Shown here in pieces: positions 1 to 37,620 of a DNA stretch of 37,620 nt. The notes beneath the pieces are model-generated. The model saw nothing but the letters and a program-made list of their open reading frames with translations, made no database searches and was not told the origin of the DNA. Both the position numbers and the translations under genes were made by a program. Within the stretch, counting starts at the first letter, position 1. Every line of letters starts with the position of its first letter. The DNA is from Intrasporangium chromatireducens Q5-1 (lineage in GTDB: Bacteria > Actinomycetota > Actinomycetes > Actinomycetales > Dermatophilaceae). The stretch spans positions 1 to 37,620 of the forward strand of contig NZ_AWQS01000018.1 in assembly GCF_000576575.1 (NCBI RefSeq), read 5' to 3'.

Positions 1-51
1 GGCGGGCGCCTCCGCGCCCGCCACCTGCCCGCTCACGTCGACCGCGCTCAT
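1..51 (-). CDS. 5' end of a further liv-operon gene, probably livF (cut by window edge)
   Basis: Only the first 17 codons are present. The ATG (complement of 49-51) overlaps the stop codon of the upstream binding-protein gene in an ATGA arrangement, so this is the next gene of the same operon. The visible N-terminus (MSAVDVSGQVAGAEAPA) is low complexity and shows no motif. LivG, LivH, LivM and LivK are all present upstream while the second ATPase, LivF, is missing, so LivF is the natural expectation. That identity is inferred from operon logic and not from the residues. Confidence 0.55.
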   Translation of the reverse strand, partial: MSAVDVSGQVAGAEAPA

Positions 52-1268
52 GACTCCGGGGTCTGGTTCGCGGCGAGCTCGGTCATCTCGCCACCCTTGA
101 CCTGGTAGATCCCCGTGCCGGTCGAGCCGCGGTGCGAGTCGGTCGAGAACTTCACCGTGCCGGCGCCGAGCACGCCGCCGGTGTCGACCGCGTCCATCGT
201 CTCGAGCGCCTTGCGGATGGCAGGGCCGGTCAGCTCCTCGCCGCTGGCCAGCGCCTTCTCGATGCCCTTGGCCATCACGGCCATCGTGTACCAGCCCTGG
301 GCGTAGTGCAGGCCCTTGTCGGCGAGCGAGCTGCCCTTGGACTTCAGGTACGTGTCGATCTCCGCGTGGCCGGGCTTCTGCGCCGTGGGTGGCGCGACCG
401 GCGAGATCGCGATGTGGCCCTCGGCGTTGTCGGCTCCGGCCGTCTTGATGAACAGCTCGTCCGCACACCAGTTGAGGCAGACGATCTTCATGTCGAGGCC
501 CTGGGCCTTGATGTCCTTGGCGACCTGGGCGGCCGGTGAGGAGACGTTCTGGATGACGATGTACTTGGCGGCCTGCGACTTCGCCTGGCTCAGCAGGCCG
601 ACGAAGTTCGGCGTCTTCGGCATCGGGTAGCTCTTGTAGCCCAGGTCCAGACCCTTGTCCTTGACCCACGCTTCGCCGTCGGCGACCGGTGCCGTGCCGA
701 AGGGACTGTCGTGGTGGAAGACCGCGACCTCGGCCTTGCCACCGGCGTCCTTGCTGATCCAGTTGAGCGCGACCCGCATCTGGTCGGAGTAGGTCGGCGC
801 GACGACGAAGTTGAACGGCGACGCCTTCGGGTCGGTCAGCGGCTCCGCGTAGGACGCCGACATGAACGGCAGCTCGTCCGCGGCGACCTTGGTGCGCAGG
901 GCCTCCGAGTCGCCGGTGCCCCAGCCCTGGATGACGACCGCGCCGTCGTTGACGTACTTCTTGTAGAGCGACTCCGCCTCGGGGACCTTGTAGGCGTAGT
1001 CGTTGGCCATGGCGTCGATCTTGTGGCCGCTGATGCCGCCCTTGGCGTTCGCGTTGTCGATCCAGCCCATCATGCCCTCGTGGTAGGGCGTGCCGACGTC
1101 GCCGGTCGCGCCGGTGAGGTCCGCGATGACGCCGATCTTGATGGGTGCCTTGTCGCCGCCGCCCTGTGCGCTGCCGCCGTCGCTGGCGGCCCCGCCGCCG
1201 CAGGCGGAGAGGGCAAGGGCCAGCGCGGCCGCGCCGGCCAGCGTGGTGAACCGGGTGTTGAGCTTCAT
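48..1268 (-). CDS. livK: Substrate-binding lipoprotein of a branched-chain amino acid/carboxylate ABC transporter (LivK type)
   Basis: This 406-aa extracytoplasmic solute-binding protein (Peripla_BP_6 type) would capture substrate outside the membrane for LivHMGF. The start ATG at 1268 has AGGAG 7 nt upstream. The N-terminus is a lipoprotein signal: basic MKLNTR, a hydrophobic Ala/Leu stretch, then lipobox LSAC with Cys23, followed by a Gly/Ala/Ser linker. Mature sequence begins with PIKIGVIADLTG, the usual first beta strand of the type I binding fold. The open frame extends upstream to 1997, but that part only shadows livM. It lies 107 nt downstream of livM and overlaps the next gene by 4 nt. 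Substrate cannot be read from sequence; the CoA ligase in the operon argues for a carboxylic acid. Confidence 0.9.
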   Translation of the reverse strand: MKLNTRFTTLAGAAALALALSACGGGAASDGGSAQGGGDKAPIKIGVIADLTGATGDVGTPYHEGMMGWIDNANAKGGISGHKIDAMANDYAYKVPEAESLYKKYVNDGAVVIQGWGTGDSEALRTKVAADELPFMSASYAEPLTDPKASPFNFVVAPTYSDQMRVALNWISKDAGGKAEVAVFHHDSPFGTAPVADGEAWVKDKGLDLGYKSYPMPKTPNFVGLLSQAKSQAAKYIVIQNVSSPAAQVAKDIKAQGLDMKIVCLNWCADELFIKTAGADNAEGHIAISPVAPPTAQKPGHAEIDTYLKSKGSSLADKGLHYAQGWYTMAVMAKGIEKALASGEELTGPAIRKALETMDAVDTGGVLGAGTVKFSTDSHRGSTGTGIYQVKGGEMTELAANQTPES

Positions 1269-1286
1269 TGCTGTTCTCCTAGTTGG

Positions 1287-1296
1287 GTATGCCGCT
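1287..1296 (+). repeat. Decamer GTATGCCGCT, copy 1 (intergenic)
   Basis: Exact copy of the over-represented 10-bp word, in the gap between livK and livM. It is followed by GAGCTGGCTCG, the extended form shared with the copies at 5344 and 33187. Confidence 0.8.
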
Positions 1297-1375
1297 GAGC
1301 TGGCTCGGGCGGGCAGGGTGACCAGGCGCGCTGGCCGGGTCGGTCGACTCGTCGGGACGGGTTGCGCGCGGAGGG

Positions 1376-2440
1376 TCAGTAGCGGAACGGCCAGAAGCGG
1401 ACGTAGTCCTTCAGCCGTGTCCAGATGCGGTCGAGCCCGCGTGGCTCGACGAGCAGGAAGACGATGATGGCGACGCCGAACACGGCGTTGCGGATCGCCG
1501 GCAGCTGGTCGGTCAGGCCCGGCATGCTCGTCGAGAGGGCCTCGACGGCCTCGGTGAGCAGTGGCGGGAGCAGCCCGATGAAGATCGCGCCGTAGACCGC
1601 GCCGGCGATGCTGCCCAGGCCGCCGACGATGATCATCGCGAGGTAGAGGATCGAGACGTCGAGGGTGAACCGCTCCCAGGTGACCGTCTCCGTGTAGTGG
1701 GCGGTGAGGGCGCCGGCCAGTCCGACGAAGCCGCTCGACACGGCGAAGGCGGTGACCTTGGCCCGGGTGATGTTGACGCCGATGGCCTGGGCTGCGATGT
1801 CCTGGTCGCGCACCGCCATGAAGCTGCGGCCGAGGGCAGTCCGGAAGAGGTTGCGGGCCACGACGACGACGGCGATCGTGATGGCGAGCAGCAGCCAGTA
1901 CCACTGCACCTCGAAGGTCTGCCGCTTGATCGACCACCCGAGGATGCTGAGGCGTTCGACCTCGATGAAGCCCTGGCCCTCGGTCAGCCAGGTCCACCGT
2001 CGGACGATGAACATGATGATCTCCTGCGAGGCCAGGGTCGCGATCGCGAGGTAGAGACCCTTGAGGCGCAGCGCCGGCAGCCCGAAGAAGGCACCGATCG
2101 CGGCCGTCATGATGACGGCGATGAGGATGCTGAGCGGCACCGGCAGCCCGGCCCGACCCGAGAGGATCGCCGAGGTGTAGGCGCCGACGGCGAGGAACCC
2201 GCCCTGTCCGAGCGAGATCTGGCCGGTGAAGCCGACGAGGATGTTGAGGCCGACCGCGCCGATGACGGCGATCAGGATCGTGTTGGCGATGCCGAGCCAG
2301 TAGCGGTCGAGGACGTAGGGTGCGGCGAGCAGGAGCCCGACCATGAGGGCGAGCCGGACGTACTGGGCCTTCGTGTGCCGCAGGCGCAGCTCGGCGCGGT
2401 AGCTCCGGTGGTGGATGCCGGTCGCGGTGACTGTCGACAT
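1376..2440 (-). CDS. livM: Branched-chain-type ABC transporter permease LivM
   Basis: This 354-aa inner-membrane permease of the BPD_transp_2 family forms the translocation channel with LivH. About ten hydrophobic segments are visible, and the family hallmark GFTGQISLGQGGF is near residue 70. A basic N-terminal stretch of about 30 residues precedes the first membrane segment, as often seen in LivM. The ATG lies 3 nt after the livH stop, so the two are surely co-transcribed; GAGAGGG upstream can serve as ribosome site. The C-terminus (EPRGLDRIWTR...) matches the usual cytoplasmic end of LivM proteins. Confidence 0.93.
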   Translation of the reverse strand: MSTVTATGIHHRSYRAELRLRHTKAQYVRLALMVGLLLAAPYVLDRYWLGIANTILIAVIGAVGLNILVGFTGQISLGQGGFLAVGAYTSAILSGRAGLPVPLSILIAVIMTAAIGAFFGLPALRLKGLYLAIATLASQEIIMFIVRRWTWLTEGQGFIEVERLSILGWSIKRQTFEVQWYWLLLAITIAVVVVARNLFRTALGRSFMAVRDQDIAAQAIGVNITRAKVTAFAVSSGFVGLAGALTAHYTETVTWERFTLDVSILYLAMIIVGGLGSIAGAVYGAIFIGLLPPLLTEAVEALSTSMPGLTDQLPAIRNAVFGVAIIVFLLVEPRGLDRIWTRLKDYVRFWPFRY

Positions 2441-2443
2441 GGC

Positions 2444-3316
2444 TCAGACCCTCTCGATCCGTGTCTCGCCGAAGATCCCGTAGGGCCGCACGATGAGGAT
2501 GGCCACGAGGACGAGGTAGGGGACGACCTCGGCCAGACCGGGGTCGGCGTAGCCGGAGACGTACTGCTTGAGCAGACCGATCGTCAGGCCGCCGAGGACG
2601 GTGCCGGGCACCGAGTCGAGGCCGCCGAGGATGACGACGGGGAAGACGATCAGGCCGAATGCGGCGATGTTCTGCTCCACCGCGGAGAGGTCGGCGAGGA
2701 GGACGCCGGCGATGAGCGCGCTGACCGCGGCGAGCACCCAGGCGAGGGTGAAGACCCGGCGCACGGAGATGCCCATCGTGAGGGCGGCCTGCTGGTCGTC
2801 GGCGACGGCGCGCATCGCGATGCCGTGCCGGGAGCGCTGGAAGAACGCGGAGAAGGCGGTCAGCACGATCGCGGCGATGCCGATGACGAGGAGCCGGTTG
2901 ACCGGGATGGTGGTCCCGGCCACGGTGATCGTCCCGGTCGGCAGGATCGGCGGCTGCTCCCGCACAGAGGTGCCGTAGAAGATCTGGATCAGCGACTTGA
3001 GCACCGCGGAGAGGCCGATGGTCACCATGATGACGCTGATCGCGCTCTCGCCGATCAGGGGCCGCAGGATGAAGCGCTCCACGACGACACCGAGGACGAT
3101 CGCGACGAGCACGCCGAACAGGGCGGCGACGACGAGCGGCAGGCGCATCACGACGAACGCCGTGTAGAACATGTAGGCGCCGACGAGGAGGAACTCGCCC
3201 TGGGCGAAGTTGATGACGCGGGTCGCCTTGTAGATGAGGACGAAGCCGAGGGCTGCGAGCGCGAGCAGTGCTCCGTCGGACAGCCCGTAGACGGTCAGCG
3301 AGATGAAGGTGTTCAT
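2444..3316 (-). CDS. livH: Branched-chain-type ABC transporter permease LivH
   Basis: This 290-aa integral membrane permease pairs with LivM. Family features include an N-terminal SLTVYGLSDGALLALAALG segment and RVINFAQGEF (the conserved N-F-A-Q/H-G-E motif near residue 38), with about eight hydrophobic segments. The C-terminus is short and ends PYGIFGE. The chosen ATG (3314-3316) overlaps the stop of the CoA ligase as ATGA; the open frame continues upstream only as a shadow of the ligase. The overlap on one side and the 3-nt gap to livM on the other indicate translational coupling. Confidence 0.93.
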   Translation of the reverse strand: MNTFISLTVYGLSDGALLALAALGFVLIYKATRVINFAQGEFLLVGAYMFYTAFVVMRLPLVVAALFGVLVAIVLGVVVERFILRPLIGESAISVIMVTIGLSAVLKSLIQIFYGTSVREQPPILPTGTITVAGTTIPVNRLLVIGIAAIVLTAFSAFFQRSRHGIAMRAVADDQQAALTMGISVRRVFTLAWVLAAVSALIAGVLLADLSAVEQNIAAFGLIVFPVVILGGLDSVPGTVLGGLTIGLLKQYVSGYADPGLAEVVPYLVLVAILIVRPYGIFGETRIERV

Positions 3317-5376
3317 CGGCGGCCGCTCCAGACGGGTCGGCGCCCCCGGTCGTCGGGCGCGTGGAAGGTGGTCAGGTCGACGACGTCGAGCACGAGGGTG
3401 CGCTCGAGGCGAGTGCCGTCCTGGTAGGTGACGGTGCTGCGGATCGTCGCCGTGTCGTCGCCGCGCTCGAGGGCGGCGATGATCTCGCCGTATCGTTCGG
3501 CGATGACGTTGCGGCGGACCTTCCTGGTGCGGGTGATCTCGTCGTCGTCGGGGTCGAACTGCTTGTGCAGCAGGACGAATCGCTTGATCCTGATGCTCTC
3601 GGCAAGGTCCTCGTTGGCCCGGTGGACCTCCTCGGCGATGAGGTCGCGCACCTCGGCTTTCGCGGCGAGGTCGGTGTAGGTCGTGTAGCTGAGCCGTGCG
3701 TGCTCGGCCCATGCTCCGGTCGTCAGCGGGTCGATCGTGATGATCGCGGTGAGGCCGCCTTCCGAGGCGAAGGTTACGGCCTCCTCGACGTAGGGCGAGA
3801 ACTTCAGTTTGTTCTCGATGAAGGCGCTCGAGAAGCGTGTCCCGTCCGAGGCGGTGAGGACATCCTTGGCCCGGTCGATGACGACGAGGTGGCCGGCCTC
3901 GTCGAGGTAGCCCGCGTCGCCGGTGTGCAGCCAGCCGTCGGCGTCGACTGCCTCGGCGGTTGCCTGCGGGTTGCGGTGGTAGCCGCGGAAGACGGAGGCC
4001 GATCGGAGCAGGATCTCGCCGTCCTCCTCGATGCGGATCTCGGTGCCGGGGATCGGTGTGCCGACCGAGGCGAAGGCGATGTCGTCGTCGCGGTGCACGA
4101 CGGCGAGGCCACAGATCTCCGTCTGGCCGTAGATCTGCTTGAGGTTGACGCCGATCGCGTGGAAGAAGCGGAAGACGTCGGGCCCGAGGGGCGCCCCTCC
4201 GGTGTACGCGTGCTGGACCCGTGCGAGCCCCAGCTGGTCGCGCACCGGCCGCAGCGCCACCTGGTCGGCGATGGCGTGGACCAGCCGGAGGCCGCCGACC
4301 GACTGCCCGCGCATGCGGCGCTCGGCGACGCGGTCACCGACCGAGTAGCCCCAGCCGAAGAGCTTGCGCTTCAACGCGCCGGCCTCGTCGATGCGCACCT
4401 GCACCTCGGAGAGCATCGACTCCCAGATCCGGGGCGGCGAGAACATCACGTCCGGCCCGATCTCGCGCAGGTCGCTCTTCTGCGTCGAGGAGTCCTCGGG
4501 GAACGACAGCGTGAGCCCGCGGGAGAGGCCGCACGCGACGGCGAGCATCTGTTCGCCGATCCAGGCGAAGGGCAGGAAGGAGACGTAGCGGTCCTTCGGC
4601 CCGATCGGGTCGATCGACGTCAGGTGCTCGGCCATCGCGAGGAGGTTGGCGTGCGAGAGCTCGGCGAGCTTGGGCCTCGACGTCGTGCCGGAGGTGGTGC
4701 AGATGACCGCGCAGTCGCCCGGCTGCCCCGCCGCGACCTGCTCGTCGAACCAGCCGGGCCGGGTCTGTTCCCACTCGCGACCTGCGGCCTCCACCTCGGT
4801 GAAGTCGCGCAGGAACGGCTCGGTGTACTGCTCCAGCCCGTGTGGGTCGTAGAAGACGACCGTCTCGAGGAGCAGGCCTCCCCGGTCCTCGTCGAGCAGC
4901 CGGACCAGCTTGTCGACCTGCTCCTGGTCCTCCGCGACGACGACGCGGACATGGGCGAGGGTGAGGATGTGGCGCAGCTCCTCGCCGATGCTCGTCGGAT
5001 AGATCCCGACGACGGCGGCGCCGATGCTCTGCGCGGCGAGCTCGGCGATGAGCCACTCGGGGCGGTTGTCGCCCAGCACCGCGACGACCTCGCCGCGCTG
5101 CACCCCGAGGCTCGCGAGGCCGTGCGCGAAGTCGCGCACGCGGGCTTGGTACTGCGCCCAGGTGAGCGGCTGCCAGATGCCGTAGCGCTTCTCCTGCAGA
5201 GCCGTCGCGTCGGGCCGCTCGGCAGCGAGCCTCGCGAGCAGCCGGGGGAAGGTCGCGTATGACCACCCACGGGGGGCTCCGCCCCCCGTGCTCCCCCCGA
5301 AAGCCCGCGTGGCCGGGTCTGCAGCGGCGCCGGGAGCTGGCTCAGCGGCATACGGGATGGTCTTGTCCGTTGCCAT
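3313..5376 (-). CDS. Long-chain-type acyl-CoA synthetase (AMP-forming) embedded in the liv operon
   Basis: This 687-aa ANL-superfamily ligase would activate a carboxylic acid through an acyl-AMP to the CoA thioester in the cytoplasm. Motifs seen are the A3 phosphate loop TTSGTTSRPK (the usual second Gly is Ser), FAWIGEQM, A5 YGQTE, A7 LHTGD, A8 VIDRAKDVLT, and TRTRKVRRNVI at the C-terminus carrying the probable catalytic Lys. It starts at an ATG that overlaps the livG stop by 1 nt (TGATG) and ends overlapping the livH start (ATGA), so it is a true operon member. The first 45 residues are low complexity (Ala/Gly/Pro) and are encoded by a GC palindrome plus the decamer repeat. Ligases at this place in liv operons are known from other bacteria and suggest that the transporter imports acids to be activated. 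The exact acid is unknown. Confidence 0.88.
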   Translation of the reverse strand: MATDKTIPYAAEPAPGAAADPATRAFGGSTGGGAPRGWSYATFPRLLARLAAERPDATALQEKRYGIWQPLTWAQYQARVRDFAHGLASLGVQRGEVVAVLGDNRPEWLIAELAAQSIGAAVVGIYPTSIGEELRHILTLAHVRVVVAEDQEQVDKLVRLLDEDRGGLLLETVVFYDPHGLEQYTEPFLRDFTEVEAAGREWEQTRPGWFDEQVAAGQPGDCAVICTTSGTTSRPKLAELSHANLLAMAEHLTSIDPIGPKDRYVSFLPFAWIGEQMLAVACGLSRGLTLSFPEDSSTQKSDLREIGPDVMFSPPRIWESMLSEVQVRIDEAGALKRKLFGWGYSVGDRVAERRMRGQSVGGLRLVHAIADQVALRPVRDQLGLARVQHAYTGGAPLGPDVFRFFHAIGVNLKQIYGQTEICGLAVVHRDDDIAFASVGTPIPGTEIRIEEDGEILLRSASVFRGYHRNPQATAEAVDADGWLHTGDAGYLDEAGHLVVIDRAKDVLTASDGTRFSSAFIENKLKFSPYVEEAVTFASEGGLTAIITIDPLTTGAWAEHARLSYTTYTDLAAKAEVRDLIAEEVHRANEDLAESIRIKRFVLLHKQFDPDDDEITRTRKVRRNVIAERYGEIIAALERGDDTATIRSTVTYQDGTRLERTLVLDVVDLTTFHAPDDRGRRPVWSGRR
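5268..5290. repeat. Perfect 10-bp palindrome with 3-nt loop inside the ligase N-terminal linker
   Basis: CACGGGGGGC, loop TCC, GCCCCCCGTG. It lies in coding sequence for the Gly-rich linker (GGAPRG) of the acyl-CoA synthetase. Its core GGGCTCCGCCC recurs (reverse complement) beside the decamer copy at 14942. Confidence 0.8.
5344..5353 (-). repeat. Decamer GTATGCCGCT, copy 2 (coding)
   Basis: Minus-strand copy in the sense orientation of the ligase gene, encoding Tyr-Ala-Ala at residues 9-11. It is followed by GAGCCAGCTC, close to the extended form of copy 1. Confidence 0.8.
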
Positions 5377-6221
5377 CAGTGCTCCTCGGCGCCGAGGTAG
5401 GCCTCGACCACTCGGGGGTTGGCCTTGACCTCGTCGGGGGTGCCGTCGGCGATGAGGCGGCCGAAGTCGAGGACGCTGACGCGGTGGGAGATGTCCATGA
5501 CGACAGCCATGTCGTGCTCGATGAGGATGACGCTGACCCCGGCGAGCTCGTGGACGTCGAGGATGTAGCGTGCCATGTCCTCCTTCTCCTCCGAGTTCAT
5601 GCCAGCCATGGGTTCGTCGAGGAGGAGCAGGGCGGGCTGCAGGCAGAGGGCACGGCCGAGCTCGACCCGCTTCTGGATCCCGTAGGCGAGGGAGCCGACC
5701 GGCTGGTGGCGGTGGGCCTGGAGGGAGAGCAGGTCGATGACCTCCTCGACGAGGCCGCGGTGCGCGATCTCCTGACGACGGGCCGGGCCGAACCAGAGGA
5801 GCGAGGCGAGCACGCTCTGGTTCATGTGGACGTGCCGGCCGAGCATGAGGTTCTCCAGCACGGTCAGGTGCGCGAAGAGCTCGATGTTCTGGAAGGACCG
5901 GGCGACGCCGAGGCGGGCGATCCGGTGCGGGGGCAGCTTGGTCAGCTCGTGTGCCTCGCCGGCGGCCCCGGTGTGCAGCACGACCCGGCCCTGCTGCGGG
6001 TGGTAGAGGCCGCTGACACAGTTGAGCAGGCTCGACTTGCCGGCGCCGTTGGGGCCGATCACCGAGTGGATCGTGCCCTGCGTGACGGTGAAGCCGACGT
6101 CGGCCAGCGCGTGGACGCCGCCGAAGCGCAGCGAGAGGTCCTTGACCTCGAGCAGCGGCTGCCCGGCGGGGACCTCCGAGGAGTTGAGCTGGTGCTGGTA
6201 GGCGCGAGTGAGCACGGACAT
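5376..6221 (-). CDS. livG: Branched-chain-type ABC transporter ATPase LivG
   Basis: This 281-aa cytoplasmic ATPase is the first gene of the liv operon. Walker A is GPNGAGKSS, the Q-loop lies in ARSFQNIELF, the signature region is LAYGIQKRVELGRAL (LivG-type rather than classical LSGGQ), Walker B is LLLLDEPMAGMN, and the H-loop is LIEHDM. The AGMN after Walker B and the Q-N-I-E-L-F segment are typical of LivG, not LivF. There is an N-terminal extension of about 20 residues. The ATG at 6221 is preceded by GGGAGGG. A candidate promoter and operator lie in the divergent gap toward the IclR gene. Confidence 0.93.
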   Translation of the reverse strand: MSVLTRAYQHQLNSSEVPAGQPLLEVKDLSLRFGGVHALADVGFTVTQGTIHSVIGPNGAGKSSLLNCVSGLYHPQQGRVVLHTGAAGEAHELTKLPPHRIARLGVARSFQNIELFAHLTVLENLMLGRHVHMNQSVLASLLWFGPARRQEIAHRGLVEEVIDLLSLQAHRHQPVGSLAYGIQKRVELGRALCLQPALLLLDEPMAGMNSEEKEDMARYILDVHELAGVSVILIEHDMAVVMDISHRVSVLDFGRLIADGTPDEVKANPRVVEAYLGAEEH

Positions 6222-6287
6222 GCGGGGGGTTCCCTCCCTCCAGGGCGCACCGGGGAGTTCGGGGACCCGGCGCGGTCATCTGCCGTG

Positions 6288-6317
6288 ATCGTAGGTTTTC
6301 ACTATCTGAAAAGGCAA
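6288..6317 (-). promoter_or_regulatory. Candidate promoter of the liv operon
   Basis: On the minus strand TTGCCT (6312-6317) and TACGAT (6288-6293) are separated by 18 nt, a fair match to a vegetative promoter. It lies in a locally AT-rich island in the divergent gap, 67 nt upstream of livG. No experimental support. Confidence 0.45.
6296..6312. promoter_or_regulatory. Candidate IclR operator
   Basis: TTTTCA, 5-nt spacer, TGAAAA forms a perfect inverted repeat between the proposed -35 and -10 of the liv operon and just upstream of the iclR-type gene. Binding there would block polymerase. A direct repeat CGTTATC occurs at 6334-6340 and 6346-6352. Confidence 0.5.
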
Positions 6318-6367
6318 GAGTGAATTGTGGAATCGTTATCTCAACCGTTATCGTCGGCGGCGTGACG

Positions 6368-7123
6368 ATGACCGAGCCGGCCGACGGCCGCGAGTCCCGT
6401 GGGGGGCTCGGCACGGTGCGCAACGCCGTGACGCTGCTCGAGCTGCTGGCGGAGGGCCCGGCCTACCAGCACCTCACCGACCTGGCCGAACGCTCGGGTA
6501 TGTCCGTGCCGACGGTGCACCGGCTGCTCCGCTCGCTCGTCCTCGCGGACCTCGTCGAGCAGGACCCGCGATCGTCGCGCTACAGCCTTGGCCCGGAGCT
6601 CGTCCGGCTCGCGCACCGCTACCTCGCGCGGCTGCCGATCCTCGGGGCGCTCGGCCCCTACCTCGCCCAGCTGCGGCAGCTCGTCGACGCCACGATCGCC
6701 GTGCAGGTGCTCGTGCGGTCCTCGGTCGTCATGATCGACCGGGTCGACGGCCCGGACAGTGGGCTCTTCCGCGAGCCACATGCCGTCCGCCCGGCGCTCG
6801 ACACGGCCGGTGGCCGCTTGCTTGCCGCGCGTGCATCCGACGAGGTCTGGGCGGAGGTGCTCGAGCAGGCCGACCCCCCGGACCGGTCCGAGGCGCGGGC
6901 GCAGCGGCGCGAGTGGGCGACGGCGCCCTGGGTGCGCCGACCGGAGACGGCGGACGGCATCCCGGACCAGGTCGCCGTCCCCCTCGTGGACGCCCATGGT
7001 GTCACCGTCGCGGCCCTCGCGTCGGCCGTGCCCCCCGGCGCGTCGGAGGCGGCTGTGGGCGCCATCGCGGCGCACCTGTCGCGGACTGCGGCCTCGGCAG
7101 TGCGGACCCTGGGCCATGCCTGA
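6368..7123 (+). CDS. IclR-family transcriptional regulator
   Basis: This 251-aa regulator has an N-terminal winged helix (about residues 17-70, recognition segment MSVPTVHRLLRSL) and a C-terminal ligand-binding IclR domain. The ATG at 6368 is chosen because it places the helix-turn-helix at the usual distance; GTG at 6362 or the far GTG at 6320 are alternatives and none has a strong ribosome site. It is divergent from the liv/ligase operon and most likely senses the imported acid or its CoA ester and controls that operon. The C-terminal domain is somewhat divergent. Its end overlaps the next gene by 8 nt. Confidence 0.85.
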   Translation: MTEPADGRESRGGLGTVRNAVTLLELLAEGPAYQHLTDLAERSGMSVPTVHRLLRSLVLADLVEQDPRSSRYSLGPELVRLAHRYLARLPILGALGPYLAQLRQLVDATIAVQVLVRSSVVMIDRVDGPDSGLFREPHAVRPALDTAGGRLLAARASDEVWAEVLEQADPPDRSEARAQRREWATAPWVRRPETADGIPDQVAVPLVDAHGVTVAALASAVPPGASEAAVGAIAAHLSRTAASAVRTLGHA

Positions 7124-8933
7124 GTCTCGCGGGCCCTGGCTGCCCGACCTCGAGCGGTGGCGGCCCGTCGTCGAGCTCCTCGAATGGGAGCGACGCCCCG
7201 ACGCGGTGTATGAGCCGAGCGGGCTGCGCGGCACCTGGCTGCCCGGTGGCAGGCTGAATGCCGCCACGACGTGCGTCGACCGGCATGCCGCCGTGTACGG
7301 CTCCTCCGTGGCCATCTCCTGGGAGGGCGAGCCGGGAGACGTCCGTCAGCTGACCTATGCCGAGCTGTCCGTCGAGGTGAGCTCGCTCGCGGCTGCCCTC
7401 GAGGGGCTGGGCGTGGGCCCCGGGGACGTTGTCGCCCTCCACCTGGGCCTGCTGCCCGAGACCGTCATCGCGATGCTCGCCTGCGCCCGGATCGGTGCCG
7501 TGCATGCGATGGTCCCGACCCCGCTGCCCACCGAGGCGCTCGCCGATCGACTGGCCGCGTTGTCGCCCAAGGTGCTGTTCACCCAGGACGGCGCCTGGCG
7601 GCGGGGCACGGTGCTGCCACTCAAGGTTCGCGCGGACGAGGCCGTCAGTGCCGCGAGCGCGGTGGAGCACACGATCGTGGTGCGCCGCACCGGGATCGAC
7701 ATCGCCTGGTACGAGGGTGACTGCTGGTACCACGACCTCCTTGGCCCCCGGTCCCTCGAGCCGCCACACGACGCGCCCGCTCTGGCGAGCGAGCACCCCC
7801 TCCTGCTCGTCAACCTGGCCCACCGCCGCGGTCGGCCCGTCGTCGTGACGCACGGGACCGGTCCGTTGCTCCTCGCGGCGGCCGCGCTCCACGAGGGTGG
7901 CCTGGGCGACGGCGACCGCACCTGGTGCGCGGGGGACCCCTCGTGGCTCGCCGTCCAGACGCACGGGATCTACGGGCCACTCTCACAGGGCGGGACCATC
8001 GTCCTCTACGAGGGCACGCTCGACGTGCCGACGCACGCCCGGGCCTGGGAGATCATCGGCCGCCACGAGGTGACGACCCTGCTCACGACCCCGTCGGTGC
8101 TCCGCATGATGCAGGCCTGGTCCGTGAGCCTGGAGCCGCTCCCGCCCACCCCCACGTTGCGTCGGGTCGTCACCTTCGGCGAGCCCGGCGGCCCGGCGTT
8201 GCAGGAGTGGGTGTCGCAGAGCCTGGGCGAGGGCGAGCTGGCCGCCGCCGACGGCTGGGGCCAGGTCGAGCTGTGCGGCATCGTCCACGTGCACGATGGC
8301 CTCGACGGGGCAGCAGTGCCTGATGCGGGACTGTGCGTCGTCGACGCGGAGGGGCGGCCCGTCGCCGACGGCGATCCCGGGGAGCTGGTGCTCACCAGGG
8401 CCTGGCCCTCGATGGTCGCCGAGTCGGGCACCGCCCCGGCCGCGACGGACGTGCACTGGACCACCTTCCCCGGCTGGTACTGGACCGGCGACCGGGTGCG
8501 CGTCGGCGACGCCGGACACCTCGAGTTCCTCGGCCGGACCGACGAGGTGCTCTCCCTCTCCGGGCAGCTCGTCTCGATCACGGAGGTCACCGAGCAGCTG
8601 CTCGACCACCCCTTCGTGCACCGTGCCGATGTCGTGGAGCGCCGGGACCAGCAAGGCGGCCGCTACCTCGCAGCGGCGGTGGTCCTGGACGACGAACGGC
8701 GCACCGCGGATGTCGAGTCCCTCGCCCATGAGGTATTGGAGTCGGTCCGCGAGACCCTCGGCGGTGTCGCCCGACCGAGGATGCTCGTCGTCCTGGACCG
8801 CTTCGGGGACGAGATCGGGCGCGAGGAGCGGCGACGCGTCCTGGCCAGCCTGCCCTTCGCGGACACTCCCGAGCCGAAGCACGTCACGTGGGACCAGGTC
8901 CTCGCCGCCTCCCGCAACCTCCCCATGGCCTGA
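7116..8933 (+). CDS. Acetyl-CoA synthetase-like protein lacking catalytic motifs (putative pseudoenzyme)
   Basis: This 605-aa protein belongs to the Acs/PrpE branch. The N-terminal WLPGGRLNAATTCVDRHA matches the Acs N-domain, and ITWEGEPGD-like, TFGEPGGP, DGWGQVELCG, YWTGDRVR and FLGRTDEVLSLSGQ align with Acs motifs. However, the A3 ATP loop (normally YTSGSTGxPKG) reads NLAHRRGRPVVV at residues 233-244, and the C-terminal lysine motif (normally RSGKIMRR) reads DRFGDEIGREERRR at 561-574. The frame is open throughout and neither other frame restores the motif, so this is not a simple frameshift. The ATG lies within the last codons of the IclR gene (8-nt overlap), so they are translationally coupled. 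It may be a ligand-sensing or regulatory partner, or decaying; ordinary Acs activity looks unlikely. Confidence 0.8.
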   Translation: MPESRGPWLPDLERWRPVVELLEWERRPDAVYEPSGLRGTWLPGGRLNAATTCVDRHAAVYGSSVAISWEGEPGDVRQLTYAELSVEVSSLAAALEGLGVGPGDVVALHLGLLPETVIAMLACARIGAVHAMVPTPLPTEALADRLAALSPKVLFTQDGAWRRGTVLPLKVRADEAVSAASAVEHTIVVRRTGIDIAWYEGDCWYHDLLGPRSLEPPHDAPALASEHPLLLVNLAHRRGRPVVVTHGTGPLLLAAAALHEGGLGDGDRTWCAGDPSWLAVQTHGIYGPLSQGGTIVLYEGTLDVPTHARAWEIIGRHEVTTLLTTPSVLRMMQAWSVSLEPLPPTPTLRRVVTFGEPGGPALQEWVSQSLGEGELAAADGWGQVELCGIVHVHDGLDGAAVPDAGLCVVDAEGRPVADGDPGELVLTRAWPSMVAESGTAPAATDVHWTTFPGWYWTGDRVRVGDAGHLEFLGRTDEVLSLSGQLVSITEVTEQLLDHPFVHRADVVERRDQQGGRYLAAAVVLDDERRTADVESLAHEVLESVRETLGGVARPRMLVVLDRFGDEIGREERRRVLASLPFADTPEPKHVTWDQVLAASRNLPMA

Positions 8934-8943
8934 CCGGGTCAGG

Positions 8944-8961
8944 GCCGGCTGGAACGCCGGC
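8944..8961 (+). terminator. Possible hairpin terminator after the IclR/Acs-like pair
   Basis: GCCGGC, loop TGGAAC, GCCGGC lies 11 nt after the stop codon and is preceded by a second imperfect stem around the stop. There is no U-tract, as is common in high-GC actinomycetes. Confidence 0.4.
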
Positions 8962-8983
8962 GCGGTCATCCTCGCCGCGCTCC

Positions 8984-8989
8984 TAGACT
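8984..8989 (+). promoter_or_regulatory. -10 element (TAGACT) placing the argS transcript start at its ATG
   Basis: TAGACT fits the actinobacterial TANNNT -10 box and ends 7 nt before the argS ATG at 8997. There is no Shine-Dalgarno sequence in between, which is the arrangement of a leaderless mRNA. No convincing -35 is visible. Confidence 0.5.
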
Positions 8990-8996
8990 GACCCGC

Positions 8997-10757
8997 ATGG
9001 TCTCCCCGCTCGTCGCGCTCACCCCGAAGGTCCAGTCCGCGATCGCCGCCGTCCTCGGCGACGACTTCCGCGAGGTGGACCCGGTGCTGCGTCCGTCGCA
9101 GTTCGCGGACGTGCAGGTCAACGCGGCGCTCGCCCTCGCCAAGAGGGTCGGGATGCCGCCGCGCGACCTCGCGACGAAGATCGTCGACGCGCTCGAGCTC
9201 GACGGGGTGTGCGACAAGGTCGAGGTGAGCGGGCCGGGCTTCATCAACCTCACCTACAGCAACGACTGGATCGCCTCGCTCCTCGGCGAGGTCGACACCG
9301 ACTCGCGCCTCGGCGTGCCGGTGCAGGAGCGGGAGAACATCCCGATCGACTACTCGGCGCCCAACGTGGCCAAGGAGATGCACGTCGGCCACCTCCGGAC
9401 GACGATCGTTGGCGACTCGCTGGCCCGGACACTCGAGCACCTCGGGCACCACGTCATCCGGCAGAACCACATCGGTGACTGGGGCACCCCCTTCGGCATG
9501 CTCATCGAGCACCTGCTCGAGGTGGGGGAAGACTCGGAGGAGGCCGGGCTGCTCCTCACCGACCCGAACGCGTTCTACCAGGCCGCGCGGGTCAAGTTCG
9601 ACACCGCGGAGAAGGCCGAGCCGGGCGGCAGTGCAGGCGACTTCGACGTGCGGGCTCGGGCGCGGGTCGTCAAGCTGCAGGGTGGGGACGAGGCGACCCT
9701 CGCGCACTGGCAGCGGCTCGTCGACCTGTCGAAGGCCTACTTCAACAAGGTCTACTCCACGCTCGGGGTCACCCTCACCGACGAGGACCTCGCCGGCGAG
9801 TCGATGTACAACGACGAGCTGGGCAAGGTCTGCGACGAGCTCGAGGCCAAGGGGATCGCCACCGTCTCCGACGGCGCGCTCTGCGTCTTCCTCGACGGCT
9901 ACACCGGCCGCGAGGGCAAGCCGGTGCCGCTCATCATCCGCAAGTCCGACGGCGGATACGGCTACGCCACAACGGATCTCGCGACGATCAAGTATCGCGT
10001 CGGCGAGCTGCACGCCCACCGCGTGCTCTACGTCATCGGCGCACCCCAGGCGCTGCACCTCAACATGGTGTGGGACACCGCCCGCAAGGCCGGCTGGCTG
10101 CCCGCCGACGTCACGCCGGTGCACATCCAGATCGGCAACGTGCTCGGCGAGGACCGCAAGATCCTCAAGACCCGGTCCGGCAAGCCGCTGCGGCTGATGA
10201 TGCTGCTCGACGAGGCCGTCGAGAAGGCCCAGAGCGTCATCGACGAGGCTCGCCCCGACCTCGATGCCGAGACCCGCGCGACGATCGCCCGCCAGATCGG
10301 CATCGGTGCGGTCAAGTACGCGGACCTGTCCGTCGCCCATGACAGCGAGTACGTCTTCGACCTCGAGCGGATGGTCTCGCTCACCGGCAACACGGGTCCC
10401 TACCTGCAGTACGTCGGCGCCCGGGTCCGCTCGATCTTCCGGCAGGTCGGGCTCGAGCCGGCCGCGCAGCACGCGCCGGTCGTGCTGACGGAGGAGCACG
10501 AGCGCGATCTCGCCAAGCGGCTGCTCGACTTCGCCGACGTCGTCGTCGCCGTCGGGGCGGAGTACGAGCCGCACCGGCTCTGCGGCTACCTCTTCGAGTT
10601 GGCGCAGTCGTTCTCGGCGTTCTACGAGAACTGCCCGGTGCTCAAGGCCGAGACCGACGAGGTCAAGGAGTCACGCCTGACCCTGAGCGCCCTGGTGCTG
10701 CGCACCATGGTCACCGGGCTCAGCCTGCTCGGCATCGAGGCGCCCGAGCGCATGTGA
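8997..10757 (+). CDS. argS: Arginyl-tRNA synthetase
   Basis: This 586-aa class I enzyme charges tRNA-Arg. The N-terminal Add-1 domain spans about residues 5-100. The HIGH-type signature is in SAPNVAKEMHVGHLRTT (about 119-135) and the KMSKS-like loop is degenerate as usual for ArgRS (GEDRKILKTRSG). The C-terminal anticodon-binding DALR domain contains YLFELAQSFSAFYENCPVL and ends with LSLLGIEAPERM, the conserved ArgRS terminus. Length is normal. It is a housekeeping gene set between accessory operons, with its own -10 box and a strong terminator. Confidence 0.97.
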   Translation: MVSPLVALTPKVQSAIAAVLGDDFREVDPVLRPSQFADVQVNAALALAKRVGMPPRDLATKIVDALELDGVCDKVEVSGPGFINLTYSNDWIASLLGEVDTDSRLGVPVQERENIPIDYSAPNVAKEMHVGHLRTTIVGDSLARTLEHLGHHVIRQNHIGDWGTPFGMLIEHLLEVGEDSEEAGLLLTDPNAFYQAARVKFDTAEKAEPGGSAGDFDVRARARVVKLQGGDEATLAHWQRLVDLSKAYFNKVYSTLGVTLTDEDLAGESMYNDELGKVCDELEAKGIATVSDGALCVFLDGYTGREGKPVPLIIRKSDGGYGYATTDLATIKYRVGELHAHRVLYVIGAPQALHLNMVWDTARKAGWLPADVTPVHIQIGNVLGEDRKILKTRSGKPLRLMMLLDEAVEKAQSVIDEARPDLDAETRATIARQIGIGAVKYADLSVAHDSEYVFDLERMVSLTGNTGPYLQYVGARVRSIFRQVGLEPAAQHAPVVLTEEHERDLAKRLLDFADVVVAVGAEYEPHRLCGYLFELAQSFSAFYENCPVLKAETDEVKESRLTLSALVLRTMVTGLSLLGIEAPERM

Positions 10758-10759
10758 GC

Positions 10760-10798
10760 GTGGAGGATCACGCACGCCAGGGCGTGCCGATCCTCCAC
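10760..10798 (+). terminator. Strong terminator hairpin of argS
   Basis: A perfect 10-bp outer stem (GTGGAGGATC / GATCCTCCAC) encloses a second 6-bp stem (GCACGC / GCGTGC) with loop CAGG, forming a nearly continuous rod 3 nt after the argS stop. There is no U-tract; it probably acts in both directions since the next gene converges on it. Confidence 0.75.
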
Positions 10799-10826
10799 CC
10801 GCCATGCCGGTGCTCCACCCCATGCC

Positions 10827-10836
10827 GTATGCCGCT
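10827..10836 (+). repeat. Decamer GTATGCCGCT, copy 3 (intergenic)
   Basis: Exact copy in the convergent gap between argS and the FMN-binding protein gene, 29 nt past the terminator hairpin. Confidence 0.8.
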
Positions 10837-10869
10837 CAGTCCGGGCGGTCGTTCGGCTGACCCCGGGCG

Positions 10870-11379
10870 TCAGGCGAGGTGGGCGGCGTCGATCGCGGCC
10901 TGCAGGCTCTGTTGGTAAGCCTCGCTCGTGTAGGTCGCCCCGCTGACCACATCGATGTGCGCCGACTGCGCGGCCAGCGCCTCCTGTCGCAGGACCGGCG
11001 CCGCGTCAGCGCTGATCGCGACCGAGCGGCCGGAGCTGTCGGTCAGGTGGAGCGGCACGACGTTGGTGATGTGCTTGCCCGAGTAGATGACCCGCACCTG
11101 GACGGCCCCGTACTGGGTGTCGACGGCGGGTCCGTCGACGGAGCCGGAGCGGGGCGCCGCGGACTTCGTCCCGCCCTGGTGGGCCGGGCGCTTCCCCTTC
11201 GCGGTCGTCCTGCCGGTCGGGCCCGACGTTGTCGGTCCCGGCTGTGCCGGGCCGCTCTGCGTGGTCCCCGCCTGTGGGCCCAGCGCCACCGTCGGCGCGG
11301 GATGCAGCCCGCTGACCCAAGCCGCGCCGATCGCGGCCGAGCCGGCCAGGGCCATGGCGGCCGTCGTCGCTCTCCTCAC
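10870..11379 (-). CDS. Secreted FMN-binding domain protein
   Basis: This 169-aa protein has an N-terminal signal/anchor (VRRATTAAMALAGSAAIGAAWVSG), a Pro/Gly/Thr-rich linker of about 55 residues, and a C-terminal FMN_bind domain as in NqrC/RnfG. The segment VVSGATYTS supplies the S/T-G-A-T motif where FMN is covalently attached to a threonine in this family. It is predicted outside the membrane. The GTG start (11377-11379) overlaps the stop of the ferric-reductase-like gene as GTGA, so it is the second gene of a two-gene operon and probably the electron acceptor or relay of that membrane protein. The frame continues upstream, but that part only shadows the reductase. Confidence 0.85.
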   Translation of the reverse strand: MRRATTAAMALAGSAAIGAAWVSGLHPAPTVALGPQAGTTQSGPAQPGPTTSGPTGRTTAKGKRPAHQGGTKSAAPRSGSVDGPAVDTQYGAVQVRVIYSGKHITNVVPLHLTDSSGRSVAISADAAPVLRQEALAAQSAHIDVVSGATYTSEAYQQSLQAAIDAAHLA

Positions 11380-12866
11380 CAGCTGAACCTCTCGTCGTGG
11401 ATGTGGTCGGTCGGGATGCCGGCCTCGTGCAGGCTGCTGCGGACCAGCCGCATCCACCCGTTGGGGCCGCAGAGGTAGGCCTCGTGCTCGGCGACGTCGG
11501 GTATGGAGGCCCGCAGGCGGGCCACGTCACCGGCCCGTCCGGAGGGGGTCTCGCCGGGGGCGGCCGCGGGGAGCCAGGAGCCGTGCACCGGCGGGCCGAC
11601 GAGCAGGTGCAGGCGGTGGCCGTGGCGCGAGACGAGGTGCTCGATCTCGCTGCGGAAGGTCAGCTGCGACTCGTGGTCCGCGCGGTAGATGACCGTGATG
11701 TCGCCCGGGCGCACGTCCCGCTGCCGCACGAGCTCCTCGAGCAGCGCCCGGACCGGGGTGATGCCGATGCCGGCGGCGAGGAGCAGGACCTTGGCCCGGG
11801 TCCGGCTCTCCGTCGTGAAGGCGCCGTAGGGTCCCTCGACAAGGATGGGTGTGCCGGCCCGGATCGCGCGCAGCTCACGGGAGTGGTCGCCGAGGTCACG
11901 CACGGTCAGGCGCAGGTGCCGTCCGTCCGGTGCCTTGGACAGCGACCAGGGGTGGGCCGCGAACAGCAGCCGCGGCGTCGCGAACCGCCAGGAGAAGTAC
12001 TGCCCAGCGCGCACCGGCAGCCGGTCGAGGTGGCGGCCCCGGACCCACACCGACCAGACGCCTGCACCCTGGGGGACGACCCGGGACACGCGCAGCCGGT
12101 GGTAGGCGCTGCGACGGATCGGCAGGAGGATGCGCCACCACAGGATGCTCGCGGCGACGACGACGTAGAGGGTGATCCACCAGGCCTGGACCCAGGTGGA
12201 GCGGGTGAAGTCGGAACCCATCGAGAACTGATGGGGGATGGAGAGGGCGACAGCGGCATACACGCTGAGGTGCACGACGTGCCACCACTCGTAGGACAGC
12301 TTGCGGCGGGCGATGCTGACGGAGGTGACGGCGACGATGCACAGCAGCACGGTCGCGACCGCGGCGAAGAGCAGGTCGTCACCGCCCGTGACGAGCTGGA
12401 AGGACTCGATGAAGGGCCCGGTGAAGGGGCCGAGGTGGTCACGGATCGCGTAGCCGAAGACCAGCGTGAGCACATGGACGAGGACGAGGGGCACGGTGAC
12501 CCGGCCGAGCACGCGGTGCGCCTTGAGGGCGCGGTCCATGCCGTAGACCCGGTCCACCCACGGAATGCGGGCCGCCAGGAGCATCTCGATGAGCAGCAGG
12601 TCCATGGCGACGAGTCCGGTCACCCGCGAGACGGCCACGAGGATCGTGCCGGCGTTGCCGCTGGCCAGGTCGTGGCTGCCCCCGCCGGCGAGGTACTCGA
12701 CGACGATCACCACGAGGCTGAGCAGCGCGAGGACCTCGAGGACGTCCCCAGCGCGCGCCCGCCAGTCGCGGAAGCGGGCCCCACTGCGGAGGGAGGCCCG
12801 GGTGGGGTCGGCGGGTCGTCCACGCCGGAGCTGGGTCGGTGACAGAGTGTTGCTCACGGGCACCAT
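11376..12866 (-). CDS. Ferric reductase-like transmembrane flavocytochrome
   Basis: This 496-aa membrane oxidoreductase would pass electrons from cytosolic NAD(P)H through FAD and heme across the membrane. The N-terminal half (about 40-250) has six or so hydrophobic segments with paired histidines (KAHRVLGR, VLVHVLTL, EWWHVVHLSVY) typical of ferric-reductase heme ligands. The C-terminal half has an FAD-binding segment (HPWSLSKAP), an NAD-binding segment (LLLAAGIGITPVRALLEEL) and YLCGPNGWM near the end. The start chosen is ATG at 12866, close to the divergent response regulator. Together with the FMN-binding protein it may reduce extracytoplasmic flavin, metals or methionine-sulfoxide-type acceptors; the acceptor is unknown. 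Confidence 0.88.
   Translation of the reverse strand: MVPVSNTLSPTQLRRGRPADPTRASLRSGARFRDWRARAGDVLEVLALLSLVVIVVEYLAGGGSHDLASGNAGTILVAVSRVTGLVAMDLLLIEMLLAARIPWVDRVYGMDRALKAHRVLGRVTVPLVLVHVLTLVFGYAIRDHLGPFTGPFIESFQLVTGGDDLLFAAVATVLLCIVAVTSVSIARRKLSYEWWHVVHLSVYAAVALSIPHQFSMGSDFTRSTWVQAWWITLYVVVAASILWWRILLPIRRSAYHRLRVSRVVPQGAGVWSVWVRGRHLDRLPVRAGQYFSWRFATPRLLFAAHPWSLSKAPDGRHLRLTVRDLGDHSRELRAIRAGTPILVEGPYGAFTTESRTRAKVLLLAAGIGITPVRALLEELVRQRDVRPGDITVIYRADHESQLTFRSEIEHLVSRHGHRLHLLVGPPVHGSWLPAAAPGETPSGRAGDVARLRASIPDVAEHEAYLCGPNGWMRLVRSSLHEAGIPTDHIHDERFSW
12252..12261 (-). repeat. Decamer GTATGCCGCT, copy 4 (coding)
   Basis: Sense-orientation copy in the ferric-reductase-like gene, encoding Tyr-Ala-Ala in VYAAVALS. 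Confidence 0.8.
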
Positions 12867-12891
12867 CGTCGGGAGGGGATCTCAGAGAGTT

Positions 12892-13626
12892 ATGAGACGG
12901 CGAGCAGATCGTGTGTCCGTGACCGACGACGTGACCCAGCAGGCGGCCGAGCAGGTGGCCGCGACGTTGCCGCGGACCCGGCTGCTCCTCGTCGAGGACG
13001 ACGCCGACCTCTCCGCGATGCTGGCGGGTCTGCTCGACGAGGAGGGGTATGCCGTGACGGTGGCCCGCGACGGGCAGGCCGGCCTGCACCAGGGCCTGAC
13101 CGGCGAGTTCGACGTGCTCGTGGTCGACCGGGGGCTGCCCGGGATCGAGGGCGTCGACCTGCTCGGCCGGCTCCGGTCCAAGGGAGTGGCCTCGCCGGCT
13201 CTCGTGCTCACGGCCCGCGGGGCGGTGGCGGACCGGGTCGAAGGGCTCGACGCCGGGGCACAGGACTATGTCGTCAAGCCGTTCGACGTCGACGAGCTGC
13301 TGGCCCGCCTGCGGGCGCTGCTGCGGCCCGTCGGGGCGGGGGCGAGCGAGCTCGCCGTCGGGGGTCGCCGGTTCCTCGTCGGCGAGCACCGCATCGTCGA
13401 CGGGGAGGGCGAGGTGCTGCTCTCCCGGCGGGAGGCCCTCCTGCTCGAGGTGCTCGCCCGGCACCCCACCCGTGTGTTCACCCGGGACGAGCTGCTCGAC
13501 CGGGTCTTCGACCACGCCGAGACGGCGGGAGCGGTGGACACGTACGTCTACTACCTGCGCCGCAAGCTGGGGAGGGACGTCGTGGATACAGTCCACGGCG
13601 TCGGCTACCGGTTGGGCGCCTCGTGA
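12892..13626 (+). CDS. OmpR/PhoB-family response regulator
   Basis: This 244-aa DNA-binding regulator has a receiver domain with acidic pair EDD (LLLVEDDADL), phospho-acceptor Asp79 in VVDRGLPG, Thr in LTARG and Lys in VKPFD. A winged-helix DNA-binding domain follows (LSRREALLLEVL ... VDTYVYYLRRKLG ... TVHGVGYRLG). The start is uncertain: ATG 12892 is used, but GTG 12913 or 12919 would give a more usual length, and no candidate has a strong ribosome site. The divergent ferric-reductase start is only about 25-50 nt away, so promoters overlap and the regulator probably controls that pair. Its stop overlaps the kinase start. Confidence 0.9.
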   Translation: MRRRADRVSVTDDVTQQAAEQVAATLPRTRLLLVEDDADLSAMLAGLLDEEGYAVTVARDGQAGLHQGLTGEFDVLVVDRGLPGIEGVDLLGRLRSKGVASPALVLTARGAVADRVEGLDAGAQDYVVKPFDVDELLARLRALLRPVGAGASELAVGGRRFLVGEHRIVDGEGEVLLSRREALLLEVLARHPTRVFTRDELLDRVFDHAETAGAVDTYVYYLRRKLGRDVVDTVHGVGYRLGAS

Positions 13627-14897
13627 GGGGTCGGCGCACGGTCGCGGACGTCGACGACTCCGTCGCGCGGGCCGCCCGCTCCATCGGGCTGCAGGTCGGC
13701 CTGTCCACCGCCGTCATCGTCGTGCTCGCCATCGTCGCCGCGGCGTTCGTCTTCGACCGTCAGCAGCTCGGTGAGATCACCAGTCGGATCCAGACCGCGG
13801 CCCTCACCGCGGACGACGTCGTCGACGCACCGCCCGGGGTGTGGCTCGTGGCCGTGCGGGACGGCACCCCTGAAGCGGGCCGGTCCACGCCGGCCACTCT
13901 CGTCACCGCCGCGCTTCGGGCCGCGCAGGGTCCGGACGGCGAGACGACGCTGCGCTCGGGACGGGGCTATCCGGCCTGGGTGGCCCATCGCGGTCCCGCG
14001 ACCTACGTGGCGATCTACGACCTGACCTTGCACCAGGACGAGGAGCTGCGCCTCATCTGGTCGACGGCCATCGCGGGAGGGGCGGGGATCCTGCTGGCGG
14101 CGCTCACCGGCTGGGTCGCCGGCCGGCGCGCGGTCCGGCCGATGGCCGAGGCGCTCGAGCTGCAGCGCCAGTTCGTGGCTGACGCCAGCCATGAGCTGCG
14201 CACGCCCCTCGCCGTGGTGAGCACCCGGGCCCAGCTGCTCCGACGGCGACTCGGCACGGCCGCGACCGCCGAGCAGCGCGCCGAGGCGGACCAGCTCGTC
14301 CAGGACACGAGGGCGATGGGTGATGTCGTCGCCGACCTGCTCCTGTCCGCCCAGCTCGAGGCGAGCGAGGCCCCGGCCGACGTGGTCGGGTTGCGCGCGC
14401 TCGTGGCCGAGGTCGTCGCGTCCCTCCAGCCGTATGCCGCTGGGTTCGGCGTCCGTCTCGTCGCGGCCCCCGTGGTCGGCGAGGCTCCGGACGCAGAGCC
14501 GGGGGGCGCAGGGCCGGCGGGCGCGGATGGGGACGGTGCCGACCGGGAGGTCGTCGTGCGCGGGGTCGCGACCGGCCTGCGAAGGGCCGTCGTCGCCCTC
14601 GTCGACAACGCCATCTCGCACTCGCCGCCGGACTCCGAGGTCGCCGTGGTCGTCTCCCGGCACGGTCCCTCCGCGCGGGTGGACGTCGTCGACCACGGGC
14701 CGGGCGTCGACCCACGGGACGTCGACCGGCTCACCCGGCGCTTCGCCCGGTCCGGCGGTGACGGGAGCCGGCGCCGCGTCGGCCTCGGCCTCGCGCTCGT
14801 CACGCAGGTGGTGCGCTCGCACGGGGGCCGGCTCGAGGTGGACCGGACGGCCGGTGGCGGCGCCACCTTCTCGATCGTCCTGCCGGCCGCCGACTGA
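13623..14897 (+). CDS. Membrane sensor histidine kinase
   Basis: This 424-aa kinase is the partner of the preceding regulator; its GTG start overlaps the regulator stop as GTGA. It has a membrane segment at about 21-43, a short extracytoplasmic region to about 140, and a second membrane segment at about 142-164. The H-box is DASHELRTPLAVV with His190, the N-box VVALVDNAISHS, G1 VVDHGPGVD, the F-box RRFARSG and G2 VGLGLALV. A Gly/Ala/Asp-rich insertion lies before the ATPase core (about 285-315). The small outer domain could sense redox or an envelope signal relevant to the neighbouring flavocytochrome; this is inference. Confidence 0.93.
   Translation: MRGRRTVADVDDSVARAARSIGLQVGLSTAVIVVLAIVAAAFVFDRQQLGEITSRIQTAALTADDVVDAPPGVWLVAVRDGTPEAGRSTPATLVTAALRAAQGPDGETTLRSGRGYPAWVAHRGPATYVAIYDLTLHQDEELRLIWSTAIAGGAGILLAALTGWVAGRRAVRPMAEALELQRQFVADASHELRTPLAVVSTRAQLLRRRLGTAATAEQRAEADQLVQDTRAMGDVVADLLLSAQLEASEAPADVVGLRALVAEVVASLQPYAAGFGVRLVAAPVVGEAPDAEPGGAGPAGADGDGADREVVVRGVATGLRRAVVALVDNAISHSPPDSEVAVVVSRHGPSARVDVVDHGPGVDPRDVDRLTRRFARSGGDGSRRRVGLGLALVTQVVRSHGGRLEVDRTAGGGATFSIVLPAAD
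14432..14441 (+). repeat. Decamer GTATGCCGCT, copy 5 (coding)
   Basis: Sense-orientation copy in the histidine kinase gene, encoding Tyr-Ala-Ala in QPYAAGF. Confidence 0.8.
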
Positions 14898-14941
14898 CGC
14901 AGGGCGTCGAGCGTGAGGGGCGGAGCCCGCGGGGCGAGCTG

Positions 14942-14951
14942 AGCGGCATAC
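14942..14951 (-). repeat. Decamer GTATGCCGCT, copy 6 (intergenic)
   Basis: Minus-strand copy in the 105-nt convergent gap between the kinase and the acyl-CoA dehydrogenase gene. It is followed (minus strand) by CAGCTCGCCCCGCGGGCTCCGCCC in two parts, CAGCTCG and GGGCTCCGCCC, elements shared with the copy at 5344. Confidence 0.8.
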
Positions 14952-14969
14952 GCCCTGGGGTGCCTGCCC

Positions 14970-15002
14970 CGCGCCGACGCGGCGGTCACGCGCCGACGCG
15001 GC
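14970..15002. repeat. 14-bp direct repeat at a gene end
   Basis: CGCGCCGACGCGGC occurs at 14970-14983 and again at 14989-15002, just before the acyl-CoA dehydrogenase stop codon in a convergent gap. Each unit is partly self-complementary (CGCG...CGCG). It may be a terminator remnant. Confidence 0.5.
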
Positions 15003-16154
15003 TCAGGTGAAGGCGTTGATGCCTGTCTCGGCCCGTCCGATGAGCAGCTTCTGCACCTGGCTGGTGCCCTCGTAGAGGGTCATGACGCGCGCGTCGCGAA
15101 GGTACTTCTGCATGGGGTACTCGTCGATGTAGCCGTAGCCGCCGAAGGCCTGCAGGCCGGAGTTCGCGGCCCGGACCGCGGCCTCCGAGGCGTAGTACTT
15201 CGCCTTCGAGGCGGCCGTGCCGAACGACTCCCCGCGGTCGACGAGGTCGGCCGCGCGCCACGTCAGCAGGCGGGCCGCGTCGGCGTCGACGGAGATCTGC
15301 GCGATGATCTCCTGGACGAGCTGGAACGACGCGATCGGCCGACCGAACTGCCGGCGCTCGGTGGTGTAGCGGACGACCTCCTCGAGGCAGCCCTGGACGA
15401 TGCCGGTGCACCCCGCGGCGACGGACACGCGGCCCTTGTCGAGGGTCTGCATCGCGATCCGGAAGCCCTCACCCTCGGCGCCGAGGCGGGCCGACTCGGG
15501 GACCCGCACGTCGGTGAGGAACAGCTCTGCCGTCGCCTGCCCGCGCAACCCGAGCTTGCCCTTGATCTCGCGGCGCTCGAAGCCCGGCGAGTCCGTGGGC
15601 ACGAGGAAGGCCGAGACGCCCTTGGGGCCCGGTCCGCCGGTGCGGGCGAACACGATGCACACGTCCGCCCACGTCCCGTTCGTGATGAAGATCTTCTGCC
15701 CGGAGATCAGGTAGTCGGATCCGTCGCGGCGGGCCCGGGTGGTCAGGTTGCCCGCGTCGGAGCCGGTGTCGGGCTCCGTCAGGCCGAAGCAGCCGAGCGC
15801 CTCGCCGGAACAGATCCGCGGCAGCCAAGCCTGCTTCTGCTCCTCGGTCCCGGCCGCGAGGACGGACTTGCCGAACAGGCCCGCGGAGACCGACACGATG
15901 CCGCGGATCGACGAGTCGGCGCGGCCGAGCTCCTCCATCGCGAGGCAGTAGGTGACGTAGTCGCCGCCGAGGCCGCCATACTCCTCAGGGAAGGTCAGCC
16001 CGAAGAAGCCGAGCTTGCCGAGCTCCGGCACGATCGCCGTGTCGACCGACTCGCGCCGGTCCCACTCGGTGCGGTGCGGGACGACCTCGCGGTCGAGGAA
16101 CTCCCGGGCCACCGCCTGGAAGGCGCGCTGTTCATCCGTCAGGGACAGGTCCAC
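15003..16154 (-). CDS. Acyl-CoA dehydrogenase (possible AliB-type cyclohexanecarboxyl-CoA dehydrogenase)
   Basis: This 383-aa FAD flavoenzyme oxidises an acyl-CoA at the alpha-beta bond, passing electrons to ETF. Family motifs are CFGLTEPDTGSDAGN (FAD/substrate loop), RRQFGRPIASFQ, GGYGYIDEYP and the catalytic base Glu362 in LYEGTSQVQ. The GTG start at 16154 has GAGGAG 7 nt upstream; the longer open frame only shadows the ligase. It is the last gene of the operon, 10 nt after the AliA-like ligase. The neighbouring AliA- and BadH-like genes suggest cyclohexanecarboxyl-CoA or a related cyclic acyl-CoA as substrate, but the sequence alone gives only the family. Confidence 0.9.
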   Translation of the reverse strand: MDLSLTDEQRAFQAVAREFLDREVVPHRTEWDRRESVDTAIVPELGKLGFFGLTFPEEYGGLGGDYVTYCLAMEELGRADSSIRGIVSVSAGLFGKSVLAAGTEEQKQAWLPRICSGEALGCFGLTEPDTGSDAGNLTTRARRDGSDYLISGQKIFITNGTWADVCIVFARTGGPGPKGVSAFLVPTDSPGFERREIKGKLGLRGQATAELFLTDVRVPESARLGAEGEGFRIAMQTLDKGRVSVAAGCTGIVQGCLEEVVRYTTERRQFGRPIASFQLVQEIIAQISVDADAARLLTWRAADLVDRGESFGTAASKAKYYASEAAVRAANSGLQAFGGYGYIDEYPMQKYLRDARVMTLYEGTSQVQKLLIGRAETGINAFT

Positions 16155-16164
16155 GGGGGTCTCC

Positions 16165-17790
16165 TCACTCGGCCGCGTCGAAGCGGGCGCGCAGCTGGTA
16201 CTTCTGGATCTTGCCGCTGGGGGTGCGGGGGAGCTCGGCGAGGACGTCGAGCCGCTCGGGCCAGTACTGCTTGGCGACACCCTTCTCGCGGAGCAGGGAC
16301 TGCATCTCCTCGAAGGTGAGCGACGCCCCGGGACGCAGCACGACGCAGGCCGCCGCCCGCTCCTGGAGCCGCTCGTCCGGCATGCCGACGACGGCGACCG
16401 CCTCGATCCGCGGATCCTCGTAGAGGGCGTTCTCCACGTAGGCGACGGGGATGTTCTCGCCGCCGCGGACGATGATGTCCTTCGTCCGGCCCGAGATCTT
16501 GACGTAGCCGTCCGCGTCGATCACGGCGAGGTCGCCCGTGTCGAACCAGTCCCCGTCGAAGCTGTCCTGGGTCAGCTTCATCCGGTGGGCATAGCCGACG
16601 AAGAGGAAGGGGCCGCGGACCTGGAGGCGGCCCTCGCTGCCTGCCGGGACGGCCTCGCCGACGGCGTCGACGGTGCGGATCTCCATCCCGGGCCACGGGT
16701 AGCCGTCGGTCTCGACGATCTTCTCCTCGGGGTCGCCGGGGATCCCGAGCGTGACGAGGGCGTTCTCGGTCTGGCCCCACCCACCGAGCACCGCCATCCC
16801 GGGCAGCACCTCCTTCGCGCGCCGGACCATCGCCCGGGGGATCGGGGCACCCATGCAGCAGAACCGCTCGAGGGTGCTCATCTCGCGGTTCCCGATGCCG
16901 GGCAGGGACACGACGTCGTGCAGGAAGGGCGTCGCGGCGGAGGTGTAGGTGATGCCGTGTCGCTCGACGAGGTCGGCGAACAGCTTCGGGTCCCATACGT
17001 CCTGCAGGATCCCGGTCGCGCCGTTCTGGACGGGCAGCCGGGCTCCGTAGAGGAAGCCGGTCAGGTGCGCGAGGGTCGAGGCCATGTGGATGACGCTGTC
17101 GGCGGTGACCCCGAGCCGCTTGGGCAGCGGGGCGTTGGCCGCCACGGCGGTGTTGTGCGTGTGCATGACCCCCTTGGGCTCCCCGGTGGTGCCCGACGTG
17201 AAGATCAGCAGCGTGACGTCGTTGGGGTCCGGCCGCAGCCCGGTGAGCTCAGCGGGGTCGCGGCGCTCCTCCCACGGCGTTGCCATGAACGTCTCCCACG
17301 AGCCGGGCGCCTCCGGGTCGCCGACGACGAGGAGATGCTCGAACGCGTCCCAGTCGTGCTGGAGCGACTCCACGAGGGACACGTGGTCATAGCCGCGGAA
17401 CTCGCGGGGCACGACGACGAGCTTCGAGCCGGCCAGGCCGACCATGAAGCCGACCTCGCGCTCGCGGTAGATCGGGATGAGGGGGTTGCTCACCGCGCCG
17501 ATGCGGGTGCAGGCGTAGTGCAGCACGACCCACTCGATCCAGTTGGGCAGCTGGAACGAGACGACGTCGCCGGGCTCGATGCCGAGCTCGCGCAGCCCCA
17601 ACGCGCACCGGTCCACCTCGGTGCGGAGAGCGGCATACGTGATCTCACGGCGTGAGTCGACGAACGCCACCTTCTCCGGCGTGCGCTCGGCCCAGTCGTC
17701 GAGGTAGTCGGTGATGGTCCGGTCCTGCCAGTAGCCACCGGAGGTGTACTTCTCGATGAGGTCAGGGGTGAGGATCGTCTCGAACGACAT
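16165..17790 (-). CDS. AMP-dependent CoA ligase, AliA-like (cyclohexanecarboxylate-CoA ligase type)
   Basis: This 541-aa ligase converts a carboxylic acid plus ATP and CoA to acyl-CoA. All key ANL motifs are intact: A3 FTSGTTGEPKGVMHTH, A5 GWGQTENALV, A7 WFDTGDLAVID, A8 SGRTKDIIVRGGENI, and A10 PRTPSGKIQK with the catalytic Lys near the C-terminus. Length fits AliA/BadA-size ligases. It sits between a BadH-like dehydrogenase and an acyl-CoA dehydrogenase, so it would activate the acid entering this pathway. The call as AliA-like rests on overall similarity remembered from the Rhodopseudomonas pathway and on context; another cyclic or branched acid is possible. Confidence 0.87.
   Translation of the reverse strand: MSFETILTPDLIEKYTSGGYWQDRTITDYLDDWAERTPEKVAFVDSRREITYAALRTEVDRCALGLRELGIEPGDVVSFQLPNWIEWVVLHYACTRIGAVSNPLIPIYREREVGFMVGLAGSKLVVVPREFRGYDHVSLVESLQHDWDAFEHLLVVGDPEAPGSWETFMATPWEERRDPAELTGLRPDPNDVTLLIFTSGTTGEPKGVMHTHNTAVAANAPLPKRLGVTADSVIHMASTLAHLTGFLYGARLPVQNGATGILQDVWDPKLFADLVERHGITYTSAATPFLHDVVSLPGIGNREMSTLERFCCMGAPIPRAMVRRAKEVLPGMAVLGGWGQTENALVTLGIPGDPEEKIVETDGYPWPGMEIRTVDAVGEAVPAGSEGRLQVRGPFLFVGYAHRMKLTQDSFDGDWFDTGDLAVIDADGYVKISGRTKDIIVRGGENIPVAYVENALYEDPRIEAVAVVGMPDERLQERAAACVVLRPGASLTFEEMQSLLREKGVAKQYWPERLDVLAELPRTPSGKIQKYQLRARFDAAE
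17629..17638 (-). repeat. Decamer GTATGCCGCT, copy 7 (coding)
   Basis: Sense-orientation copy near the 5' end of the AliA-like ligase gene, encoding Tyr-Ala-Ala in ITYAALR. Confidence 0.8.
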
Positions 17791-17842
17791 CGTTGTCGCC
17801 TCGTCTCTCGGGTCGGGTGGATGGGCTGGGTGTGCGCAACCG

Positions 17843-18589
17843 TCAGGACATCGTCAGGCCGCCGCTGACGCTGAGGGTCTGCCCGGTGACGAAGGAGGCG
17901 TCCTCGGAGGCGAGGAAGGCGACCGCTCCCGCCACGTCCTCCGGCTGGCCGAGGCGGCGCATCGGGATGGCCTTGATGAGGGCGTCGCGCAGGCCCTGGT
18001 TGTCCCCGGCGAACTCGGCGAACAGCTGGGTGTCGGAGGGGCCCGGGCAGATGCAGTTGACCCGGACCTTGCGGCGGGCCAGCTCGCGGGCGGTCGACTT
18101 CGTGAACGCGATGACGCCGCCCTTGGCGGCGGAGTACACCGCCTCGCCGGACGAGCCGACCCGGCCCGCGTCGGAGCTGATGTTGACGACGGACCCCGAG
18201 CCCTGTTCGGCCATGATCGGCAGGATGACATGGCTGGTGTTGAGCACGCCATAGAGGTTGATCCCGATGATCCGGGGCCACAGGTCGCGCTCCAGCTCGA
18301 GGAAGGGGGCCGCCTTGTCCCACCCCGCGTTGTTGACGAGGACGTCGATGCGGCCGAACCGCTGCGTCACCTCCTCGGCCATCGCCTCGACGGACGCGTA
18401 GTCCGACACGTCGCAGCCGAGGCCGAGCGCCGTGCCGCCGATCTCCTGCGCCGCCTGCTGCGCGCCCTCGGCGTTGACGTCGGTGACGACGAGGGTCGCC
18501 CCCTCCGCGGCGAGGCGCTCGGCGATGCCGCGGCCGAGGCCCCGCGCCGCTCCGGTGACGATGGCGACCTTGTCGGTGAGCCGGCTCAT
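17843..18589 (-). CDS. BadH-like short-chain dehydrogenase (2-hydroxycyclohexanecarboxyl-CoA dehydrogenase type)
   Basis: This 248-aa NAD(P)-dependent short-chain dehydrogenase has the cofactor loop TGAARGLGRG, NNAG in VLVNNAGWDKAAPF, catalytic Ser in NISSDAGRVGSSGEAVYSA, and Tyr-x3-Lys (YSAAK). NNAGWD, SSGEAVY, CPGPSDT and the C-terminal TLSVSGGLTM are the pattern I recall for BadH of Rhodopseudomonas palustris, which oxidises 2-hydroxycyclohexanecarboxyl-CoA to the 2-keto form. The ATG at 18589 is preceded by AAAGGGA. It is the second gene of the operon, 52 nt before the ligase. General family is certain; substrate is supported by motif likeness and neighbours. Confidence 0.87.
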   Translation of the reverse strand: MSRLTDKVAIVTGAARGLGRGIAERLAAEGATLVVTDVNAEGAQQAAQEIGGTALGLGCDVSDYASVEAMAEEVTQRFGRIDVLVNNAGWDKAAPFLELERDLWPRIIGINLYGVLNTSHVILPIMAEQGSGSVVNISSDAGRVGSSGEAVYSAAKGGVIAFTKSTARELARRKVRVNCICPGPSDTQLFAEFAGDNQGLRDALIKAIPMRRLGQPEDVAGAVAFLASEDASFVTGQTLSVSGGLTMS

Positions 18590-18610
18590 GGTGTCCCTTT
18601 CGATGGTTCG

Positions 18611-18620
18611 GTATGCCGCT
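18611..18620 (+). repeat. Decamer GTATGCCGCT, copy 8 (intergenic)
   Basis: Exact copy in the 104-nt gap between the BadH-like gene and the second acyl-CoA dehydrogenase. A 10-bp tandem duplication (TGGTCCTCAG twice) follows at 18648-18667. Confidence 0.8.
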
Positions 18621-18693
18621 GGGCTTGCTGCCGCTCGCGGGTTTCCTTGGTCCTCAGTGGTCCTCAGTGCTGTTCGGCTGGTCCGGGCTTCGG

Positions 18694-19842
18694 TCAGGGG
18701 GCGTACTGACGCCCCAGCAGGTGGCGGGAGATGACGAGCTTGGACACCTGGGCCGTGCCGTCGCCGATCTCGAGACCGATGACGTCGCGGAGCCGCTGGC
18801 CGACCTTGTGCTCGGTGGAGTAGCCGACATGGCCGATGGTGAGCAGGGCCTGGTGGATGACGTCGACGGCGAGCCTGGGCGCCCAGTACTTCGCCATCGC
18901 CGCCTCGGCACTGTGCTCGAGGCCCTGGTCCTTGCGCCACAGCGCCTCGAGGCAGACGTGCCGGGCCCCCTTCAGGTGGGTGGCGGCCTCGGCGAGCGGG
19001 AAGGCGACGCCCTGGAAGGCCCCGATCGGCTGCCCGAAGGCGACGCGGTCCCGCGCCCACTGGAGTGCCTCGTCGAGCGAGGCCTGGGCCGCGCCGAGGC
19101 AGGCGAGGCCGATGATGGCCCGGCTGTAGTCGAAACCCTGCATCGTCGAGACGAAGCCCTCGCCCTCCCGGCCGATGAGGTGGTCCTGCGCGACCGGTGT
19201 GCCGTCGAAGTGGAGGCTGGCCCGGCCGATCGCGCGGCTGCCGAGGTCGTCGAACGCCGACCGTGTCACCGTGGGGTCGTGCAGGTCGACCCAGAACGCG
19301 CTCACCCCTCGGGCCCCGGGGCCGCCGGTGCGGGCGAGGACGACGGCGCGGTCGGCCGCCATGCCGAGCGTGATCGAGGTCTTCTCGCCGTGCAGGCTCC
19401 AGCCGCCGTCGGCGCTCGCCGTCGCCTTGAGCTCGAGGCTCGCCGCGTCGGTGCCGTGGCCCGGCTCGGTGATGCAGATGCAGGGGACCGTCTCGCCCGA
19501 GGCGATGCCGGGCAGCCAGGCCCGTTGCTGCTCCGCCGTCGCGTTGCGCACGATGATGTCGCTGATCAGGGCCGTGTTGATGATGAGATAGGTCGCGTTG
19601 AAGTCCTCGCGACCGACCTCCTCGGCCGCGATGCCGGCGATAACGGCGGTCGCGGCCTGCCCGCCGAGCTCCTCCGGGATGCGCAGACCGGTCAGCCCCA
19701 TGGCGCCCATGTCGAGGGCCAGCTGTCGCCGGAACTCGGCCGCCTTGTCGTCCGACTGGTAGTGCGGGGCGAGTGTCTTGACCGCGAAGCGGCGGACCTC
19801 CTGGGCGAAGGCCTGCTGGTCGTCGTCGAACCCGTAGTCCAT
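18694..19842 (-). CDS. Acyl-CoA dehydrogenase with Asp at the catalytic-base position
   Basis: This 382-aa flavoenzyme of the acyl-CoA dehydrogenase fold has the FAD loop CICITEPGHGTDAAS, DRVAFGQPIGAFQGV, and a C-terminal RLRDVIGLEIGDGTAQVSK. In the usual family pattern the last motif is Y-E-G-T with Glu as base; here Asp361 stands at that place (codon GAC at 18760-18762). The ATG at 19842 has GGGGAG upstream; an upstream in-frame ATG at 19941 would run across the operator and is rejected. It is the first gene of the TetR-controlled operon. It may act on a different ring-oxidation step from the downstream dehydrogenase. Confidence 0.88.
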   Translation of the reverse strand: MDYGFDDDQQAFAQEVRRFAVKTLAPHYQSDDKAAEFRRQLALDMGAMGLTGLRIPEELGGQAATAVIAGIAAEEVGREDFNATYLIINTALISDIIVRNATAEQQRAWLPGIASGETVPCICITEPGHGTDAASLELKATASADGGWSLHGEKTSITLGMAADRAVVLARTGGPGARGVSAFWVDLHDPTVTRSAFDDLGSRAIGRASLHFDGTPVAQDHLIGREGEGFVSTMQGFDYSRAIIGLACLGAAQASLDEALQWARDRVAFGQPIGAFQGVAFPLAEAATHLKGARHVCLEALWRKDQGLEHSAEAAMAKYWAPRLAVDVIHQALLTIGHVGYSTEHKVGQRLRDVIGLEIGDGTAQVSKLVISRHLLGRQYAP

Positions 19843-19888
19843 CGGCTGGCTCCCCTTCTGTGAGTGTCCGCCGCGCCGTGCTGCCCGG

Positions 19889-19917
19889 TTGTTGAATGGA
19901 CGTTCATTCAATAGACT
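19889..19917 (+). promoter_or_regulatory. Candidate promoter of the TetR gene
   Basis: TTGTTG (19889-19894) and TAGACT (19912-19917) are spaced by 17 nt. The TetR operator palindrome occupies the spacer, implying autorepression. Confidence 0.55.
19892..19911. promoter_or_regulatory. TetR-family operator palindrome
   Basis: TTGAATG, 6-nt centre GACGTT, CATTCAA: a perfect 7-bp inverted repeat in the divergent gap. GAATGAACGT-like half sites are common for TetR regulators of fatty-acid and acyl-CoA operons. It overlaps the regulator's own promoter and lies about 50 nt upstream of the dehydrogenase start. Confidence 0.75.
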
Positions 19918-19940
19918 AGGGAGGCGGCGGCAGGCCGTCA

Positions 19941-20576
19941 ATGGTTCGGCGAGAAGAGGTGCACGACGTGCCGACGAAGCAGGTCGACGCGAAGGCGGAG
20001 CGAGCGCTTCGTCGCCGCGCGGAGATCCTCCGGGCGGCGGTCCAGCTCTTCCAGGAGGACGGCTACCACTCGACGACGACCCATGCGGTGGCGGACCGGG
20101 CGGGGATCAGCGTCGGCCTGATCTACCAGTACTTCGGCAACAAGGAAGATCTGCTTCGCGCCGCGATCGTCGACATCCTCGGCGAGTTCCGCGACCGCAT
20201 CCCGGTCGCCATGGACGAGGCCGGCGACGACCCCGAGGCGCGGCTCCGGAGCGGGTTCCGCACTCTGGTGGCCGTGATCGACGAGAAGCCGGAGGCCACG
20301 GTGCTCTCCTACCGCGAGAGCATGACCCTGTCCCGCGAGGGCCGCGACGAGCTGAAGAAGCTCGAGGTCGAGACGGCCGAGCCGTTCCGGAGGGCGATCG
20401 AGGACGGCATCCGCTCCGGCGCGTTCCGGGCCGTGGACGCCGATCTCGTGGTGCACAACCTGCTGCTCGTGGCCCACGGCTGGGCCCTCAAGCACTGGCG
20501 CCTGTCGACGTGGCTCGACCTCGACACCTACGTGCAGCGCGAGCTCGACCTCGTCCTCGGCGCGATCCGGCCCTGA
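19941..20576 (+). CDS. TetR-family transcriptional regulator of the alicyclic-acid-type operon
   Basis: This 211-aa repressor has a TetR DNA-binding domain: RRRAEILRAAVQLFQEDGYHSTTTHAVADRAGISVGLIYQYFGNKEDLL in separate recognisable parts (helix-turn-helix at about residues 45-75, ending YQYFGNKEDLL). An alpha-helical ligand domain follows. The start could be ATG 19941 (used) or GTG 19968, which has AAGAGG upstream. It is divergent from the four-gene operon and next to a perfect operator, so it probably represses both and is released by an acyl-CoA or acid of the pathway. Confidence 0.9.
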   Translation: MVRREEVHDVPTKQVDAKAERALRRRAEILRAAVQLFQEDGYHSTTTHAVADRAGISVGLIYQYFGNKEDLLRAAIVDILGEFRDRIPVAMDEAGDDPEARLRSGFRTLVAVIDEKPEATVLSYRESMTLSREGRDELKKLEVETAEPFRRAIEDGIRSGAFRAVDADLVVHNLLLVAHGWALKHWRLSTWLDLDTYVQRELDLVLGAIRP

Positions 20577-20619
20577 CCGGCCATCGAGCGCCGGCCTGCC
20601 GACGGTCTCTGCGAGGTGG

Positions 20620-21084
20620 TCAGCGGACGGGGTCGACGCCGATGTCCTCCGCCCACAAGGTGGGCCGCTCGGCGAGCAGCCGCTCCATGAGGGCGCGGCA
20701 CTCCAGGTCGTCCACCACCTCAACGGTCACGCCGTGGCTGCGCAGCAGGCCCTCGGCCACCGTGAAGGTGCGGTTCTCTCCGATGACGACGCGCGGAATG
20801 CCGTAGAGCAGAACGGTCCCCGCGCACATGTGGCACGGCGAGAGAGTCGTGTAGAGGACGCTCCGTTGGTAGGTCGCCGCTGGACGGCGGCCGGCCCGCT
20901 CGATGGCATCGGTCTCGCCATGCAGGATCGCGCTGCCGAGCTGGACCCTCCGGTTGCGGCCCGCTGCCAACAGCCTGCCCTCGTGCACGAGCGCAGCCCC
21001 GATGGGTATGCCATCCTCCGCCCAGCCCTGTCGCGCCTGGTCGAGCGCGACGTCCAGCCAGCGCCGGTCCTCGTCAGCGATCAT
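20620..21084 (-). CDS. Yeast-type cytosine/creatinine deaminase
   Basis: This 154-aa zinc deaminase has a catalytic site of His55-x-Glu57 (ILHGETDAIE) and Cys84-x2-Cys87 (LSPCHMC). The segments LYTTLSPC, LLYGIPRVVIGEN, VEVVDDLEC and the C-terminal ERPTLWAEDIG closely follow yeast cytosine deaminase Fcy1, rather than the larger amidohydrolase-type CodA of E. coli. Creatinine deaminases, such as CodA of Corynebacterium glutamicum, also attack cytosine and convert creatinine to N-methylhydantoin plus ammonia. Its ATG overlaps the MFS stop (ATGA), and the operon has creatininase and creatinase, so creatinine deamination is a strong candidate role. Cytosine remains possible. Confidence 0.87.
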   Translation of the reverse strand: MIADEDRRWLDVALDQARQGWAEDGIPIGAALVHEGRLLAAGRNRRVQLGSAILHGETDAIERAGRRPAATYQRSVLYTTLSPCHMCAGTVLLYGIPRVVIGENRTFTVAEGLLRSHGVTVEVVDDLECRALMERLLAERPTLWAEDIGVDPVR

Positions 21085-22346
21085 CGTCCACCTTCCATCT
21101 CCGGCGCTGTAGGCACATCGGTATGTGGTCTGCCGCTCGCCAGGCCCTCAGGCCCTTCCGGCAGCGTCGCCTCCAGCATCGTGGGGCGGCAGAAGGTGGC
21201 GGAACCCGCCATCATCGGCAGGAGGGTCAGGGCGAGGAAGACGAACGGCGCCGTCCAGCCGCCGGTGGTGCCGTGGAGCAGGCCGGTGACGATCGGCCCG
21301 GTCGCGGCGATGAGGTAGCCGACGCCCTGCACGAAGCCGGAGAGGGCGACGGCGCCGGCGCTCGTCACGGTCCGGAGGGCCACGAGACAGAGGGCGAGCG
21401 GGAAGCCCGTCGCGGCGACACCGACGAGGACGGTCCAGAGCAGCGGCGCCCGCCCCGGCGCCAGCACCAGCCCACCGTAGCCGGCGAGGTAGCAGGCCAC
21501 GCCGAACAGCGAGACGACGAAGGGGTTGCGCAGCCGAGCGGCCGCCCAGGGCACGGTGAGGGCGAGCGGGATGCTCATGAGGGCGTAGAGGCCCAGCAGC
21601 GAGCCGGCGTCGGCACGGCTCGTGCCCGCCTCGGCCAGCACCGTCGGGAGCCACGCGTAGACCGAGTAGGTGTTGAGCGAGGTCGTGCCGAGGAGGGCGG
21701 CTCCACCCCAGGCGACCCGGCTGCGGAGCAGCGCGGAGAGCGGCACGGCCGCGCTGCGTGCTTCGGTCTCGAGACGAGGGGCTCCGGTCCTGCCAGCGAG
21801 GCACAGCCACGGCAGCATGGCCACGACCGCGAAGCCGGACCAGATGCCGAGCCCGGCCCGCCAGCCGAGCCGGTCGGCCACGGGGACGACCGTCAGAGCC
21901 GGCAGCGCCGTGCCGAGCTGCAGGCCGATGCCGTAGAGCGCGGTGAGCACTCCGAGCCGATGCGGGAAGTGACGCTTGACCAGGGGAGGGAGCAGGACGT
22001 TGCCCATGCCCATCCCGACGAGGGCAACGAGCTGGCAGGCGAAGAAGGCCCAGGCCCCCGGGGCGATCGCGCGGGCGGCCAGGCCCACGGCGGCGAGCGC
22101 CATCGCCCCGGCCGCGGCACGTTCGTGGCCGATGCGGCGCACCGTCGCCGGCGTCCCGAGCCCGGCGAGGCCGAACAGCACCGGCGGGAGGCCGGCCAGC
22201 AGGCTCAGCGTGACGCCGCCGAGGTGGAGCTGCCCGTCGAGGTCGCCGAGCAGCGGCCCGAGCGAGGTCACCGCGGAGCGCAGGTTGAGCGCCAGCAGGA
22301 GGATGGCTGCGAGCACGGCCACGCGCCGGAGCGAACCGGCCCCCAC
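21081..22346 (-). CDS. CynX/NimT-type MFS transporter, candidate creatinine carrier (CrnT-like)
   Basis: This 421-aa carrier has about 12 hydrophobic segments. The N-terminal LALNLRSAVTSLGPLLGDL is typical of the CynX (cyanate/2-nitroimidazole) MFS family. The start is a GTG at 22346 with no clear ribosome site; a strong hairpin (22331-22371) overlaps it, so translation may be coupled to creatinase or controlled. It is translationally coupled to the deaminase downstream. In Corynebacterium glutamicum a permease gene (crnT) is paired with creatinine deaminase, which this pairing resembles. Substrate could be creatinine, cytosine or another small N-compound. Confidence 0.85.
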   Translation of the reverse strand: MGAGSLRRVAVLAAILLLALNLRSAVTSLGPLLGDLDGQLHLGGVTLSLLAGLPPVLFGLAGLGTPATVRRIGHERAAAGAMALAAVGLAARAIAPGAWAFFACQLVALVGMGMGNVLLPPLVKRHFPHRLGVLTALYGIGLQLGTALPALTVVPVADRLGWRAGLGIWSGFAVVAMLPWLCLAGRTGAPRLETEARSAAVPLSALLRSRVAWGGAALLGTTSLNTYSVYAWLPTVLAEAGTSRADAGSLLGLYALMSIPLALTVPWAAARLRNPFVVSLFGVACYLAGYGGLVLAPGRAPLLWTVLVGVAATGFPLALCLVALRTVTSAGAVALSGFVQGVGYLIAATGPIVTGLLHGTTGGWTAPFVFLALTLLPMMAGSATFCRPTMLEATLPEGPEGLASGRPHTDVPTAPEMEGGR

Positions 22347-22371
22347 CGACGGTATGCGGGGACCGGTTCGC
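22331..22371 (-). other. Long hairpin overlapping the MFS start codon
   Basis: GCGAACCGG (22331-22339) pairs with CCGGTTCGC (22363-22371); adjoining CCCC/GGGG runs extend the stem to about 14 bp with one mismatch. In the minus-strand mRNA the 3' arm includes the GTG start of the MFS gene. It could terminate or attenuate the operon after creatinase, or hide the start. Confidence 0.65.
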
Positions 22372-22392
22372 AGTTCGAGCTCCGTTGTGATC

Positions 22393-23643
22393 TCAGACCG
22401 CCACGATGTTGTGCTCGGGGCCGAACGGGAACTTCGTGATGTTCTCCGCGCCGTCCTCGCCCACGACGAGGATGTCGTGCTCCCGGTAGCCGCCCGCGCC
22501 GGGCTGGCCGTCGAGGACGGTGATCATCGGCTCCATGGACACGACCATGCCGGGCTCGAGGACCGTGTCGATGTCCTCCCGCAGCTCGAGGCCGGCCTCG
22601 CGGCCGTAGTAATGCGACAGGACGCCGAAGGAGTGGCCGTAGCCGAAGGTGCGGTTGGGCAGCAGCCCGTAGCCGACGTAGATCTCGTTGAGCTCGGCGG
22701 CGATGTCCTTGCAGACGGCGCCGGGCTTGATCAGCTCGAGGCCCCGGCGGTGGACCTCGACGTTGATATTCCACAGCTCGAGGGAGCAGGCGTCCGGCTC
22801 ACCGAGGAACAGCGTGCGCTCGAGGGCGGTGTAGTAGCCGGAGGTCATCGGGAAGCAGTTGAGCGAGAGGATGTCGCCGCGCTGCAGCTTGCGGGTCGTG
22901 GACCAGTTGTGGGCACCGTCGGTGTTGATGCCGGACTGGAACCAGACCCAGGTGTCGCGGATCTCCGAGTCGGGGAAGGTCCGGGCGATCTCGTGGACCA
23001 TCGCCTCGGTCCCGATCAGGGCGACCTCGTACTCGGTGATCCCCTCGCGGATGGCGGCCCTGACCGCCTCGCCGCCGAGGTCGCCGATCCGGGCGCCGTG
23101 CTTGATGACCTCGATCTCCTCCGGGGACTTGATCATCCGCTGGCGCATCGCGGCCTGGGCGACGTCCACGAGCTCTGCGCCGTCGAAGAGGGCCTGCAGC
23201 TTCGCGTGCGCGTCGAGCGAGAGGGTGTCGAACTCCACGCCGAGGCGCCGGGGGGTGATGCCTCGCTCGGCCAGCGCCTGCTGGACGCCGTGCTGGAAGT
23301 TGTCGCGCCTCCAGTCGGTGTAGACGATGTTCTCGCCGTAGCTGCGTCGCCACGGCATGCCGGCGTCGATGTTGGCAGTGACCGTGACCTGGTCGTCGGG
23401 GGTGACGACGAGGGCGTAGGAGCGGCCGAAGTAGGTGAACAGGAAGTCCGAGTAGTACTTGATGCCGTGGTACGAGGTCAGCACGACGGCGTCGAGGTCC
23501 TTGGCCGCCATGATCCGGCGCAGCCCGGCGAGGCGACGCTCGAACTCGGCGTCGGAGAAGGTCAGCTGGACCTTCTCTCCGTTGTGCAGCACCTTGAGCC
23601 GCTCGAGCTCGGAGACGGACCTGACGGCGGTGTCGATGGACAT
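22393..23643 (-). CDS. Creatinase (creatine amidinohydrolase)
   Basis: This 416-aa enzyme hydrolyses creatine to sarcosine and urea (EC 3.5.3.3). It has the pita-bread fold of the M24 family but not the metal ligands of aminopeptidases. Near-identical blocks to Pseudomonas creatinase are visible: TSYHGIKYYSDFLF, FGRSYALVVT, NIVYTDWRRDN, FQSGINTDGAHN with His245 at the place of active-site His232, LSLNCFPM, FGYGHSFG, LSHYYGREAGLELRED, PGMVVSMEPM and GGYREHDI. The N-terminus is about 13 residues longer. The ATG is preceded by AAGGAG. It follows creatininase by 75 nt and feeds sarcosine to the sox operon. Confidence 0.96.
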   Translation of the reverse strand: MSIDTAVRSVSELERLKVLHNGEKVQLTFSDAEFERRLAGLRRIMAAKDLDAVVLTSYHGIKYYSDFLFTYFGRSYALVVTPDDQVTVTANIDAGMPWRRSYGENIVYTDWRRDNFQHGVQQALAERGITPRRLGVEFDTLSLDAHAKLQALFDGAELVDVAQAAMRQRMIKSPEEIEVIKHGARIGDLGGEAVRAAIREGITEYEVALIGTEAMVHEIARTFPDSEIRDTWVWFQSGINTDGAHNWSTTRKLQRGDILSLNCFPMTSGYYTALERTLFLGEPDACSLELWNINVEVHRRGLELIKPGAVCKDIAAELNEIYVGYGLLPNRTFGYGHSFGVLSHYYGREAGLELREDIDTVLEPGMVVSMEPMITVLDGQPGAGGYREHDILVVGEDGAENITKFPFGPEHNIVAV

Positions 23644-23718
23644 GGTGAAACTCCTTCTTGCAGGGGTCGGTGGGGTGAAAGCGAGAAGCCGGGTGCGGCG
23701 TGCTGGCCGGGGCCGGGC

Positions 23719-24504
23719 TCACGGTTGTGGGGTCGGGACCTTCAGCTCGGGTCCGATGGACGCCGCGAGCGCTGCGGACGTCCGCTCGAGGAGCAGGCGG
23801 CCGGCCTGTTCCGACGCCGCGACGGCTGACGAGAGACATCCGGACGCCGGGGTGAGGTCGGCGCGGACGGGAAGGGTGTCGTAGCGGGGCAGCTGCGCGG
23901 CCGGCAGGTCCATGACCCGGTCCAGCCGCACGAGCTCGGGATACAGGTGCAGCATGAGGGAGGTCTCGAGGACGCCGCCGTGCTCGACGTCCCAGCCGGG
24001 GAAGGCGCCTCGGTAGATCTCCTCGATGGTGTCCTCGTCGACGAAGTCCCAGTAGGACAGGAGGATCGCCGAGACGTCCTGACCGCGCTGGGTAAGCTCG
24101 GTGGTCGCCTGCTCCACGCCCTCGTAGAGGAATTGGTAGTTCTCGAAGTGGCCGTTGAGGAAGACGAGCCGCCGGGCGCCGTGCCGGGCGAACTCGAGGG
24201 TCAGCGTCCGGGCGATCGAGATGAGGGTCGCCGCGTCGAGGCTGGTCGTGCCGCCGAGGTGGTTGCCGCCACCGGACCGCTGCTGCGACTTGTACCCGTA
24301 GACGATCGGTGCGGCCACGATGCCGTCGACCGCCTCGGCGAGGCGCCGGCTCATGGCCTTGGCCAGGACGACGTCGGTGTTGAGTGGCAGGTGGGGTCCG
24401 TGCTGTTCCACGGAGCCCACGGGGATGATGACCGGTGCACCGGCCGCGATGGCGTCGCGGTAGGTGAACGCGTCGAGCTCCTCCATGAAGACGGTGCTGG
24501 GCAT
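23719..24504 (-). CDS. Creatininase (creatinine amidohydrolase)
   Basis: This 261-aa enzyme reversibly opens creatinine to creatine (EC 3.5.2.10). Metal ligands expected from Pseudomonas creatininase are all present with an offset of one: Glu33, His35 and Asp44 in VEQHGPHLPLNTD, and His119 and Glu121 in NGHFEN. Other matching blocks are YGYKSQQRSGGGNH, GTTSLDAATL, LSYWDFV and WDVEHGGVLETSLML. The ATG at 24504 has AGGAG upstream; the longer open frame to 24600 is not needed. Located between the NCS1 permease and creatinase, in pathway order. Confidence 0.95.
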   Translation of the reverse strand: MPSTVFMEELDAFTYRDAIAAGAPVIIPVGSVEQHGPHLPLNTDVVLAKAMSRRLAEAVDGIVAAPIVYGYKSQQRSGGGNHLGGTTSLDAATLISIARTLTLEFARHGARRLVFLNGHFENYQFLYEGVEQATTELTQRGQDVSAILLSYWDFVDEDTIEEIYRGAFPGWDVEHGGVLETSLMLHLYPELVRLDRVMDLPAAQLPRYDTLPVRADLTPASGCLSSAVAASEQAGRLLLERTSAALAASIGPELKVPTPQP

Positions 24505-24531
24505 GGTCTCTCCTGGGCAGGTCGAGATTGG

Positions 24532-24559
24532 GCCGGCGGGGATGGTCGTCCCCGCCGGC
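24532..24559 (-). other. Intercistronic hairpin between permease and creatininase
   Basis: GCCGGCGGGGA pairs with TCCCCGCCGGC (11 bp, 6-nt loop) in the 73-nt gap. There is no U-tract. It may protect mRNA ends or lower permease/enzyme read-through. Confidence 0.7.
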
Positions 24560-24577
24560 TGGGGGAGAAGAAAGCTC

Positions 24578-26140
24578 CTACTGGAGCGCGGGGCGGGCAA
24601 CCGCCGCTGGCCCCGGAGCCGGTGTGCGGCCGTGGTCAGAGGCGTCGCCGTGGTCGCGGAGGTAGTCCTCGTCGCTCACGCTCGCCCGGATGCCGAGCGG
24701 GACGCCGTGGTGGATGCGGGCCCGGAAGCGCGGGTAGCCGAGAGCGAAGTAGACGAGCCCGGAGGTCAGGGTGCCGGCGAGCCAGGAGAGGTCGACGCCG
24801 CCCATCGCGGTGGCGACCGGACCCTGGAAGATCGGCAGGCTGCCGTACATGAACATCCAGGTCATGACGAGGCCGGCAACGAAGGCCACCAAGGCGGACA
24901 CGTTGACGCTCTTGAGCCGCGTGTCACGCGGGTTGAGGAAGAGGTAGCCGAAGTCCTTGTGCCGACGCTCGAAGCCGAAGTAGTGCACGACCATGATCCC
25001 GCCCCAGGTGGCGACCCACGCGACGATCGTGCCGAGCCAGTTGTCGAGCAGGGCGGCGAAGTCCTGGGCGAAGAGGAAGAGGATGACGGCTCCCATCGAC
25101 AGGAAGCCGACGAGGACCGAGAGCTTCTTGCGCGAGATCCGGATGTCCAGGGCCTGGAAGGCGACGCCGAAGGTGTAGAGGTTGATGATGTTCGTCGCGA
25201 TCGGCCCGTGAATGACCAGGAGGATGACCGGGATCGCCAGGGCACCGAAGCTCTTGACGACCAGCTGGCCGGGGTCGGCCGTGCCACTCATCGTCGCGAG
25301 GCTTGCGCCGAGCAGGCCCAACCACACGACGGGCAGGAACTGGCCGAGGACGGAGGCGAGATAGAGCTTGGTCTTCGGCACACTCTTCGAGACGAAGCGG
25401 GAGTAGTCCGGCGCGTAGGTGAACCAGCCGATCCCCCAGCCGATGCCGATGACGGTCATGATCCCCGACATCGCGGCGATCCGGGCGCTGCCGTGCAGGA
25501 CGTGCCCGGCCGGGCCGACGTAGCCCCAGTCGATGGGCAGCTTGGTCCAGGCGATCACGGACATGGCGACGAGCACGAGGAGCGTGGGCGGCATCGTGAT
25601 GCGCTCGAACTTGGCGATGGCGCTGTAGCCCCGATAGCAGATGGCGACCTGGATGCCCATGATGATTGCCGCGACGCCGACCTTCCAAGGCAGGTTCGAC
25701 TGGCTGGGATCGATCCAGCCGATCTGCCCGAAGAGGGCCATGACGAGGTCGAGGATGACCCAGGTGTTCACGGCGGACCAGCCGACCGCGACGATGGCCT
25801 GGATGGCTGCGGGCAGGTAGGCGCCCCGTCGCCCGAAGGCACCGCGGGCGAGCAGCATGCCGGTGGCGCCGGTCTTCTGGCCGAGGAGGACGAAGAAGCC
25901 GAAGCCGATCATGCCGATGACGTTGCCGATGACGAGCACCGTCATCGTGTCCTTGAGGCCGAGCCCGAGGCTGATGCCCAGGGCTCCGAGGATCCAGTTG
26001 ATCGGGGCGACGTTGGCGCCCGCCCAGATCCAGAACTGGCCGGAGACTTTGGTCGTACGGGCCGACTCGGGGACCGGTTGCAGCACATCTTCGACGGTGT
26101 GCGTGACGTCCTCGGAGTGGCTCTCAGTGCGAAGGCTCAT
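24578..26140 (-). CDS. NCS1-family permease (CodB-like), likely creatinine/creatine importer
   Basis: This 520-aa membrane symporter of the nucleobase:cation symporter-1 family has about 12 hydrophobic segments. Family-like regions include WIWAGANVAPINWILGALG in the first membrane helix, AFGRRGAYLPA, and GWFTYAPDYSRFV. The start at ATG 26140 gives the usual short polar N-terminus; the open frame running up to 26266 crosses the regulatory gap. It is the first gene of the creatinine operon, divergent from the PucR regulator. NCS1 proteins carry cytosine, hydantoins, allantoin and similar small rings, so a creatinine role is reasonable but inferred from context. Confidence 0.88.
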   Translation of the reverse strand: MSLRTESHSEDVTHTVEDVLQPVPESARTTKVSGQFWIWAGANVAPINWILGALGISLGLGLKDTMTVLVIGNVIGMIGFGFFVLLGQKTGATGMLLARGAFGRRGAYLPAAIQAIVAVGWSAVNTWVILDLVMALFGQIGWIDPSQSNLPWKVGVAAIIMGIQVAICYRGYSAIAKFERITMPPTLLVLVAMSVIAWTKLPIDWGYVGPAGHVLHGSARIAAMSGIMTVIGIGWGIGWFTYAPDYSRFVSKSVPKTKLYLASVLGQFLPVVWLGLLGASLATMSGTADPGQLVVKSFGALAIPVILLVIHGPIATNIINLYTFGVAFQALDIRISRKKLSVLVGFLSMGAVILFLFAQDFAALLDNWLGTIVAWVATWGGIMVVHYFGFERRHKDFGYLFLNPRDTRLKSVNVSALVAFVAGLVMTWMFMYGSLPIFQGPVATAMGGVDLSWLAGTLTSGLVYFALGYPRFRARIHHGVPLGIRASVSDEDYLRDHGDASDHGRTPAPGPAAVARPALQ

Positions 26141-26199
26141 GTGGGACTGCTTTCTCGTTGGTTCCCCTGTCAGGAGCGAGTTAGCCGGCTGCCGACAAC

Positions 26200-26273
26200 A
26201 GTAAATGTGGCCCCGGTCACCACCTAGACTCATGCTGTCGCCCATGGGCGGCCGAATGGGTGACACTTTTACT
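26200..26273. promoter_or_regulatory. Divergent control region of the creatinine operon with two inverted half-sites
   Basis: AGTAAATGTG (26200-26209) and CACTTTTACT (26264-26273) are inverted copies with 9 of 10 positions matching, 54 nt apart, between the permease and the PucR-type gene. They could be binding sites of that regulator. I could not settle on promoters here. Confidence 0.35.
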
Positions 26274-26292
26274 ACGTGAGGCTGGGGGACCC

Positions 26293-27798
26293 GTGTCGCT
26301 TCTGCTGAGTGAGATCCTGGGCAGCGGCATCCTCGAAGCCGGTGCCCCCAGCGTCGTCGCAGGCCGGGATGTGCTCGCCCGCACCCGGGTCCGGTGGGTC
26401 CACTCGAGCGAGGTCCTCGAGATCGCGCCCCTCCTGTCGGGAGGGGAACTGCTGCTCACGGGCGGGGGTGCGCTGCTCGCGCTGAAGCCGTCGGTCCAGG
26501 TCGAGTACGTGTGGAGCCTCGCCTCCCGGCGCGTCGCCGCCGTCGCGGTGGAGACGGCCGGGACGGGGCGGCAGCTGCCGGCCGAGATCGTGACGGCCGC
26601 CGAGCAGGCAGGGCTGCCGCTCATCGAGCTGCGGCAGGTGGTCCCCTTCGTCGAGGTGGCAGAGGACGTGAACCGTCGCATCGTCTCCGCCCAGGTGCGG
26701 GCGCTGCAGGTGGCCGACCAGCTCTCGCAGGCCCTGGCGGAACGGATCGCCAACTGGGGCGCTGCGCTCGACCCGCTCCTGGCGCTCATCGCAGAGAGCC
26801 TCGGTGTCCACGTCCGGGTCCTCGACACCCGCGGGGGTATGCTCGGCGCTGCCGGACCTGAACCGGGCGAGGACGATCGCGGCCCGGGCTCGGAGTTGAC
26901 GGTCGGAGGCATCGGTGTGGCACAGCTCGAGCTGATCGGCGGGCCGGGTGCCGATCTGGAGATGCTCGAGACGGTGCTGGCCAGGGTGCGCAGCATCGTG
27001 GCCCTCGCGCTCGCCGGGCAGAGCCGGCCCAGCCTGACCCGGCTCGCGGAGGACGAGCTGCTCCGCCTCATCGGGGCGGGCGGTGGGGGAGAGCGCCTCA
27101 TCGAGCTGAGCCAGGCCGCGCGGATCGACCCCGAGAGGCCGATCGCCATGGCGGTGGTGCGCCGGCCGCCCGACGGCCAGGTCGACATCGAGCAGCGGAC
27201 CCGCCGCGCGCTGCCGTCGACGCTGGTCGTCGCCGACGGGGACTGGCTCAACATCCTCGTGCCGCTCCGGGGCGGTGCCACTCACGCCGAGCGCTCCCAG
27301 GCACTCGCCGTGCTGCGGGATGCGGTCGCGGGCAGCGGGCTAACTGGTGCGCTCGGGCCCACCGCGCTGACCGTCCGCCAGGCCTCGTTCTCCCTCTCCG
27401 AGGCCCGCGCCACCTGGCGGCTCGGCCGATCAGCCAAGTGGCCGGACGCCATCTACGACGCGTCCGACTTCCTCGTCGAGCGGATGGCGGAGCGGTCACT
27501 CTCGCGGGGCGTCGTGGAGGCCCTTGTCGAGGAGGTCCTCGGGGAGCTCGTGCGTCTCGACCAGCGACACGGAGGCGAGCTGGTCCGCACCCTCGACGTG
27601 TGGATCTCGACCGGCTGCAACGCCACGGAGTCGGCTCAGCTGCTCTTCCTGGAGCGGCAGTCGCTGCACAAGCGGCTGCGTCGCATCTTCGAAGCGCTCG
27701 GTGGCGATCCCCGTGGCCGCGGCAAGCTGGCCGCCCTGGCCTTCGCGGTCAAGCTCGTCCGGGGCAACGCCCAGCTGCGCGACGACGTGCGACCCTGA
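26293..27798 (+). CDS. PucR-family transcriptional regulator of the creatinine operon
   Basis: This 501-aa regulator begins with a PucR N-terminal domain (LLLSEILGSGILEAGAPSV, TGGGALLAL, LPLIELRQVVPFVEVAEDVNRR) and ends with a PucR-type helix-turn-helix (VRTLDVWISTGCNATESAQLLFLERQSLHKRLRRI at the C-terminus in two recognisable parts). A middle region of GAF/CdaR-like length links them. GTG 26293 is preferred because GGGGGA precedes it and the family start fits; GTG 26260 is an in-frame alternative. PucR proteins usually regulate purine or amine catabolism, and it is divergent from the permease-creatininase-creatinase operon, so control of creatinine use is likely. Confidence 0.87.
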   Translation: MSLLLSEILGSGILEAGAPSVVAGRDVLARTRVRWVHSSEVLEIAPLLSGGELLLTGGGALLALKPSVQVEYVWSLASRRVAAVAVETAGTGRQLPAEIVTAAEQAGLPLIELRQVVPFVEVAEDVNRRIVSAQVRALQVADQLSQALAERIANWGAALDPLLALIAESLGVHVRVLDTRGGMLGAAGPEPGEDDRGPGSELTVGGIGVAQLELIGGPGADLEMLETVLARVRSIVALALAGQSRPSLTRLAEDELLRLIGAGGGGERLIELSQAARIDPERPIAMAVVRRPPDGQVDIEQRTRRALPSTLVVADGDWLNILVPLRGGATHAERSQALAVLRDAVAGSGLTGALGPTALTVRQASFSLSEARATWRLGRSAKWPDAIYDASDFLVERMAERSLSRGVVEALVEEVLGELVRLDQRHGGELVRTLDVWISTGCNATESAQLLFLERQSLHKRLRRIFEALGGDPRGRGKLAALAFAVKLVRGNAQLRDDVRP

Positions 27799-27836
27799 CG
27801 CGCCCGGTCAGCGCAGGGGTGACTCCGTCGCGCGGG

Positions 27837-28496
27837 TCAGAGGACCGCCCGGATCGTCGTCTCGAAGTGGGTGACGTGGATCTCGGCGAGCTCGGCGGCA
27901 CGGTCGGCGTCCCGGTCCACGATCGCCTTGAGCAGGGCCACGTGCTCCCGGATGTGCTGCGACACGGAGGGCAGCCGGTCGAGCACGAGGCACCAGATCC
28001 GGGTGGCGAGGTTGTCGAGCCGCACGAGGGTCTCCTCGAGGTGCGGGTTCTCGGCCGCTCGGTAGATGAGGCGGTGCACGTCGATGTCGTACTCCATGAG
28101 CGGCCGCTTGTCCTCCGGCTCCTCGCCCATCGAGGCGATCTGCTCCGCCTTGGCCGAGAGCTCGCTTCGCACCTGGGGCCTCGCCATGAGGGCAGCCCGG
28201 CGGGCGGCGAGCGGCTCGAGCACCTGGCGCATCTCCGAGATCGCGGCGAGGTCGGTGATGTCGACCTGCGTCGCGAACGTCCCTCTGCGCGGGAACGACA
28301 CGACGAGGTGGTCGAGCTCGAGCTTCTTGAGGCTCTCGCGGATCGGGGTGCGGCCGATGCCGAGGTCCGAGGCGAGCCTGCCCTCGTTGATGGGCGCGCC
28401 GGGCGGGATGTCGAGCATGACGAGGCGGTCTCGCAGCACGTGGTAGGCCTGCTCGGCCAGCGAGCCGTAGGCGAGCGTCGGCGCCGGTGCGGCCAT
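27837..28496 (-). CDS. GntR/FCD-family regulator of the sarcosine operon
   Basis: This 219-aa regulator has an N-terminal GntR winged helix (EQAYHVLRDRLVM ... NEGRLASDLGIGRTPIRESLKKLE) and a C-terminal FCD ligand-binding domain with the metal-type residues (MRQVLEPLAAR, DIDVHRLIYRAAENP, HIREHVALLKAI, H in VTHFE). The ATG at 28496 has GGGAGGA upstream. It is divergent from glyA-soxBDAG, and a perfect TGATATATCA palindrome sits over the predicted transcript start of that operon, so it is most likely its repressor, perhaps released by sarcosine, glycine or a related amine. Confidence 0.92.
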   Translation of the reverse strand: MAAPAPTLAYGSLAEQAYHVLRDRLVMLDIPPGAPINEGRLASDLGIGRTPIRESLKKLELDHLVVSFPRRGTFATQVDITDLAAISEMRQVLEPLAARRAALMARPQVRSELSAKAEQIASMGEEPEDKRPLMEYDIDVHRLIYRAAENPHLEETLVRLDNLATRIWCLVLDRLPSVSQHIREHVALLKAIVDRDADRAAELAEIHVTHFETTIRAVL

Positions 28497-28551
28497 CGGT
28501 CCTCATCCTCCCTGTCGTGAAGTCGTCTCCGAAGTCGTCGTGGACAACCCG

Positions 28552-28580
28552 TTGACGACCCTCGGTGGCAGACATACTAT
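28552..28580 (+). promoter_or_regulatory. Promoter of the glyA-sox operon
   Basis: TTGACG (28552-28557) and TACTAT (28575-28580) are spaced by 17 nt, a near-consensus vegetative promoter. The predicted start is around 28587, about 55 nt before glyA. Confidence 0.75.
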
Positions 28581-28587
28581 TGCCGAC

Positions 28588-28602
28588 CTGATGATATATC
28601 AG
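28588..28602. promoter_or_regulatory. GntR-type operator over the transcript start
   Basis: CTGAT-GATAT-ATCAG, containing the perfect 10-bp palindrome TGATATATCA (28592-28601). It lies 7 nt after the -10 box, where bound repressor would block initiation. The AT-rich core stands out in this GC-rich DNA. Confidence 0.7.
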
Positions 28603-28641
28603 TAATCGACAACAGCGACATCAACCTCGACGGAGGACCTC

Positions 28642-29946
28642 ATGTCCCAGGTCACCCTTGCCCAGTCGGTCCTCGACACCGACCTCGGGCACCTCGATCC
28701 GGAGATCTCTGACGCGATCACAGCCGAGCTGCGCCGCCAACAGGGCACGCTCGAGATGATCGCCTCGGAGAACTTCGCGCCCACCGCTGTCATGCAGGCG
28801 CAGGGCTCGGTGCTGACGAACAAGTACGCCGAGGGCTACCCCGGGCGGCGCTACTACGGCGGATGTGAGCACGTCGACGTCGTCGAGACCCTGGCCATCG
28901 AGCGGGTCACGGCGCTCTTCGGGGCCCAGTTCGCCAACGTCCAGCCTCACTCCGGAGCGCAGGCGAACGCCTCGGTCATGCACGCGCTCCTCCGGCCGGG
29001 CGACACGATCCTGGGCCTCGACCTCGCACATGGCGGGCACCTGACGCACGGGATGCGGCTCAACTTCTCCGGGCGGCTCTACAACGTGGTCGCCTACGGG
29101 GTCCGCGAGGACACCCATGTGGTGGACCTCGCCGAGGTGGAGCGGCTGGCCCGGGAGCACCGGCCCTCGATGATCATCGCCGGCTGGTCGGCCTACCCCC
29201 GGCAGCTCGACTTCGCCGAGTTCCGTCGGATCGCCGATGCGGTCGGCGCCTACCTCTTCGTCGACATGGCGCACTTCGCCGGGCTCGTCGCGGCCGGGCT
29301 GCACCCCTCGCCTGTGCCTCACGCGCACGTCGTCACGTCGACGACGCACAAGACCCTCGGCGGCCCACGCGGCGGCATCATCCTCACCAACGACGCCGAG
29401 ATCGCGAAGAAGCTCAACTCCGCCGTCTTCCCGGGCCAGCAGGGCGGTCCCCTGGAGCACGTCATCGCCGGAAAGGCGGTCGCCTTCAAGGTCGCCGCCA
29501 CCGAGGACTTCCGTGAGCGGCAGCAGCGCACCCTCGACGGGGCCGCCGCGCTGGCCGAGCGCCTCACCGCGCCAGACGTCGCAGCCAAGGGGATCTCCGT
29601 CCTGACCGGTGGGACGGACGTGCACCTCGTGCTCGTCGACCTGCGCCACTCCGAGCTGGATGGGCGGCAGGGCGAGGATCTGCTCCACTCGATCGGCATC
29701 ACCGTCAACCGCAACGCCGTGCCCTTCGACCCCCGTCCCCCGATGGTCTCCTCGGGCCTCCGGATCGGCACCCCGGCACTCGCGACCCGCGGCTTCGACC
29801 GTGAGGCCTTCACGGAGGTCGCCGACATCATCGCGACGGCGCTCGCCGGTGACGGCTCGGAGGAGACCCTCGCCCCGCTGCGCGAGCGGGTCCGTGACCT
29901 GGCCGCGCGATTCCCCCTCTATCCGAACCTCGACAAGGGGCAGTGA
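28642..29946 (+). CDS. glyA: Serine hydroxymethyltransferase
   Basis: This 434-aa PLP enzyme interconverts glycine + 5,10-methylene-THF with serine + THF. It has [10 protein letters not shown] near residue 38, [28 protein letters not shown], and PLP Lys237 in [16 protein letters not shown] follows GGAGGACC closely. As first gene of the sox operon it joins the two products of sarcosine oxidation, glycine and methylene-THF, into serine. A dedicated copy in addition to a housekeeping glyA elsewhere is expected from this context, but that second copy is not visible here. Confidence 0.96.
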
Positions 29947-29948
29947 CG

Positions 29949-31169
29949 ATGAACCAGCGCGAACTTCCGCAGCACCCCGACTTCCTCTGGGCCAACCCTG
30001 AGCCGAAGAGCGGCTACGACGTGATCATCGTCGGGGCCGGTGGGCACGGGCTTGCGACCGCCTACTACCTGGCCAAGCACCACGGCATCACCAACGTCGC
30101 CGTCCTCGAGCGCGGGTGGATCGCAGGCGGGAACATGGCCCGCAACACGACGATCATCCGGTCGAACTACCTCTGGGACGAGTCGGCCGCCATCTACGAG
30201 CACTCCCTCAAGCTCTGGGAAGGTCTCGAGGACGAGCTCGGCTACGACGTCTTCTTCTCCCAGCGTGGCGTGCTCAACCTCGCGCACACGCTGCAGGACG
30301 TCCGCGACTCGGTCCGCCGGGTGGAGGCCAACCGCCTCAACGGGGTCGATGCCGAGTGGGTGGACCCGCAGCAGGTCAAGGAGCTGTGCCCGATCATCAA
30401 CATCGGGGACGACATCCGCTATCCCGTCATGGGCGGCACCTACCAGCCGCGAGCCGGCATCGCCAAGCACGACTGGGTCGCCTGGGGCTATGCCCGGCGC
30501 GCGAGCGAGCTCGGCGTCGACCTCATCCAGAACTGCGAGGTCACCGGCTTCGTCATGGACGGTGGCCGCGTCACCGGGGTCGAGACGAGCCGTGGCCGGA
30601 TCAACGCCGGCAAGGTGGCCCTCTGCGCGGCCGGTCACACCTCGGTGCTCGCCGACCTCGCCGGCTTCCGGGTGCCGATCCAGTCCCACCCGCTCCAGGC
30701 CCTCGTCTCCGAGCTCCACGAGATCATCCACCCGACCGTCGTCATGTCGAACCACGTCCACGTCTACGTCTCCCAAGCGCACAAAGGGGAGCTCGTCATG
30801 GGCGCCGGCATCGACTCGTACAACGGCTACGGCCAGCGCGGCTCGTTCCACGTCATCGAGCACCAGATGTCGGCGGCCGTCGAGCTGTTCCCCGCCTTTT
30901 CCCGGGCCCACCTGCTCCGCACCTGGGGCGGCATCGTCGACGTGACGATGGACGCCTCGCCCGTCATGGGGCCGACCCCGGTCGACGGCATGTACGTCAA
31001 CTGCGGCTGGGGCACTGGTGGGTTCAAGGCCGTCCCCGGCGCCGGCTGGGCCTACGCGCACACGATCGCCACCGACCAGCCGCACGAGCTGAACCGGGCC
31101 TTCGGCCTGGACCGCTTCGTCAGTGGCGCCCTCATCGACGAGCACGGCGCCGCCGCCGTCGCCCACTGA
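29949..31169 (+). CDS. soxB: Sarcosine oxidase beta subunit
   Basis: This 406-aa subunit of heterotetrameric sarcosine oxidase carries FAD and covalently bound FMN. It has an N-terminal dinucleotide fold [18 protein letters not shown] and [18 protein letters not shown]. His174 in [14 protein letters not shown] corresponds to the histidine that binds FMN covalently, and the C-terminal [15 protein letters not shown] is conserved. ATG 29949 has AAGGGG upstream; GTG 29943 overlaps the glyA stop (GTGA) and is the alternative. Oxidation of sarcosine here gives glycine, H2O2 and, with THF on the alpha subunit, methylene-THF. Confidence 0.95.
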
Positions 31170-31204
31170 CCACTTCGACCGCACCGCATCGAAAGGACGA
31201 CCCG

Positions 31205-31492
31205 ATGCTCATCATCGACTGCCCGCACTGCGGGCCCCGCCCCGAGACGGAGTTCGGCTACGGCGGCCAGGCACACGTCGCCTACCCGGAGGACCCGCAC
31301 GCGCTCACCGACGAGCAATGGGCGCAGTACCTCTTCTACCGCGACAACCCCAAGGGCGACTACGCCGAGCGCTGGGTGCACTCCGCCGGTTGCCGCAAGT
31401 GGTTCAACGCGATCCGTGACACGCGCACCTACGAGATCGCCAGGGTCTACGCAGCCGGCGAGCCTCGCCCCGACCTGAGCAAGGGAGCCTGA
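31205..31492 (+). CDS. soxD: Sarcosine oxidase delta subunit
   Basis: This 95-aa small subunit binds a structural zinc. Cys6 and Cys9 (CPHCGPR), His59 and Cys63 (HSAGC) occupy exactly the known zinc-ligand positions of heterotetrameric sarcosine oxidase delta subunits. GAAAGGA precedes the ATG. It lies 35 nt after soxB and 2 nt before soxA, the normal soxBDAG order. Confidence 0.95.
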   Translation: MLIIDCPHCGPRPETEFGYGGQAHVAYPEDPHALTDEQWAQYLFYRDNPKGDYAERWVHSAGCRKWFNAIRDTRTYEIARVYAAGEPRPDLSKGA

Positions 31493-31494
31493 CC

Positions 31495-34400
31495 ATGGGA
31501 GCCCACCAGCCCCAGCGCCTCGACGTGGGCGGCGCGATCGACCGTTCCCGGGCCGTCGAGCTCGTCGTCGACGGCGAGACCTTCACCGGATGCGCCGGCG
31601 ACACCGTGGCCTCCGCCCTGGTCGCCAACGGCCGGCTGCGTGTCGGCGACTCGATCTACCGCCGCCGCCCGCGTGGCATCCTCTCGGCGGGAGTCGAGGA
31701 GCCCAACGCGTTCGCTCTCGTCAACGGTGAGCACAACGAGTCCATGGTCCCGCTCACGAGCCTCGAGCTGGTGCCGGGCCTTGACCTGACCCTCCTCGAC
31801 GGCATCGGTGTCCTCGACCAGAAGGTGGACCCGGCCGAGTACGACAAGATGCACGTCCACGCGGACGTCGCCATCGTCGGCGCTGGGCCGGCTGGTCTGG
31901 CCGCCGCACGTGAAGCCGCCGCCACCGGAGCCAGGGTCGTCCTCTTCGAACAGGACTTCCGCCTCGGCGGCAGCCTCCTCGCCGACCCGGCCAGTCTCGT
32001 CGAGGGGGTCCCGTCCGAGCTCTGGGTCGAGCGGGTACGGGGCGAGCTCGAGGCCGCCCCGGAGGTCACCATCCTGACCAGAACCACGGCCTTCGGCAGT
32101 TACGACAACAACTACCTCATCGCACTCGAGAAGCGCACGGAGCACCTGCACGGAACCGCCCGCGACGGCGTCTCCCGGCAGCGGCTCTGGCACGTGACCG
32201 CTCGCCAGGTCGTTCTTGCCACCGGCGCCTTTGAGCGACCGATCGTCTTCGCCGACAACGACGTTCCCGGTGTCATGCTGGCTTCCGCCGTGGCTGCCTA
32301 CATCGGGCGGTATGCCGCTGTCCCCGGCCGTCGCGCTGTCGTGTTCACGACGAACGACTCGGGCTATGCCACCGCCCATGCGCTGCTGCGATCGGGAGCC
32401 GAGGTGCACGTGGTCGACGCGCGCGAGGCGGGCCCGAGCGCGCGCGTGGGGACCGCCGCAGCGGATGCCGGCCTCCGCATCAGCACGGGGTCGGCCGTCG
32501 TCGGCATCGACGGCGCCCAGGCGGTCGAGGCGGCCTGGGTCGCCCCGATCGACGACGAGGGTGCCCTGGCCGGCCCGGCCGAGCGGGTCGCGTGCGACGT
32601 CGTGGCGGTCTCCGGTGGGTGGAGCCCGAACGTCAGCCTGCACAGCCAGCGCCAGGGAGCCCTCCACTGGGACGACGCCCTTGCCGGCTTCGTCCCCACG
32701 GTGCCCGTCCGCAACCAGCACCTGGCCGGCGCCGTCCTCGGCACGTACTGGACCGAGGGCTGCCTGACCGAGGGTCGCGCGGCCGGCCTCGCCGCCGCCG
32801 CGGCGTCGGGCTTCGCTGCCGAGCAGTCGGGTCGCACAAGCGGATCCGAGGTGGACACTGTCGCGGAGGAGCGAGTCGCTCGAGCCGGAACCACTCGCCA
32901 GCTGTGGGTGGTCGAGGGCCGCGACGGCGGCTACACGACGCACTTCGTGGACCCGCAGCGGGACAACACCGCTGCCGACGTCCTGCGCGCCACCGGGGCG
33001 GGCATGCGCTCGGTCGAGCACGTCAAGCGCTACACGTCGATCAGTACGGGCGTCGACCAGGGCAAGATCGGCGCCGTCAACACGATCGGCCTGCTCACCC
33101 GAGTCCTGTCCGGTGAGGACACTCGGGCGATCCCGCCCGGCCAACCCGGCCAGGACGGGACTGGCAGCCGGGCAGCGAGCGAGCTCAGCGGCATACCGGC
33201 TGCGCCGCCTTCAAAGCCGACGCCGGGAGCGATCGGCAACACGACGTTTCGGGCGCCCTTCACGCCCGTGGCCTTCGCCGCACTCGCGGGCCGCTCACGG
33301 GGCGAGCTCTTCGACGTGGCGCGCACGACCTCGATCCACCCCTGGCACGTCGCCCACGAGGCCCTCTTCGAGGACGTCGGGCAGTGGAAGCGCCCGTGGT
33401 ACTACCCCAGGGCCGGTGAGGACATGGACGCCGCAGTGGCCCGCGAGTGCCGGGCAGCCCGGGAGGGAGTCGCCTTCATGGACGCGACGACGCTCGGCAA
33501 GATCGAGATCCGCGGTGCCGACGCGGGGGAGTTCCTGAACCGCATCTACACCAACGCGTTCAAGAAGCTCGGCGTCGGCAAGGCCCGCTACGGCGTCATG
33601 TGCAAGCCCGACGGCATGGTCTTCGACGACGGCGTCGTGCTCCGGCTCGAGGAGCACCGCTACTTTGCGACGACGACGACCGGTGGCGCGGCCCGTGTGC
33701 TCGAGTGGCTCGAGGAGTGGTCGCAGACCGAGTGGCCGGAGCTCGACGTCGTGTGTACGTCGGTGACGGAGCAGTGGGCCACGATCGCGGTCGTCGGACC
33801 GAGGTCGCGGGACGTGATCGCGCGGATGGCGCCGGGCCTCGACGTCTCCAAGGAGGGTTTCGGGTTCATGGAGTTCCGGGAGACGGTGCTCGCCTCGGGC
33901 ATCGAGGCGCGGATCTGCCGGATCACCTTCTCGGGTGAGCTCGCCTTCGAGATCAACGTCCCGACCTGGTACGGCCTCAAGGTGTGGGAGGACGTAGCCG
34001 AGGCAGGCGCGGACTTCGACATCACGCCGTACGGGACCGAGACGATGCACGTCCTCCGCGCCGAGAAGGCCTACCCGATCGTCGGGCAGGACACCGACGG
34101 CACCGTGACGCCTCAGGACCTCGGGATGGACTGGATCGTCTCGAAGACGAAGGACTTCATCGGCAACCGGTCCTACTCCCGGTCGTCGCACCAGGGGCCA
34201 GGGCGCAAGCAGCTCGTCAGCGTGCTGCCCGTCGACCGGTCGCTCCGGCTGCCCGAGGGTGCCCAGCTCGTCGAGCGGGTTGCGCTCGGCGACTACACGG
34301 GGGAGGGGCTGCCCGAGCGGCCCATCCCGATGCTCGGCCACGTCACGTCGAGCTACCACTCCCAGGCGCTCGGCCGCAGTTTCGGCCTTGCGCTCGTCAA

Positions 34401-34518
34401 GGACGGCCGGGACCGCATCGGCCAGACCCTCATTGCGTCCTTCCTGGGACGCTTCGCCGAGGTCGAGGTGGCCGACGCGGTGCTCTACGACAAGGAAGGG
34501 ACCAGGCGAGATGACTGA
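31495..34518 (+). CDS. soxA: Sarcosine oxidase alpha subunit
   Basis: This 1007-aa subunit binds NAD+ and folate. The N-terminal Fer2-like domain (about 15-105, FTGCAGDTVASALVANG) lacks a full cysteine set, as expected in SoxA. It continues with the dinucleotide fold DVAIVGAGPAGLAAARE at about 122, a second nucleotide segment (VVFTTNDSGYATAHALL), and a C-terminal GcvT/folate-binding domain from about 590 (KRPWYYPRAGED, MDATTLGKIEIRG). Between them is an unusual Pro/Gly/Ser-rich linker (about 541-583) that carries a decamer repeat. The ATG lies 2 nt after soxD, and the end overlaps soxG by 8 nt. Confidence 0.95.
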   Translation: MGAHQPQRLDVGGAIDRSRAVELVVDGETFTGCAGDTVASALVANGRLRVGDSIYRRRPRGILSAGVEEPNAFALVNGEHNESMVPLTSLELVPGLDLTLLDGIGVLDQKVDPAEYDKMHVHADVAIVGAGPAGLAAAREAAATGARVVLFEQDFRLGGSLLADPASLVEGVPSELWVERVRGELEAAPEVTILTRTTAFGSYDNNYLIALEKRTEHLHGTARDGVSRQRLWHVTARQVVLATGAFERPIVFADNDVPGVMLASAVAAYIGRYAAVPGRRAVVFTTNDSGYATAHALLRSGAEVHVVDAREAGPSARVGTAAADAGLRISTGSAVVGIDGAQAVEAAWVAPIDDEGALAGPAERVACDVVAVSGGWSPNVSLHSQRQGALHWDDALAGFVPTVPVRNQHLAGAVLGTYWTEGCLTEGRAAGLAAAAASGFAAEQSGRTSGSEVDTVAEERVARAGTTRQLWVVEGRDGGYTTHFVDPQRDNTAADVLRATGAGMRSVEHVKRYTSISTGVDQGKIGAVNTIGLLTRVLSGEDTRAIPPGQPGQDGTGSRAASELSGIPAAPPSKPTPGAIGNTTFRAPFTPVAFAALAGRSRGELFDVARTTSIHPWHVAHEALFEDVGQWKRPWYYPRAGEDMDAAVARECRAAREGVAFMDATTLGKIEIRGADAGEFLNRIYTNAFKKLGVGKARYGVMCKPDGMVFDDGVVLRLEEHRYFATTTTGGAARVLEWLEEWSQTEWPELDVVCTSVTEQWATIAVVGPRSRDVIARMAPGLDVSKEGFGFMEFRETVLASGIEARICRITFSGELAFEINVPTWYGLKVWEDVAEAGADFDITPYGTETMHVLRAEKAYPIVGQDTDGTVTPQDLGMDWIVSKTKDFIGNRSYSRSSHQGPGRKQLVSVLPVDRSLRLPEGAQLVERVALGDYTGEGLPERPIPMLGHVTSSYHSQALGRSFGLALVKDGRDRIGQTLIASFLGRFAEVEVADAVLYDKEGTRRDD
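32310..32319 (+). repeat. Decamer GTATGCCGCT, copy 9 (coding)
   Basis: Sense-orientation copy in soxA, encoding Tyr-Ala-Ala in IGRYAAVPG. Confidence 0.8.
33187..33196 (-). repeat. Decamer GTATGCCGCT, copy 10 (coding, antisense)
   Basis: Antisense copy within the soxA linker, read as Ser-Gly-Ile-Pro. Followed on its own strand by GAGCTCGCTCG, matching the extended form at 1287. Confidence 0.8.
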
Positions 34519-35218
34519 CAGCACACTGACGATCGAGGCGCCGGAAGGCGCAGCAGGCTCGGCCGGAGGCGCGGGGGGCACGAATGCCTCCGCGAGCGGC
34601 GCCGACGTCGGCCGCGCGGCGGTGCTCGCCCACCGGCGCAGTCCCGCACAGGACCTCGCGGATGAGATGACCCAGGGCTCCGGGCAGGCCGTGTGGCTGC
34701 GGGAGCTCCCGTTCCTCACCCAGGTGACCCTGCGCGCCCAGCCCGACGGTCCCTCGTCCGAGGCGCTCGCCGGCGCGCTCGGGGTCGGGCTGCCGACCCG
34801 CGTCGGCGAGGTCGCCGGGGCGATCGACGGCATCGGGGTCGCCGTGCTCTGGCTATCACCCGACGAGTTCCTCGCCGTCGCGCCCGACGAGGCACAGACC
34901 GGAGTCTCGCCGGAGGCGTGGGCGGGTCGGCTCTCCACCGCGGTCGGTGCCGGGCCCGGTCAGGTCGTCGACGTGTCGGCCAACCGCACGACGCTCGAGC
35001 TCTCCGGGCCGCGGGCCCGGTCCGTCCTCGAGAAGAGCTGCGAGATCGACCTGCACCCGCGGGCGTTCCCGGTCGGCACCGCCGTGGTGACCCTCCTCGA
35101 GTCGACGGGCGTCATCGTCTGGCGCACCGGGGAGGAGACCTGGCGTGTCATGCCGCGCGCCTCGTTCACGACGCACGTCGTGCGGTGGCTCCTCGATGGG
35201 ATGCGGGAGTACTGCTGA
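34511..35218 (+). CDS. soxG: Sarcosine oxidase gamma subunit
   Basis: This 235-aa subunit has a GcvT-like fold. Recognisable parts are [73 protein letters not shown] and a C-terminal [17 protein letters not shown]. The first 30 residues are Gly/Ala/Ser-rich. The ATG overlaps the soxA end by 8 nt and the stop overlaps sdaA by 1 nt (TGATG), so all are coupled. It completes the four-subunit enzyme. Confidence 0.93.
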
Positions 35219-36621
35219 TGGCGCTCAGCGTCCTCGACCTCTTCTCGGTGGGAATCGGCCCGTCCTCGTCCCACACGGTCGGTCCGATGCGGGCAGCCCG
35301 GCGGTTCACCGCCGGGCTGGCCGAGTCGGGCCTGCTCGATCGTGTCGCGCGCGTCGAGGCACAGCTCTATGGCTCGCTCGGTGCAACCGGGCACGGCCAC
35401 GGGTCTGGCCGTGCCGTGGTGCTCGGGTTGGAGGGAGAGGATCCGGAGACCGTCGACCCGAGCGATGCCGTGGATCGGGTCGCGGCGGTCGAGGTCGATC
35501 GCAAGATCGCCCTCGCCGGGACCCACCGGATCGACTTCGACCCCGAAACCGACCTCGTAATGCACCGGCGCAAGGCGCTGCCGGCCCATCCGAACGGCAT
35601 GACGTTCGAGGCCTTCGACGAGGCGGGGCGCTCGCTCCGACTGCGCACCTACTACTCGGTCGGTGGCGGTTTCGTCGTCGACGAGCAGGCGGTCGGCGCC
35701 GACCGGGTCGTCACCGACTCGACGCGCCTGCCGCACCCCTTCAGTAGCGGCGCGGACCTGCTCCAGCGCTGCCGTGAGACCGGCCTGTCAATCGCCGGTG
35801 TCATGCTGGCCAACGAGGTGTCGTGGCGACCCGAAGCCGAGGTCCGCGAGCGCCTCCTGCACATCTGGCGCGTCATGCAGGAGTGCGTGGAGAGCGGCTG
35901 CACCCGCAGCGAGCGGACCCTGCCCGGCGGCCTCAAGGTTCGGCGGCGAGCCCCCGAGCTGCGTGAGCGGCTGCGCGAGCAGGAGGCAGCGGCGCGCCAG
36001 CGCGACGGCGGCCCCATGCTCGATCCCCTCTGGGCGATGGAGTGGGTCAATCTCTATGCGCTCGCCGTCAACGAGGAGAACGCCTCCGGCGGCCGGATCG
36101 TCACCGCACCGACGAACGGGGCCGCCGGGATCATCCCCGCGGTCCTGCACTTCTACAGCCGCTTCATCGACGGGGCCGACGAGGACGGAGTCGTCGAGTT
36201 CCTCCTCACCGCAGCGGCGATCGGCATCCTCTTCAAGCTCGGCGCCTCGATCTCCGGGGCCGAGGTCGGCTGCCAGGGCGAGGTCGGCTCCGCCTGCTCG
36301 ATGGCCGCCGCCGGGCTCTGCGCGGTGCTCGGCGGCACCCCCGAGCAGGTCGAGAACGCTGCAGAGATCGGCATCGAGCACAATCTCGGCCTGACCTGCG
36401 ACCCCGTCGGCGGTCTCGTCCAGATCCCGTGCATCGAGCGCAACGCGATCGCCTCCGTCAAGGCGATCAACGCCGCCCGGCTCGCCCGGCAGGGCGACGG
36501 CGATCACAAGGTCACCCTCGACCAGGCCATCACAACGATGCGCGAGACCGGAGCGGACATGAAGACCAAGTACAAGGAGACGTCCCGTGGCGGCCTCGCT
36601 GTCAACGTCATCGAGTGCTGA
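35218..36621 (+). CDS. sdaA: L-serine dehydratase, iron-sulfur type
   Basis: This 467-aa single-chain enzyme converts L-serine to pyruvate and ammonia. The beta-like N-terminal domain begins [22 protein letters not shown]; the catalytic C-terminal domain has cluster cysteines Cys352 ([10 protein letters not shown]), Cys394 (TCDPVGG) and Cys405 (QIPCIERNA), spaced as in the Legionella enzyme. Its ATG overlaps the soxG stop (TGATG). In this operon it turns the serine made by GlyA into pyruvate, giving carbon entry to central metabolism and releasing the sarcosine nitrogen. Confidence 0.95.
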
Positions 36622-36654
36622 GCCGGCCGGGGCAGCACCCACGAGGAGGCGGAC

Positions 36655-37536
36655 ATGAGCACGGTCACGACCGACGAGCCTGCGGGCTACGTCCTCACCC
36701 TCGACTGCCCGGAGACGCCCGGACTCGTCCACGCGGTCACCGGCTTCCTCCTCGAGCACCACGGGGACATCGTCGAGCTCAAGCAGTTCGACGACGTCCG
36801 GGGCGGGCACTTCTTCCTTCGGGTGCACTTCACCGTCGGTGCCGACCACGCGGACCCGGGTGCAGCGGCACTGCAGGACGCGTTCGCGCCCCTGGCCCAG
36901 CGGCATACGATGCGCTTCGAGCTGCGGGAGGCCACGGCCCGGCGGCGGGTCCTCGTGATGGTCTCCAAGTTCGCGCACTGCCTGAACGACCTGCTCTTCC
37001 GCTCCCGGATCGGCGAGCTGCCCATGGAGATCGCCGCGGTCGTATCCAACCACCCGGACCACCGGGCGCTCGTCGAGTGGCACGGCATCCCCTTCTTCCA
37101 CGTGCCGGTGACCAGGGAGACGAAGCCGGAGGCGGAGGCGCACCTGCTCGAGCTGGTCGACCGGTTCGAAATCGAGCTCGTCGTGCTCGCCCGCTACATG
37201 CAGATCCTCAGCGACGACCTCACCCGCGAGCTGACGGGGCGCGCGATCAACATCCACCACTCGTTCCTGCCCAGCTTCAAGGGTGCGAAGCCCTACCACC
37301 AGGCGTGGGAGCGGGGCGTGAAGACGGTCGGTGCGACGGCGCACTACGTCAACAGCGAGCTCGACGAGGGGCCGATCATCTCCCAGCAGGTGAGGGAGGT
37401 GGACCACTCCTACAGCCCCGAGGACCTGGTGGCCGCGGGCCGCGACACCGAGTGTCGCGCGTTGTCGAACGCCGTCAAGTGGCACTGCGAGGGTCGCGTG
37501 ATCCTGCATGGGAACCGGACCGTCGTGCTCCTTTGA
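36655..37536 (+). CDS. purU: Formyltetrahydrofolate deformylase
   Basis: This 293-aa enzyme hydrolyses 10-formyl-THF to formate and THF. The N-terminal ACT domain covers about residues 10-90 (LDCPETPGLVHAVTGFLLEH); the catalytic formyl-transferase-like domain follows with VMVSKFAHCLNDLLFR, VVSNHPDH, the conserved INIHHSFLPSFKGAKPYHQA (Asn-x-His) and GATAHYVNSELDEGP with the catalytic Asp. GAGGAGG precedes the ATG. At the operon end it would drain one-carbon units and recycle free THF for sarcosine oxidase. Confidence 0.95.
   Translation: MSTVTTDEPAGYVLTLDCPETPGLVHAVTGFLLEHHGDIVELKQFDDVRGGHFFLRVHFTVGADHADPGAAALQDAFAPLAQRHTMRFELREATARRRVLVMVSKFAHCLNDLLFRSRIGELPMEIAAVVSNHPDHRALVEWHGIPFFHVPVTRETKPEAEAHLLELVDRFEIELVVLARYMQILSDDLTRELTGRAINIHHSFLPSFKGAKPYHQAWERGVKTVGATAHYVNSELDEGPIISQQVREVDHSYSPEDLVAAGRDTECRALSNAVKWHCEGRVILHGNRTVVLL
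36899..36908 (-). repeat. Decamer GTATGCCGCT, copy 11 (coding, antisense)
   Basis: Antisense copy in purU, read as Arg-His-Thr in AQRHTMRF. Followed on its own strand by GGGCCAGGG. Confidence 0.8.
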
Positions 37537-37620
37537 GGCCTTGGGCCGCAGGACCTTTCGCCTCTGGTGGTGCCCGCTTCGCCGTCGAAAGGCCAGTTCC
37601 CGACGTCCTGGCCCGTCGGG
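37537..37620. other. Window end after purU, no gene; nested inverted repeats
   Basis: No start of a gene is visible. CCTTTCG (37554-37560) pairs with CGAAAGG (37586-37592), and GGGCC-gc-AGGA outside it partly pairs with TCCTGGCCC (37606-37614). This could be the terminator of the sox operon or part of a following control region. Confidence 0.4.

Follow-up and report, generated by a model that had tools for sequence, protein, structure and literature searches.

A zinc deaminase of the yeast cytosine deaminase (Fcy1) type is encoded by the last gene of a minus-strand run of five genes that includes creatininase and creatinase in the window (by which we mean the whole 37,620-nt stretch of DNA analyzed here), and genes of this type recur beside creatinine loci that hold the same type of NCS1 permease, their products being polyphyletic within the family. 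The explanation that we propose from comparison of these sequences, and to which we give about an even chance, is that a deaminase acting mainly on cytosine has been drawn into a creatinine operon as an accessory enzyme that releases nitrogen. The Fcy1-family deaminase would be co-expressed with an NCS1 creatinine importer, creatininase and creatinase, and a zinc-bound water, activated by the glutamate of the HGE motif, would attack the amino-bearing ring carbon of the substrate to release ammonia. The main substrate would be cytosine, yielding uracil and ammonia, while the operon core would serve nitrogen scavenging by converting creatinine to creatine and then to sarcosine and urea. Creatinine would be a possible secondary substrate, the NH2-C=N-C=O unit being common to creatinine and cytosine, and the CynX-type MFS protein would probably be a further carrier, transporting some metabolite of the pathway, with no conserved tie to the deaminase.

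One odd gene has in this way become a testable pattern, in which, in several groups of actinobacteria, a deaminase of the cytosine type tracks an NCS1 permease of the creatinine type. Should creatinine be a substrate, creatinine deamination would have arisen in two folds, which would matter for nitrogen scavenging and for creatinine-sensing enzymes; if cytosine alone is the substrate, the locus warns how gene order may mislead annotators into a second creatinine route.

The deaminase and its locus

The genes for the deaminase (20620..21084; 154 aa, ATG start) and for a CynX/NimT-like MFS carrier (21081..22346; 421 aa, GTG start) were both confirmed at these positions on the minus strand. In a phmmer search of the PDB, the 13 best matches of the deaminase were all yeast cytosine deaminase (top match 1uaq, E 4.1e-39), followed by TadA (E 8e-15), and PF00383 was matched with 71 bits. 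The AlphaFold model (14 aligned sequences; pLDDT 95.3, pTM 0.90) superposes along its whole chain on yeast cytosine deaminase 1ox7 with a TM score of 0.93 and a structural identity of about 45%. The enzyme has the CDA fold with the zinc motifs HGE (HxE) and PCHMC (PCxxC), is identical to the yeast enzyme at 13 of the 13 active-site positions compared, and keeps the zinc ligands H62/C91/C94, the catalytic E64, and N51, F114, W152 and D155, the last four of which we take to be residues lining the cytosine site. Yeast Asp92 is replaced by His, at a position that varies widely in all groups of relatives. The resemblance to Fcy1 that the earlier note had pointed out is thus confirmed, and the Fcy1-type assignment, as judged from sequence, is far beyond chance. 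Family membership argues strongly for a predicted cytosine-to-uracil activity, a reading that is also supported by yeast cytosine deaminase being the only close solved relative. Fold, active site and about 45% identity are shared with yeast Fcy1 (EC 3.5.4.1), whereas the window enzyme is bacterial and lies in a creatinine operon; CodA-type creatinine deaminase, in contrast, has an amidohydrolase-superfamily fold in place of the CDA fold. It is the sole Fcy1-type gene of the source genome (4.8 Mb in 660 contigs, the window being on contig C18), two weaker matches (32% and 38%) corresponding to other deaminase-fold proteins.

Along the minus strand, the gene order is an NCS1-family permease that is probably a creatinine importer (24578..26140), creatininase (creatinine amidohydrolase, 23719..24504; 261 aa), creatinase (creatine amidinohydrolase, 22393..23643; 416 aa), the MFS carrier and the deaminase, with successive gaps of 73, 75, 46 (or 70) and -4 nt, the last being the ATGA (21084-21081) in which the MFS and deaminase genes overlap; a simple codon-bias gene finder favors an MFS start at 22322 over that at 22346. 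The identities of creatininase (TIGR04448, 321 bits, above the cut-off of 235; 1j2t, a creatinine amidohydrolase, E 5.5e-77) and creatinase (1chm, a creatine amidinohydrolase, E 1.1e-169; PF00557 and PF01321) are solid as homology assignments. The permease is separated by 152 nt (26141..26292), presumed from its position to contain the operon promoter, from a divergent PucR-type regulator gene on the plus strand (26293..27798), which is assigned by similarity to a PucR-domain protein that occupies the corresponding position in further NCS1 loci: its homologues adjoin NCS1 there, and the one at L240:6851-8368 is PucR by Pfam. A motif scan of this intergenic region gave no match to a sigma-70-like promoter, and a weak terminator-like hairpin is located directly 3' of the NCS1 gene, such sites numbering 2 in the region versus 1.3 in shuffled sequences. 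From this gene layout, it is plausible that the five genes form one co-transcribed operon, and the earlier placing of the deaminase in a creatinine operon agrees with the uninterrupted minus-strand run and its 4-nt overlap. Beyond the regulator, the plus strand carries serine hydroxymethyltransferase (glyA, 28642..29946; NF000586, 604 bits), which would act downstream of sarcosine, and the sarcosine oxidase beta subunit (29943..31169; TIGR01373, 635 bits), followed up to 34518 by look-alikes of the delta and alpha subunits, which resemble annotated neighbors in L085. Creatininase, creatinase, glyA and sox are common to the window and to the Arthrobacter/Pseudomonas-type creatininase-creatinase-sarcosine oxidase clusters, to which the window adds the Fcy1-type deaminase and the CynX-type carrier.

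Linkage of the deaminase to creatinine loci

In a survey of 396 genomes of the order, creatinase was detected at E 1e-120 or better in 40 and the deaminase at E 1e-25 or better in 53, the two lying within 6.1 kb of each other (centre to centre) in 7 of the 40 (G000, G588, G002, G329, G393, G592 and G663). An eighth linked case is the locus L073 of a Dermatophilaceae MAG (7.6 kb), which was at first classed as ‘other’, its creatinase being about 7.5-7.6 kb from the deaminase, and was relabelled as creatinine-linked (7 to 8) before the tree and active-site comparisons described below. Considering only creatinase loci, the deaminase occurs in 6/9 with an NCS1 permease of the window type within 9 kb versus 1/31 without (p 1.4e-4), among 14 creatininase loci in 5/6 versus 0/8 (p 0.003), and genome-wide in 12/16 genomes with such a permease versus 41/380 without (p 1.2e-8), these Fisher p values being too small because the surveyed genomes are related. 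The eight creatininase loci lacking the permease, near none of which the deaminase was found, carry a BCCT carrier (L167, L175, L177, L179, L181, L188, L189 and L191), and creatinase is present in 14 of the 16 genomes with the window-type NCS1. The linkage of the deaminase to the creatinine module is not due to chance. A survey of 296 genomes of the class, including the source genome and three genomes of the order survey, found creatinase in 6 and the deaminase in 48, with adjacency only in G000 and G002, and no report of such a gene cluster was found among open-licence papers.

Gene order is not uniform among the linked loci: in G592 (L159), NCS1, creatinase, creatininase, deaminase and a ProP-like carrier follow one another on one strand, and it is creatininase itself (9343-8558) that overlaps the deaminase gene (8561-8088) by 4 nt. 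This arrangement bears on the idea that the deaminase is a mere hitchhiker, with no tie to creatinine metabolism, in a cluster of PucR-controlled nitrogen-scavenging genes. PucR-type genes neighbor the deaminase in CodB loci too, the creatinase and deaminase genes are 23 kb apart in G203 and 315 kb apart on a megaplasmid of Arthrobacter StoSoilB13, and none of four annotated plasmid creatinase loci has a deaminase within 10-12 kb. We nevertheless regard hitchhiking as very improbable, given the contrast between creatinase loci with and without the window-type NCS1 and the existence of two different arrangements with a 4-nt overlap, in the window and in G592.

In L073 (8992-15142), within the creatinase locus, the deaminase gene is immediately followed by a gene of the metallo-beta-lactamase fold and by a urease cluster, so that urea derived from creatine is probably used there.

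Relatives of the deaminase and its substrate

Relatives of the deaminase with 65-71% identity in named genomes mostly adjoin a CodB-like permease. The 134 loci gathered yielded 113 distinct family members (window included) after sequences shorter than 100 aa and near-duplicates had been dropped, of which 29 lie in a CodB-type context, 17 beside another NCS1, 7 in creatinine loci and 60 elsewhere, the last class being over-counted as the flanks of some labelled loci extend to only 1.5 kb. In one Fcy1-like/permease pair, on a public plasmid, the permease is annotated as cytosine permease. Because many close relatives adjoin CodB-type permeases, cytosine deaminase is the default reading of the enzyme; these bacterial Fcy1-like genes have the same active site, whereas the partner in the window is an NCS1 that is not of the CodB type.

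At the 13 active-site positions, the eight creatinine-linked enzymes are identical to the yeast enzyme except for a single G63A in one of them, a change also present in 5 of the 29 CodB-linked enzymes, and a comparison of the 8 creatinine-linked with the 29 CodB-linked proteins at 44 positions surrounding the active site revealed no creatinine-specific residue. On a tree of 60 of the 114 rows (six long rows being among those omitted), the eight creatinine-linked enzymes require 7 changes of state, at least 5 of which are forced by starred branches, and are interspersed with CodB-linked and unlinked relatives. A single clade of all eight was rejected (AU p 3.7e-56), as was a clade restricted to the five closer enzymes (p 3.8e-4). 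The phylogeny proposed in the earlier note as a check consequently did not set creatinine-linked deaminases apart, and such polyphyly is as expected if an ordinary deaminase was drafted repeatedly.

Three types of NCS1 are paired with Fcy1-type genes, namely CodB, the window type and a third with Ala at the place of Gln105, which would allow the cargo of the partner to vary. The deaminase might in that case clear a side substrate of the permease, imported along with creatinine: a different cyclic guanidine or amino-heterocycle, for example glycocyamidine or 5-methylcytosine. In line with this, a distant Fcy1-like deaminase (43%) on the atrazine plasmid pADP-1 (L090:7127-9101) adjoins a short gene annotated as ring-opening amidohydrolase, with which it may form a small catabolic pair. 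We consider such a substrate unlikely, since the cytosine-type site is conserved.

Cytosine as the main substrate meets difficulties, one of which concerns the permease. CodB binds cytosine via Gln105, Trp108 and Phe204, and mutation of Gln105 or Trp108 sharply reduces cytosine transport, according to the accessible part of PMC9379551. The window NCS1 is 27% identical to E. coli CodB (PF02133, 156 bits); Trp108 is kept while Gln105 and Phe204 are absent in all 17 window-type permeases (16 from the NCS1 survey plus that of L073), the place of Phe204 being less sure as the TM6 alignment is gapped, in contrast to the 12 CodB-linked permeases aligned (from 29 loci), all of which keep both. In the absence of Gln105 and Phe204, the window-type NCS1 is probably not a CodB-type cytosine carrier, as a partner of a cytosine deaminase should be. 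Another is that a substrate role of creatinine would more readily account for the deaminase having been recruited repeatedly to creatinine loci. The only other NCS1 of the source genome is not CodB-like either; this second NCS1, at L218:1-2568 (contig C1), is located directly upstream of a protein that by eye looks like HyuA, the two being perhaps a hydantoin uptake pair.

Neighbors of the window-type NCS1 across the 17 loci are creatininase (6), a PuuE-like gene (8), a CodA-type amidohydrolase (2) and a TRZ/ATZ-type amidohydrolase (1), which fits creatinine as the probable cargo of the permease by analogy among loci. In G528 (L239:8321-11199), an NCS1 58% identical to that of the window has the CodA-type amidohydrolase 44 nt behind it, and in G643 a CodA-type deaminase lies near another relative of the window permease, both loci being devoid of creatininase and of the PuuE-like gene. 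In C. glutamicum, CodA is a creatinine deaminase encoded beside CrnT (PMC8864220, in its accessible part), and the earlier comparison with that pair gains from the locus in G528, where a CodA-type enzyme directly follows the NCS1 as would be expected. The module of C. glutamicum likewise joins an importer to a deaminase possibly acting on creatinine, although the CodA fold is unrelated and the window has creatininase and creatinase as well. CrnT is presumably itself kin of the NCS1 family.

The window deaminase may then be a physiological creatinine deaminase of the Fcy1 fold, converting creatinine to N-methylhydantoin and ammonia in a nitrogen-only branch beside creatininase and creatinase, a reading that we hold tentatively and at clearly less than even strength. 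It would account for a linkage to creatinine NCS1 loci that is tight, recurs and is polyphyletic, for the overlap with creatininase in G592, for an NCS1 type without the cytosine side chains of CodB, and for a CodA-type deaminase taking the same position in G528 (and a near one in G643), as CodA does beside CrnT. On the other hand, the active site is unchanged from that of CodB-linked kin, without any creatinine-specific residue, and N-methylhydantoin would either be a dead end or need HyuA/HyuB and N-carbamoylsarcosine amidase. The accessible part of PMC8864220 describes both situations: in C. glutamicum ATCC 13032, CodA turns creatinine into N-methylhydantoin as a dead end, while ATCC 14067 adds HyuB, CshA and creatininase (crnA), with crnT, codA, crnA, hyuB and cshA in separate operons and creatinase absent. 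HyuB (PF02538) has five matches in the source genome, none of them on window contig C18; a genome search found it absent from three of the eight linked genomes (G592, G663 and G002), and in the others it is off the linkage contigs, with the possible exception of distant positions on the same replicon. Furthermore, creatininase or a PuuE-like gene would already handle the cargo in seven of the eight linked loci (all except that of G002), so that deamination would be a competing branch, which could even so provide quick nitrogen. The second creatinine route suggested in the earlier note hence retains the recurrent, polyphyletic linkage in its favor (7/40 loci) and is weakened by HyuB lying off the contig and by the lack of a creatinine-specific residue. 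The view that having both routes in one transcript is unusual loses part of its force, as ATCC 14067 has CodA as well as creatininase, albeit in separate operons and without creatinase (PMC8864220, same part). The accessible text of PMC6742649 attributes creatinine deamination only to the general label ‘cytosine deaminase’, and a literature search found nothing on creatinine as a substrate of the yeast enzyme. A wider version, in which Fcy1-type enzymes repeatedly became creatinine deaminases with CrnT-like NCS1 (which would give EC 3.5.4.21 another fold in addition to that of CodA), the importer being served by interchangeable, unrelated creatininase, PuuE-like creatininase or CodA, appears doubtful though worth stating. 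A mainly cytosine-acting accessory enzyme remains our preferred reading.

The MFS carrier and a PuuE-like gene in the place of creatininase

The MFS carrier matches TIGR00896 (CynX/NimT) with E 2.9e-80 and 270 bits, below the curated cut-off of 406, also matches PF07690 and shares 29% identity with E. coli CynX; ‘CynX-type’, as it had been named, is a fair label, and CynX itself is not indicated. A relative with 60% identity adjoins creatinase in L073, about 6 kb from the deaminase. Of 41 loci, two (the window and L073) have the carrier at most 9 kb away from creatinase, and among the gene maps compared it stands beside the deaminase in the window only. Coupling between the deaminase and the CynX-type carrier was accordingly rejected as a conserved feature, and the pairing from which the earlier note had started is peculiar to the window. 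No ProP/CreT-like carrier gene is present within 9 kb of the window creatinase, and the MFS carrier may substitute for the ProP-like creatine carrier found beside creatinase elsewhere.

Near the window-type NCS1, a PuuE-like gene is present in 8 of 17 loci and creatininase in 6, with both in none. The PuuE-like genes, all in loci without creatininase, are L073:4759-5715, L092:15856-16803, L157:10695-11657, L170:8404 onward, L236:9976-10923, L237:10191-11138, L238:7704-8669 and G002:C10:71498-72376. TIGR04448 creatininase was found in 6/6 genomes of the creatininase type and in 0/5 of the PuuE-type genomes searched whole (G588, G281, G418, G002 and G296, the last an incomplete MAG), out of eight such genomes. 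On the NCS1 tree, several forks of which are open, the creatininase and PuuE-like states change at least three times; L170, with the PuuE-like gene, is nested among creatininase-type loci in a group with full support, and a single creatininase-type clade was rejected (AU p 5e-30). No relevant literature on a PuuE-like gene in the place of creatininase was found among open-licence papers.

The PuuE-like protein has the polysaccharide-deacetylase fold and, at 82 bits versus a cut-off of 424.6, is not a true PuuE. Its best solved relative is 3rxz (E 1e-105), a polysaccharide deacetylase whose function is not stated, with PuuE allantoinase 3cl6 among the next PDB matches. The hydrolase is a candidate for a creatininase or hydantoinase unrelated to the known one, and as a putative unrelated creatininase it can be tested directly and separately from the deaminase.
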